Positions 1-42,988 of a stretch of DNA of 42,988 nucleotides are shown here, one piece after another. The translations under genes and the position numbers were made by a program. The stretch lies in the NCBI GenBank assembly GCA_947452765.1, contig CANGDR010000014.1, positions 1 through 42,988 of the forward strand. Reading direction: 5' to 3'. Position 1 is the first letter of the stretch. Each line of letters starts with the position of its first letter. The notes beneath the pieces were generated by a model that was given only the letters and a program-made list of their open reading frames with translations, had not been told where the DNA came from and did not search any database. The DNA comes from Actinomycetota bacterium (GTDB taxonomy: Bacteria; Actinomycetota; Actinomycetes; S36-B12; UBA5976).

Positions 1-963
1 CCATGGGCTAATCCTGCCATGAGTCAATATTGAGTTGAACGCCGAGGCTAATAGAACTGAATCATGCTGGTCAGAGGGTCCGGGCTCAGTTCCAACCTTT
101 GCGAAATGAACCTTGGCTCCAACCTCGGCTGCCATTGCAATAAGGGATTCTGTATCACCAACGTGACCTGGGTCAGCTATCACGTAATCCAAGCGAAAAT
201 CTGGGTGAGAGGTGGCTAAAACTTCCAGATACTTAGTAGGCAAATAGCCCGCAGTCTCCCCTGACTGTGCCTTTAGATTTAGCACCAGCACGCGTGCAGC
301 TGTCGTTGCATGGAGCGCGGCAGCCATTTCTGGAACTTGAAAGTGAGTCAGGACGCTGGTGTACCAAGAACCTGGTCCAAGTACTACGGCATCACATTCC
401 ATTACTGCGGTTACAGCCTGGGCACAAACTTTTGGATCACTGGGCTGCAATTCGATGCTCTGAATTTCGTGTTCCGTAGTTGCTACTTCAACTTGACCAT
501 GAACCCTTTCGTGCTTCCCTGATTGCGTAACAACGTTTGCGATTATTTCCAGCGGTTCGATACTTAGCGGCAGTACCCGACCCCGAGCATCCAATAACCT
601 AGCTACCCATTCCAATCCAGTTACGATATCTTCAGTTTCTTCCCAGAGTGCTGTAATCAAGAGGTTGCCTAGCGAATGGCCATCAAGGTCTCCCGCTGAA
701 GTAAATCGATGCTGCAACACGCGAGCCCAGGTTGATCCCCAAGTGTCGTCTCCGCAGAGAGCTGCGAGAGCCATTCGTAAGTCGCCAGGTGGCAACACTC
801 CGAACTGTTCCCGAATGCGTCCACTGCTGCCACCATCATCACTGACACCAACGACTGCCGTTAGGTGCGGTGTTACTTTCCGCAATGCTTTAAGGCTTGC
901 GGCTAAGCCATGTCCACCGCCTAAAGCCACCACGTCAAGTGGACGTTTAGGAGTAGCGGTCAT
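1..963 (-). CDS. yvcK: YvcK/CofD-like gluconeogenesis factor (3' end cut by window edge)
   Basis: I translated this frame by hand because it runs off the left edge without a stop: 321 codons, close to the usual full length, so only a short C-terminus is missing. The N-terminus reads VVALGGGHGLA at about residues 11-21, the glycine-rich nucleotide-sugar binding loop. It is followed by VGVSDDGGSSGRIR and later by AVVLGPGSWYTSVL, all signatures of the YvcK/CofD fold. YvcK proteins bind UDP-GlcNAc and are needed for growth on gluconeogenic carbon and for envelope integrity. The ATG at 963 overlaps the rapZ stop as TAATG, so translation is probably coupled. In Actinobacteria whiA usually follows; it would lie beyond the window. 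Family assignment is firm, the physiological role is from the family. Confidence 0.93.
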   Translation of the reverse strand, partial: MTATPKRPLDVVALGGGHGLAASLKALRKVTPHLTAVVGVSDDGGSSGRIREQFGVLPPGDLRMALAALCGDDTWGSTWARVLQHRFTSAGDLDGHSLGNLLITALWEETEDIVTGLEWVARLLDARGRVLPLSIEPLEIIANVVTQSGKHERVHGQVEVATTEHEIQSIELQPSDPKVCAQAVTAVMECDAVVLGPGSWYTSVLTHFQVPEMAAALHATTAARVLVLNLKAQSGETAGYLPTKYLEVLATSHPDFRLDYVIADPGHVGDTESLIAMAAEVGAKVHFAKVGTEPGPSDQHDSVLLASAFNSILTHGRISPW

Positions 964-1832
964 TACTCGCGCCCTAGATCACGATGTACGACGCGCACAT
1001 CAATGCCATCCATCAATAGTTCGCGTGCGAGTTGCTCCACCATAGCGACACTTCGATGTTTGCCACCTGTGCAACCCAATGCGATTGTCACAAATCTTTT
1101 ACCCTCCCGCACGTAGCCGGATTGCACTAACCGCACAATGTCTGAGTAATGTTTCAGAAATTCTTTCGCCTCTGGCTGCTGCAGGACATAATCACTAACC
1201 AACGAATCTAGGCCCGTAAGCTCTTTCATTTCTTCGTTCCAATAGGGATTTGGCAAGAAGCGAATGTCTGCAACCATGTCGGCATCCACTGGAATGCCGT
1301 ACTTAAATCCGAATGACATTATGGTCGCACGCAATGCAACATGATTATCGCTTTCGAAAGCTGCCTCGACAGCTCTGCGCAGTTCATGCACATTGAGCGC
1401 GCTTGTGTCTATAACGAGATCAGCGTCTGCACGCATGTCTCCAAGTAGATTTCGTTCACGTTGTACGGCTCCGAGCAAGCTGTCATCTCGCTGCAACGGA
1501 TGTGGACGTCTGGCAGATTCGAACCGCCTTACGAGCGCCTCGTCACCAGCCTCTAAAAACAACACTCGCAAATCATGTCCAGATTCCCGAACAATGCGAA
1601 GCGAGTCCTGCAGCTCATCGAATAACTGACCACCACGAACATCTGCCACAACTGCTACCTTGCTCGAGCCAGTTCGCTGCGCAACGTAGTCGACCACATC
1701 TATCATCAGAGTCGGAGGCAGGTTGTCAACCACGAACCACCCCATGTCCTCTAAAGCTCGGGTAGCCGTAGAGCGCCCCGCACCAGACATTCCAGTAACC
1801 AGGATTACGTCAATCGGAGTTTGTGAAGTCAC
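963..1832 (-). CDS. rapZ: RapZ-family nucleotide-binding protein (RNase adapter homologue)
   Basis: 289 residues, normal RapZ length. A P-loop GMSGAGRS lies at residues 14-21; the usual Lys of the Walker A motif is Arg, a change I recall from other actinobacterial RapZ proteins. The C-terminal domain carries CTGGKHRS at about 254-261, the most conserved block of the family. In E. coli RapZ senses glucosamine-6-phosphate and delivers the sRNA GlmZ to RNase E; that sRNA system is not expected in Actinobacteria, so the function here is uncertain but probably linked to envelope precursor control together with yvcK. The GTG start overlaps the uvrC stop by 4 nt (GTGA). A GATAAT hexamer lies 6 nt before the start, inside uvrC. 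Confidence 0.93.
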   Translation of the reverse strand: MTSQTPIDVILVTGMSGAGRSTATRALEDMGWFVVDNLPPTLMIDVVDYVAQRTGSSKVAVVADVRGGQLFDELQDSLRIVRESGHDLRVLFLEAGDEALVRRFESARRPHPLQRDDSLLGAVQRERNLLGDMRADADLVIDTSALNVHELRRAVEAAFESDNHVALRATIMSFGFKYGIPVDADMVADIRFLPNPYWNEEMKELTGLDSLVSDYVLQQPEAKEFLKHYSDIVRLVQSGYVREGKRFVTIALGCTGGKHRSVAMVEQLARELLMDGIDVRVVHRDLGRE

Positions 1833-3691
1833 AAGTCAATTATCTCGCCTGTAGCCAGATTCACGGCGCCTACTTGCGGAATATTGCTAGCTAATGCGAT
1901 GCGGATTTCGTGTGCCTGCACCTCACCTATGCCAGAAACAGTCATAAGCTCCTGCTCGGTCGCCAACTGGATCTTCTTTAACGAGCCAAATGCAGCTAAT
2001 AGAGCTTTCTTCTTCACCGGACCCAATCCTGGAATTGCATCCAACGGGCTTGCAACCATCGACTTTGAACGACGTTCTCTATGGAATGTGATTGCAAAGC
2101 GGTGTGCTTCGTCCCGCACTCGCTGCAGCATGAACAATGCCTCACTACCTCTAGGCATGATGATTGGATATTCGGCTCCTGGGCGCCAAATCTCTTCCAT
2201 GCGCTTCGCTAATCCAACAACATGCATGTTGCTCACCCCGTTGATTTCAAGCGCCTTCGCAGCAGCATTCACTTGTGGCAGCCCACCATCTATTACCAAT
2301 AGATTCGGCCGATAGGGACGGGCCTCATCGTGTTGCTTAAACCTGCGATCCACTACTTGCGCAATCGAAGCCGTGTCATCTCTTGGATCTTCGATTATGA
2401 AGTGTCGATAATCCTTCTTGCGCGGAATACCATCCTCAAAGACAACAAGCGAGGCAACTACATTTGTTCCTGAGATGTGAGACACGTCAATGCATTCGAT
2501 TCGTAATGGAGCGTCGGGTAAATCTAAAGCTTGTTGGATCTCAGCAAGCGCCTGTGAGCGCGTAACCAAATCTGCAGAACGTTTCGACTTATGTAACATC
2601 AGAGCCTGATCTGCGTTACTTTTTACAGTCTCCATCAGCGCTCGCTTGTCTCCACGCATGGGAACTCGAACATCCACATACGATCCTCGAATTGCGCTTA
2701 ACAATTCAGAAAGACTCGCAGAACTCTCGGGCTCAAAGTTCGTCAGTACTTCCACCGGGATATCTTCACTTGGTGCATTCGCATACAAGTGCATCAACGC
2801 ATCGGTCATCAGGCTCCGGCTCGTAGCTTCTACCGAATTTTCCATTATGAAACCACGTTGACCAGTGACGCGACCATGCCGAACCGTGAATACTTGCGCC
2901 GCTGACTGCAGATCGTCGTGGGAAATAGCTATGAGATCAGCATTCGAATCCATTGGCAATACCACGGCACTCTTTTGCTGGACTCGCTGGAGCGCAGATA
3001 GATCGTCACGGAGTACTGATGCTCGTTCGTAATCCTGCGCTTCAGATGCTGCCTTCATGCGATTTTCGACATCCACAATGATTTCATTTGAGTTTCCAGT
3101 TAGAAATGTCTTGAAATCATTTACCAATTTCAGGTGATTCTCCGCTGTGATGTTTCCGACACATGGAGCTGAGCAGCGATCTATGTGTGCCAAGAGGCAC
3201 GGTCTACCAGCCGATTTTGCGTTTCGAAATACTCCTGCGGTACAACTTCGTACCGGGAAAACTCGCAAAAGATGATCAAGTGTGTCTCGGATTGCCCAAA
3301 CTTGCACATACGGCCCGAAGTACGTCACACCTTTTCGTCTATCGCCGCGATATACAAAGGCTCGGGGAAATTCTTCAGATGTGCTGAGCGCAAGGTATGG
3401 GTAGGACTTATCGTCGCGGTACCGAACATTGAACATTGGATCAAATTCTTTGATCCAGGAATACTCGAGTTGTAAGGCTTCGGTTTCATTCCTGACAGTA
3501 ACCCAATCAATCCGAACTGCCCGATTGACCATTACCTGTGTTCGAAAGTGAAGGTTCTTGCCAAAGTATGTGGAAACTCGATTCTTTAAGTTCTTCGCTT
3601 TTCCAACATAAATTACCTTGGAATCAGCGTCCCACCATCGATAAACTCCTGGCAGAGTTGGAATCTCGCTGGGCTTATCTGACGCCTGCAT
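1829..3691 (-). CDS. uvrC: Excinuclease ABC subunit UvrC
   Basis: 620 residues, full length. UvrC makes both incisions around a lesion in nucleotide excision repair after UvrB is loaded. The GIY-YIG nuclease domain is at about 10-90 (GVYRWWDADSKVIYVGKAKN). A UVR motif for UvrB contact lies around 205-240 (EAQDYERASVLRDDL). The RNase-H-like endonuclease half begins near 400 (CIDVSHISGTNVVAS) and includes VIDGG. Tandem helix-hairpin-helix motifs close the protein (IPGLGPVKKKALLAAFGS and VSGIGEVQAHEIR). The start ATG is 5 nt after the uvrA stop, with no convincing Shine-Dalgarno sequence, so reinitiation after uvrA is likely. It completes a uvrB-terC-uvrA-uvrC repair cluster. Confidence 0.97.
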   Translation of the reverse strand: MQASDKPSEIPTLPGVYRWWDADSKVIYVGKAKNLKNRVSTYFGKNLHFRTQVMVNRAVRIDWVTVRNETEALQLEYSWIKEFDPMFNVRYRDDKSYPYLALSTSEEFPRAFVYRGDRRKGVTYFGPYVQVWAIRDTLDHLLRVFPVRSCTAGVFRNAKSAGRPCLLAHIDRCSAPCVGNITAENHLKLVNDFKTFLTGNSNEIIVDVENRMKAASEAQDYERASVLRDDLSALQRVQQKSAVVLPMDSNADLIAISHDDLQSAAQVFTVRHGRVTGQRGFIMENSVEATSRSLMTDALMHLYANAPSEDIPVEVLTNFEPESSASLSELLSAIRGSYVDVRVPMRGDKRALMETVKSNADQALMLHKSKRSADLVTRSQALAEIQQALDLPDAPLRIECIDVSHISGTNVVASLVVFEDGIPRKKDYRHFIIEDPRDDTASIAQVVDRRFKQHDEARPYRPNLLVIDGGLPQVNAAAKALEINGVSNMHVVGLAKRMEEIWRPGAEYPIIMPRGSEALFMLQRVRDEAHRFAITFHRERRSKSMVASPLDAIPGLGPVKKKALLAAFGSLKKIQLATEQELMTVSGIGEVQAHEIRIALASNIPQVGAVNLATGEIIDL

Positions 3692-3696
3692 TGGGA

Positions 3697-6642
3697 CTAC
3701 TTAACTGGTTTCTTGACGGCAGCTACTTTCTTAGTGCCAGTCTTTTTGGCTGCAGTCTTCTTAACATTTGGAGCGGCTGGCTTAGTGGAAGTTCCCGACT
3801 CTCGGCCAGCCAGCAACGGCTTTAAAAACATTCCAGTATGACTTGCCGCAACCTTTATGATCTGTTCAGGCGTACCGGCCGCGACAATTGTGCCACCGCC
3901 AGAGCCACCCTCCGGACCCATATCGATAATCCAGTCCGCCGTTTTAATAACGTCCAAGTTATGTTCAATCACAATGACCGTATTGCCCTTTTCAACTAAC
4001 GAATGCAGAACAACCAAAAGTTTTCGTACATCTTCGAAATGTAATCCAGTGGTTGGTTCATCAAGCACATATACCGTACGTCCAGTCGAGCGCTTTTGTA
4101 GTTCGGAAGCAAGTTTTACACGCTGCGCTTCTCCGCCCGAAAGTGTGGTGGCTGGCTGTCCAAGCCGGACGTATCCAAGTCCGACGTCTACTAAAGTTCG
4201 TAAGTGACGTGCAATGCCAGGAATGGATTCAAAGAAATTTAGTGCCTCTTCAACCGGCATGTTGAGTACTTGCGAAATGGATTTGTTTTTATAGTGAACT
4301 TCCAAAGTTTCACGGTTATACCTTGCGCCGTGGCAAACTTCGCAAGGCACATACACATCGGGTAGGAAATTCATTTCAATCTTTAACGTGCCGTCACCCG
4401 AACAGGACTCGCAACGGCCTCCCTTTACGTTGAATGAGAAGCGACCCTGTTGATACCCACGTATCTTTGCCTCAGGGGTCTCAGCAAACAATTTTCGTAC
4501 GTGATCGAATACGCCTGTGTAAGTTGCTGGGTTTGACCTTGGAGTACGACCGATTGGACTTTGGTCAACGTGCACGACTTTGTCGAGTAATTCAACACCA
4601 GTAACTTTCTTATGGCGGCCGGGCACAGTCCTCGCGTTATTCAGGTCACGCGCTAAAACGTTGTAAAGGATGTCATTAATCAGGGTCGATTTCCCTGATC
4701 CAGAAACACCTGTTATCGCCGCAAAGACTCCCAGCGGAATGCTTACCGTCACATCCTTCAGATTGTGTTCCGCTGCCCCGAATACCGTCAGTTGTCGTTC
4801 CTTGTCTACTGGGCGACGTTCACTTGGTACTTCAATTGAACGTTTTCCCGACAAATATTGTCCCGTTATCGACTTCGGGTTGGCCAGCAAATCTGCGAGC
4901 GAACCACTTGAAACCACATGACCGCCGTGCTCCCCGGCCCCTGGACCGATATCAACCACCCAGTCCGCAGTTTTAATCGTGTCTTCATCGTGCTCAACAA
5001 CAATTAACGTGTTACCCAAATCGCGTAATCGAATTAGGGTTTCAATAAGTCGGTGGTTATCTCTTTGATGTAACCCAATACTTGGTTCATCCAATACATA
5101 AAGCACACCCGTCAAGCCAGAACCAATTTGGGTTGCTAGGCGAATCCGTTGTGCTTCCCCACCAGCTAAAGATCCAGCAGCTCGTGCGAGCGACAGGTAA
5201 TCCAGCCCAACATCGATCAAAAACGCAAGACGTTCGTTGACTTCCTTCAATACCCGATCCGCGATGGCTTTCTCTCGTGGCGAAAGAACTAAGGTCTTAA
5301 GGAATTCCGCACACTCACCTATTGGCAAGGCTGCAATCTCAGCGATGTTTTTATCCTGCAGCGTTACCGCTAGCGAAAGTGGCTTAAGCCGAGCTCCATC
5401 ACATTCTGGACAGGGGACTTCGCGCATGTAGCCTTCGAGTTTTTCTCGGCTAGTGTCACTTTCAGATTCGTCATACTTACGCAGGATGTATTGAATTGCA
5501 CCTTCAAAACCCGTTGAGTAGGTGCGCTGCCGACCGTAGCGATTCTTGTACTTAACTTGGACTTCATGGTCATGGCCATAAAGCAACGCAGTTTTGACCT
5601 TTGCTGGCAATTTTTTCCAAGGTACGTCGAGCGCAAAGTCTAACTCCTTTGAAAGTGCTTTCACTAGCCGAAAGAAGTAATCAAATATGTGTCCCGATGC
5701 CCAAGGATCGATAGCACCCTCTTCGAGTGATAAGTCTGCATTCGGAATAACAAGCTCCGGATCAACTTCCATCTTTATGCCTAGCCCAGTACATTCTGGA
5801 CAAGCTCCAAACGGTGAATTGAAAGAAAATGAACGTGGTTCGAGCTCTTCGAATTGGTTTCCGTCAAACAAACACACCAGGTGCTCACTAAACATCCGCT
5901 CGCGATCTGGATCGCCCTCGGGCAAATCTACAAACTCGAGAGTGACTAGCCCAGAGGAAAGGCGCAATGCGGTTTCAATACTGTCTGTTAGGCGACGAAC
6001 TGCGTCTTTATTTACCGCCAACCGATCGACAACAACTTCGATTGTGTGTTTCTCTTGTTTTTTGAGTTTCGGTGGATCATCGAGCGTATGAACCACACCA
6101 TCGACTCGGACACGAGCAAACCCTTGGGTCTGAAGACCTCTGAACAATTCGGTGTATTCACCCTTACGTTCGCGGATAACGGGCGACAGCAATTGGAATC
6201 TAGTTCCTTCTTCGATTTCAAGGATGCGATCAACTATTTGCTGTGGAGATTGTTTGGCAATTGGGCGATTACAGTCTGGGCAGTGTGGTCTGCCGGCTCT
6301 AGCGAATAACAGCCTTAGATAATCGTAAACTTCGGTTATCGTGCCAACGGTTGAACGTGGATTTCGGTTAGTTGATTTCTGGTCAATCGAAACTGCAGGT
6401 GAAAGTCCTTCGATAAAGTCAACGTCTGGCTTGTCCATCTGACCAAGGAACTGCCGTGCATAAGCCGACAAAGATTCAACATATCTACGCTGACCCTCGG
6501 CAAATATGGTGTCAAAAGCTAGCGATGATTTCCCGGAACCTGACAGTCCGGTGAAAACAATAAGTGCGTCGCGGGGCAGGTCAATGTTGACATTTTTGAG
6601 GTTGTGCTCGCGCGCACCTCTAACAATCAGTTGATCAGCCAC
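3697..6642 (-). CDS. uvrA: Excinuclease ABC subunit UvrA
   Basis: 981 residues, the damage-scanning ATPase of nucleotide excision repair. Two ABC ATPase modules are complete: Walker [10 protein letters not shown] near residue 32 and GVSGSGKST in the second half; signatures [12 protein letters not shown] and [12 protein letters not shown]; Walker [12 protein letters not shown] and [11 protein letters not shown]. Zinc-binding CxxC pairs are visible (CPECTG, CPECDG, CESCSG, CEVCHG). The last ~30 residues form a Lys/Ala/Thr-rich tail ending [11 protein letters not shown], likely disordered. The GTG start gives the family N-terminus [14 protein letters not shown]. It lies 9 nt after the terC TAG stop, and that TAG starts a TAGCAT hexamer 6 nt before the GTG, so uvrA may have its own leaderless promoter inside the cluster. 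Confidence 0.98.
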
Positions 6643-6648
6643 AACCCA

Positions 6649-6654
6649 ATGCTA
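6649..6654 (-). promoter_or_regulatory. Predicted leaderless -10 of uvrA (TAGCAT), overlapping the terC stop
   Basis: The terC stop TAG (6652-6654) forms the first half of TAGCAT. Six nt separate it from the uvrA GTG. Confidence 0.5.
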
Positions 6655-7722
6655 GTTGTCACTTTGTGAGTCTGCATCAGTATGGTCCTGCGTGAGTGAA
6701 TCAGCCAAGTAGTCGAGTGCCTCACCCTTGTGTTCTGCCGACTCGTCTAATGCTTCTGCTATCTGGGAATGTGATGCCAGTGCTGGATTGCGCCGTACTG
6801 CCCACAAACTTACAAATATAGTTACCCCTAACGTGCCCGCAATAAACATCAAGCTGGCAGCAATTTCCACATGAGGAACATAGACATCGGTGGTGGCTCC
6901 AAGTGCCTCAAGAAATAGCTTTACCGAGATGAATCCCAAAATAACAGCTAAGCCCTTAGACAAGTAAACGATCTTGGCCAAAAGGCCATCCAGGAGAAAG
7001 TACAACTGACGTAGCCCCATTAGTGCAAAAGCATTCGCTGCGAATACCAAGTATGGCTCCTTGGTTAAACCAAATACTGCCGGAATGGAATCTAGGGCAA
7101 ATAATAAGTCTGTTGTGCCCACCGCAAGGATCACTAAGAACAGCGGGGTGATTGAACGCTTTCCATCCAATTTGATGAAGTATTTGGTCCCATCGTAGGC
7201 AGTGGTGGTCGGAATAACTTTCTCTACCAGTCGAACGAAACTATTTCCTTCGGGATCCGGTTCTTCACCTTGCGAACGCCAGACCGAGATTGCCGTGTAA
7301 AACAAAAATCCAGCAAAGATAAAAAATGTAGCTTCGAATCTTTGAATTGCCGCGGCACCAAGCACAATCAGAATGGTCCGCAAGAATATTGCGAGTAGCA
7401 CTCCGATTAGTAAAACGCGGTGTTTAAGCTGTTGCGGCACGGCGAAGGAAGACATCAGAACTATAAATACAAACAGGTTGTCAACCGAGAGGCTGTACTC
7501 AGTGATCCAACCAGCGAAAAACTGTTGACCGTAATCCTTGCCAAAGTTCAGCCAAATTGCTGCAGCAAAAACTAGTGCGAGAGCAACATAAAGGATTACC
7601 CACTTAACAGCGTCACTGTGCTTAAATACATGTGGTCTAGCGTCCACCAGCAGGAAGTCAATTAAGAAAAGTCCTAAAAAACAAGCAATTGTGATTATCC
7701 AAATTGCCGACGTTACTTCCAT
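6652..7722 (-). CDS. TerC family integral membrane protein
   Basis: 356 residues with about nine hydrophobic segments. Conserved TerC blocks are present: WITEYSLSVDNLFVFIVLMSSFAVP near residue 90 and TTDLLFALDSIPAVFGLT near 215, with the acidic residues thought to bind metal. The C-terminus is a hydrophilic acidic tail rich in Glu and Asp. The family is named for tellurium resistance, but several members export manganese or help metallate exported proteins, so a Mn-related role is more likely than tellurite resistance. It sits between uvrB and uvrA, an arrangement I recall from other Actinobacteria. Its start follows a TAGAAT hexamer and six A residues, suggesting an internal leaderless promoter. 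Confidence 0.93.
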   Translation of the reverse strand: MEVTSAIWIITIACFLGLFLIDFLLVDARPHVFKHSDAVKWVILYVALALVFAAAIWLNFGKDYGQQFFAGWITEYSLSVDNLFVFIVLMSSFAVPQQLKHRVLLIGVLLAIFLRTILIVLGAAAIQRFEATFFIFAGFLFYTAISVWRSQGEEPDPEGNSFVRLVEKVIPTTTAYDGTKYFIKLDGKRSITPLFLVILAVGTTDLLFALDSIPAVFGLTKEPYLVFAANAFALMGLRQLYFLLDGLLAKIVYLSKGLAVILGFISVKLFLEALGATTDVYVPHVEIAASLMFIAGTLGVTIFVSLWAVRRNPALASHSQIAEALDESAEHKGEALDYLADSLTQDHTDADSQSDN

Positions 7723-7728
7723 TTTTTT

Positions 7729-7734
7729 ATTCTA
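7729..7734 (-). promoter_or_regulatory. Predicted leaderless -10 of terC (TAGAAT)
   Basis: TAGAAT, then six A residues, then ATG. A TGACTA hexamer 18 nt upstream could be the -35. Transcription would start within a run of seven A residues. Confidence 0.55.
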
Positions 7735-7735
7735 A

Positions 7736-9811
7736 CTAGCCGTGTCCGGCATTAGTCATTTGGCGCAATTCTTTCTTTAACTCACTTATTTCATCGCGCA
7801 AACGGGCGGCTACTTCAAACTGTAACTCACCTGCAGCGGTATGCATCTGCTCTGAAAGTTGATCGATTAAGTCGCCTAAATCACGAGCTGGAATGGACTT
7901 CAGGTTCTGACTTACTGAAGTTGGAACTTTGGCTCCGGTGTTCGTTGATCTTAAGAATTCTTCTGTATCTTCATCTTCGCGATTTATTAAATCTGTTATG
8001 TCAGCGATCTTCTTGCGCAGTGGCTGTGGATCTACGCCATGTTCCAAGTTGTAAGCAACTTGCTTTTCTCGTCTTCGGTTAGTTTCATCTATTGCTACTC
8101 GCATAGAGTCGGTAATCCGATCGGCATACATATGTACTTCACCGGATACATTTCGAGCTGCGCGTCCAATCGTCTGAATTAAACTACGATGACTTCGTAG
8201 GAAACCTTCTTTATCAGCATCTAAGATCGCAACCAACGAGACTTCAGGTAAGTCCAGTCCTTCACGAAGCAAGTTGATCCCAATCAGGACGTCGTACTCC
8301 CCAAGCCGCAATTCGCGCAGAAGTTCGATTCGTCGCAAGGTATCGACCTCGGAGTGCAGGTACCTGACTCGGATACCCTGCTCAAGTAAGTAGTCCGTTA
8401 AATCCTCAGACATCTTTTTGGTGAGAGTAGTCACCAGCACGCGAGTGCCGTTTTCCGCTCGAATTCTGATTTCATGAATCAAGTCATCAATCTGACCCTT
8501 GGTTGGCTTGATAATTATTTCTGGGTCCACTAAACCAGTCGGTCGAATTACTTGCTCAACTACATCGCCCTCAACTACCCCGAGCTCGTATGGTCCTGGT
8601 GTGGCAGACAAGTAAACCGTTTGATCAACTCGATCCAAAAACTCTGGCCACTTCAAGGGGCGGTTATCCATTGCACTTGGCAATCGGAAGCCATGTTCTA
8701 CCAAAGTGCGCTTACGGGAAGCATCACCTTCGTACATCGCACCAATTTGTGGGACCGTCACATGGCTTTCATCGATGACAAGTAAGAAGTCTTCTGGGAA
8801 GTAGTCCAATAGGCAGTTGGGTGCTGACCCAGGGTCACGCCCGTCGATATGGCGCGAGTAGTTTTCGATACCAGAGCAGAATCCCAGGTTCTGCATCATC
8901 TCGATGTCGAATGAAGTGCGCATCTTGATCCGTTGCGCCTCCAGTAGTTTACCCTGTAGTTCAAGTTCAGGTATCCGAACGGCTACCTCAGCTTCAATAG
9001 CCGAAATCGCGCGTGACATTCGTTCTGGGCCTGCGGTGTAATGCGAAGCCGGGAATATATATATCTCGGTATCTTCAGTCAAGATCTCACCAGTCACCGG
9101 ATGAAGGGACATGAGCCGATCGATCTGGTCGCCAAACATTTCGATCCGAATTGGGTGCTCTTCATAAACTGGATAAACCTCGATGGTGTCGCCACGCACC
9201 CTGAAAGTGCCTCTAGTGAACGCGATGTCATTGCGGTTGTATTGAATGTCAACTAAGCGTCGCAACAAAGTGTCACGATCGAAACTCTCCCCCACCTGCA
9301 ATTTGACCATTCGATCTACATATTCTTGTGGCGTTCCTAGACCATAAATACAGGACACTGAGGCGACAACAATCACGTCTCGCCTAGTGAGCAAGCTATT
9401 AGTCGCGCTATGCCGCAATCTCTCGACTTCCTCATTAACCGAGGAATCTTTTTCAATGAATGTGTCACTTTGCGGGATGTAGGCTTCTGGCTGGTAATAG
9501 TCGTAGTAGGAAACGAAATACTCGACTGCGTTATTCGGTAGCAATTCTCTAAACTCATTGGCTAACTGGGCAGCGAGCGTCTTATTTGGCGCCAGCACCA
9601 AGGTGGGACGCTGGAGTTTTTCAATTAGCCACGCAGTGGTTGCACTCTTTCCGGTTCCAGTGGCACCGAGGAGTACGACATTTTTGTCACCACGCCGGAT
9701 TCGTTTTTCGATTTCCGCGATAGCCGTTGGTTGATCCCCAGAAGGCGTGAACTCGCTGATGACTTCGAATGGGGCAACTGTTCTTTGCAGGTCAGTTATC
9801 GGGCGAGACAT
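7736..9811 (-). CDS. uvrB: Excinuclease ABC subunit UvrB
   Basis: 691 residues, the helicase-like damage verifier that UvrA loads and UvrC joins. Walker A GATGTGKS is at residues 49-56. The beta-hairpin region that clamps DNA is visible ([20 protein letters not shown]). [14 protein letters not shown] is the DEAD-like Walker B, and [19 protein letters not shown] is helicase motif VI. The UVR domain for UvrC binding forms the C-terminus ([20 protein letters not shown]). The ATG start lies 9 nt after the coaE TAG stop, and that TAG begins a TAGTCT hexamer exactly 6 nt before the ATG. No Shine-Dalgarno sequence is at a usable distance, so leaderless initiation is plausible. I see no LexA-like GAAC-N4-GTTC box upstream. 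Confidence 0.98.
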
Positions 9812-9817
9812 ACCTTA

Positions 9818-9823
9818 AGACTA
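9818..9823 (-). promoter_or_regulatory. Predicted leaderless -10 of uvrB (TAGTCT), overlapping the coaE stop
   Basis: The coaE stop TAG (9821-9823) is the first half of TAGTCT. Exactly 6 nt separate the hexamer from the uvrB ATG. Confidence 0.5.
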
Positions 9824-10402
9824 CGAGGTTAGTGCTGACCACACCTTTGCAACCTGCGCTTCTGCTTCTAAAAGTGAGCCGTCGTTATGTATTACAAAAG
9901 TAGCCGCTGCCGTTCGCTCGTCATCTGTGGCCTGATTAGCAATCCGATTAGAAATATCAGTCCTATTCAGTCCCCGCGCGATGAGACGCTCGACTCGAAG
10001 TTCAGTCTTGGCCAGCACAATTACGACCGCATCAAAGTCAGGCATCATTTGCTTTTCAACCAATAACGGGGTGTCGTAAATAACAACCGCGTCGGCAGGT
10101 GCAGCGCTTCTGATTTCGGCTAAGCGAGAGATCACTAATGGATGGATGATTTGCTCAAGTGTGGTCAATTTTGTGCGATCGGCAAATACCAACTGAGCCA
10201 GAAAACCACGATCGATGCCACCGCTTGCATCAAGAATGCTGGCGCCGAACGCTGCCACCACTTGCTCAAGGCCAGGAGTTCCAATTGCGATAACTTCTCG
10301 AGCTATCGAGTCTGCATCTATAACTTCGGCACCTAGCTTGGCAAACATCGACGCAATTGTTGACTTACCTGAACCGATGCCACCGGAGAGACCTACGTAC
10401 AT
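9821..10402 (-). CDS. coaE: Dephospho-CoA kinase
   Basis: 193 residues, a compact bacterial CoaE with no C-terminal extension of the kind found in mycobacteria. It phosphorylates the 3'-OH of dephospho-CoA, the last step of coenzyme A synthesis. The P-loop GGIGSGKST is at residues 7-15, followed by the family block GAEVIDADSIARE and the lid region. It is the first gene after the rpsA terminator and opens the coaE-uvrB-terC-uvrA-uvrC-rapZ-yvcK run. A TAGAGT hexamer lies exactly 6 nt before the ATG with TTGAGT 16 nt further up, so a leaderless promoter fits the roughly 40 bases left after the terminator hairpin. Confidence 0.96.
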   Translation of the reverse strand: MYVGLSGGIGSGKSTIASMFAKLGAEVIDADSIAREVIAIGTPGLEQVVAAFGASILDASGGIDRGFLAQLVFADRTKLTTLEQIIHPLVISRLAEIRSAAPADAVVIYDTPLLVEKQMMPDFDAVVIVLAKTELRVERLIARGLNRTDISNRIANQATDDERTAAATFVIHNDGSLLEAEAQVAKVWSALTS

Positions 10403-10414
10403 GTGTTAACTCTA
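10403..10414 (-). promoter_or_regulatory. Predicted leaderless promoter of coaE (-10 TAGAGT)
   Basis: TAGAGT at 10409-10414 is followed by 6 nt and then the ATG. A possible -35 TTGAGT lies 16 nt upstream. The start point would fall on the A of ATG. Inference from position and the absence of a Shine-Dalgarno sequence. Confidence 0.55.
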
Positions 10415-10441
10415 TTCCTGAATTCTGCCAACTCAATAAAG

Positions 10442-10475
10442 CAAGAAGGCCACTGCAAAAGCAGTGGCCTTCTTG
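10442..10475 (-). terminator. Intrinsic terminator of rpsA
   Basis: A perfect 15-bp stem (arms 10442-10456 and 10461-10475) with an AAAA loop, starting 12 nt after the rpsA stop. It is followed on the minus strand by the moderately T-rich CTTTATTGAG. It separates the rpsA transcript from the coaE-uvr cluster. Confidence 0.85.
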
Positions 10476-10486
10476 GTCGAATTGGA

Positions 10487-11935
10487 TTAGGCGTTGTCGG
10501 CCAACTTGTCGCGTAGATCTTGCAACGACTGATCGTCTGCAAGTGCTCCAGTTGATTCGGTTGAACCACTGTATGAAGTTGGGTTCTCAGAGTCAACGTT
10601 TGCTGCAGCATCTGCCTTCTGTGATTCACCAACCTGTGCCTTGTGAGCTTCCCACTTAGCGTGCGCCTGCGCGTACTGCAGTTCCCAAGCAGCTTTCTGC
10701 TCTTCGTGACCTGGTAACCACTCGTTCGTTTCGGAATCGAAACCTTCTGGGTAGATGTAGTTTCCATTCTCGTCATACTGATTCATGCCGTAAAGACCGG
10801 CATCAAAAGTATCTGCTTCGTCTACATCAACATCTTCATTTGCTTGCCGTAGTGACAAGGAAATCCGACGTCGTTCTAGGTCAATGTCAATTACCTTAAC
10901 GAATACCGAATCGCCAACTTGAACTACCTGCTCTGGAATTTCAACGTGACGACCGGCAAGTTCAGAGATGTGTACTAGGCCTTCAATTCCATCACTAACG
11001 CGAACAAATGCGCCGAACGGTACAAGCTTGGTAACTTCACCAGGAACTACCTGTCCCATGGTGTGGGTACGAGCAAAATGCTGCCATGGATCTTCTTGCG
11101 TTGACTTCAAGGAAAGAGAAACGCGTTCGCGTTCGAAATCTACTTCAAGCACTTCAACCGTGACTTCTTGTCCTACTTCGACAACCTTTGACGGATGATC
11201 AACGTGCTCCCATGAAAGTTCAGATACGTGTACTAAGCCGTCTACTCCACCAAGATCAACGAAGGCACCGAAGTTAACGATGCTGGATACAACACCCTTG
11301 CGGATTTGACCCTTTTCTAACTGATTTAGGAAACCATGACGAACAGCGCTTTGTGATTGTTCTAGGTAAGCGCGACGGGAGAGCACAACGTTGTTGCGGT
11401 TCTTATCAAGTTCGATAATCTTCGCTTCGATTTGCTTACCAATGTATGGCGCAAGATCGCGGACGCGACGCATTTCGACCAATGATGCTGGCAAGAAGCC
11501 ACGCAGTCCGATATCCATGATCAAGCCGCCTTTGACGACCTCGATGACGGTACCGGTAACAACACCATCTTCCTCTTTGATCTTTTCGATTGAACCCCAA
11601 GCACGCTCGTACTGTGCGCGTTTCTTGGAGAGAATTAGTTGGCCTTCTTTATCTTCTTTTTGAAGAACTAGGGCCTCGATGACGTCGCCAACTGTGACAA
11701 CTTCGTTCGGATCAACATCGTGTTTGATGCTGAGTTCGCGAGAAGGAATAATTCCTTCGGTTTTGTAGCCAATGTCGACGAGTACTTCGTCACGGCTCAC
11801 TTTTACAACAATGCCTTCGACGATGTCTCCGTCATTAAATGGCTTGATAGTTGCGTCGACTGCTGCGAGAAATTCCTCGGCTGATGCGAAGTCGTCATGT
11901 GTTATAGATTTTTTGTTGTCAGAAGTGACAGTCAT
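10487..11935 (-). CDS. rpsA: 30S ribosomal protein S1
   Basis: 482 residues, the typical actinobacterial length with four S1 RNA-binding repeats (E. coli has six). The repeats begin near residues 35 (GDIVEGIVVKVSRDEVLVDIG), 120 (DGVVTGTVIEVVKGGLIMDIG), 210 (RKGVVSSIVNFGAFVDLGGVDGLVHVSE) and 295 (VVPGEVTKLVPFGAFVRVSDGIEGLVHISE). The C-terminal ~100 residues are low-complexity and acidic, ending LQDLRDKLADNA. S1 helps bind and unfold mRNA on the 30S subunit. The ATG is preceded by GAGG at about 10 nt, a moderate Shine-Dalgarno sequence. The gene stands alone between a 147-base gap after polA and its own terminator. Confidence 0.97.
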   Translation of the reverse strand: MTVTSDNKKSITHDDFASAEEFLAAVDATIKPFNDGDIVEGIVVKVSRDEVLVDIGYKTEGIIPSRELSIKHDVDPNEVVTVGDVIEALVLQKEDKEGQLILSKKRAQYERAWGSIEKIKEEDGVVTGTVIEVVKGGLIMDIGLRGFLPASLVEMRRVRDLAPYIGKQIEAKIIELDKNRNNVVLSRRAYLEQSQSAVRHGFLNQLEKGQIRKGVVSSIVNFGAFVDLGGVDGLVHVSELSWEHVDHPSKVVEVGQEVTVEVLEVDFERERVSLSLKSTQEDPWQHFARTHTMGQVVPGEVTKLVPFGAFVRVSDGIEGLVHISELAGRHVEIPEQVVQVGDSVFVKVIDIDLERRRISLSLRQANEDVDVDEADTFDAGLYGMNQYDENGNYIYPEGFDSETNEWLPGHEEQKAAWELQYAQAHAKWEAHKAQVGESQKADAAANVDSENPTSYSGSTESTGALADDQSLQDLRDKLADNA

Positions 11936-12082
11936 TAAGTTATTGCCTCGATGCGGATAGATATAGAGCGGACGTTGAATTCTTTCCGAGTGGATCTTGC
12001 AGCCTTAGGTCTGAAAGCAAGCAAACTCAACCTTCTAAGGATAGAGATGCCTGATATCAGGGTCAAAACGGCTAGCTTCGAC
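11936..12082. other. polA-rpsA intergenic region with a 12-bp palindrome
   Basis: 147 bases without a gene. They contain the perfect palindrome CCTGATATCAGG at 12050-12061 and an inverted pair CCTTAG (12003-12008) / CTAAGG (12035-12040). On the minus strand a TATATC stretch lies about 25-35 nt before rpsA and could be part of its promoter. I see no convincing intrinsic terminator for polA. Confidence 0.4.
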
Positions 12083-14773
12083 CTAGTGCCCCGCCTCGGA
12101 CCAAGATTTTCCTATACCCACCGAAACATCCATTGGAACCAGCAAATCCCCTACGGATTCCATGTTTTCAACGACTATCTGCTGAACTTGCGCTAGCTCG
12201 CCTGGCGCTATTTCGACCACTAATTCGTCGTGCACCTGAAGTAGAAGTCGAGACTTAACGCCAGCCATTTCTAGAGCTGCACCCACCTTCAGCATCGCAA
12301 CCTTAACAAGATCGGCCGCAGACCCTTGAATAGGTGCGTTTAAAGCCATGCGTTCGGCCATGTCACGCAGCTGGCGGTTATCACTATTCAAATCAGGAAG
12401 GTAACGTCGACGTCCCATGATGGATTCGGTGTAACCAAGTTTTCGTGCTTGCACAACGACTTCTGCTAAGTAGTCGCGCACCCCTCCGAATCGCTCAAAG
12501 TAAGTGTCCATAAGTTGTTTAGCTTCGTTGTTGCCAATGCTGAGCTGTTGTGCGAGTCCATAAGCGGAAAGACCGTAAGCGAGACCATACGACATTGCCT
12601 TGATCTGGCGACGCATATCAGCATCTACTTTGCTTGCTGGAACGTCAAATACCTGTGCGCCGACCGTTGTGTGTAGATCTTCACCTGAGCTAAGAGCTGC
12701 AATCAACCCGACATCCTTTGAAAGGTGCGCCATAACACGCATTTCAATTTGGCTGTAGTCAGCCGTCAAAAGTGTTTCGTATCCCGAGCCAACGACAAAT
12801 GTTTTTCGAATCTGCACGCCTTCGTCAGTACGAATTGGAATGTTTTGCAAATTTGGTTCGGTACTCGACAACCGTCCAGTGGCTGCAATCATCTGATTGA
12901 AGGTGGTGTGAATCCTTCCATCATCCGCAACGCAACCTAGTAGACCGGTCACCGTCTGACGCAATTTACTTACTTCACGATATCTCAGTAACGCGGTGAG
13001 GAGCTCATCGTCTGGAAACTTTGCCAGCAGACCTAGTAAAGATTCTGCATCGGTTGTATAACCAGTCTTAATTTTCTTAGTTTTTGGTAACCCACGCTCT
13101 TCAAACAGTACTTCTTGCAACTGCTTTGGCGATCCCAAGTTGAATTCATGGCCCACAGTCTGATGCGCTTGTTTAACGGCAGCGGCCGCATCATCGTCAA
13201 AGGCTTGCTCTAATTTCTTCATAGATTTCGTATCGATCGCAATACCGTAGGACTCCATGCGGGCCAACAAGATAACTAACGGCAACTCGACTTCGCTGAA
13301 CAGTTTTGTGCTACCGCGCGTAGTTAGCTCACTTTGCAGCACATTGGCAAGTTCTAATATTGCAAATGCGCTCTTTGCTAGTGCGTCACCTGAGACGTCA
13401 GTAGAGCCATCTAAAGACATTTGCGCAGACTCGGTCGCCTCCGACAAATCCAAAACCTGATGCAGATACCTTTCAACTATTTCAGGCAATTCAAAATTAC
13501 GACCTCCAGGAGAAATCAGATAGGCCGCGATTGCAGTATCGAATTCCAATCCATCGAGTTCGTGACCTGATGCCAAAAGCGCTAACGCCACTCCCTTGGC
13601 ATCATGCATAATCTTTGGTGCTGGACTTGAAAGCCACTCGTCAATTTGTTTCTTACTATCGTCATACCTCGCCCAAATTGAGGTCTTATCGGGAGCAACG
13701 ACAGCAATCGCGGAAATGCTTCCAGTACCACTCGCCCACTGACCAGCAACTGCAACGGCTACCGAATCTGTATTGTGGCTATCCAGCCAAGTCTTTAGCT
13801 CTTTTCCAGATAGCTGAACTACTGAGACCTGCTCAACATTTGCAATCTGTTCGATCACATCATCCGTTGTTGTCGGAATCGATACTTCACTTGAGTTCCC
13901 TGCAGGCCAAGCAGCAAACAACCTTGGTCGTATTGCCGAAAACTCCAGTGCATCCAATACGGCATGTACCGTAGCCGCATCATAATCATGCCGAACATAA
14001 GTAGCCAGATCACTATTGACCGGAGCGTCTTCAACTAGACGATTTAATTCGTAGTTCAGCTGAACTTGCGCGGCATGTTCGCGCATCGCCTCCCCTACTT
14101 TGCCAGGTAGTTCTGCCTGCTGTTCGATAATTTCAGACAGACCGCCATATGTCGTAATCCACTTGGCTGCAGTCTTTGGCCCAACGCCAGGTACGCCAGG
14201 CAAGTTATCGCTACTCTCCCCCACCATTGCTGCGAGGTCTCGGTACTTATCAGGACCCACACCATACTTTTCAGTAACTGCGGCTGGATTCATGACCGCT
14301 AGGTCTGACATACCTTTTCGGGGATACAACACTGTGACTCTCTCATCCACCAGTTGAAACGAGTCTCTATCACCACTAATGACGTACACCGGAATATCGC
14401 AGGCCCTTGCCAGTGTGCACAAAATATCGTCCGCTTCATAACCATCAGCCGTGACTACCGGGATATTCAGTGCTTCTAATACTTGCTTAATTAGTTCGAC
14501 TTGGCCCTTAAATTCAATCGGAGATTTGGCGCGTGTGGCTTTATATTCCGGGTATCTCGCACTTCGGAAGGTATCCCTTGACACATCAAATGCAACCACC
14601 AGATGAGTCGGCTTTTGATCTTTAAGTACATTTACCAGCATCGAGACGAAACCGTAAACTGCATTGGTGTGTTGACCTGAGCTGGTAGCGAAATTTTCGA
14701 CAGGCAAGGCGTGAAACGCGCGATAGGCAAGCGAATGCCCGTCCAAGATGAGAAACTTAGAGTTATCGGCCAC
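12083..14773 (-). CDS. polA: DNA polymerase I
   Basis: 896 residues. The N-terminal ~300 residues are a 5'-3' exonuclease (ILDGHSLAYRAFHALP, GYEADDILCTLA, GVGPKTAAKW). The central proofreading-like domain lacks the DxE metal ligands where E. coli has Asp355-x-Glu357 (here SVAVAVAGQW), so 3'-5' exonuclease activity is probably absent, as in other actinobacterial and Taq enzymes. Polymerase motifs are complete: motif A LTADYSQIEMR, motif B RRQIKAMSYGLAYG (from 721) and motif C QVHDELV (from 846). Tyr729 corresponds to E. coli Phe762, the residue governing dideoxynucleotide discrimination. It acts in Okazaki fragment processing and repair gap filling. The GTG start is forced by context; TAGGAT lies 6 nt upstream. 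Confidence 0.98.
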   Translation of the reverse strand: MADNSKFLILDGHSLAYRAFHALPVENFATSSGQHTNAVYGFVSMLVNVLKDQKPTHLVVAFDVSRDTFRSARYPEYKATRAKSPIEFKGQVELIKQVLEALNIPVVTADGYEADDILCTLARACDIPVYVISGDRDSFQLVDERVTVLYPRKGMSDLAVMNPAAVTEKYGVGPDKYRDLAAMVGESSDNLPGVPGVGPKTAAKWITTYGGLSEIIEQQAELPGKVGEAMREHAAQVQLNYELNRLVEDAPVNSDLATYVRHDYDAATVHAVLDALEFSAIRPRLFAAWPAGNSSEVSIPTTTDDVIEQIANVEQVSVVQLSGKELKTWLDSHNTDSVAVAVAGQWASGTGSISAIAVVAPDKTSIWARYDDSKKQIDEWLSSPAPKIMHDAKGVALALLASGHELDGLEFDTAIAAYLISPGGRNFELPEIVERYLHQVLDLSEATESAQMSLDGSTDVSGDALAKSAFAILELANVLQSELTTRGSTKLFSEVELPLVILLARMESYGIAIDTKSMKKLEQAFDDDAAAAVKQAHQTVGHEFNLGSPKQLQEVLFEERGLPKTKKIKTGYTTDAESLLGLLAKFPDDELLTALLRYREVSKLRQTVTGLLGCVADDGRIHTTFNQMIAATGRLSSTEPNLQNIPIRTDEGVQIRKTFVVGSGYETLLTADYSQIEMRVMAHLSKDVGLIAALSSGEDLHTTVGAQVFDVPASKVDADMRRQIKAMSYGLAYGLSAYGLAQQLSIGNNEAKQLMDTYFERFGGVRDYLAEVVVQARKLGYTESIMGRRRYLPDLNSDNRQLRDMAERMALNAPIQGSAADLVKVAMLKVGAALEMAGVKSRLLLQVHDELVVEIAPGELAQVQQIVVENMESVGDLLVPMDVSVGIGKSWSEAGH

Positions 14774-14779
14774 ATCACG

Positions 14780-14785
14780 ATCCTA
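14780..14785 (-). promoter_or_regulatory. Predicted leaderless -10 of polA (TAGGAT)
   Basis: TAGGAT with 6 nt to the polA GTG, inside the 23-bp gap to the divergent thioesterase gene. It shares two bases with the plus-strand hexamer TAGAGG (14784-14789), which lies 7 nt before the opposite ATG. Confidence 0.55.
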
Positions 14786-14796
14786 GAGGTGCACTA

Positions 14797-15219
14797 ATGA
14801 CTGACTCACAGGCGAACCGCGATAAGACATATCCGGTTTCTGAAATTCCATTGGGAGCAATGGCCGAACGCATGGGCGTTACCCTGCTCGAGGCGAGCAT
14901 AAATCGAATCGTTTGTCAGATGCCGGTTGAAGGCAATACCCAGCCGTTTGGACTTCTAAATGGCGGTGCTTCGATGGCACTGGCCGAAACGCTTGGATCT
15001 ATCGGCGCCAATCTTTTCGCCGGACCAGACCGAGTGGCGGTTGGCATTGATATAAATGGAACTCACCATCGCAGCGCTACCGAAGGCTTAGTTACTGGTG
15101 TTGCTACGCCGTTAAGTCTTGGTCGCACGCTCGCGGTTTACGAGATTGTGATTTCTGATCAACGTGACAAACGGCTTTGCACTGCTCGAATAACGTGCTT
15201 ATTGCGCGATCGTAACTGA
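14797..15219 (+). CDS. PaaI/MenI-like hotdog-fold thioesterase
   Basis: 140 residues, one hotdog domain. The family block PFGLLNGGASMALAETLGSIGANL at about 48-71 contains the conserved NGG and the catalytic-type Glu. The second half (VGIDINGTHHRSATEGLVTGVATPLSLGRTLAVYEI) matches PaaI/YdiI acyl-CoA thioesterases. The substrate cannot be read from sequence: 1,4-dihydroxy-2-naphthoyl-CoA (menaquinone synthesis) and phenylacetyl-CoA-type esters are the usual possibilities. It is one of three plus-strand genes here, divergent from polA by 23 bp and convergent with livF. Its promoter must overlap that of polA; it may use a near-leaderless start because no Shine-Dalgarno sequence precedes the ATG. 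Confidence 0.85.
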   Translation: MTDSQANRDKTYPVSEIPLGAMAERMGVTLLEASINRIVCQMPVEGNTQPFGLLNGGASMALAETLGSIGANLFAGPDRVAVGIDINGTHHRSATEGLVTGVATPLSLGRTLAVYEIVISDQRDKRLCTARITCLLRDRN

Positions 15220-15258
15220 TTTTCGATTAGTTGCACTCTCTAAAAGTATCGCTGAAAT

Positions 15259-15296
15259 AAAATAGGGTCTGAACCGATTGGTTCAGACCCTATTTT
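15259..15296. terminator. Bidirectional intrinsic terminator between the thioesterase gene and livF
   Basis: A 17-bp perfect stem (15259-15275 / 15280-15296) with a GATT loop. A/T-rich arms on both outer sides supply a T tract in either direction, which suits the convergent genes around it. Confidence 0.9.
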
Positions 15297-15306
15297 TAAC
15301 TTCTAC

Positions 15307-16035
15307 TTAGCCGCCCAGGTAAGCCTGAGCAATTGCTGGGTCGTCAGCCAATTTGGAGCCATCGCCCTCAAGCTTAAGGTTTCCCGACTCTAGAACATAG
15401 GCATAATCCGCAATACGAAGTGCGGCTAAAGCGTTTTGCTCAACTAGCAAAATCGTGACACCTGACTTGCGAATAGTTTCAATGGTTTCGAAAATGAGAT
15501 CCACCAAAACTGGTGCCAGACCCATTGATGGTTCATCCAATACAAGTAGTTTTGGATTTCCCATCAGTGCACGACCTACGGCAAGCATCTGTTGCTCACC
15601 ACCGGACATAGTTCCTGCTTTTTGGTTGATGCGCTCTCTTAGGCGAGGGAACAATTCAAGTACTCGCTCGCGGGCTTCCTTAACCGCAGCTCCGTCCTTG
15701 CGCAGGTAAGCACCGAGATCTAAATTCTCGTCGACCGTCATCTTTGGGAAGATTCGACGACCTTCTGGTGATTGGCAAATACCCTTGGCAACAATTTCGT
15801 GGCCTGGAATCCCATCGATTTTTTCGCCAAGGAACTCGATGCTGCCGGACTTAGGCTTCATCAAGCCACTTACAGTTCGCAGCGTTGTGGATTTGCCTGC
15901 ACCGTTTGAACCGATGACAGAAACAATTTCACCTTCACGAACTTCAAGGGAAAGACCCTTGACTGCTGTGATCGCTCCGTAACCAACCGTTAAATCACTT
16001 ATCTTGAGCATTACAGGAGTGTTTAAACGTGCCAT
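15307..16035 (-). CDS. livF: Branched-chain amino acid ABC transporter ATPase LivF
   Basis: 242 residues, one ABC ATPase domain. Walker A GSNGAGKS is at 42-49, the signature is MSGGEQQM, and Walker B is LLVLDEPSMGLAP. The text around Walker A and the ending (LKLEGDGSKLADDPAIAQAYLGG) is LivF-type rather than LivG-type. It powers import with LivG, LivH and LivM. The ATG overlaps the livG stop as TAATG; GGAGG about 10 nt upstream can serve as ribosome binding site. It is the last gene of the five-gene liv operon and ends just before the bidirectional terminator. Confidence 0.95.
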   Translation of the reverse strand: MARLNTPVMLKISDLTVGYGAITAVKGLSLEVREGEIVSVIGSNGAGKSTTLRTVSGLMKPKSGSIEFLGEKIDGIPGHEIVAKGICQSPEGRRIFPKMTVDENLDLGAYLRKDGAAVKEARERVLELFPRLRERINQKAGTMSGGEQQMLAVGRALMGNPKLLVLDEPSMGLAPVLVDLIFETIETIRKSGVTILLVEQNALAALRIADYAYVLESGNLKLEGDGSKLADDPAIAQAYLGG

Positions 16036-16829
16036 TACTTGCTCGCCTCCGATCCGCTCTTGCCTAAGTAGGCTTCGATTACTCGTGGGTTTGACTTGAT
16101 TTCGGCAGGTGTGCCTTCGGCAATTCTCTGCCCCTGGTCGAGAACTGTGATGCGCTCAGAAACCTGCATAACAACACTCATATCGTGCTCGATAAGTAGA
16201 ATACTTACACCCTTATCGTCACGAAGTTTTCGCACGAACTGCACAAATACTGCTGATTCGTTCGGGTTCATACCGGCAGTTGGCTCATCCAGAAGTAAGA
16301 CTCTTGGTCGCAACGCAAGTGCACGGGCCACTTCCAGACGCCTTTGATCACCATACGAAAGATTACGTGCGTATTCGTGAGTTACCCCACCAATACCTAC
16401 GTAGTCCAGGAGCTCTTGCGCAAATTCGCGAGCTACTTCTTCCTCATGACGCTGCTTCTTTGTTCGCAGGATGGTAGACACGACCCCAGCCTTCATTTGG
16501 GAATGCATAGCCACCATGACATTTTCTTGCGCAGTCATCAAACCAAACAGTCGGATGTTCTGGAAAGTTCGCGCCATTCCGCCAGATGCAATGTCATGAA
16601 CTGGATCGCCAGTAATTTCCTTACCCTCGAAAAAAACTGCGCCACTTGTTGGTTGATAAAGACCGGTAAGTACGTTGAAGAACGTAGTTTTACCAGCACC
16701 ATTAGGACCAATCAAGGAGACGATTGATCCTTGTGGGATATTGAACGAGACATCATCGACAGCAACTAAGCCACCGAATTCGACGCGAATATTTTGAGCC
16801 TCTAGTGCAGCTCCACCATCAAGACTCAT
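16035..16829 (-). CDS. livG: Branched-chain amino acid ABC transporter ATPase LivG
   Basis: 264 residues. Walker A GPNGAGKT at 41-48, signature LSYGDQRRLEVARAL, Walker B VLLLDEPTAGMNP, then the H-loop IEHDMSVVMQVSERITVLDQGQ. The LSYGDQRR signature and the AGMNP box are LivG hallmarks. It pairs with LivF under the LivH-LivM channel at the cytoplasmic face. The start ATG is 2 nt after the livM stop, so translation is likely coupled. Confidence 0.95.
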   Translation of the reverse strand: MSLDGGAALEAQNIRVEFGGLVAVDDVSFNIPQGSIVSLIGPNGAGKTTFFNVLTGLYQPTSGAVFFEGKEITGDPVHDIASGGMARTFQNIRLFGLMTAQENVMVAMHSQMKAGVVSTILRTKKQRHEEEVAREFAQELLDYVGIGGVTHEYARNLSYGDQRRLEVARALALRPRVLLLDEPTAGMNPNESAVFVQFVRKLRDDKGVSILLIEHDMSVVMQVSERITVLDQGQRIAEGTPAEIKSNPRVIEAYLGKSGSEASK

Positions 16830-16831
16830 AC

Positions 16832-18022
16832 TTAGTTGCTCGCTATCTTTGTCTCGTCGGATACTTTCTTATCTACATCGCCCTTTTCGTCCTGCATAAC
16901 CATCCGCATTCTTGCTTCCGGTAGGAAGCCTTCTCTGCGGAATAGCATCATCAGAACTAACAAGAGTCCGAATATCAAGAACTGGTAGGAAGGGAAATTA
17001 ACATGTGTTCCAAATGTGTTGTTAATTAAATCGCCAACTTGAACAAGTCCAATCGAGTTAATCCAGGACAGCACGGTTGCACCAACCACGACACCCCAGA
17101 CGTTACCCATTCCACCAAGTACCACCATGGAAAGAATGATGATCGAAATCACGAAGTTGAATCGGTCCGCGTAAACGCCACCCACCAAGATCGCGAATGC
17201 AACACCGCCTACGCCACCACTAACTGCACCAATTGAATAAGACGAGAACTTTGTGCGCCACAGCGGCACACCCATCATGCTGGCCGCCAGCTCATCTTCG
17301 CGAATCGCCAACCAGGCTCGACCCAGTCGGCCGTCACGTAGTCGGATAGAGAAGAAAATCATTCCTCCGGCAAGTATTGAAACCATTAGAAACTTCTCTG
17401 GCATTGCAAATGTGCCAATAACGTACCCAAAGAGATTAATCTCATCCAGACCGCCAATTCCTTGTGCACCATTAGTTAGGTTGTGGCCGGCAATATTGCT
17501 GCCGTTCAGCATGAACTGCGGAATGATTTCACCGAAGCCCAGGGTAACCAGGGCTAGGTAGTCACTCTTTAGGCGAAGAGTTGGACCACCAATAATGACG
17601 CCCCAGATAGCCGTGAAGCAGCCACCTAAAATCAGAACTATGAGTACGTGGAAGTGAATACCAAACTCAAATCCCTTGCGAGCGTGTCCAAAAAAGTTAA
17701 ATTGCAATGAACTAAAGAATGGGGACATTAGCCAACCGGCGACGTATCCACCCAGCGCCCAGAAGGCTACATAACCTAGATCGAGCAGACCGGCGTATCC
17801 CACAATGATGTTTAGTCCAAGCGCCATCAAGATCCAAATCATGATTTCTGCCAATGACGACAATGAGAACCACGAATTGAAGAACTTCTGGACATCGCTA
17901 TTTAAATAAGTCAGAAGGAACTTATTTAGGACGAAGATCGTTGCAACTACTGAGACGTAGCCAATAGCCCACTTGCGGTTGTTTGTTACTGCGGTGTGCG
18001 CAGCTACTGAAGTATTAGACAT
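16832..18022 (-). CDS. livM: Branched-chain amino acid ABC permease LivM
   Basis: A longer frame opens at 18061, but I place the start at the ATG at 18022 (396 residues). That ATG has AGAAGG 6 nt upstream and lies 1 nt after the livH stop, whereas the longer version would overlap livH by 38 nt. The protein has roughly ten hydrophobic segments and the LivM block MALGLNIIVGYAGLLDLGYVAFWALGGY. It also has RLRDGRLGRAWLAIREDELAASMMG, the cytoplasmic EAA-like loop that contacts the ATPases. The C-terminal ~30 residues are charged. It forms the transmembrane channel with LivH. Confidence 0.94.
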   Translation of the reverse strand: MSNTSVAAHTAVTNNRKWAIGYVSVVATIFVLNKFLLTYLNSDVQKFFNSWFSLSSLAEIMIWILMALGLNIIVGYAGLLDLGYVAFWALGGYVAGWLMSPFFSSLQFNFFGHARKGFEFGIHFHVLIVLILGGCFTAIWGVIIGGPTLRLKSDYLALVTLGFGEIIPQFMLNGSNIAGHNLTNGAQGIGGLDEINLFGYVIGTFAMPEKFLMVSILAGGMIFFSIRLRDGRLGRAWLAIREDELAASMMGVPLWRTKFSSYSIGAVSGGVGGVAFAILVGGVYADRFNFVISIIILSMVVLGGMGNVWGVVVGATVLSWINSIGLVQVGDLINNTFGTHVNFPSYQFLIFGLLLVLMMLFRREGFLPEARMRMVMQDEKGDVDKKVSDETKIASN

Positions 18023-18023
18023 A

Positions 18024-19070
18024 TCAGACCTTCTCTTGTGCTGTCTCGCCCAATAGTCCACCGGGACGGTAAACCATCAAAAGAATAAGGATGGTGAAAA
18101 CCATAGACTGCGACCAGCGTTGACCCGGTCCAATAGACAAGCCGTCGTTGTAGGCCTGGATCAATCCGATGATTAGGCCGCCCATGACTGCGCCGTAAAG
18201 GTTTCCAACTCCACCAAGTACGGCCGATGTGAATGCAATCAAGCCCAGCTGGAAGCCCAGGTTGTAAGCAACCGTACCAATGGTTTGCGCCCACATAATT
18301 CCAGCAGCACCTGCCGCAGCGCCTGCAATTGCAAATGTGAAGGAGATGGTCTTGTTGACGTCGATACCCATCAATCGTGAAGCATCTTTATCCTGCGCAG
18401 TTGCGCGCATTGCGCGTCCGCGTCGAGTCTTATCTACCACGAAAGCCAAAATTATAAGCACTGGCACAGTGATCAAGAAAACTGCGAACGTCTTGTAGGC
18501 AATTTCTACGCCACCGATGTGGTATTTGCCTGACGGAAGCACGGTATTGACGTTGACAGGCACTGAGCCGATCCACTTAAGTCCGATCCACTGAAGTACG
18601 AATGACATTCCAACGGCCGTGATTAGCGGCGCTAGCTTTGGTGCGTCGCGAAGTCGGCGATAAGCCAGACGTTCGATAGTTACGTTTAGTGTTGCGCCGA
18701 ATGCCATTGTAAAAAGGAGAACAACTAGGAGCAATGCGTAATTCTTACCGCTTGGCGATTGCGCACCGAGCAATTCGGTAAGCACCGCGAAGCTGAAAAC
18801 AGAAGTGAGCATGAACAAGTCACCATGCGCGAAGTTAATGAGTTCGATAATTCCGTAAACCAATGTGTAGCCAAGCGCGATCAACGCATACAGCAAACCA
18901 TTGTTCAACCCGTTGATAGTTACCTGAGCAAACTCTTGCGGGCTATGAGCAAAATTTATCCCTAGCCAATAAACCGCAACACCCATGATCAAAAAACTGG
19001 AAAGTCTCAGAAGGATTGCACTTAGTGGAACCTTCTTTTTACGAGCTATGCCGGATGCAACCGAAGTCAT
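18024..19070 (-). CDS. livH: Branched-chain amino acid ABC permease LivH
   Basis: I choose the ATG at 19070 (348 residues) over the upstream ATG at 19103. It is preceded by AAGGGAG about 9 nt away and yields TSVASGIARKKK, a short basic cytoplasmic N-terminus. The family block GLNNGLLYALIALGYTLVYGIIELINFAHGDLFML is at about 75-110. The loop RGRAMRATAQDKDASRLMGIDVNKTI is the ATPase-contacting segment. About eight to nine membrane spans are visible. The substrate-binding protein gene is upstream, separated by 120-150 bases with a strong hairpin. Confidence 0.94.
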   Translation of the reverse strand: MTSVASGIARKKKVPLSAILLRLSSFLIMGVAVYWLGINFAHSPQEFAQVTINGLNNGLLYALIALGYTLVYGIIELINFAHGDLFMLTSVFSFAVLTELLGAQSPSGKNYALLLVVLLFTMAFGATLNVTIERLAYRRLRDAPKLAPLITAVGMSFVLQWIGLKWIGSVPVNVNTVLPSGKYHIGGVEIAYKTFAVFLITVPVLIILAFVVDKTRRGRAMRATAQDKDASRLMGIDVNKTISFTFAIAGAAAGAAGIMWAQTIGTVAYNLGFQLGLIAFTSAVLGGVGNLYGAVMGGLIIGLIQAYNDGLSIGPGQRWSQSMVFTILILLMVYRPGGLLGETAQEKV

Positions 19071-19160
19071 CTGGGTTATCTCCCTTTGGTAAGACACCAT
19101 CATTAGGTGCTTGAAAATTTCTATTCAATTTAACACTATAACTGTTACAAAGTGCAGGAA

Positions 19161-19192
19161 TTGGGCGGGATTGGTAAACCAATCCCGCCCAA
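19161..19192 (-). terminator. Hairpin between livK and livH (attenuator or mRNA-stabilising stem)
   Basis: A perfect 14-bp GC-rich stem (19161-19174 / 19179-19192) with loop TAAA. On the minus strand it is not followed by a good T tract, so it is more likely a partial terminator or 3'-end stabiliser than a full stop. This would let the binding protein exceed the permease in amount. Confidence 0.6.
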
Positions 19193-19223
19193 ACCTTTGG
19201 TGCCCTAAATTAGGACTTTTTGA

Positions 19224-20465
19224 CTACTTGGCTATATCAAGAGTCTTGATATCGGTTTCTACGCCACCGGTCATCTGCTGAAGGGTCATTGTGACCGAAT
19301 CAATGTCACCAGTCTGCTGGTTTAGACAGAAGCCCATACCAGAAACTGATTCAGCTGCAGTTAGACATAGTTGCTTTCCACCAAATACTGCGCCAAGAAC
19401 ACCCTTACGAGTGCCATCAGAAGCAGCAATTGCCTTGAGGATAACCTGCATTGCTACGCCACCGTAGATGGAGTATGAGCTGTTTGGTTCGTAACCATAC
19501 TTAGCGGTGTAATCTGCTACGAATTTCGCAGGTGCGCCGCCGCCCTTCTTGATTCCATCAAGTGACTTACCAGCAAATGTCATCCATAGGCCTTCAGCTT
19601 CTGGCATTGCGCGAAGTGCTGGGTAACCTGAGAAGCCATCTGGTGACATAGACAAGAATGCCTTGTTGTCGCCAAGAACGCTTGTCTTGTCCTTAACTAG
19701 CTGTACACCGTTGTTATCGAAGATACCTCCGTAGTAAACAGCAGTTGCACCGCCAGCCTTGATCTTCTGGAAGGTTGATGTATTGATAGCACCAGCCTTG
19801 ATGTCCCATGAGTAACGAAGTACTGTTCCACCGAGCTTTTCGAACTCTTTCTGTACAGCGTCAGCGATGCCGATGCCGTATGCCTGAGTGTCATCTAGAA
19901 CTGCAAGGGTCTTTACACCCTGTTCGTTGTACAAGAACTGAGCTGCTGCGGTTCCCTGGAATGCATCGTTACCGATGATTCGAGCGTAGTTACGTGAACC
20001 GGATGGGTAGTAAAGATCTGGCTCGCCCTTGTCCCAAGGCACTGTAAGACCTGGGTAAGTGTTTGCGTGGGAAACCATCAACATGCCAGCTTGGTTTACA
20101 ACTGGGATGATGATCTTTGCACAACCGGAGTTGTAGGTACCAAGAACTGCAACTTCGTCAACGTTGGCTACGTGATCCTGTGCGTTCTTTGCACAAGCTG
20201 CATCGTCCCAAGCACCCTTAGCTGCTGTTGAGTCGTCGTATTGCTTGACTGTTACGTTGAACTTTCCAGCTTTGCCACCGGCTTGTTCTAGTACAAGTGC
20301 GATAACTTCGTTAGTTGACTTGCTCGCATCAGCGGAAGCACCCTGCAATGGAAGGTCAGTACCCACAACTAGGGTCTTTCCTCCAGCAGAACTGCTGCTA
20401 CTGCAAGCTGCAAGTGCAAGTGCGCCAGCGATAGCTAGTGCACCAATCTTGATCGGCTTGATCAT
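19224..20465 (-). CDS. livK: Branched-chain amino acid-type ABC substrate-binding lipoprotein
   Basis: 413 residues. The N-terminus is a lipoprotein signal peptide with lipobox LALAAC, Cys21 being the lipidated residue, followed by a Ser-rich linker. The mature part is a periplasmic-binding-protein type I fold of the LivJ/LivK class (LVVGTDLPLQGASADASKS, AVLGTYNSGCAKIIIPVVNQAGMLMVSHANTYPGL). It captures the ligand outside the membrane and docks on LivHM. Leucine, isoleucine and valine are the default guess; related proteins also bind amides, urea or other amino acids. The ATG has GAGAGG 8 nt upstream. It starts the livKHMGF operon with its own predicted promoter. Confidence 0.9.
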   Translation of the reverse strand: MIKPIKIGALAIAGALALAACSSSSSAGGKTLVVGTDLPLQGASADASKSTNEVIALVLEQAGGKAGKFNVTVKQYDDSTAAKGAWDDAACAKNAQDHVANVDEVAVLGTYNSGCAKIIIPVVNQAGMLMVSHANTYPGLTVPWDKGEPDLYYPSGSRNYARIIGNDAFQGTAAAQFLYNEQGVKTLAVLDDTQAYGIGIADAVQKEFEKLGGTVLRYSWDIKAGAINTSTFQKIKAGGATAVYYGGIFDNNGVQLVKDKTSVLGDNKAFLSMSPDGFSGYPALRAMPEAEGLWMTFAGKSLDGIKKGGGAPAKFVADYTAKYGYEPNSSYSIYGGVAMQVILKAIAASDGTRKGVLGAVFGGKQLCLTAAESVSGMGFCLNQQTGDIDSVTMTLQQMTGGVETDIKTLDIAK

Positions 20466-20511
20466 TTCTATTTCCTCTCGTTGGCCCGACGAATTCTTTT
20501 CGGACAGACTT

Positions 20512-20541
20512 AAGTTAGTAGCAAAAGCCCTACAAATTCAA
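20512..20541 (-). promoter_or_regulatory. Predicted promoter of the liv operon
   Basis: TTGAAT (20536-20541) and TAACTT (20512-20517) with an 18-nt spacer, followed by a leader of about 40 nt ending in a good Shine-Dalgarno sequence. Unlike many genes here, this is a leadered start. Confidence 0.45.
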
Positions 20542-20614
20542 GGAAATTCCGATCAGGCACCAATGAGTTATGGGTTCGTTATCTAGCACGGCTTAAAGAT
20601 GCGAAAAATACGGC

Positions 20615-20633
20615 AAAAAGGCCATTTTGGGCC
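20615..20633 (-). terminator. Weak intrinsic terminator after der
   Basis: GGCC-N6-GGCC stem followed by TTTTT on the minus strand, directly after the der stop. The stem is only 4 bp, so efficiency is doubtful. Confidence 0.4.
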
Positions 20634-20638
20634 AGGAC

Positions 20639-22153
20639 TTAGCGCTTTCGCTTTTCTCTTATCCGGAGATTTATTACGATTGGCGATCCGGCAAACCCAA
20701 ATTCTTCACGGAACCTGCGCTCGACGAATCTGCGATATCCGGCCTCTAGGAACCCCGTAGTAAATAGGACAAAAACTGGTGGTGCGACGCTAGCTTGCGT
20801 ACCAAACAAAATCTTGGGCTGTTTACCGCCACGTACGGGGTGCGGGTGCGCGGCAACAATATCCGAGAGGAATGCATTAAGCCTTCCAGTCGGGACACGA
20901 GTTTCCCAGCCAGCCAACGCAGCTCTAAGTGCTGGTACCAAACGATCCTTGTGCCACCCAGTTTTTGCGCTGAAATTAATTCTCGGGGCCCATCCAACTT
21001 GAACTAGGTCTCGTTCAACTTCACGCTCTAGGTAAAAACGTCGCTCGTCGTCCACGAGGTCCCACTTATTAAACGCAATAACGAGTGCCCGACCAGATTC
21101 GATAACCATCGTTATGATGCGCAAGTCTTGGTCCGATAGTGGCTGACTGCCGTCGAGAAGTACTACCGCTACATCGGCCTTGTCGAGTGCAGATTTTGTT
21201 CTTAGCGTTGCGAAGTACTCATGACCGGTTGCAGTTTTTGCCTTTTTGCGAATGCCAGCAGTATCAACCAGGATCCACTCTTCGCCATCTAATTCGATAA
21301 GTTCATCGACTGGGTCAACTGTGGTTCCAGCGACACTATCGACAACTGATCGCGCTTCCCCTGAAAGTGCATTAAGCAAACTGCTTTTACCAACGTTGGG
21401 CTTGCCTAATAATGCAATCCGATGCGGTCCCCGAGGTCGAGCATTGCCGGTACCCTCTTCAGGCATCGAAGCCAGGATTACATCCAGCAGATCACCGCTG
21501 CCACGGCCATGAAGTGCCGAAACTGTATACGGCTCTCCTAGTCCAAGTGACCAGAGGCGGGCAGCTTCAACTTCTGCGCGTTCATCGTCAACTTTATTAG
21601 CCACAAGTAGCACTGGAACCTTCGCTTTACGAAGTACGCGAACGATCTGTTCATCAGCATCAGTTGCCCCTACGGTTGCATCGACAATGAATACAACCAC
21701 GTCACTTGAATTCATAGCGTGTTCGGCTTGGGCCGAAACTTGAGCACTCATTCCTGAAGCGTCATGCTCCCAGCCACCGGTGTCGACGACTATGAACGGT
21801 TTTCCATTCCACTCGGCCTCGTATCGCACGCGATCACGCGTTACTCCAGGACGGTCCTCCACAACAGCTTCTCTTCGACCAATGATTCGATTTACGAACG
21901 TGGATTTACCAACGTTGGGTCTACCAACTACGGCCACAACCGGCAATTTATCCAGCGCAGCCGAATCATCTATAAAATCTTCTGGCGGTAGACCAACTTG
22001 ATCCAAGAGGGCAATATATTCGGATTCAGTCAAGTCTTCCCATCGCTCTGGGAACTCAATGGAATCATCAACCTCGACAGCGTCACCAGCGACAACATAT
22101 ATAACTGTTTCTGCGTCTGGATCTAAATCGTGTGAATCAAAATCTCTAGCCAT
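20639..22153 (-). CDS. der: Ribosome-associated GTPase Der (EngA)
   Basis: I place the start at the ATG at 22153 (504 residues). A longer frame from 22186 exists, but 22153 overlaps cmk by only 8 nt and has GGTGA upstream. Two tandem GTPase domains are complete: G1 GRPNVGKS at 77-84 with DTGGW and NKVD, and G1 GKPNVGKSS near 260 with DTAG and NKWD. A C-terminal KH-like domain ends in IREKRKR. Der is needed for 50S subunit maturation. An acidic N-terminal extension of about 70 residues precedes the first GTPase domain, as in other actinobacterial Der proteins. It ends the parA-to-der run. Confidence 0.96.
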
Positions 22154-22811
22154 CGATGTCACCAATAAGTTGCATGACATGATCAATTACTTCCGCAAGT
22201 TGCATGTCGGTTGTGTCAATCAGGATTGCGTCGGGTGCTATCTCTAACGGAGAAGTTGCTCTGGTGCTATCAGCCTGGTCTCGTTGAAAGATACTTTCCT
22301 GAATTTGCGATACTTCTGCATCAATTTCAGCTGCGCGACGTTGCGCGCGTGCCTGCGGATCCGCGGTTATAAAAAGTTTCAGCTGGGCTTTGGGCATTAC
22401 GACTGATCCGATGTCGCGACCTTCCAGCACTATGCCGTTACGCGCCTGAGACGCGATGCTTCGCTGTAACTCAACAAGTTGGGCTCGAATTTCCGGAATA
22501 GCGCTTACTGCACTCACCGCAGAAGTTACTTCAGCTCCTCGAATTGGGTCTGAAACGTCAGTATCTCCAACATGGACACCAGGTATGAGTGGATCCGTAC
22601 TAGGGCGAATTTCGGCTCCTGGTGCCGCTGCTACTACCTCGGCAACTGAATTCAACGGGATTCCTAAATCTTGGAGGTACCACGTCATGGCCCGATACAT
22701 ACTGCCAGTGTCCAAATATGACCAACCGAGGTCTTTAGCTATCGCCCTTGCAACTGTTGATTTACCTGAGCCACTTGGCCCATCAATAGCAACAACAATT
22801 GGCTCGGACAC
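22146..22811 (-). CDS. cmk: Cytidylate kinase
   Basis: 221 residues. P-loop DGPSGSGKS at 10-18, [14 protein letters not shown] for CMP binding, and [20 protein letters not shown], all cytidylate kinase hallmarks. It phosphorylates CMP and dCMP. The GTG start at 22811 is 61 bases after the tyrA stop. TAGACT lies exactly 6 nt upstream with no Shine-Dalgarno sequence, so cmk-der may be transcribed from its own leaderless promoter as well as from the parA operon. The 3' end overlaps der by 8 nt. Confidence 0.96.
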
Positions 22812-22817
22812 GCCCCA

Positions 22818-22823
22818 AGTCTA
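22818..22823 (-). promoter_or_regulatory. Predicted leaderless -10 of cmk (TAGACT)
   Basis: TAGACT followed by 6 nt and the GTG start of cmk. The -35 region is not clear. Confidence 0.5.
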
Positions 22824-22872
22824 CCTGTATTAGTGGAAATCGAATCCGCGTTCCATTAGAGCGCAAATCCAA

Positions 22873-23952
22873 TTAAGCAATGACAGTGAAGGCCGCAGCT
22901 TCGAGTGCCTCGGACAACGTCGGGCGCGATTGTGATGCCACGCTCAGTTCAACTAGCCCAGTCATGCGCCCAAGTGAATGGTCAATGCGCACATCTTCCA
23001 AGTTGACCTTCGCATTAGCTGCAACTTGAAAAAGTCGAGCCAATTCGCCTGGCTTATCTTCCACCCGGACCACCAATAACGCATGATTTTTGTTGCCGGT
23101 TCCATGCTTTCCGGGGAGACGTTCTCTGCCGACATTCCCAGCCGTCAACTTCTCCGTAATTCGCACCAGGTCACCAGCTAGTAACGCGCTTGCAAACGAT
23201 TCCAATCCGGCAGCAACATTTGATAAGCGCTTTGCGACATGCTTTGCATTTTCACCCAATATTTCAGTCCAGAGCTCCGGATCGGAACCAGCGATGCGGA
23301 TTGTGTCGCGGATTCCTTGCCCAGCCAACTCGACCTCGGAATCGCTAGCGTTAAGCAATTCGCCTGCCAAAACGCTTGCTACGACCTGGGGAGTGTGTGA
23401 AATTAACGCAACCGCTTGATCGTGGTCAAGCATTGATCTCTCTACCGGTATGCCACCTAGTGCAACAACAAAGTCACTAACTATTGCAAAACTATCGTCT
23501 GATGTCGCTGGCGTTTTCGTTAAAACCCAAGGCCGATCTACAAACAGGTTTCCTTGGGCGCCGATTGCGCCTCCAACTTCGCGACCTGCCATCGGATGTC
23601 CACCAACAACTCGTGCCATTGCATTCGTCGGCAAATCTTCTAGATCCAAAAAAATAGCTGACTTAACGCTGGCAACATCCGTGACAACTGCACTTGGATA
23701 AGCCAACAACGTTTCGCGAATTACGTTCGCAGCAGCCCGCGGTGGTGTCGCGACAAAGACTAAATCAGGGGTCTCGTTGATCCAAGGTTTGGCCCCACTG
23801 GCCTTAACGGAATTTGCAAGTGCTTCATGATCAATGTCGCGCAAGAAAACTTCGAAACCACGAGTTTTCAGGCCTAGTGCAATTGAAGTGCCGATTAATC
23901 CCGTGCCTATCACGCAAATTTTCTTGGCCGATAAATCAGGTGCCATGTTCAC
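22873..23952 (-). CDS. tyrA: Prephenate dehydrogenase with C-terminal ACT domain
   Basis: 359 residues. The N-terminal Rossmann domain carries the dinucleotide loop GTGLIGTSIALGL near 16-28. GGHPMAGREVGG and DHDQAVALISHTPQVVAS are the conserved active-site blocks of prephenate dehydrogenase. The last ~75 residues (LLVVRVEDKPGELARLFQVA...) form an ACT domain, expected to bind tyrosine for feedback control. It converts prephenate to 4-hydroxyphenylpyruvate in tyrosine synthesis. The GTG start overlaps the aroH stop (GTGA); an ATG two codons later is an alternative. It sits directly after aroH, so chorismate-to-prephenate-to-tyrosine steps are coupled. Confidence 0.95.
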   Translation of the reverse strand: MNMAPDLSAKKICVIGTGLIGTSIALGLKTRGFEVFLRDIDHEALANSVKASGAKPWINETPDLVFVATPPRAAANVIRETLLAYPSAVVTDVASVKSAIFLDLEDLPTNAMARVVGGHPMAGREVGGAIGAQGNLFVDRPWVLTKTPATSDDSFAIVSDFVVALGGIPVERSMLDHDQAVALISHTPQVVASVLAGELLNASDSEVELAGQGIRDTIRIAGSDPELWTEILGENAKHVAKRLSNVAAGLESFASALLAGDLVRITEKLTAGNVGRERLPGKHGTGNKNHALLVVRVEDKPGELARLFQVAANAKVNLEDVRIDHSLGRMTGLVELSVASQSRPTLSEALEAAAFTVIA

Positions 23953-24311
23953 TGCGCAATGTCTTGGCGTAAAACTTCTGCACCACGAAGGTAAACATGT
24001 TTCACATCTGCTCTAGCAACATTCATTTCAGCATGCATCATGGTTCTAATCACCATAGGCATTGCTCCGGTTACATCAAGTTCTTGGGCGCAGATTAACG
24101 GCACGTCCGCCAAGCCGACACTACGAGCGGCGGCGGCTGGGAAACCACTGTGAATGTCTGGCGTAGCTGTAAACAGCACGCTTACTAGATCTGAGGCTGT
24201 AATGCCATTACGATCTAACATTGCGGTTAGCAATTCTGTTACGGCATCCGCCATTTCAGTTGCATCGTCAGCGGTTAAGCACACCGCTCCTCGAATTGCC
24301 TTGATACTCAT
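23949..24311 (-). CDS. aroH: Chorismate mutase, AroH class
   Basis: 120 residues, the size of the trimeric B. subtilis AroH type, not the all-helical AroQ type. Active-site blocks are intact: RGAVCLTADD near 7, FTATPDIHSGFPAAAAR near 48-63, CAQELDVTGAMPMVIR near 75-89, and HVYLRGAEVLRQD at the end. It rearranges chorismate to prephenate, the substrate of the next gene product TyrA. The start lies 9 nt after the rluB TAG stop, and that TAG begins TAGGAT 6 nt before the ATG. Confidence 0.96.
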   Translation of the reverse strand: MSIKAIRGAVCLTADDATEMADAVTELLTAMLDRNGITASDLVSVLFTATPDIHSGFPAAAARSVGLADVPLICAQELDVTGAMPMVIRTMMHAEMNVARADVKHVYLRGAEVLRQDIAQ

Positions 24312-24317
24312 AACTCA

Positions 24318-24323
24318 ATCCTA
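24318..24323 (-). promoter_or_regulatory. Predicted leaderless -10 of aroH (TAGGAT), overlapping the rluB stop
   Basis: The rluB stop TAG (24321-24323) is the first half of TAGGAT; 6 nt separate it from the aroH ATG. It could give aroH-tyrA expression independent of the segregation genes. Confidence 0.5.
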
Positions 24324-25052
24324 AAGCCCAACAGCGTTATACAACTTCCCCAACTCTTTGTTGGCTAATGTGCGCACATGGCCAGACTTCAAGTTGCCAA
24401 GCAGGATCGGTCCGATTTGAGTGCGGACTAAGTCGACGACTGGATGTCCCACTTCATCGAATAGTCGCCGCAAGATGCGATTTCTACCCTCATGGATTGA
24501 TATTTCGACTATGGAATGTGATTTACCAGTTTCGATCAATTTGCAATCAGTTACAGCGACCGGGCTGCCATCAATTACAACGCCTGCAATGATTTTAGTA
24601 ATTACACCTTTATCCACTCGGCCCTCAAGTTTGGCCAAATATGTCTTAATTATCCCGTGCGAAGGGTGGCCAAGTCGCTGGCTCAGCTCGCCATCATTGG
24701 TGAGCAAGAGCAATCCTTCGGTATCAGCATCTAGCCTGCCGACGTGAAATAGCCGTTCCTCAAATTCGGCTACCAAATCGCCAACACATTCGCGCCCATG
24801 TTCATCGCTCATAGTCGTAACAACGCCACGCGGCTTATTAAGTGCAACTACGACATGTCCGCTCGTTTGGGCTATCCGCACCCCGTCAACATGGATTACG
24901 TCAGCGTCAGGATTCACCCGAGCTCCTAGCTCGTCGCTTACTTCCCCATTAACAGTCACTCGTCCCGCTGTTATGAATTCTTCGCACTTACGTCGAGAAC
25001 CCAAACCTGCCGCAGCAAGCACTTTCTGTAGCCGCACTTGCCCTTCGTCCAC
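24321..25052 (-). CDS. rluB: 23S rRNA pseudouridine synthase, RluB type
   Basis: 243 residues. An N-terminal S4 RNA-binding domain (VRLQKVLAAAGLGSRRKCEEFITAGRVTVNG) precedes the catalytic domain. The catalytic block HVGRLDADTEGLLLLTNDGEL contains the essential Asp of the RsuA/RluB family, and GRNRILRRLFDEVGHPVVDLVRTQIG is the C-terminal motif. It should modify 23S rRNA in helix 89-90; the exact target is assigned by family and context (downstream of scpAB, as in mycobacteria). Start GTG, 8 nt after the scpB stop. Confidence 0.93.
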   Translation of the reverse strand: MDEGQVRLQKVLAAAGLGSRRKCEEFITAGRVTVNGEVSDELGARVNPDADVIHVDGVRIAQTSGHVVVALNKPRGVVTTMSDEHGRECVGDLVAEFEERLFHVGRLDADTEGLLLLTNDGELSQRLGHPSHGIIKTYLAKLEGRVDKGVITKIIAGVVIDGSPVAVTDCKLIETGKSHSIVEISIHEGRNRILRRLFDEVGHPVVDLVRTQIGPILLGNLKSGHVRTLANKELGKLYNAVGL

Positions 25053-25060
25053 TGTGGCCG

Positions 25061-25690
25061 CTAACTAGTAGCGAGGTCGAGAACTTCTTCGACGCTATCT
25101 GGCATCGGAAGGTGTTCTGCAATTGGCGGCAAATCTTCGAGTGATTTGAGTCCAAGTCTCTCTAAGAAATAGATCGTGGTCCGATATAGATGGGCACCAG
25201 TTTCACCATCGTGACCAACCTCTTCGATTAGGCCGCGGGTTACAAGCGTGCGAACAACACCGTCAACATTTACGCCGCGGATTGCGGAAATTCGGGATCG
25301 GGTTACCGGCTGCCGATAAGCGACCACGGCTAAAGTTTCCAGCGCTGCTTGTGTCAATTTTCCGTGCTGCCCATCGAGGACAAATCTTTCAACCACCTGA
25401 GCACAGTTATCTCGCGTCCAGTAACGCCAGCCACCGCCGAGTTCGCGTAAATCAAATCCACGACCAGATACTGCATACTCCTGAGCTAAGTCATGTAACG
25501 TGCGCACAACTTCCTCTTCTGGAGTGCAAGTTAGCGTAGCTAGAGTTGAAAGTGACATCGGCTCTTCCGCAACGAGCAAGAGTGCCTCAAGTGCTGCGGA
25601 TAAAGAAGGTGCACCGAGTGAGATGCCGTCATCGGACTCAGTTTCAGTTGCAGATTCTCCGTCGATTAATTCAATCTCTTCGTCACTCAT
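25061..25690 (-). CDS. scpB: Segregation and condensation protein ScpB
   Basis: 209 residues with tandem winged helices (ALEALLLVAEEPMSLSTLATL and LTQAALETLAVVAYRQPVTRSRISAIRGVNVDGVVRTLVTRGLIEEVG, the latter being the family hallmark). It is the kite subunit of the SMC-ScpAB condensin. The ATG overlaps the scpA stop by 8 nt. The first ~30 residues are acidic and variable. No smc gene is in the window. Confidence 0.96.
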   Translation of the reverse strand: MSDEEIELIDGESATETESDDGISLGAPSLSAALEALLLVAEEPMSLSTLATLTCTPEEEVVRTLHDLAQEYAVSGRGFDLRELGGGWRYWTRDNCAQVVERFVLDGQHGKLTQAALETLAVVAYRQPVTRSRISAIRGVNVDGVVRTLVTRGLIEEVGHDGETGAHLYRTTIYFLERLGLKSLEDLPPIAEHLPMPDSVEEVLDLATS

Positions 25691-26567
25691 TCGCTTCGCC
25701 TATCTGTGATCGGAAATCTTCAACTTCTGTAGTTTCAAATTCATCAATTTCGTGCAGTGCTGATATTTCACCTTCATCATCGCCGATCCAACGTACATAC
25801 AACTCCCCTAGTGGCGTTGCCTGATCAAAAAGTACGAGGCCATCGCGATAGATTTCAAGTAGTGCAAGAAATCTTGCGACCACTAAAAGCGTTGTGTCAC
25901 AGTCTCGAGTCAGCGCACGAAAAGTTGATTGGCCAACGCGACGTAACCTCTCAACAATAATGGCAGCTTGTTCGCGAACCGAAACTCTGGCGGCATGAAT
26001 GTGTGCGACTGAAATTACATCGGGTAACTTGGGTTCGAGCGCGCGCGCCGCAAGATTTGCAAAATCATCAGGACCAAGTCCGATGATGACTTCTGGTAAC
26101 AGCTTGGTGAATCTCTCGTCCAAGCCCACAGTTCGGGCGTGTTGTCTACCTGCAGTCTCCAGCCGGTGCTTGAAGTCAGCCGACATGTATTTGAATGCTC
26201 GATACTGCAATATTCGGGCCAGCAGTAGATCTCGGGCTTCCAAAATCGCTATGTCTTCTTCATCTTCTACTTCCCCGCCAGGAATCAACCTTGCAGCTTT
26301 TAGATCAAGGAGTGTTGCTGCGATTACCAGGAACTCGGTCGCCTCATCAAGCGTCCATTCCTCGCCACGATCTTTGATGTAGCCCAGGAAATCGTCAGTT
26401 ATTAAGTGGAGAGAGAGTGCTGTGACATCAAGGCGATGCTTTGCTATCAAGGAAAGTAGGACGTCAAATGGTCCTGAAAATTCCTCAATATGAACTCGAA
26501 AAGAGTCTGATGTTTCTTCCGGCGCAGCGGTTTCTTGGTCAGGCTCGGCGTGCGCCGTTGGAGACAT
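25683..26567 (-). CDS. scpA: Segregation and condensation protein ScpA (kleisin)
   Basis: A frame opens at 26615, but the ATG at 26567 (294 residues) overlaps the parA stop as TGATG and is preferred. ScpA is the kleisin that bridges SMC heads. N-terminal block FRVHIEEFSGPFDVLLSLIAKHRLDVTALSL, then EFLVIAATLLDLKAARLIPG, and a C-terminal winged helix (VARFLALLEIYRDGLVLFDQATPLGELYVRW). It is co-transcribed with parA and scpB, linking origin partition and chromosome compaction. Confidence 0.96.
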   Translation of the reverse strand: MSPTAHAEPDQETAAPEETSDSFRVHIEEFSGPFDVLLSLIAKHRLDVTALSLHLITDDFLGYIKDRGEEWTLDEATEFLVIAATLLDLKAARLIPGGEVEDEEDIAILEARDLLLARILQYRAFKYMSADFKHRLETAGRQHARTVGLDERFTKLLPEVIIGLGPDDFANLAARALEPKLPDVISVAHIHAARVSVREQAAIIVERLRRVGQSTFRALTRDCDTTLLVVARFLALLEIYRDGLVLFDQATPLGELYVRWIGDDEGEISALHEIDEFETTEVEDFRSQIGEANE

Positions 26568-27601
26568 CAGGTAGCAACCGAACCTTTCGCCTCGAGTCGC
26601 TGCACCATTTCCCAAGCAAGATTGCGATAAGCCTGCGCGCCTGATGAGTTCGGTGCCTGTTCGATTATGGAAACACCTGCTTTGGTGGTTTCTGGAAATT
26701 TCACGGTGCGACTAATTGTGGAGTGGAAAACTGCCTCGCCAAAGGCATCGAAAACTGCTTGTACTGTTTCACGAGTGTGTAGCGTGCGCGCGTCAACCAT
26801 TGTTGGCAATACACCGTCAATAGTCAGGCGATTATTCAAACGCTCTTGAACTTTGGTGATAGTCTCGCGAAGCATCTCGACGCCACGTAATGCGAAGAAC
26901 TCGCACTCCATTGGAATTATGACTCCATCGGACGCCGTTAAAGCATTAACGGTGAGCAGTCCAAGTGATGGCTGGCAGTCGATCAAGATGTAATCGTAAT
27001 ACGGCTTAACCACCTCAAGAGCTCGCTCAAGTGCGTACTCGCGCGCTACTTCGCCAGCTAAGCGGAGTTCAGCCGCACTTAAATGAATGTTTGCTGGCAG
27101 CAAATCTAAGCCCTTTATGCTGGTTGGCATTACGACCTCGTTAGCAGGTGATGCCTTGGAATCCATCAACATGTCGTAGACGGTTCGCTTGCCGCCAAGT
27201 TCATCGGGATTCACTCCCAGACCAATTGACAGTGATCCCTGCGGATCCATATCAACCATCAATACTCGTCGTCCGGCTTCAGCTAATGCTGCGCCAAGAT
27301 TAATTGTTGTTGTCGTTTTACCGACGCCACCCTTTTGGTTTGTCATAGCAATTACATAGGCCGGCCCGTGTGAGGTTAATGGACGTGGGGCTGGAAAAGT
27401 AGGCATCGGGCGACCAGTTATACCGAGTACCACGGTTGTCGATTCAACTGCAACGTCGGATGGTGCGATTGGAGTTACGGAAGCTTCATGATCGTCTGGC
27501 AACTCGATGTTCACATTCACAACAGCGCTATCAATCGCGTCGATTGCAGGATCCGTTGCCGAATGCGTCAAGTGCTGATCTTGCGGAATTGGAACTGTCA
27601 T
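26567..27601 (-). CDS. ParA-family ATPase (segregation paralogue at the scpAB locus)
   Basis: 344 residues. The deviant Walker A KGGVGKTT is at 90-97, with MVDMDPQGSLSIGLG and ILIDCQPSLGLLTVNAL (Walker A' and B). About 80 disordered, acidic residues precede the ATPase. There is no ParB gene and I see no full parS site nearby, so this is probably the second actinobacterial ParA-like protein that sits with scpAB, not the origin-proximal ParA of a parAB pair. ATG with AAGGA 6 nt upstream: a leadered, ribosome-binding-site start. Confidence 0.92.
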   Translation of the reverse strand: MTVPIPQDQHLTHSATDPAIDAIDSAVVNVNIELPDDHEASVTPIAPSDVAVESTTVVLGITGRPMPTFPAPRPLTSHGPAYVIAMTNQKGGVGKTTTTINLGAALAEAGRRVLMVDMDPQGSLSIGLGVNPDELGGKRTVYDMLMDSKASPANEVVMPTSIKGLDLLPANIHLSAAELRLAGEVAREYALERALEVVKPYYDYILIDCQPSLGLLTVNALTASDGVIIPMECEFFALRGVEMLRETITKVQERLNNRLTIDGVLPTMVDARTLHTRETVQAVFDAFGEAVFHSTISRTVKFPETTKAGVSIIEQAPNSSGAQAYRNLAWEMVQRLEAKGSVAT

Positions 27602-27800
27602 GATTGGTCCTTCCCAGCTTTACTTGCAACGTCTATGAGACACCTCAACTAGCGAGCTATCTCTTAGATATAGGTATCTACGCAGCCGCAGGGGAAGGTT
27701 ACGACTTACTTTAGAATAAGCGTCGAACCCTACAAACACTGGGATGTGGGGATTTTTGAGGCAGCGTGTGGCGATTCAGCCATTCATCTCAACTTGAGGT
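27602..27800 (-). promoter_or_regulatory. parA upstream region: predicted promoter and an inverted repeat
   Basis: The 199-base gap holds TTGTAG (27731-27736) and TAAAGT (27709-27714) with a 16-nt spacer, a plausible promoter. Downstream of it is a perfect inverted repeat, TAGATA-TAGG-TATCTA, at 27666-27681 in the predicted leader, a candidate operator. No terminator with a T tract is evident after xerD; only a 5-bp CTCAA/TTGAG stem. Confidence 0.4.
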
Positions 27801-28790
27801 TCAGGCTTGCGCCCTCGGGTGTGCGGTGGCATAAACCTCTCGCAGTTGATCGACCGTAACCATGGTGTAAATCTGGGTGGTAGTAACTGACGCGTGACCT
27901 AATAATTCCTGCACCACACGGACATCTGCCCCATTTTCAAGTAGATGAGTGGCAAATGAGTGTCGCATAGTGTGTGGGGAAACTTTTCCAGCTAATCCAG
28001 CCTTTTGGGCGGTCTCCTGCAGAATTGCCCAGGCACTTTGGCGCGACAATGGGCCGCCTCGGGCGTTAAGGAATACGGCGGCACTTCCCTTTCCAGACTG
28101 CGCCAAAACTGGTCGAGATCGCACTAAATAAATGTCTAGAGCTGACAGGGCGTGTTTCCCAACGGGAACAAGTCTCTCTTTATTACCTTTGCCGCGAAGT
28201 CGCAAGATTGGTACGTCCACACTCAGAGTTGCTACGTCGTCTATAGACAGGTCAATTAGTTCAGAAACTCGAGCTCCCGTTCCATAAAGTAATTCCAACA
28301 GCGCTCGATCTCGCATCATAAGAACTGATATATCTCCACCGGAATGAGCGCCCACAGCGTTTAATAGAAGTTCAATGTCGCTAAAACTCAAAGCTTTTGG
28401 TAATCGTTTAGCCAGACCAGGAGGCTTAACAGCCCGAGCTGGGTCTGAAGTCGTAATTCCTTCCCGAGCAAGAAAGGCATGCAACCCTCGTACTGCGATT
28501 ACTGTCCGGGCCGCAGATGCTGGCGCCAGTGGAGATTTTTCACTACTTCCCATGCGTAACGAAACCAAGAAATCCGAGATTTCCGCTGTGGCTACCTGTT
28601 TGAAGTCCGTTAGACCACGGCCTTCACAAAAATCGACATATCGAGCCAGATCTCGTCGGTATGCGGCGATCGAATTTTTTGTTAATCCACGTTCAACAAT
28701 TAGATGATCCAAATAACCGGCCGCATGCCGCCTTAATTGCGAAGTGGGAATTGACTCGCTTCCCGTGGCGGATTTCTTTGCGTCAGGCAC
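27801..28790 (-). CDS. xerD: Tyrosine recombinase XerD
   Basis: 329 residues. The N-terminal SAM-like core-binding domain covers about 20-110. The catalytic domain has all six expected residues: Arg174 (TGARVSEL), Lys201 (GKGNKERLVPVG), His273 and Arg276 (HTMRHSFATHLLENG), His299 (LLGHASVTTTQIY) and nucleophile Tyr308. It resolves chromosome dimers at dif with XerC. The assignment to XerD rather than XerC rests on the location before parA-scpAB, as in mycobacteria. GTG start, with TAAGTT 6 nt upstream and no Shine-Dalgarno sequence. Confidence 0.92.
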   Translation of the reverse strand: MPDAKKSATGSESIPTSQLRRHAAGYLDHLIVERGLTKNSIAAYRRDLARYVDFCEGRGLTDFKQVATAEISDFLVSLRMGSSEKSPLAPASAARTVIAVRGLHAFLAREGITTSDPARAVKPPGLAKRLPKALSFSDIELLLNAVGAHSGGDISVLMMRDRALLELLYGTGARVSELIDLSIDDVATLSVDVPILRLRGKGNKERLVPVGKHALSALDIYLVRSRPVLAQSGKGSAAVFLNARGGPLSRQSAWAILQETAQKAGLAGKVSPHTMRHSFATHLLENGADVRVVQELLGHASVTTTQIYTMVTVDQLREVYATAHPRAQA

Positions 28791-28796
28791 ATCTTG

Positions 28797-28819
28797 AACT
28801 TACCTGACATAACGTCAGG
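28797..28819 (-). promoter_or_regulatory. Predicted leaderless promoter of xerD with an adjoining inverted repeat
   Basis: TAAGTT (28797-28802) is 6 nt before the GTG. Directly upstream, in the -10/-35 spacer, lies a perfect inverted repeat CCTGAC-N5-GTCAGG (28803-28819). A bound protein there would block RNA polymerase. It has no T tract, so it is not a good terminator for clgR. Confidence 0.45.
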
Positions 28820-28840
28820 AACTCGCTATCAAAAGCGGGT

Positions 28841-29185
28841 CTAATTTTGAAGTTGCTCGCGCTGCAGTATTTCGAAACCAACACGGCTAATGACAACCGA
28901 CATTGGGGTGCCCAGTGCGCCGCAAATGGAACTCAATAGTTCCGATGATGCTTCCTTTTGGCCGCGTTCTACTTCAGAGAGATACCCCAGTGAAACCTGA
29001 GCTGAGCGTGAAACCTCACGTAACGTGCGGGACTGCTTGGTTCGGATGTTGCGGAGTTCTTCGCCAATGACCTGACGCAATAAAACAGGCTTAATTGACG
29101 TGGTGGACTGCGGGGCAGCAATCCGAATTGTGTGCTGGAGAACCGGTTGGGCTGAGAGTGTTTTCATAGTGTCTTGTGTAACCAT
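28841..29185 (-). CDS. clgR: ClgR-type XRE family transcriptional regulator
   Basis: The frame opens at a TTG at 29218; I prefer the ATG at 29185 (114 residues), preceded by GGGGGA, though ATGs at 29191 and 29167 are also possible. The helix-turn-helix block ([58 protein letters not shown]) matches actinobacterial ClgR closely. ClgR activates Clp protease genes and stress genes such as pspA in related genera. The order ftsK-pgsA-cinA-clgR is the familiar actinobacterial one, which supports the call. Unusually, the next gene is xerD; pspA/35-kDa antigen or recA, common there, is absent. Confidence 0.88.
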
Positions 29186-29211
29186 TTCCATCCCCCACTT
29201 ATTCCAATTGC

Positions 29212-29226
29212 TTTTCAATGTGAAAA
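29212..29226. promoter_or_regulatory. Inverted repeat between cinA and clgR
   Basis: TTTTCA-ATG-TGAAAA, a perfect 6-bp dyad with a 3-nt centre, located in the short stretch between the cinA stop and the clgR ATG. Candidate operator, possibly autoregulatory; function unproven. Confidence 0.35.
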
Positions 29227-29230
29227 ACTT

Positions 29231-29740
29231 CTATAGGAAAGTCAATAATAACTCTAAAGCGGCCGCTACGGTTTCGTCTCGAATTTCGTTGCGGGCAATG
29301 CGTGGATCCTCAATTTCTGGGTATAAATGCAGTTCCTCGACAACAGAATCGACTACCGAACCCGTGTTATCTCGCTCGACGCAGGCGACGAAAACCGTGC
29401 CAGGCAAGTGCCCATCTACTGCCTCAGGGCCCGCTACCCCAGTAACTGCTAAGCCAAAATCCGAATTCATCAAGTTCGCGACTCCTACTGCCATCTGAAG
29501 GGCCACATCAGCCTGGACTGAACCACCTTCAGCCAGCAATTCACCGTTCACGCCTAGGCAACTTTCTTTGACGTCTGTTGCATAAGAAATAACCCCGCCA
29601 CGATAAACCTTTGACGCACCTGGGATAGCAGTTATCGAAGTGCCGATTTGACCACCGGTTAGTGATTCTGCGGAGGCAAATGTTCTGCCAGCCATCGCAA
29701 CGATAACCGTTAACGCCAATGAGTCGATGTCAGTAGTCAT
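29231..29740 (-). CDS. CinA C-terminal-domain protein (nicotinamide-nucleotide amidohydrolase, PncC type)
   Basis: 169 residues, only the CinA C-terminal amidase domain; the N-terminal MoeA-like domain of full CinA is absent, as is usual at this locus in Actinobacteria. Blocks: TFASAESLTGGQIGTSITAIPGASKVYRGGVISYA and DFGLAVTGVAGPEAVDGHLPGTVFVA. The enzyme deamidates nicotinamide mononucleotide to nicotinate mononucleotide, recycling pyridine nucleotide released for example by NAD-dependent DNA ligase. The ATG has AAGGAG 5 nt upstream, one of the best ribosome binding sites here. A 63-base gap separates it from pgsA. Confidence 0.92.
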   Translation of the reverse strand: MTTDIDSLALTVIVAMAGRTFASAESLTGGQIGTSITAIPGASKVYRGGVISYATDVKESCLGVNGELLAEGGSVQADVALQMAVGVANLMNSDFGLAVTGVAGPEAVDGHLPGTVFVACVERDNTGSVVDSVVEELHLYPEIEDPRIARNEIRDETVAAALELLLTFL

Positions 29741-29803
29741 ACTTTCTCCTTGGATTCAGTTGCATTCACAGCCCATGAATTGCAGAGTCGATAAATTGCA
29801 AAT

Positions 29804-30388
29804 TTAACTTGGTGGATATCTTACTTTTGCTGCGTAATCTATTCCCGTTAAAACAGTCAGTGCCAGCGCCACGCCAAGGGCAGTATTTGCAACTGTCGTT
29901 ACCCATCCACCCATTGGAATCAAGTACGCCACAATCGCCACAATCTGGCTCACGGTCTTCACCTTTCCACCTCTCGATGCCGGAATAACGCCTCGTTTGA
30001 TAACCCTAAATCGCAAGAGTGTGACTGCCACCTCGCGTACCAGAATCACAACAGTCACCCACCACGCAACCTCACCGATTAATGACAGCCCTACTAAAGC
30101 GGTTCCGATCAAAGCTTTATCAGCGATTGGATCTGCAATCTTCCCAAAGTTTGTTATCAACCCATATCGCCTGGCCCACAGGCCGTCCATGAAGTCGGTT
30201 AGGGCTGCGACTAAAAATACCGTGGCGCTAATCCATTGGTTAGTAGTCGTTTGTGGGGCCGCCAATAACAGGTATCCAAAGATTGGAACCAAAATAAGTC
30301 GTAAACACGTCAGCGCATTTGGGATGTTTATTAGCGGCACGTTATTTACTGGATCTCCCAAGTAATCCGGCTTTCCGAAGTTGCTCAT
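29804..30388 (-). CDS. pgsA: CDP-diacylglycerol-glycerol-3-phosphate phosphatidyltransferase
   Basis: 194 residues with four to six membrane spans. The CDP-alcohol phosphotransferase motif is complete: D68-G69-x2-A72-R73-x8-G82-x3-D86-x3-D90, with a further Asp at 65. It makes phosphatidylglycerophosphate, precursor of phosphatidylglycerol and cardiolipin, in the cytoplasmic membrane. PgsA is preferred over other CDP-alcohol transferases because of the rimO-pgsA-cinA context. The ATG overlaps the rimO stop as TAATG. Confidence 0.92.
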   Translation of the reverse strand: MSNFGKPDYLGDPVNNVPLINIPNALTCLRLILVPIFGYLLLAAPQTTTNQWISATVFLVAALTDFMDGLWARRYGLITNFGKIADPIADKALIGTALVGLSLIGEVAWWVTVVILVREVAVTLLRFRVIKRGVIPASRGGKVKTVSQIVAIVAYLIPMGGWVTTVANTALGVALALTVLTGIDYAAKVRYPPS

Positions 30389-31788
30389 TAGACAACCTGG
30401 TGGGCAATCAAGTCGACTCCATCGCAGTCGGTGACAACCGCTTTCACAATAGTTCCGATTGCTAACTCGCTATCCGAAATTATCGTCGTAACGCCATCCA
30501 CCTCAGGTCCTTGATGTTCTGCCCGTCCCAGGTTTCCTGCAGCTTCAATTAGCACCAAAACATCTTGCCCGATTCGATCTGATGCAACATCTTCGGATAT
30601 TCGCACAGCCAGTTTGCTGATTCGATCAAATCTCGCTTGCACCTCATGATCGGGAATGTGGTCGGGCAACTTAACTGCCTCGGTTCCATCCTCATCTGAG
30701 TATGCGAAGACGCCAACCGCATCCAACCGAGCACCTTCAATAAAGTCTGCTAATTCCTGGACATCATCCTCGGTCTCACCAGGGAAACCAACGATTACGT
30801 TAGTTCGGATTCCAGCTAACGGGTTAGCAATTCGGATAGCCCCAATTAGATCTAGAAAGTTATCAGTACCGCCAAAGCGCTTCATGCGCCTTAAGACTGA
30901 GTTACTTGCATGTTGAAATGAAAGATCAAAATAAGGAACCACACCAGGTGTATTAGCGATCGCTGCTATCAATTCGGGTCGCATTTCGGCTGGCTGCAAG
31001 TACGAAATTCGGACCCACTCGATTCCGTCGGCTTGCACAAGTACTGGGAGTAGCTTTTCGAGCAAACGTAGATCGCCGAGGTCTTTGCCGTATGAAGTTG
31101 AATTCTCACTCACTAGCAGGACTTCTCTGACACCGTTATGTCCCAGCCAAATGGCTTCTTCAAAAATTTCGCCGGGATCACGCGAAACGTAAGAACCTCG
31201 GAATGCTGGGATCGCACAAAATGTGCAACGTCGATCGCAACCAGATGCAATCTTGAGTGGTGCCCACGGATTGTCATCAAGTCGACTTCGATAGATGTGC
31301 GGTCCCATGCCAGGTGTCGCGACCTCGTCGCGCTGCGCCGGACGATCCACGGGAGTTATTGGTAGCAAAGTCCTACGGTCGCCTGGTTCATGAGGTGTTA
31401 TAGTCTCGCCTGCCATAACCTTGCGCAAAGTTTGGCCGATATCCGCGTAGCCATCGAAACTTAAAATTGCATCTGCTTCGGGTAATTCGAGTGCTAGTTC
31501 TTTGCCATAACGTTGTGCTAAACAACCAACCGCAACAACTTTGCCATTCCCCGTCATCGCCTCTGCGGCTTCCAAAATTGTGTCGATAGAATCCTTTTTA
31601 GCTTGCTCGATAAAGCCGCACGTATTTATTAACACCACATCAGATTCAGATCCGTCTGGAACTAAGGTCCAGCCATCAGCCGACAGACGTCCGGCTAATT
31701 CTTCAGAGTCAACATCGTTTCGTGAACATCCGAGCGAGACAATTGATACCCGCGGATTCGTAATCACCTTCGAAATTCTACTCGCCAC
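30388..31788 (-). CDS. rimO: Ribosomal protein S12 methylthiotransferase RimO
   Basis: 466 residues. The N-terminal cluster ligands are Cys21, Cys57 and Cys89 ([28 protein letters not shown]). The radical-SAM ligands are Cys184, Cys188 and Cys191 (CDRRCTFC). A TRAM domain forms the last ~75 residues. The SRNDVDSEE motif and context favour RimO (S12 Asp88 methylthiolation) over MiaB. The GTG start overlaps the ftsK end by 11 nt; a GTG seven codons downstream (31767) is an alternative that would avoid the overlap. Confidence 0.94.
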
Positions 31789-34405
31789 GAATCATGGCAA
31801 TTGTTCCCGGCAGATCTTCTGCGGTAACAAGTACCTCACGTGCCTTCGAACCTTCCGATGGGCCAACAATGTTTCGAGATTCCATCAGGTCCATCAAGCG
31901 ACCAGCTTTAGCAAAGCCAATTCGCAACTTACGTTGCAGCATGGAAGTTGAACCGAATTGGGTAGAAACCACGAGTTCAACGGCTGCAAGCAAATCATCT
32001 AGGTCGGTTCCGATATCGCCATCAACTTCACGCACGAGTGATACTGGTGCAGCGATGTCCTCGCGATATTGCGGTTGCATCTGAGTTTTTGCATGCGCAA
32101 CTACTGCACGTATCTCAGCTTCAGTTACCCAAGAGCACTGAATTCGAATTGGCTTTGAAGTACCCATCGGCAGGAATAGCCCATCACCTTGCCCAACAAG
32201 TTTCTCAGCTCCTGGTTGGTCCAAAATAACGCGACTGTCGGCCAAGCTAGAAGTTGAGAACGCAAGACGGCTTGGCACATTCGCTTTTATCAAACCAGTA
32301 ACGACATCGACTGAGGGGCGCTGCGTTGCAAGAACTAGATGAATTCCAGCAGCTCTAGCCAACTGGGTAATTCGAACCACTGAATCTTCCACATCTCGAG
32401 GTGCCACCATCATGAGATCGGCTAACTCGTCCACAACTACCAACAGGTACGGATACGGACGCAACACACGCTGTGAACCCTCAGGTGGTGTTACCTTTCC
32501 GCCGCGCACTGCCTTATTGAAATCATCAACATGGCGGAAGCCATACGCCGCAAGATCGTCGTAGCGCGCTTCCATTTCCTTTACAACCCAAGCAAGTGCT
32601 TCGGCCGCCTTTTTTGGATTGGTAATGATTGGCGTAATTAAATGCGGAATTCCTTCGTAGGCTGTGAGCTCAACGCGTTTAGGATCAATCAGCACCATGC
32701 GCACCTCATCTGGAGTCGAGCGCATCAAAATCGATGTGATCAGAGCATTCATGCAGCCTGATTTACCTGCGCCCGTTGCACCTGCAACAAGTAGGTGCGG
32801 CATTTTTGCAAGATTGGCTACGGTAAAGCCACCCTCGACATCCTTGCCCAGTCCAACGAGCATGGGATGTTCATCCCCTGCTGCTTCCCCGCTACGCATA
32901 ACGTCGCCGAGTGAGACAACTTCGCGATCAGTATTTGGAATTTCAATTCCGATTGCGCTCTTACCTGGGATTGGGGACAGGATTCGCACATCGGCACTTG
33001 CTACGGCATATGCGATGTTTTTACTAAGCGCTGTTACTCGCTCAACTTTAACTTTCGGTCCAAGCTCTACTTCGTAGCGCGTTACTGTCGGTCCACGCTG
33101 AAATCCTGTTACTTTCGCGTCAATATCGAATTGTTCGAGAACTTGAGTTAACGCCTCTATCACAGCATCATTTGCGGCGGTGCGTGCCTTAGGTATTGCC
33201 CCAGCCTTGAGAAGGGATGGGCTTGGAAGTTTGTAATTAAGTGCCGATGCCAATGGGAGTTGAACCGGCTTAGACGCTGGTTCAGTTAATGAAGCAGGCT
33301 GCGAAGAAACCGCGGGAGTCCGTGTGGGCGGAATTGCTACCGCTTCGGTTAAATGATTCTCAATCGCAGCATGGATGTCCATAGCGATTGTTTCCATCTC
33401 GGTAACATCGATAGCCGCGGGAGTCCGCTGCGCTTCGGCAGCAAGGTTTACTACCGGTGAAACAAATGGCACATCACCATCAAGGTCACCGATCGACAGC
33501 GCGGGATCGGTGTTTGACGTGTACGTAGACTTCCTGCGAAGCCGGCTGAAAATTGTTTTGTGCTGGCCGATGCCCTCGGCTAATGCAGCTTCAGCTTGAG
33601 CTGCAGAGATTGCATCTACCGAAGGGTGTGTTGAAGTTGTGCCTTCGAATGAAACAACCTTTGCCTTCATGTGCGAACGTAGCCCGACTATTTTCGCCCA
33701 AATTGAGTTAATTGGAGTAGCGGTGATTATTAAAAGTGAAAATAACGTAAGCACGGCTAAAAGGATCACAGTTACAGGTACGCCAACTGCACTGGTCAAT
33801 GGCGCTGTTACTGCAAAGCCAATCCATCCTGCTGCACTTCGCATTGCTTGCGCGCCCGCTGTCGGATCTGGATTACCTCGCTGGATGTGAGCGATACCCA
33901 TCACGCCAAATGTGAACAAAGTCCAACCGATAACCAGGCGACCTTTAGTTTGGGATGTAGCGTCAGGATGACGCAAAGTTTGCACTGCAAAGGCGAACAG
34001 AGCTATCGGAGCGAAAATATCAAAGATTCCAAACGCGCCGGTAACCACACTTGTTACGACACCTGAGACCAACCCTGCAGAGTGGAACCACAAAACTGAA
34101 GCGAAAACAATTCCAATTCCTAGGTACATGAGACCTAGACCGTCGCGGCGATGTGCTGGATCTAAATCTCTTGCACTTCTGCCAACCCCCCGAGTTATCG
34201 CACCAACAACGTGAGCGATACCTAACCAAATTGCAGTTGCCGCACGAGTAACACCTGATACAAAAACCGCCACCGGTGCTGATTTATTCGAATTTGTTGA
34301 CTTGCGGGGCTTCGCTACCGTGCGTCCATGGCTTGAATTACGACCCTGCGGACGATTTTGATTCGCTGGACGGGAGCGCGTTTTTGCCGCTGACGGGGAA
34401 GCCAT
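31778..34405 (-). CDS. ftsK: DNA translocase FtsK
   Basis: 875 residues. A basic, Ser/Asn-rich N-terminus precedes about four membrane spans between residues 55 and 235. A linker of ~150 residues follows. The motor domain begins near 390, with Walker A GATGAGKS at 542-549 and Walker [13 protein letters not shown]. The gamma winged-helix domain at the C-terminus ([24 protein letters not shown]) reads polar KOPS-type sequences. FtsK pumps chromosome termini across the septum and activates XerCD at dif; xerD is about 3 kb downstream in the same direction. The ATG at 34405 has TATATT 6 nt upstream and no Shine-Dalgarno sequence. Confidence 0.97.
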
Positions 34406-34411
34406 ATAACA

Positions 34412-34417
34412 AATATA
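34412..34417 (-). promoter_or_regulatory. Predicted leaderless -10 of ftsK (TATATT)
   Basis: TATATT followed by TGTTAT and the ATG. Just upstream on the minus strand is a tandem repeat of TTACCAGTG, in the place where a -35 or activator would bind. Confidence 0.55.
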
Positions 34418-34426
34418 TGCGAATCA

Positions 34427-34463
34427 CACTGGTAACACTGGTAACAAGGCGTGTCGGCGTGTC
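34427..34463. repeat. Two adjacent short tandem duplications between rnj and ftsK
   Basis: CACTGGTAA occurs twice in tandem (34427-34435, 34436-34444). After three bases GGCGTGTC occurs twice in tandem (34448-34455, 34456-34463), the last base falling in the rnj stop codon. Together they fill most of the 57-base gap. Confidence 0.85.
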
Positions 34464-36160
34464 TAATTCTGCTTCGGAGCCTCAATAATCAGTGGCACGA
34501 TCATTGGACGACGGCGATGCTTCTCGCCAACCCATTTTCCGGTCACCCGTCGCACTAATTGCCCTAACTGATGGGTATCTGTGACCCCGTCCTTGAGAGC
34601 TAGATTCAGGGTGCTTTCAATTGTTGGCAAGACTTGAGCAAATATGGAGTCGTCCTTGCCAAACCCGCGGGCATGGATTTCTGGACCAGCGATCACAGAC
34701 CGACTAGCAAAATCGACCGCAGCCACGATAGACAGGAATCCATCTTCGCCAAGTACTCTTCGATCTTTAAGTAATGATTCCGATACCTCGCCCACGCTGG
34801 CACCATCGACATAGACGTACCCGCACGGAACGTCTCCAATAATTTCGGCTTGGCCATTTCTTAATTCGACCACCATGCCGTCGCCAACGAGCATCACATT
34901 TGCTTGCGGAACTCCAGTACGGATTGCTAGATCGGCATTCGCTCGTAGATGTCGCCATTCACCATGAATTGGCATTACGTTTTTTGGTTTTACGATGTTG
35001 TAGCAATATAGTAATTCGCCAGCAGCTGCGTGACCAGAAACATGTACGAGTGCATTGCCTTTATGTACGACATGCGCGCCAAGGCGAGTCAGGTCATTGA
35101 TAATTCGATAAACCGCATTTTCATTACCCGGAATTAACGAGGACGCCAAAATGACCGTGTCACCTGGTCCCACCGAAATTGTGTGGTCTTGATTGGCAAT
35201 ACGGGCAAGAGCTGCCATCGGCTCCCCCTGCGAGCCGGTACAAATTAATACTGCTTGGTCATCAGGTAAGTCGGCAATCTCATCTGGAGTGATCAAAGCC
35301 TTATCCGGAATTTGTAAATATCCAAGGTCACTAGCCAGCGCCATGTTGCGCACCATGGACCTACCAACGAATGCAACCTTACGATTATGTGCTGTTGCCA
35401 CATCAATAACTTGTTGTACCCGATGCACGTGAGAAGCGAATGATGCCACTATCACTCGACCAGACGCATTTCCAATTACCTGGTCCAGTGTGGGAATGAT
35501 ATCGCGTTCACTAGTTACGAAACCTGGTACTTCTGCATTAGTCGAATCAACAAGAAATAGGTCGACTCCGCTATCGCCTAGTCGGGCAAGGGCATTCAAG
35601 TCTGTTACTCGGCCATCAAGTGGAAGTTGATCCATTTTGAAATCACCAGTGATTACTACTGTTCCTGCTGAAGTAGTGACTGCCACTGCAAGTGCATCAG
35701 GGATTGAATGATTTACCGCAATAAATTCGATCGTGAATTCGCCATATTTTTCAACCATTCCCTCTTTAACAATTTGAGTCTTGGCAGTGATCCGATGTTC
35801 CTTCAACTTGCCTTCGACAAAAGCCAAAGTAAGTTGCGACCCAACGACTGGGATATCTTGCCGCTCTCGAAGTAAGTATGGAACTGCTCCAATGTGGTCT
35901 TCATGACCATGCGTTAATACAATTGCTTCAACATCCTCGAGGCGATCTCGAATGTAAGTGAAATCCGGCAAGATTAAATCGATACCGGGCTGTGTTTCTT
36001 CTGGAAATAACACGCCACAATCTACGACCAGTAATTTTCCACGATGTTCGAGTACGGTCATGTTGCGACCGATATCTCCTAGTCCACCGAGCGCCACAAC
36101 ACGTAGTGCATCGTCTTTTAGTTCTGGAAGTGCTTGGTATTGCGTTTCTGTGATTGTCAC
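34463..36160 (-). CDS. rnj: Ribonuclease J
   Basis: 565 residues, a metallo-beta-lactamase/beta-CASP nuclease. The zinc site HxHxDH is at 84-89 (THGHEDHIGAVPYL), with VNHSIPDA, GDFKMDQ and the C-terminal VSGHAAAGE block. It processes and degrades RNA with endo- and 5'-3' exonuclease activity. The order dapA-rnj-ftsK is conserved in Actinobacteria. The GTG start overlaps the dapA stop (GTGA), giving ACA ATC ACA GAA after it. If leaderless transcripts are common here, this nuclease is of interest for 5'-end-dependent decay. Confidence 0.96.
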   Translation of the reverse strand: MTITETQYQALPELKDDALRVVALGGLGDIGRNMTVLEHRGKLLVVDCGVLFPEETQPGIDLILPDFTYIRDRLEDVEAIVLTHGHEDHIGAVPYLLRERQDIPVVGSQLTLAFVEGKLKEHRITAKTQIVKEGMVEKYGEFTIEFIAVNHSIPDALAVAVTTSAGTVVITGDFKMDQLPLDGRVTDLNALARLGDSGVDLFLVDSTNAEVPGFVTSERDIIPTLDQVIGNASGRVIVASFASHVHRVQQVIDVATAHNRKVAFVGRSMVRNMALASDLGYLQIPDKALITPDEIADLPDDQAVLICTGSQGEPMAALARIANQDHTISVGPGDTVILASSLIPGNENAVYRIINDLTRLGAHVVHKGNALVHVSGHAAAGELLYCYNIVKPKNVMPIHGEWRHLRANADLAIRTGVPQANVMLVGDGMVVELRNGQAEIIGDVPCGYVYVDGASVGEVSESLLKDRRVLGEDGFLSIVAAVDFASRSVIAGPEIHARGFGKDDSIFAQVLPTIESTLNLALKDGVTDTHQLGQLVRRVTGKWVGEKHRRRPMIVPLIIEAPKQN

Positions 36161-37053
36161 AGGGTAAATCCACCCTTAATTAAGTCTTCTTTAAGAACTT
36201 TTCTTTGTTCGGATGTAGCTGGCACTAGAGGTAACCGCAGCGAACCGCCACCGGTTCTATCCAAGAGATCTAGAGCCGCCTTAACCATGATCGCACCTCC
36301 GGCGCGCGTCATGATGCCTTCCGTGATTGGAACTAATGATTCATTGATCTTGCGAGCAGTTTGCACGTCGTTTGCTTCGATAGCCTCCACCATTGCTCGG
36401 TGACGATCTGCAACTACGTGTCCAGTGACACTTACTACACCAACCGCACCAATTGCGAGCAGCGCCAGGTTTAACGGGTCATCACCTGAGTAATAGGCAA
36501 GATCTGATTGAGACATAATCTGAGAGGCTGCCCACAAATCGCCTTTTGCGTCCTTGTTGGCCAAAATCAATGGATGCTCAGCCAACTTCAACATTGTTTC
36601 ATTTGCAATTGCTACTCCCGAGCGTCCAGGAATGTCATAAACCATCACGGGCAAATCAGTCGAATCAGAAACTGCAACCATGTGCGCATAAATTCCAGCT
36701 TGTGGCGGCTTGTTGTAATACGGAGTGACAACCAGCAGACCATCGGCGCCCGCAGCAGCAGCGTCTTTCGCCAGCAGTATTGAATGCGCAGTGTCATTTG
36801 AACCTGCACCGGCTATTACCTTGGCTCGATCCCCGACTGCGTCAATAACAACTTTTAGTAGTTCTAATTTTTCATGCTCATCGGTGGTTGGTGACTCACC
36901 TGTTGTGCCGTTAACAACTAAGCCATTGTTCCCCAGGTCAATTAACTCATTGGCCAGTTTTGCCGCAGCATCGTAATCGATCTTGGTGCTGTCAGCACTG
37001 AACGGCGTGACCATGGCTGTTAGCACAGTGCCGAATGCATCTACTGCTTTCAT
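36157..37053 (-). CDS. dapA: 4-hydroxy-tetrahydrodipicolinate synthase
   Basis: 298 residues, a TIM-barrel aldolase. Thr50-Thr51 (NGTTGESPT), Tyr139 (VMVYDIPGRSG) and the Schiff-base Lys167 (ILANKDAKGD) are all present. It condenses pyruvate with aspartate semialdehyde, first committed step to lysine and meso-diaminopimelate. The ATG is 16 nt after the thyX stop with only a weak AGG upstream. dapB, the next enzyme, lies 3.7 kb upstream, separated by transporter genes. Confidence 0.96.
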   Translation of the reverse strand: MKAVDAFGTVLTAMVTPFSADSTKIDYDAAAKLANELIDLGNNGLVVNGTTGESPTTDEHEKLELLKVVIDAVGDRAKVIAGAGSNDTAHSILLAKDAAAAGADGLLVVTPYYNKPPQAGIYAHMVAVSDSTDLPVMVYDIPGRSGVAIANETMLKLAEHPLILANKDAKGDLWAASQIMSQSDLAYYSGDDPLNLALLAIGAVGVVSVTGHVVADRHRAMVEAIEANDVQTARKINESLVPITEGIMTRAGGAIMVKAALDLLDRTGGGSLRLPLVPATSEQRKVLKEDLIKGGFTL

Positions 37054-37069
37054 TGCGATACCTATTCTC

Positions 37070-37789
37070 TTAGGGAGCTACGCGACCATTTGCCACAAAC
37101 GAAGCATGCGTTAATGGCATCAGTTTCTTAAATTCTTCCTCGTACTTTTCAGCGACCATTTCGATTTCTCGCTGTGGGAATGATGGGAAGTGCGAACCTT
37201 CCGCCTTGCGACGCAAGCTGATGAAATTCATTAAAGCGCGAGCGTTCATAGTGACATAAGCCGACGAATAAATGGTCACGGGTAGAACTATGCGGGCTAC
37301 TTCGCGCGCAACTCCAGCTTCCAGCATATTTTCATATGCTTCGTAAGCACTCTCACAAACTTTTTTAGTTTGCTGAGTTACCAATTCGAATTGCTCGGCA
37401 GTGCCATCAACAAATTCGTAGGCACCCGCCTTACCAATCTGGATCAATTTACGATCAGGACCAGGCACATAGAACATTGGCTCTAATTTCTTATAGCGCC
37501 CTGACTCTTCGTTGTAACTTGCCATGCGATGACGAAAATGTTCGCGCCACATAAAAATTGGAGCCTGGACGAAAAACGTAAAATTTGAGTGTTCGAACGG
37601 GCTGCCATGGCGATCCCGCATCAGGTAATTGATTAATCCCGCTGATTTGGTTACATCTTCATTGGGGTCTACCGTGGCTTGTTCACCCTTGGTTGAAACT
37701 CGCGCAGCCCAAAGGACGTCAGCATCGCCGGCTGAATGCTTAACTAATTCGACGGTTACGTCGCTGCGAAATGAGATTTGGTCCACCAC
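37070..37789 (-). CDS. thyX: Flavin-dependent thymidylate synthase ThyX
   Basis: 239 residues. The ThyX motif RHRxxSxNxxSxR is at 86-98 (RHRMASYNEESGR). It methylates dUMP using FAD, NADPH and methylene-tetrahydrofolate, releasing tetrahydrofolate rather than dihydrofolate. Start is GTG-GTG, so 37789 or 37786 are both possible; 37789 is exactly 9 nt after the stop of the FTR1 gene, whose TAG begins TAGTCT. There is no Shine-Dalgarno sequence. thyX-dapA-rnj is the usual actinobacterial grouping. Confidence 0.97.
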   Translation of the reverse strand: MVDQISFRSDVTVELVKHSAGDADVLWAARVSTKGEQATVDPNEDVTKSAGLINYLMRDRHGSPFEHSNFTFFVQAPIFMWREHFRHRMASYNEESGRYKKLEPMFYVPGPDRKLIQIGKAGAYEFVDGTAEQFELVTQQTKKVCESAYEAYENMLEAGVAREVARIVLPVTIYSSAYVTMNARALMNFISLRRKAEGSHFPSFPQREIEMVAEKYEEEFKKLMPLTHASFVANGRVAP

Positions 37790-37795
37790 GAGAAA

Positions 37796-37801
37796 AGACT
37801 A
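37796..37801 (-). promoter_or_regulatory. Predicted leaderless -10 of thyX (TAGTCT), overlapping the FTR1 gene stop
   Basis: The TAG stop at 37799-37801 is the first half of TAGTCT; six nt then lead to the thyX GTG. Confidence 0.5.
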
Positions 37802-38662
37802 TCGGGCGCGCTCTTCCATGTCGGCAGACACCTGCGATGTCGCGGAAAGCTGCTCTGAACCAGATTTGGGCTTGCGCAGTAGGAAATATAAAACCAATGC
37901 ACTATATCCGAGGTACCCAACAACTTGAAGTGTGGCAGTTGTCGGCTTCAAGTTGAAAATGCCTGCTGCAAGCGCACTCAAAATTGAGCCTTCGGTAAGC
38001 ACTCCGGTCAGGTTTATAAGTATGTTTTCTCCGCCTGGAAGTAAGCCAACTTCTTGGAATTCATGAATGCCATACGAGAGAACGCCAGCTGCAACAAAAA
38101 CCAACAGGATGCCGGTTATCTTGAAAAACTTCTGCAAATTTATTGTTGCCGTTGAACGGTAAAAGGCCCAACCAAGAACTACAGCAGTGCCGAGTCCCAA
38201 AATCAGGCCAGCTAGAGCTGTCGCTTGGTTGCCAGTTGCATGCGCCGCCGCCCAAAAGAATATTGCAGTTTCCGCACCTTCGCGAAGCACTGCTACAAAT
38301 GCCATGGAAGCAACGGCAAAGCCACCACCGGCTAGCGCCGCAGTATCCAGTTGCGTTCGTAGGTCCGAGCTAATTGTTCGGGCAGAACGTTTCATCCAGA
38401 AAATCATCCAAGTGACAAATCCAACGGCAGTGAACGAAACAACACCTGCAAAAATTGGCTCTAGGTTGACAGCTAGTTCACTTGAAATTGATTCCAGTAG
38501 GACAGCGATCACTATGCTTGCCAGCACAGCGCCAAGCACGCCTTGCCAAACTTTGCGAATGAGTGCAGTTCTCCCAGTTCGCACCAAGTACGTGATCAGG
38601 ATGCTGATCACAAGTGCGGCTTCAATGCCTTCACGAAGGCCAATGAGATAGTTGCCGATCAC
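37799..38662 (-). CDS. FTR1/EfeU-family high-affinity iron permease
   Basis: 287 residues with seven hydrophobic segments. The two REXXE iron-binding motifs are present in membrane segments: REGIE at 10-14 and REGAE at 127-131. FTR1/EfeU proteins move iron through the membrane, normally with a partner: EfeO/EfeB in bacteria, or a multicopper oxidase. No partner is in the window, so it works alone or with a distant gene. The C-terminal ~25 residues are hydrophilic. The start is a GTG, with AAAGGG about 10 nt upstream. A 28-bp palindrome 34 nt before the start suggests metal-responsive control. Confidence 0.9.
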   Translation of the reverse strand: MIGNYLIGLREGIEAALVISILITYLVRTGRTALIRKVWQGVLGAVLASIVIAVLLESISSELAVNLEPIFAGVVSFTAVGFVTWMIFWMKRSARTISSDLRTQLDTAALAGGGFAVASMAFVAVLREGAETAIFFWAAAHATGNQATALAGLILGLGTAVVLGWAFYRSTATINLQKFFKITGILLVFVAAGVLSYGIHEFQEVGLLPGGENILINLTGVLTEGSILSALAAGIFNLKPTTATLQVVGYLGYSALVLYFLLRKPKSGSEQLSATSQVSADMEERAR

Positions 38663-38695
38663 CTTGGTACTGCCCTTTCATTCTGGCTGCCTACT

Positions 38696-38723
38696 ATTTA
38701 TGCAACCTTAAGGTTTCATAAAT
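38696..38723. promoter_or_regulatory. 28-bp near-perfect palindrome upstream of the FTR1 iron permease (candidate operator)
   Basis: Centred at 38709/38710 with core AACCTTAAGGTT (38704-38715) and outer arms ATTTATG (38696-38702) and CATAAAT (38717-38723). Thirteen of fourteen base pairs are complementary, the only mismatch being 38703/38716. It lies in the gap between the EamA and FTR1 genes. On the minus strand the outer arms could include -35-like TTTATG and -10-like TAAATA. It has some likeness to DtxR/IdeR half sites (TTAGGTTA) but no full match. Confidence 0.6.
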
Positions 38724-38789
38724 CAGCCTACCTGCCGATCTGGAAAACCGCAAAGTGAGGGCCGACAAGCCATACCTAAGAAATTGGTT

Positions 38790-39689
38790 CTAAGTCGTGG
38801 TCTTTTTAGCCAAGCGGACGCGAAGTCTTTGAACAACCGAAATGCAGATAATTACGACACTGGCGGCCAACAACGTAGCCCCCGTAACAACCTCACCCAG
38901 CAATATAGCTGACCACAAAAGAGTCAAAAGTGGCTGAAGCAACTGAACTTGGGAACCTTTTGCGACGCCAAGTTCTGCCAGTCCTCGATACCAGGCGAAA
39001 AATCCAAAATACATCGAGCCAAATGCAGTGAACAAAAAGGCAAGCAGCGAAACGGTGGTTACAGTGTGCGTCCCTGCTCCTAGCCAAAGTGAGATTGCAA
39101 AGTAAGGCAACGTGACCGGCAAGGAAAGCACCACGCACCATGAAACTACCTGCCAACCAGACATCAATCTAGTGAGGATCGCCCCTTCGGCATAACCAAT
39201 AGCCGCAGCTATCACTGCTCCCAAAAGATAAAGATTTGAAATTAAAGAGCCGCCCTCTTGGCCACCTCGAAGTAAGGCATAAAAAACTAGCGTCATCGTG
39301 CCGATTGCTGCCGCAATCCAGAAAGTTTTAGGTACCTGCTCGTGTAATCGAAATACTGCCAATACCGCAGTCGCCATTGGTAAACCAGCGGTGATTACCG
39401 CCGCATGCGCGCTAGTGGTTTCCTGCAACGCAAGTGTTGTCAGAATGGGCCAACCAACGACAATGCCACTGGCGGTAACGAGTAGCGGCAAGATCAATCT
39501 GCGATCTGGAAATGGGACTTTGGAGTATCTCAAGAAAGCCAGCGCCAGTAAACCTGCTAGAGCGGCTCGACCAAATGTCAAGGTCCATGGTGAAAAACCC
39601 GGAAGCGCTAACTTGACCATGGGAAGAGTAAATGAAAACACTAGTACGCCTACGAACGCATACCCAAGCCCTCGATAATTGATCGACAC
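38790..39689 (-). CDS. EamA/DMT-family transporter
   Basis: 299 residues with ten hydrophobic segments in two EamA repeats, the second starting near 150 (YLLGAVIAAAIGYAEGAILTRL). These drug/metabolite transporters usually export amino acids or other small metabolites; the substrate cannot be inferred. The N-terminus is short and the C-terminus basic (LRVRLAKKTTT). GTG start, with TACTCT 7 nt upstream. It is divergent from azlC across 34 bp, so both exporter-type genes could respond to one regulator. Confidence 0.88.
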   Translation of the reverse strand: MSINYRGLGYAFVGVLVFSFTLPMVKLALPGFSPWTLTFGRAALAGLLALAFLRYSKVPFPDRRLILPLLVTASGIVVGWPILTTLALQETTSAHAAVITAGLPMATAVLAVFRLHEQVPKTFWIAAAIGTMTLVFYALLRGGQEGGSLISNLYLLGAVIAAAIGYAEGAILTRLMSGWQVVSWCVVLSLPVTLPYFAISLWLGAGTHTVTTVSLLAFLFTAFGSMYFGFFAWYRGLAELGVAKGSQVQLLQPLLTLLWSAILLGEVVTGATLLAASVVIICISVVQRLRVRLAKKTTT

Positions 39690-39723
39690 GCTATCCAGAG
39701 TAGTGCGATAGGTTTAACACACT
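39690..39723. promoter_or_regulatory. Divergent promoter region of the EamA gene and azlC
   Basis: 34 bases. Minus strand: TACTCT (39697-39702) 7 nt before the EamA GTG. Plus strand: TAGGTT (39709-39714) 9 nt before the azlC ATG. Neither gene has a Shine-Dalgarno sequence, so both transcripts would be leaderless or nearly so. Confidence 0.45.
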
Positions 39724-40428
39724 ATGAGCGAAGCCGCCCTTGACTGGATATCTGCGCGCAGCGAAATCGTTCGCAATGCCCTGAGTATCGGCTTTGCTGT
39801 TGCAATGTATGGCTTGTCATTTGGCGCGCTGGGCACCACAACCGGTTTCACCATCGCGCAAACTATGGCCCTGTCGCTTTTGATGTTCACCGGCGCAAGT
39901 CAATTCACTTTAGTTAGCACCATTGCTTCCGGCGGCACCGCGATCACCGCGGTACTTGCCTCTTGGCTAATGGGCACCAGAAATACTGCGTATTCAATGC
40001 GCATGACACCGATCCTGCAGGCTCGAGGACCAGAGAGATTTGTCGCAGTACAGCTAACTATTGACGAGTCCACAGCTATGGGGCTGGCCCAAGATGAGAC
40101 TGCGTTCCAAGGACGCGCTTCTCGACTCGCATTTTGGGCTACCGGACTTTCGGTCTACATTCTCTGGAACACTTCAACCTATATAGGAGCCGTCAGCGTC
40201 TCTGCTATCGGTGATCCAAAGGCATTCGGATTGGATGCAGCGATTGCAGCAGGACTGTTCGCCTTAGTCTGGCCACAAATTAAGTCACGATTGGAATTGT
40301 CTGTAGCGCTAGGCGGAGCACTAGTTGCTCTATGTCTAACGCCAATAGTGCCACCCGGCATTCCAGTTTTGGCCGCGGCTACCGTAGCGATAATTATTGG
40401 CTGGGTCACCACAAGGAACGATGCCTGA
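39724..40428 (+). CDS. azlC: AzlC-family branched-chain amino acid exporter, large subunit
   Basis: 234 residues, about seven hydrophobic segments. The AzlC/YgaZ block FGALGTTTGFTIAQTMALSLLMFTGASQF and the following LMGTRNTAYSMRM are clear. AzlC with AzlD forms a BrnFE-type exporter for branched-chain amino acids and sometimes methionine. It is plus strand, unlike almost all of the window. The small subunit gene overlaps its stop codon. The window also holds the liv importer, so import and export of related amino acids may both be encoded here. Confidence 0.9.
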   Translation: MSEAALDWISARSEIVRNALSIGFAVAMYGLSFGALGTTTGFTIAQTMALSLLMFTGASQFTLVSTIASGGTAITAVLASWLMGTRNTAYSMRMTPILQARGPERFVAVQLTIDESTAMGLAQDETAFQGRASRLAFWATGLSVYILWNTSTYIGAVSVSAIGDPKAFGLDAAIAAGLFALVWPQIKSRLELSVALGGALVALCLTPIVPPGIPVLAAATVAIIIGWVTTRNDA

Positions 40429-40736
40429 TGTGGTTTGCAGTCTTAGCTGGCGCAGCCGGATGTTACTTATTGAAATTTATCGGAAGTGCTGTTCCCGCTC
40501 ACTACCTGGAGCAAGTAACCGTAAAGAAGATAACCTTACTTCTACCAATTTCATTGCTGTCGGCACTTGTTGCAGTTCAGACGCTTGCAGCATCACAAAC
40601 TTTAGTAGTTGACGCGCGCCTACCGGCTCTTGCCATGTCAGCTGTTGCGCTTCGCTTCAAAGCACCATTTATCGTCGTGGTTATAATTTCAGCCGCTACG
40701 GCAGCCGCATTGCGACATTTTGGATTAGCAAATTGA
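40428..40736 (+). CDS. azlD: AzlD-family branched-chain amino acid exporter, small subunit
   Basis: A longer frame opens at 40332 inside azlC, but the ATG at 40428 overlaps the azlC stop as TGATG, has AAGGA about 10 nt upstream and starts directly with the first membrane segment (MWFAVLAGAAGCYLLKFIG). The 102-residue product has about four spans, normal for AzlD/BrnE. The last segment ends AALRHFGLAN. It is convergent with dapB across only 8 bp, with no visible terminator between them. Confidence 0.88.
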   Translation: MWFAVLAGAAGCYLLKFIGSAVPAHYLEQVTVKKITLLLPISLLSALVAVQTLAASQTLVVDARLPALAMSAVALRFKAPFIVVVIISAATAAALRHFGLAN

Positions 40737-40744
40737 GTGGCTGT

Positions 40745-42816
<2,072 letters not shown>

Positions 42817-42819
42817 GTT

Positions 42820-42988
42820 TTAGTCTTCATCTCCAGAATCAGAAGCTCCCTCTTCAGAGCCTTCGACTACTGGAACTAGCGATAGCTTTCCACGCGGATC
42901 AATTTCGGCGATTTCAACGTGAACTTTGTCGCCAATCTTTAAGACGTCTTCCACATTTTCAACGCGCTTTCCACCGGAAAGTTTACGA
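42820..42988 (-). CDS. pnp: Polyribonucleotide nucleotidyltransferase (C-terminal fragment, cut by window edge)
   Basis: Only the last 56 codons are inside the window; I translated them by hand. They read [43 protein letters not shown] followed by an acidic tail [12 protein letters not shown]. This is the end of the S1 RNA-binding domain typical of actinobacterial PNPase (GPSI). PNPase degrades RNA 3'-5' by phosphorolysis. The rest of the gene lies to the right of the window. Confidence 0.9.

Follow-up and report, generated by a model that had tools for sequence, protein, structure and literature searches.

The FTR1 Locus and Its Promoter

The window, by which is meant the whole stretch of 42,988 nucleotides analysed here, carries a gene for an FTR1/EfeU iron permease that was recognised by Pfam PF03239 with 199.6 bits and by the NCBIfam EfeU model NF041756 with 292.5 bits (cut-off 255). 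Upstream of this gene lies the inverted repeat ATTTATGCAACCTTAAGGTTTCATAAAT, which consists of two arms of 14 nt with no gap between them and a complementarity of 93% (Table 1). A near-perfect palindrome before an FTR1 iron permease was what the initial annotation had described, and both the palindrome and the identity of the downstream gene were borne out. Neither EfeO nor EfeB was recognised among the ORFs adjoining the permease gene, and the ORFs around it resemble, by inspection, thyX, dapA, EamA-type and azlCD genes.

Three dyads in the window reach 13 or more of 14 pairs, whereas 300 dinucleotide shuffles gave on average 0.003 such dyads per shuffle. The two others, at 15264-15291 and 19163-19190, look like transcription terminators. 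The 12-bp core of the dyad upstream of FTR1, AACCTTAAGGTT, occurs a single time in the 1.6-Mb genome to which the window belongs. A search with this core that allowed two mismatches was uninformative, as it returned 63 matches per strand versus 248 for a reversed control.

Table 1. Coordinates of the permease gene and of the features upstream of it in the window.
Feature	Position	Strand	Basis or remark
FTR1/EfeU iron permease, 287 aa, GTG start	37799..38662	-	PF03239, NF041756
Predicted operator dyad, 28 bp, 13/14 pairs	38696..38723	.	Dyad symmetry and genus conservation
Conserved core TTAYGNAAC-N6-GTTNCRTAA within the dyad	38698-38721		Genus conservation
Putative -10-like element TAGGCT	38725..38730	-	Inferred from alignment; 1 base before the dyad
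Putative -35-like element TTGCGG	38748..38753	-	Inferred from alignment; 17 bp before the -10-like element

The alignment of 15 upstream regions from the genus revealed a likely promoter. The TTGC at window positions 38750-38753 is invariant in all 15 regions, as is the first T of TAGGCT, with the -10-like element as a whole following the pattern TANNNT. Since these -35- and -10-like elements lie directly upstream of the dyad, transcription is predicted to start inside the dyad, which would be the position of a repressor. The earlier statement that the palindrome overlaps the likely promoter was thus right in substance, with the conserved elements standing just upstream and the dyad itself covering the predicted start.

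Conservation of the Dyad and the Exchange of Importers

The genus is represented by 23 genomes, and the neighbours of the window within it are MAGs from lakes and ponds. Conservation upstream of orthologous FTR1 genes was one of the two points, next to binding by a regulator, on which the initial annotation had let its proposal, an operator for an iron-responsive repressor, stand or fall, and such conservation was found throughout: FTR1 is present in 16 of the 23 genomes and the dyad lies upstream of it in all 16. When 15 of these upstream regions were read, 14 matched TTAYGNAAC-N6-GTTNCRTAA at all 16 scored bases and the other at 15; in the sixteenth genome (G005), where the gene is broken up between contigs, the dyad adjoins its 5' fragment. 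One locus whose contig ends at the gene (L026) was omitted from the upstream counts. A scan of all 23 genomes with up to three mismatches gave one site with no or one mismatch in 22 of them, and the genome without such a site (G013) is 75% complete and has no FTR1 match.

Six of the seven genomes without FTR1 (G007, G014, G015, G016, G017 and G021) carry the dyad at the same place beside thyX/dapA, where it precedes a ferric-iron ABC importer made up of a solute-binding protein, a permease and, in two loci that were read far enough to show it, an ATPase. The one copy of the binding protein that was compared with the PDB (from G014) matched 28 sequences at E <= 1e-5, 27 of them iron-related by name and the remaining one named just as a family 1 solute-binding protein. 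Against NCBIfam, the FbpA-type protein gave weak 2-aminoethylphosphonate-type matches only. Its PDB matches suggest a binder of ferric iron.

A single chromosomal place beside thyX/dapA (about 37799-38662 in the window; L153 and L154) accordingly holds either FTR1 or an FbpABC-type importer, depending on the member of the genus. This is an exchange of unrelated iron importers behind one putative operator, and the presence of two unrelated iron importers behind the same element ties that element to iron. Judged by its symmetry, position and conservation, the dyad at 38696-38723 almost certainly serves as operator for the FTR1 iron importer, and the suggestion of an iron-responsive repressor gains support from a dyad that is conserved both before FTR1 and before a different importer of iron.

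The same comparisons bear on whether the dyad could work in the transcript instead, as a hairpin of the 5' leader or as a terminator. Lying at the predicted start, it would be partly transcribable, and the two similar dyads of the window are terminator-like. However, a single base separates it from the -10-like element, so that most of its first half would precede the start, and it is not followed by a run of T. Its bases are also conserved beyond what pairing would ask for: over the 22 sites from the genus, 14 of 24 columns are invariant and the central six vary, with the Y/R position symmetric in 18 of the 22. With the same sequence also standing ahead of unrelated importers, a role in the transcript is very improbable, and an operator on the DNA is the reading followed here.

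For an FTR1 gene of the Actinomycetota, the standard arrangement would be control by a repressor of the DtxR/IdeR type, which likewise places an operator over the FTR1 promoter in the service of iron uptake. The IdeR box, with the consensus TTAGGTTAGSCTAACCTAA over 19 positions in the excerpted text of PMC8464063, was indeed found upstream of FTR1 in all 14 examples examined from other families of the order, at 15-18 of 19 positions, and loci L034 and L035 carry IdeR boxes at 16 and 15 of 19. In the genus of the window, by contrast, the operator is a different one: the upstream regions of 15 FTR1 genes scored 10-13 of 19 for the IdeR box, which is the level of the shuffled background, and the DtxR C-domain PF02742 was found in none of the 23 genomes (in the family it was found in 6 of 43). 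On inspection, the two weak PF01325 matches in the window's own genome resemble IclR and GntR, and they were set aside as candidates for a DtxR protein. As neither the box nor the protein was found in the genus, DtxR/IdeR was rejected as the regulator, a role for it being next to impossible, and the dyad is not a DtxR/IdeR box, in line with the initial annotation, which had seen no match to the full box.

The sufR Promoter and the SufR Protein

The lead to a different regulator came from a weak match to the dyad that recurred in four genomes, where it fell at the beginning of a winged-helix gene with sufB after it. When weak 3-mismatch sites were followed in 10 loci, a promoter position recurred only at sufR, and the majority of the remaining sites proved to be in coding sequence. 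The sufR promoter carries WTAYGCAAC-N6-GTTG in 19 of the 19 genus genomes with a sufR match, usually running into the GTG start codon. Eleven genus sufR promoters were tested against the symmetric consensus and scored 15-16 of 18; when both strands of the window were scored in the same way, the dyad itself reached 15 of 18 and everything else at most 13. When the 23 genomes were scanned exactly with WTAYGNAAC-N6-GTTK, the importer dyads and sufR promoters came up along with about 20 places scattered elsewhere, a number below that for the reversed pattern used as control, which matched 48 times. The sufR promoter is the only other recurrent occurrence of the dyad core across the genus. The site there is symmetric in the core only, its outer right half being GTTGTGAAA and not GTTGCGTAA, and its conservation is partly accounted for by its overlap with the presumed -10 element and the GTG start. 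One more core-like stretch, ATATGCAACGCATGAGTTT, was noted in a single genome, the window's own, at C7:64028 (L174 1501-1519), about 80 bp before a gene resembling that for the small subunit of a [2Fe-2S] oxidoreductase.

The core shared by the two promoters is a known one. In the excerpts of PMC8593673 and PMC11995493, the SufR operator is given as a CAAC-N6-GTTG inverted repeat, which in Streptomyces avermitilis overlaps the -10 element of sufR. Eight of the 22 genus dyads match this repeat at 8/8 bases, 13 at 7 and one at 6; the window's own dyad matches at 7/8. As for the protein, the best NCBIfam match of the genus SufR is TIGR02702 (SufR_cyano), over residues 11-214, almost the entire protein, with 56 bits, short of a cut-off of 178.8 that was set for cyanobacteria, and a comparison with the PDB gave no match. 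All 60 SufR ORFs, among them 18 of 18 in the genus, have cysteines spaced C-X12-C-X27-C. This is also the spacing of C203, C216 and C244, which are required in Rv1460, the M. tuberculosis protein, and Rv1460 is itself said to be leaderless (both from excerpts of PMC6034842). By inspection of the window's own genome and of G016, sufR heads the suf operon and is followed by sufB, sufD, sufC, sufS and sufU-like genes. SufR was not found in four of the 23 genus genomes or in two of 50 others searched, all or most of these being incomplete; G015, among the four, is rated 93% complete.

The likeness to SufR at the suf promoters of Synechocystis, S. avermitilis, Corynebacterium glutamicum and M. tuberculosis (Rv1460) therefore extends from the CAAC-N6-GTTG core to a winged-helix protein with cluster cysteines, a sufR gene that comes first in the suf operon and a site over the promoter. 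What differs from the published systems is the target, here an iron importer, and an operator that is extended to TTAYGNAAC-N6-GTTNCRTAA and symmetric.

A regulator of another kind has to be weighed at this point, as iron regulation in many bacteria usually falls to Fur-family proteins and one of these was found in all 43 genomes of the family, including the window's own, where FUR-A is encoded at C5:10111. Such a universal FUR-A might bind the operator in response to Fe2+ or some other metal, in which case the dyad and the sufR promoter would look alike because Fur acts at both. This is unlikely, however, given that the core of the dyad is that of the published SufR operator and that the loci examined place the Fur genes in other contexts. 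A second Fur-family protein adjoins znuABC or a ZIP-like gene and is thus Zur-like, and the neighbourhood of FUR-A is reminiscent of that of the nickel-responsive Nur of Streptomyces. Furthermore, the FUR-A locus of the window's own genome holds no exact match to the core. The dyad also appears not to resemble the GATAAT-type Fur box, in keeping with the initial annotation, which knew of no Fur box that it matches. The FUR-A gene of the window's own genome (C5, L138 3055-3995) lies between nitrobindin-like and ygfZ-like genes.

The initial annotation had put no name to the regulator. The reading that we favour, and hold to be probable, is that SufR binds the FTR1 dyad and represses the importer along with Fe-S assembly, with loss of the cluster at low iron freeing both promoters. 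With an adequate Fe-S supply, cluster-loaded SufR would sit on the dyad over the transcription start and block transcription of the importer, and it would occupy the related sufR promoter site in the same way. In a shortage of iron or of clusters, SufR would lose its cluster and leave both promoters, with a joint rise of iron import and Fe-S assembly as the expected result. SufR would in this way stand in for DtxR/IdeR, which is absent from the genus. Binding to the dyad, repression there and cluster occupancy as the signal are all predictions from the genomes, the last of them being drawn by analogy from what has been published for SufR at the suf promoters of other bacteria. In M. tuberculosis, for example, holo-SufR represses suf, which apo-SufR releases from repression when iron is low or NO is present (excerpt of PMC10848736).

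Distribution beyond the Genus

The genomes of GTDB were scanned for exact matches to TTAYGCAAC-N6-GTTGCRTAA, and at least 120 stretches were found, versus about 15 expected by simple arithmetic from equal base frequencies and 257 billion bases. Among the 120 matches listed, 70 precede FTR1, 22 precede an FbpA-type protein and 28 were at first assigned to neither. Five of the 28 were moved by eye to the iron importers, namely another FTR1 (L300), siderophore-ABC genes in Arthrobacter (L190 and L276) and Demequina (L234) and feoAB in Timonella (L272), which left 23 and brought the iron importers behind the dyad to 97 of the 120 matches listed. Most of these are in genomes of the Candidatus Planktophila/Nanopelagicaceae type, and the hosts among the matches listed include, by title, Ca. 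Planktophila lacus and Ca. Planktophila versatilis, IMCC26103 and many lake MAGs; at least three (L230, L247 and L254) are members of the genus to which the window belongs. The distance from the dyad to the start codon is most often 28-29 bp among the matches listed. A number of the lake MAGs (L212, L239, L249, L254, L262 and others) are titled Bifidobacterium breve; these titles look wrong, as the genomes are of 1.0-1.4 Mb with a gene content of the Planktophila type or of the window's genus.

Fifty of the genomes with the dyad were searched for regulators, and SufR was found in 48 and DtxR in four (Arthrobacter, Demequina and two Glutamicibacter). These genomes had been chosen mainly for having an importer, and the tallies do not represent a random selection. 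The sequence upstream of sufR was examined in 30 of these 48 genomes and at six further loci, of which L375 and L376 are second looks at Planktophila. The 30 Planktophila-type sufR loci comprise 14 with TTACGCAAC-N6-GTTG, 10 with TTACGACAC-N6-GTTG and six with neither, and the importer dyads of Planktophila-type genomes keep TTACGCAAC. In an exact scan of 13 such genomes, the importer site was found in all 13, the sufR site in 10, one recurring sequence in six, and nothing else. The recurring site, TTATGRAACTGNCC, lies inside an ORF in the one copy examined. In Arthrobacter, Demequina and Glutamicibacter the best match in the sufR promoter was 9-13 of 18, and this weak likeness makes the SufR reading weaker for the four genomes that carry DtxR.

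Eight of the 120 matches listed (L198, L203, L208, L235, L253, L260, L270 and L295) precede genes of the SRPBCC type, in Acidobacteria, Armatimonadetes, Flavobacteria, Pseudomonadales and others, and in five of the eight an ArsR gene is adjacent; the dyad at these places is perhaps an ArsR operator. These loci mean that the half-site is not exclusive to SufR, and they are what speaks for a winged-helix regulator other than SufR, for example one related to the ArsR proteins beside the dyad in other phyla, as the protein that recognises the same half-site at the importers. A regulator of this kind should, however, mark its own promoter, and recurrence in the genus is confined to the importer and sufR promoters. 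The 13 Planktophila-type genomes agree with this, as they show only the importer site, the sufR site and the one recurring sequence, which is coding where examined. A winged-helix protein other than SufR is thus a decidedly unlikely candidate, and SufR itself is the regulator considered in what follows.

SufR as a Proposed Regulator of Iron Homeostasis

The genus of the window and the Planktophila/Nanopelagicaceae-type genomes belong to the streamlined freshwater Actinomycetota, which are among the most abundant bacteria in lakes. On balance, it seems that in these bacteria, which lack DtxR/IdeR, SufR is the iron regulator, with a regulon of two promoters, that of the suf operon and that of whichever iron importer the strain has, and that it reads the Fe-S status of the cell instead of free Fe2+. 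As part of the same proposal, the extended operator would also have been taken up by siderophore-ABC genes in genomes with a DtxR of their own (Arthrobacter and Demequina); in Timonella it precedes feoAB.

There are parallels for such a design in RirA of the alpha-proteobacteria and in IscR, where an Fe-S cluster in the regulator sets iron uptake or Fe-S assembly, as is proposed here, and RirA likewise stands in for a sensor of Fe2+. Both are members of the Rrf2 family, which is unrelated to SufR, and act on different operators. SufR itself is described in the excerpts of PMC8593673 and PMC11995493 as dedicated to suf, with other targets in C. glutamicum given as not known, and the excerpted ChIP results for M. 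tuberculosis comprise four unrelated sites outside suf, with no iron importer listed there (PMC6034842). A literature search, which did not cover the SufR regulon papers on S. avermitilis and M. tuberculosis, returned no report of SufR controlling iron importers in the Actinomycetota, and nothing on the control of iron uptake in these lake bacteria. What is new is hence the predicted role at iron importers, and the extended operator, for a known family of regulators.

If the proposal is true, two targets under one Fe-S sensor would amount to a minimal iron circuit, and SufR would be widened from a regulator of Fe-S assembly to one of iron homeostasis. Several unrelated kinds of iron importer share a single control element, and with the operator, the regulator and the targets all named, the proposal is testable as it stands.

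A last observation concerns Glutamicibacter, in which the dyad also occurs 73-97 bp before trpD (L255 7475-7498 and L258 2559-2582). This may be due to chance; a study of C. glutamicum, as excerpted, links SufR with tryptophan synthesis (PMC8593673 / PMC11995493).
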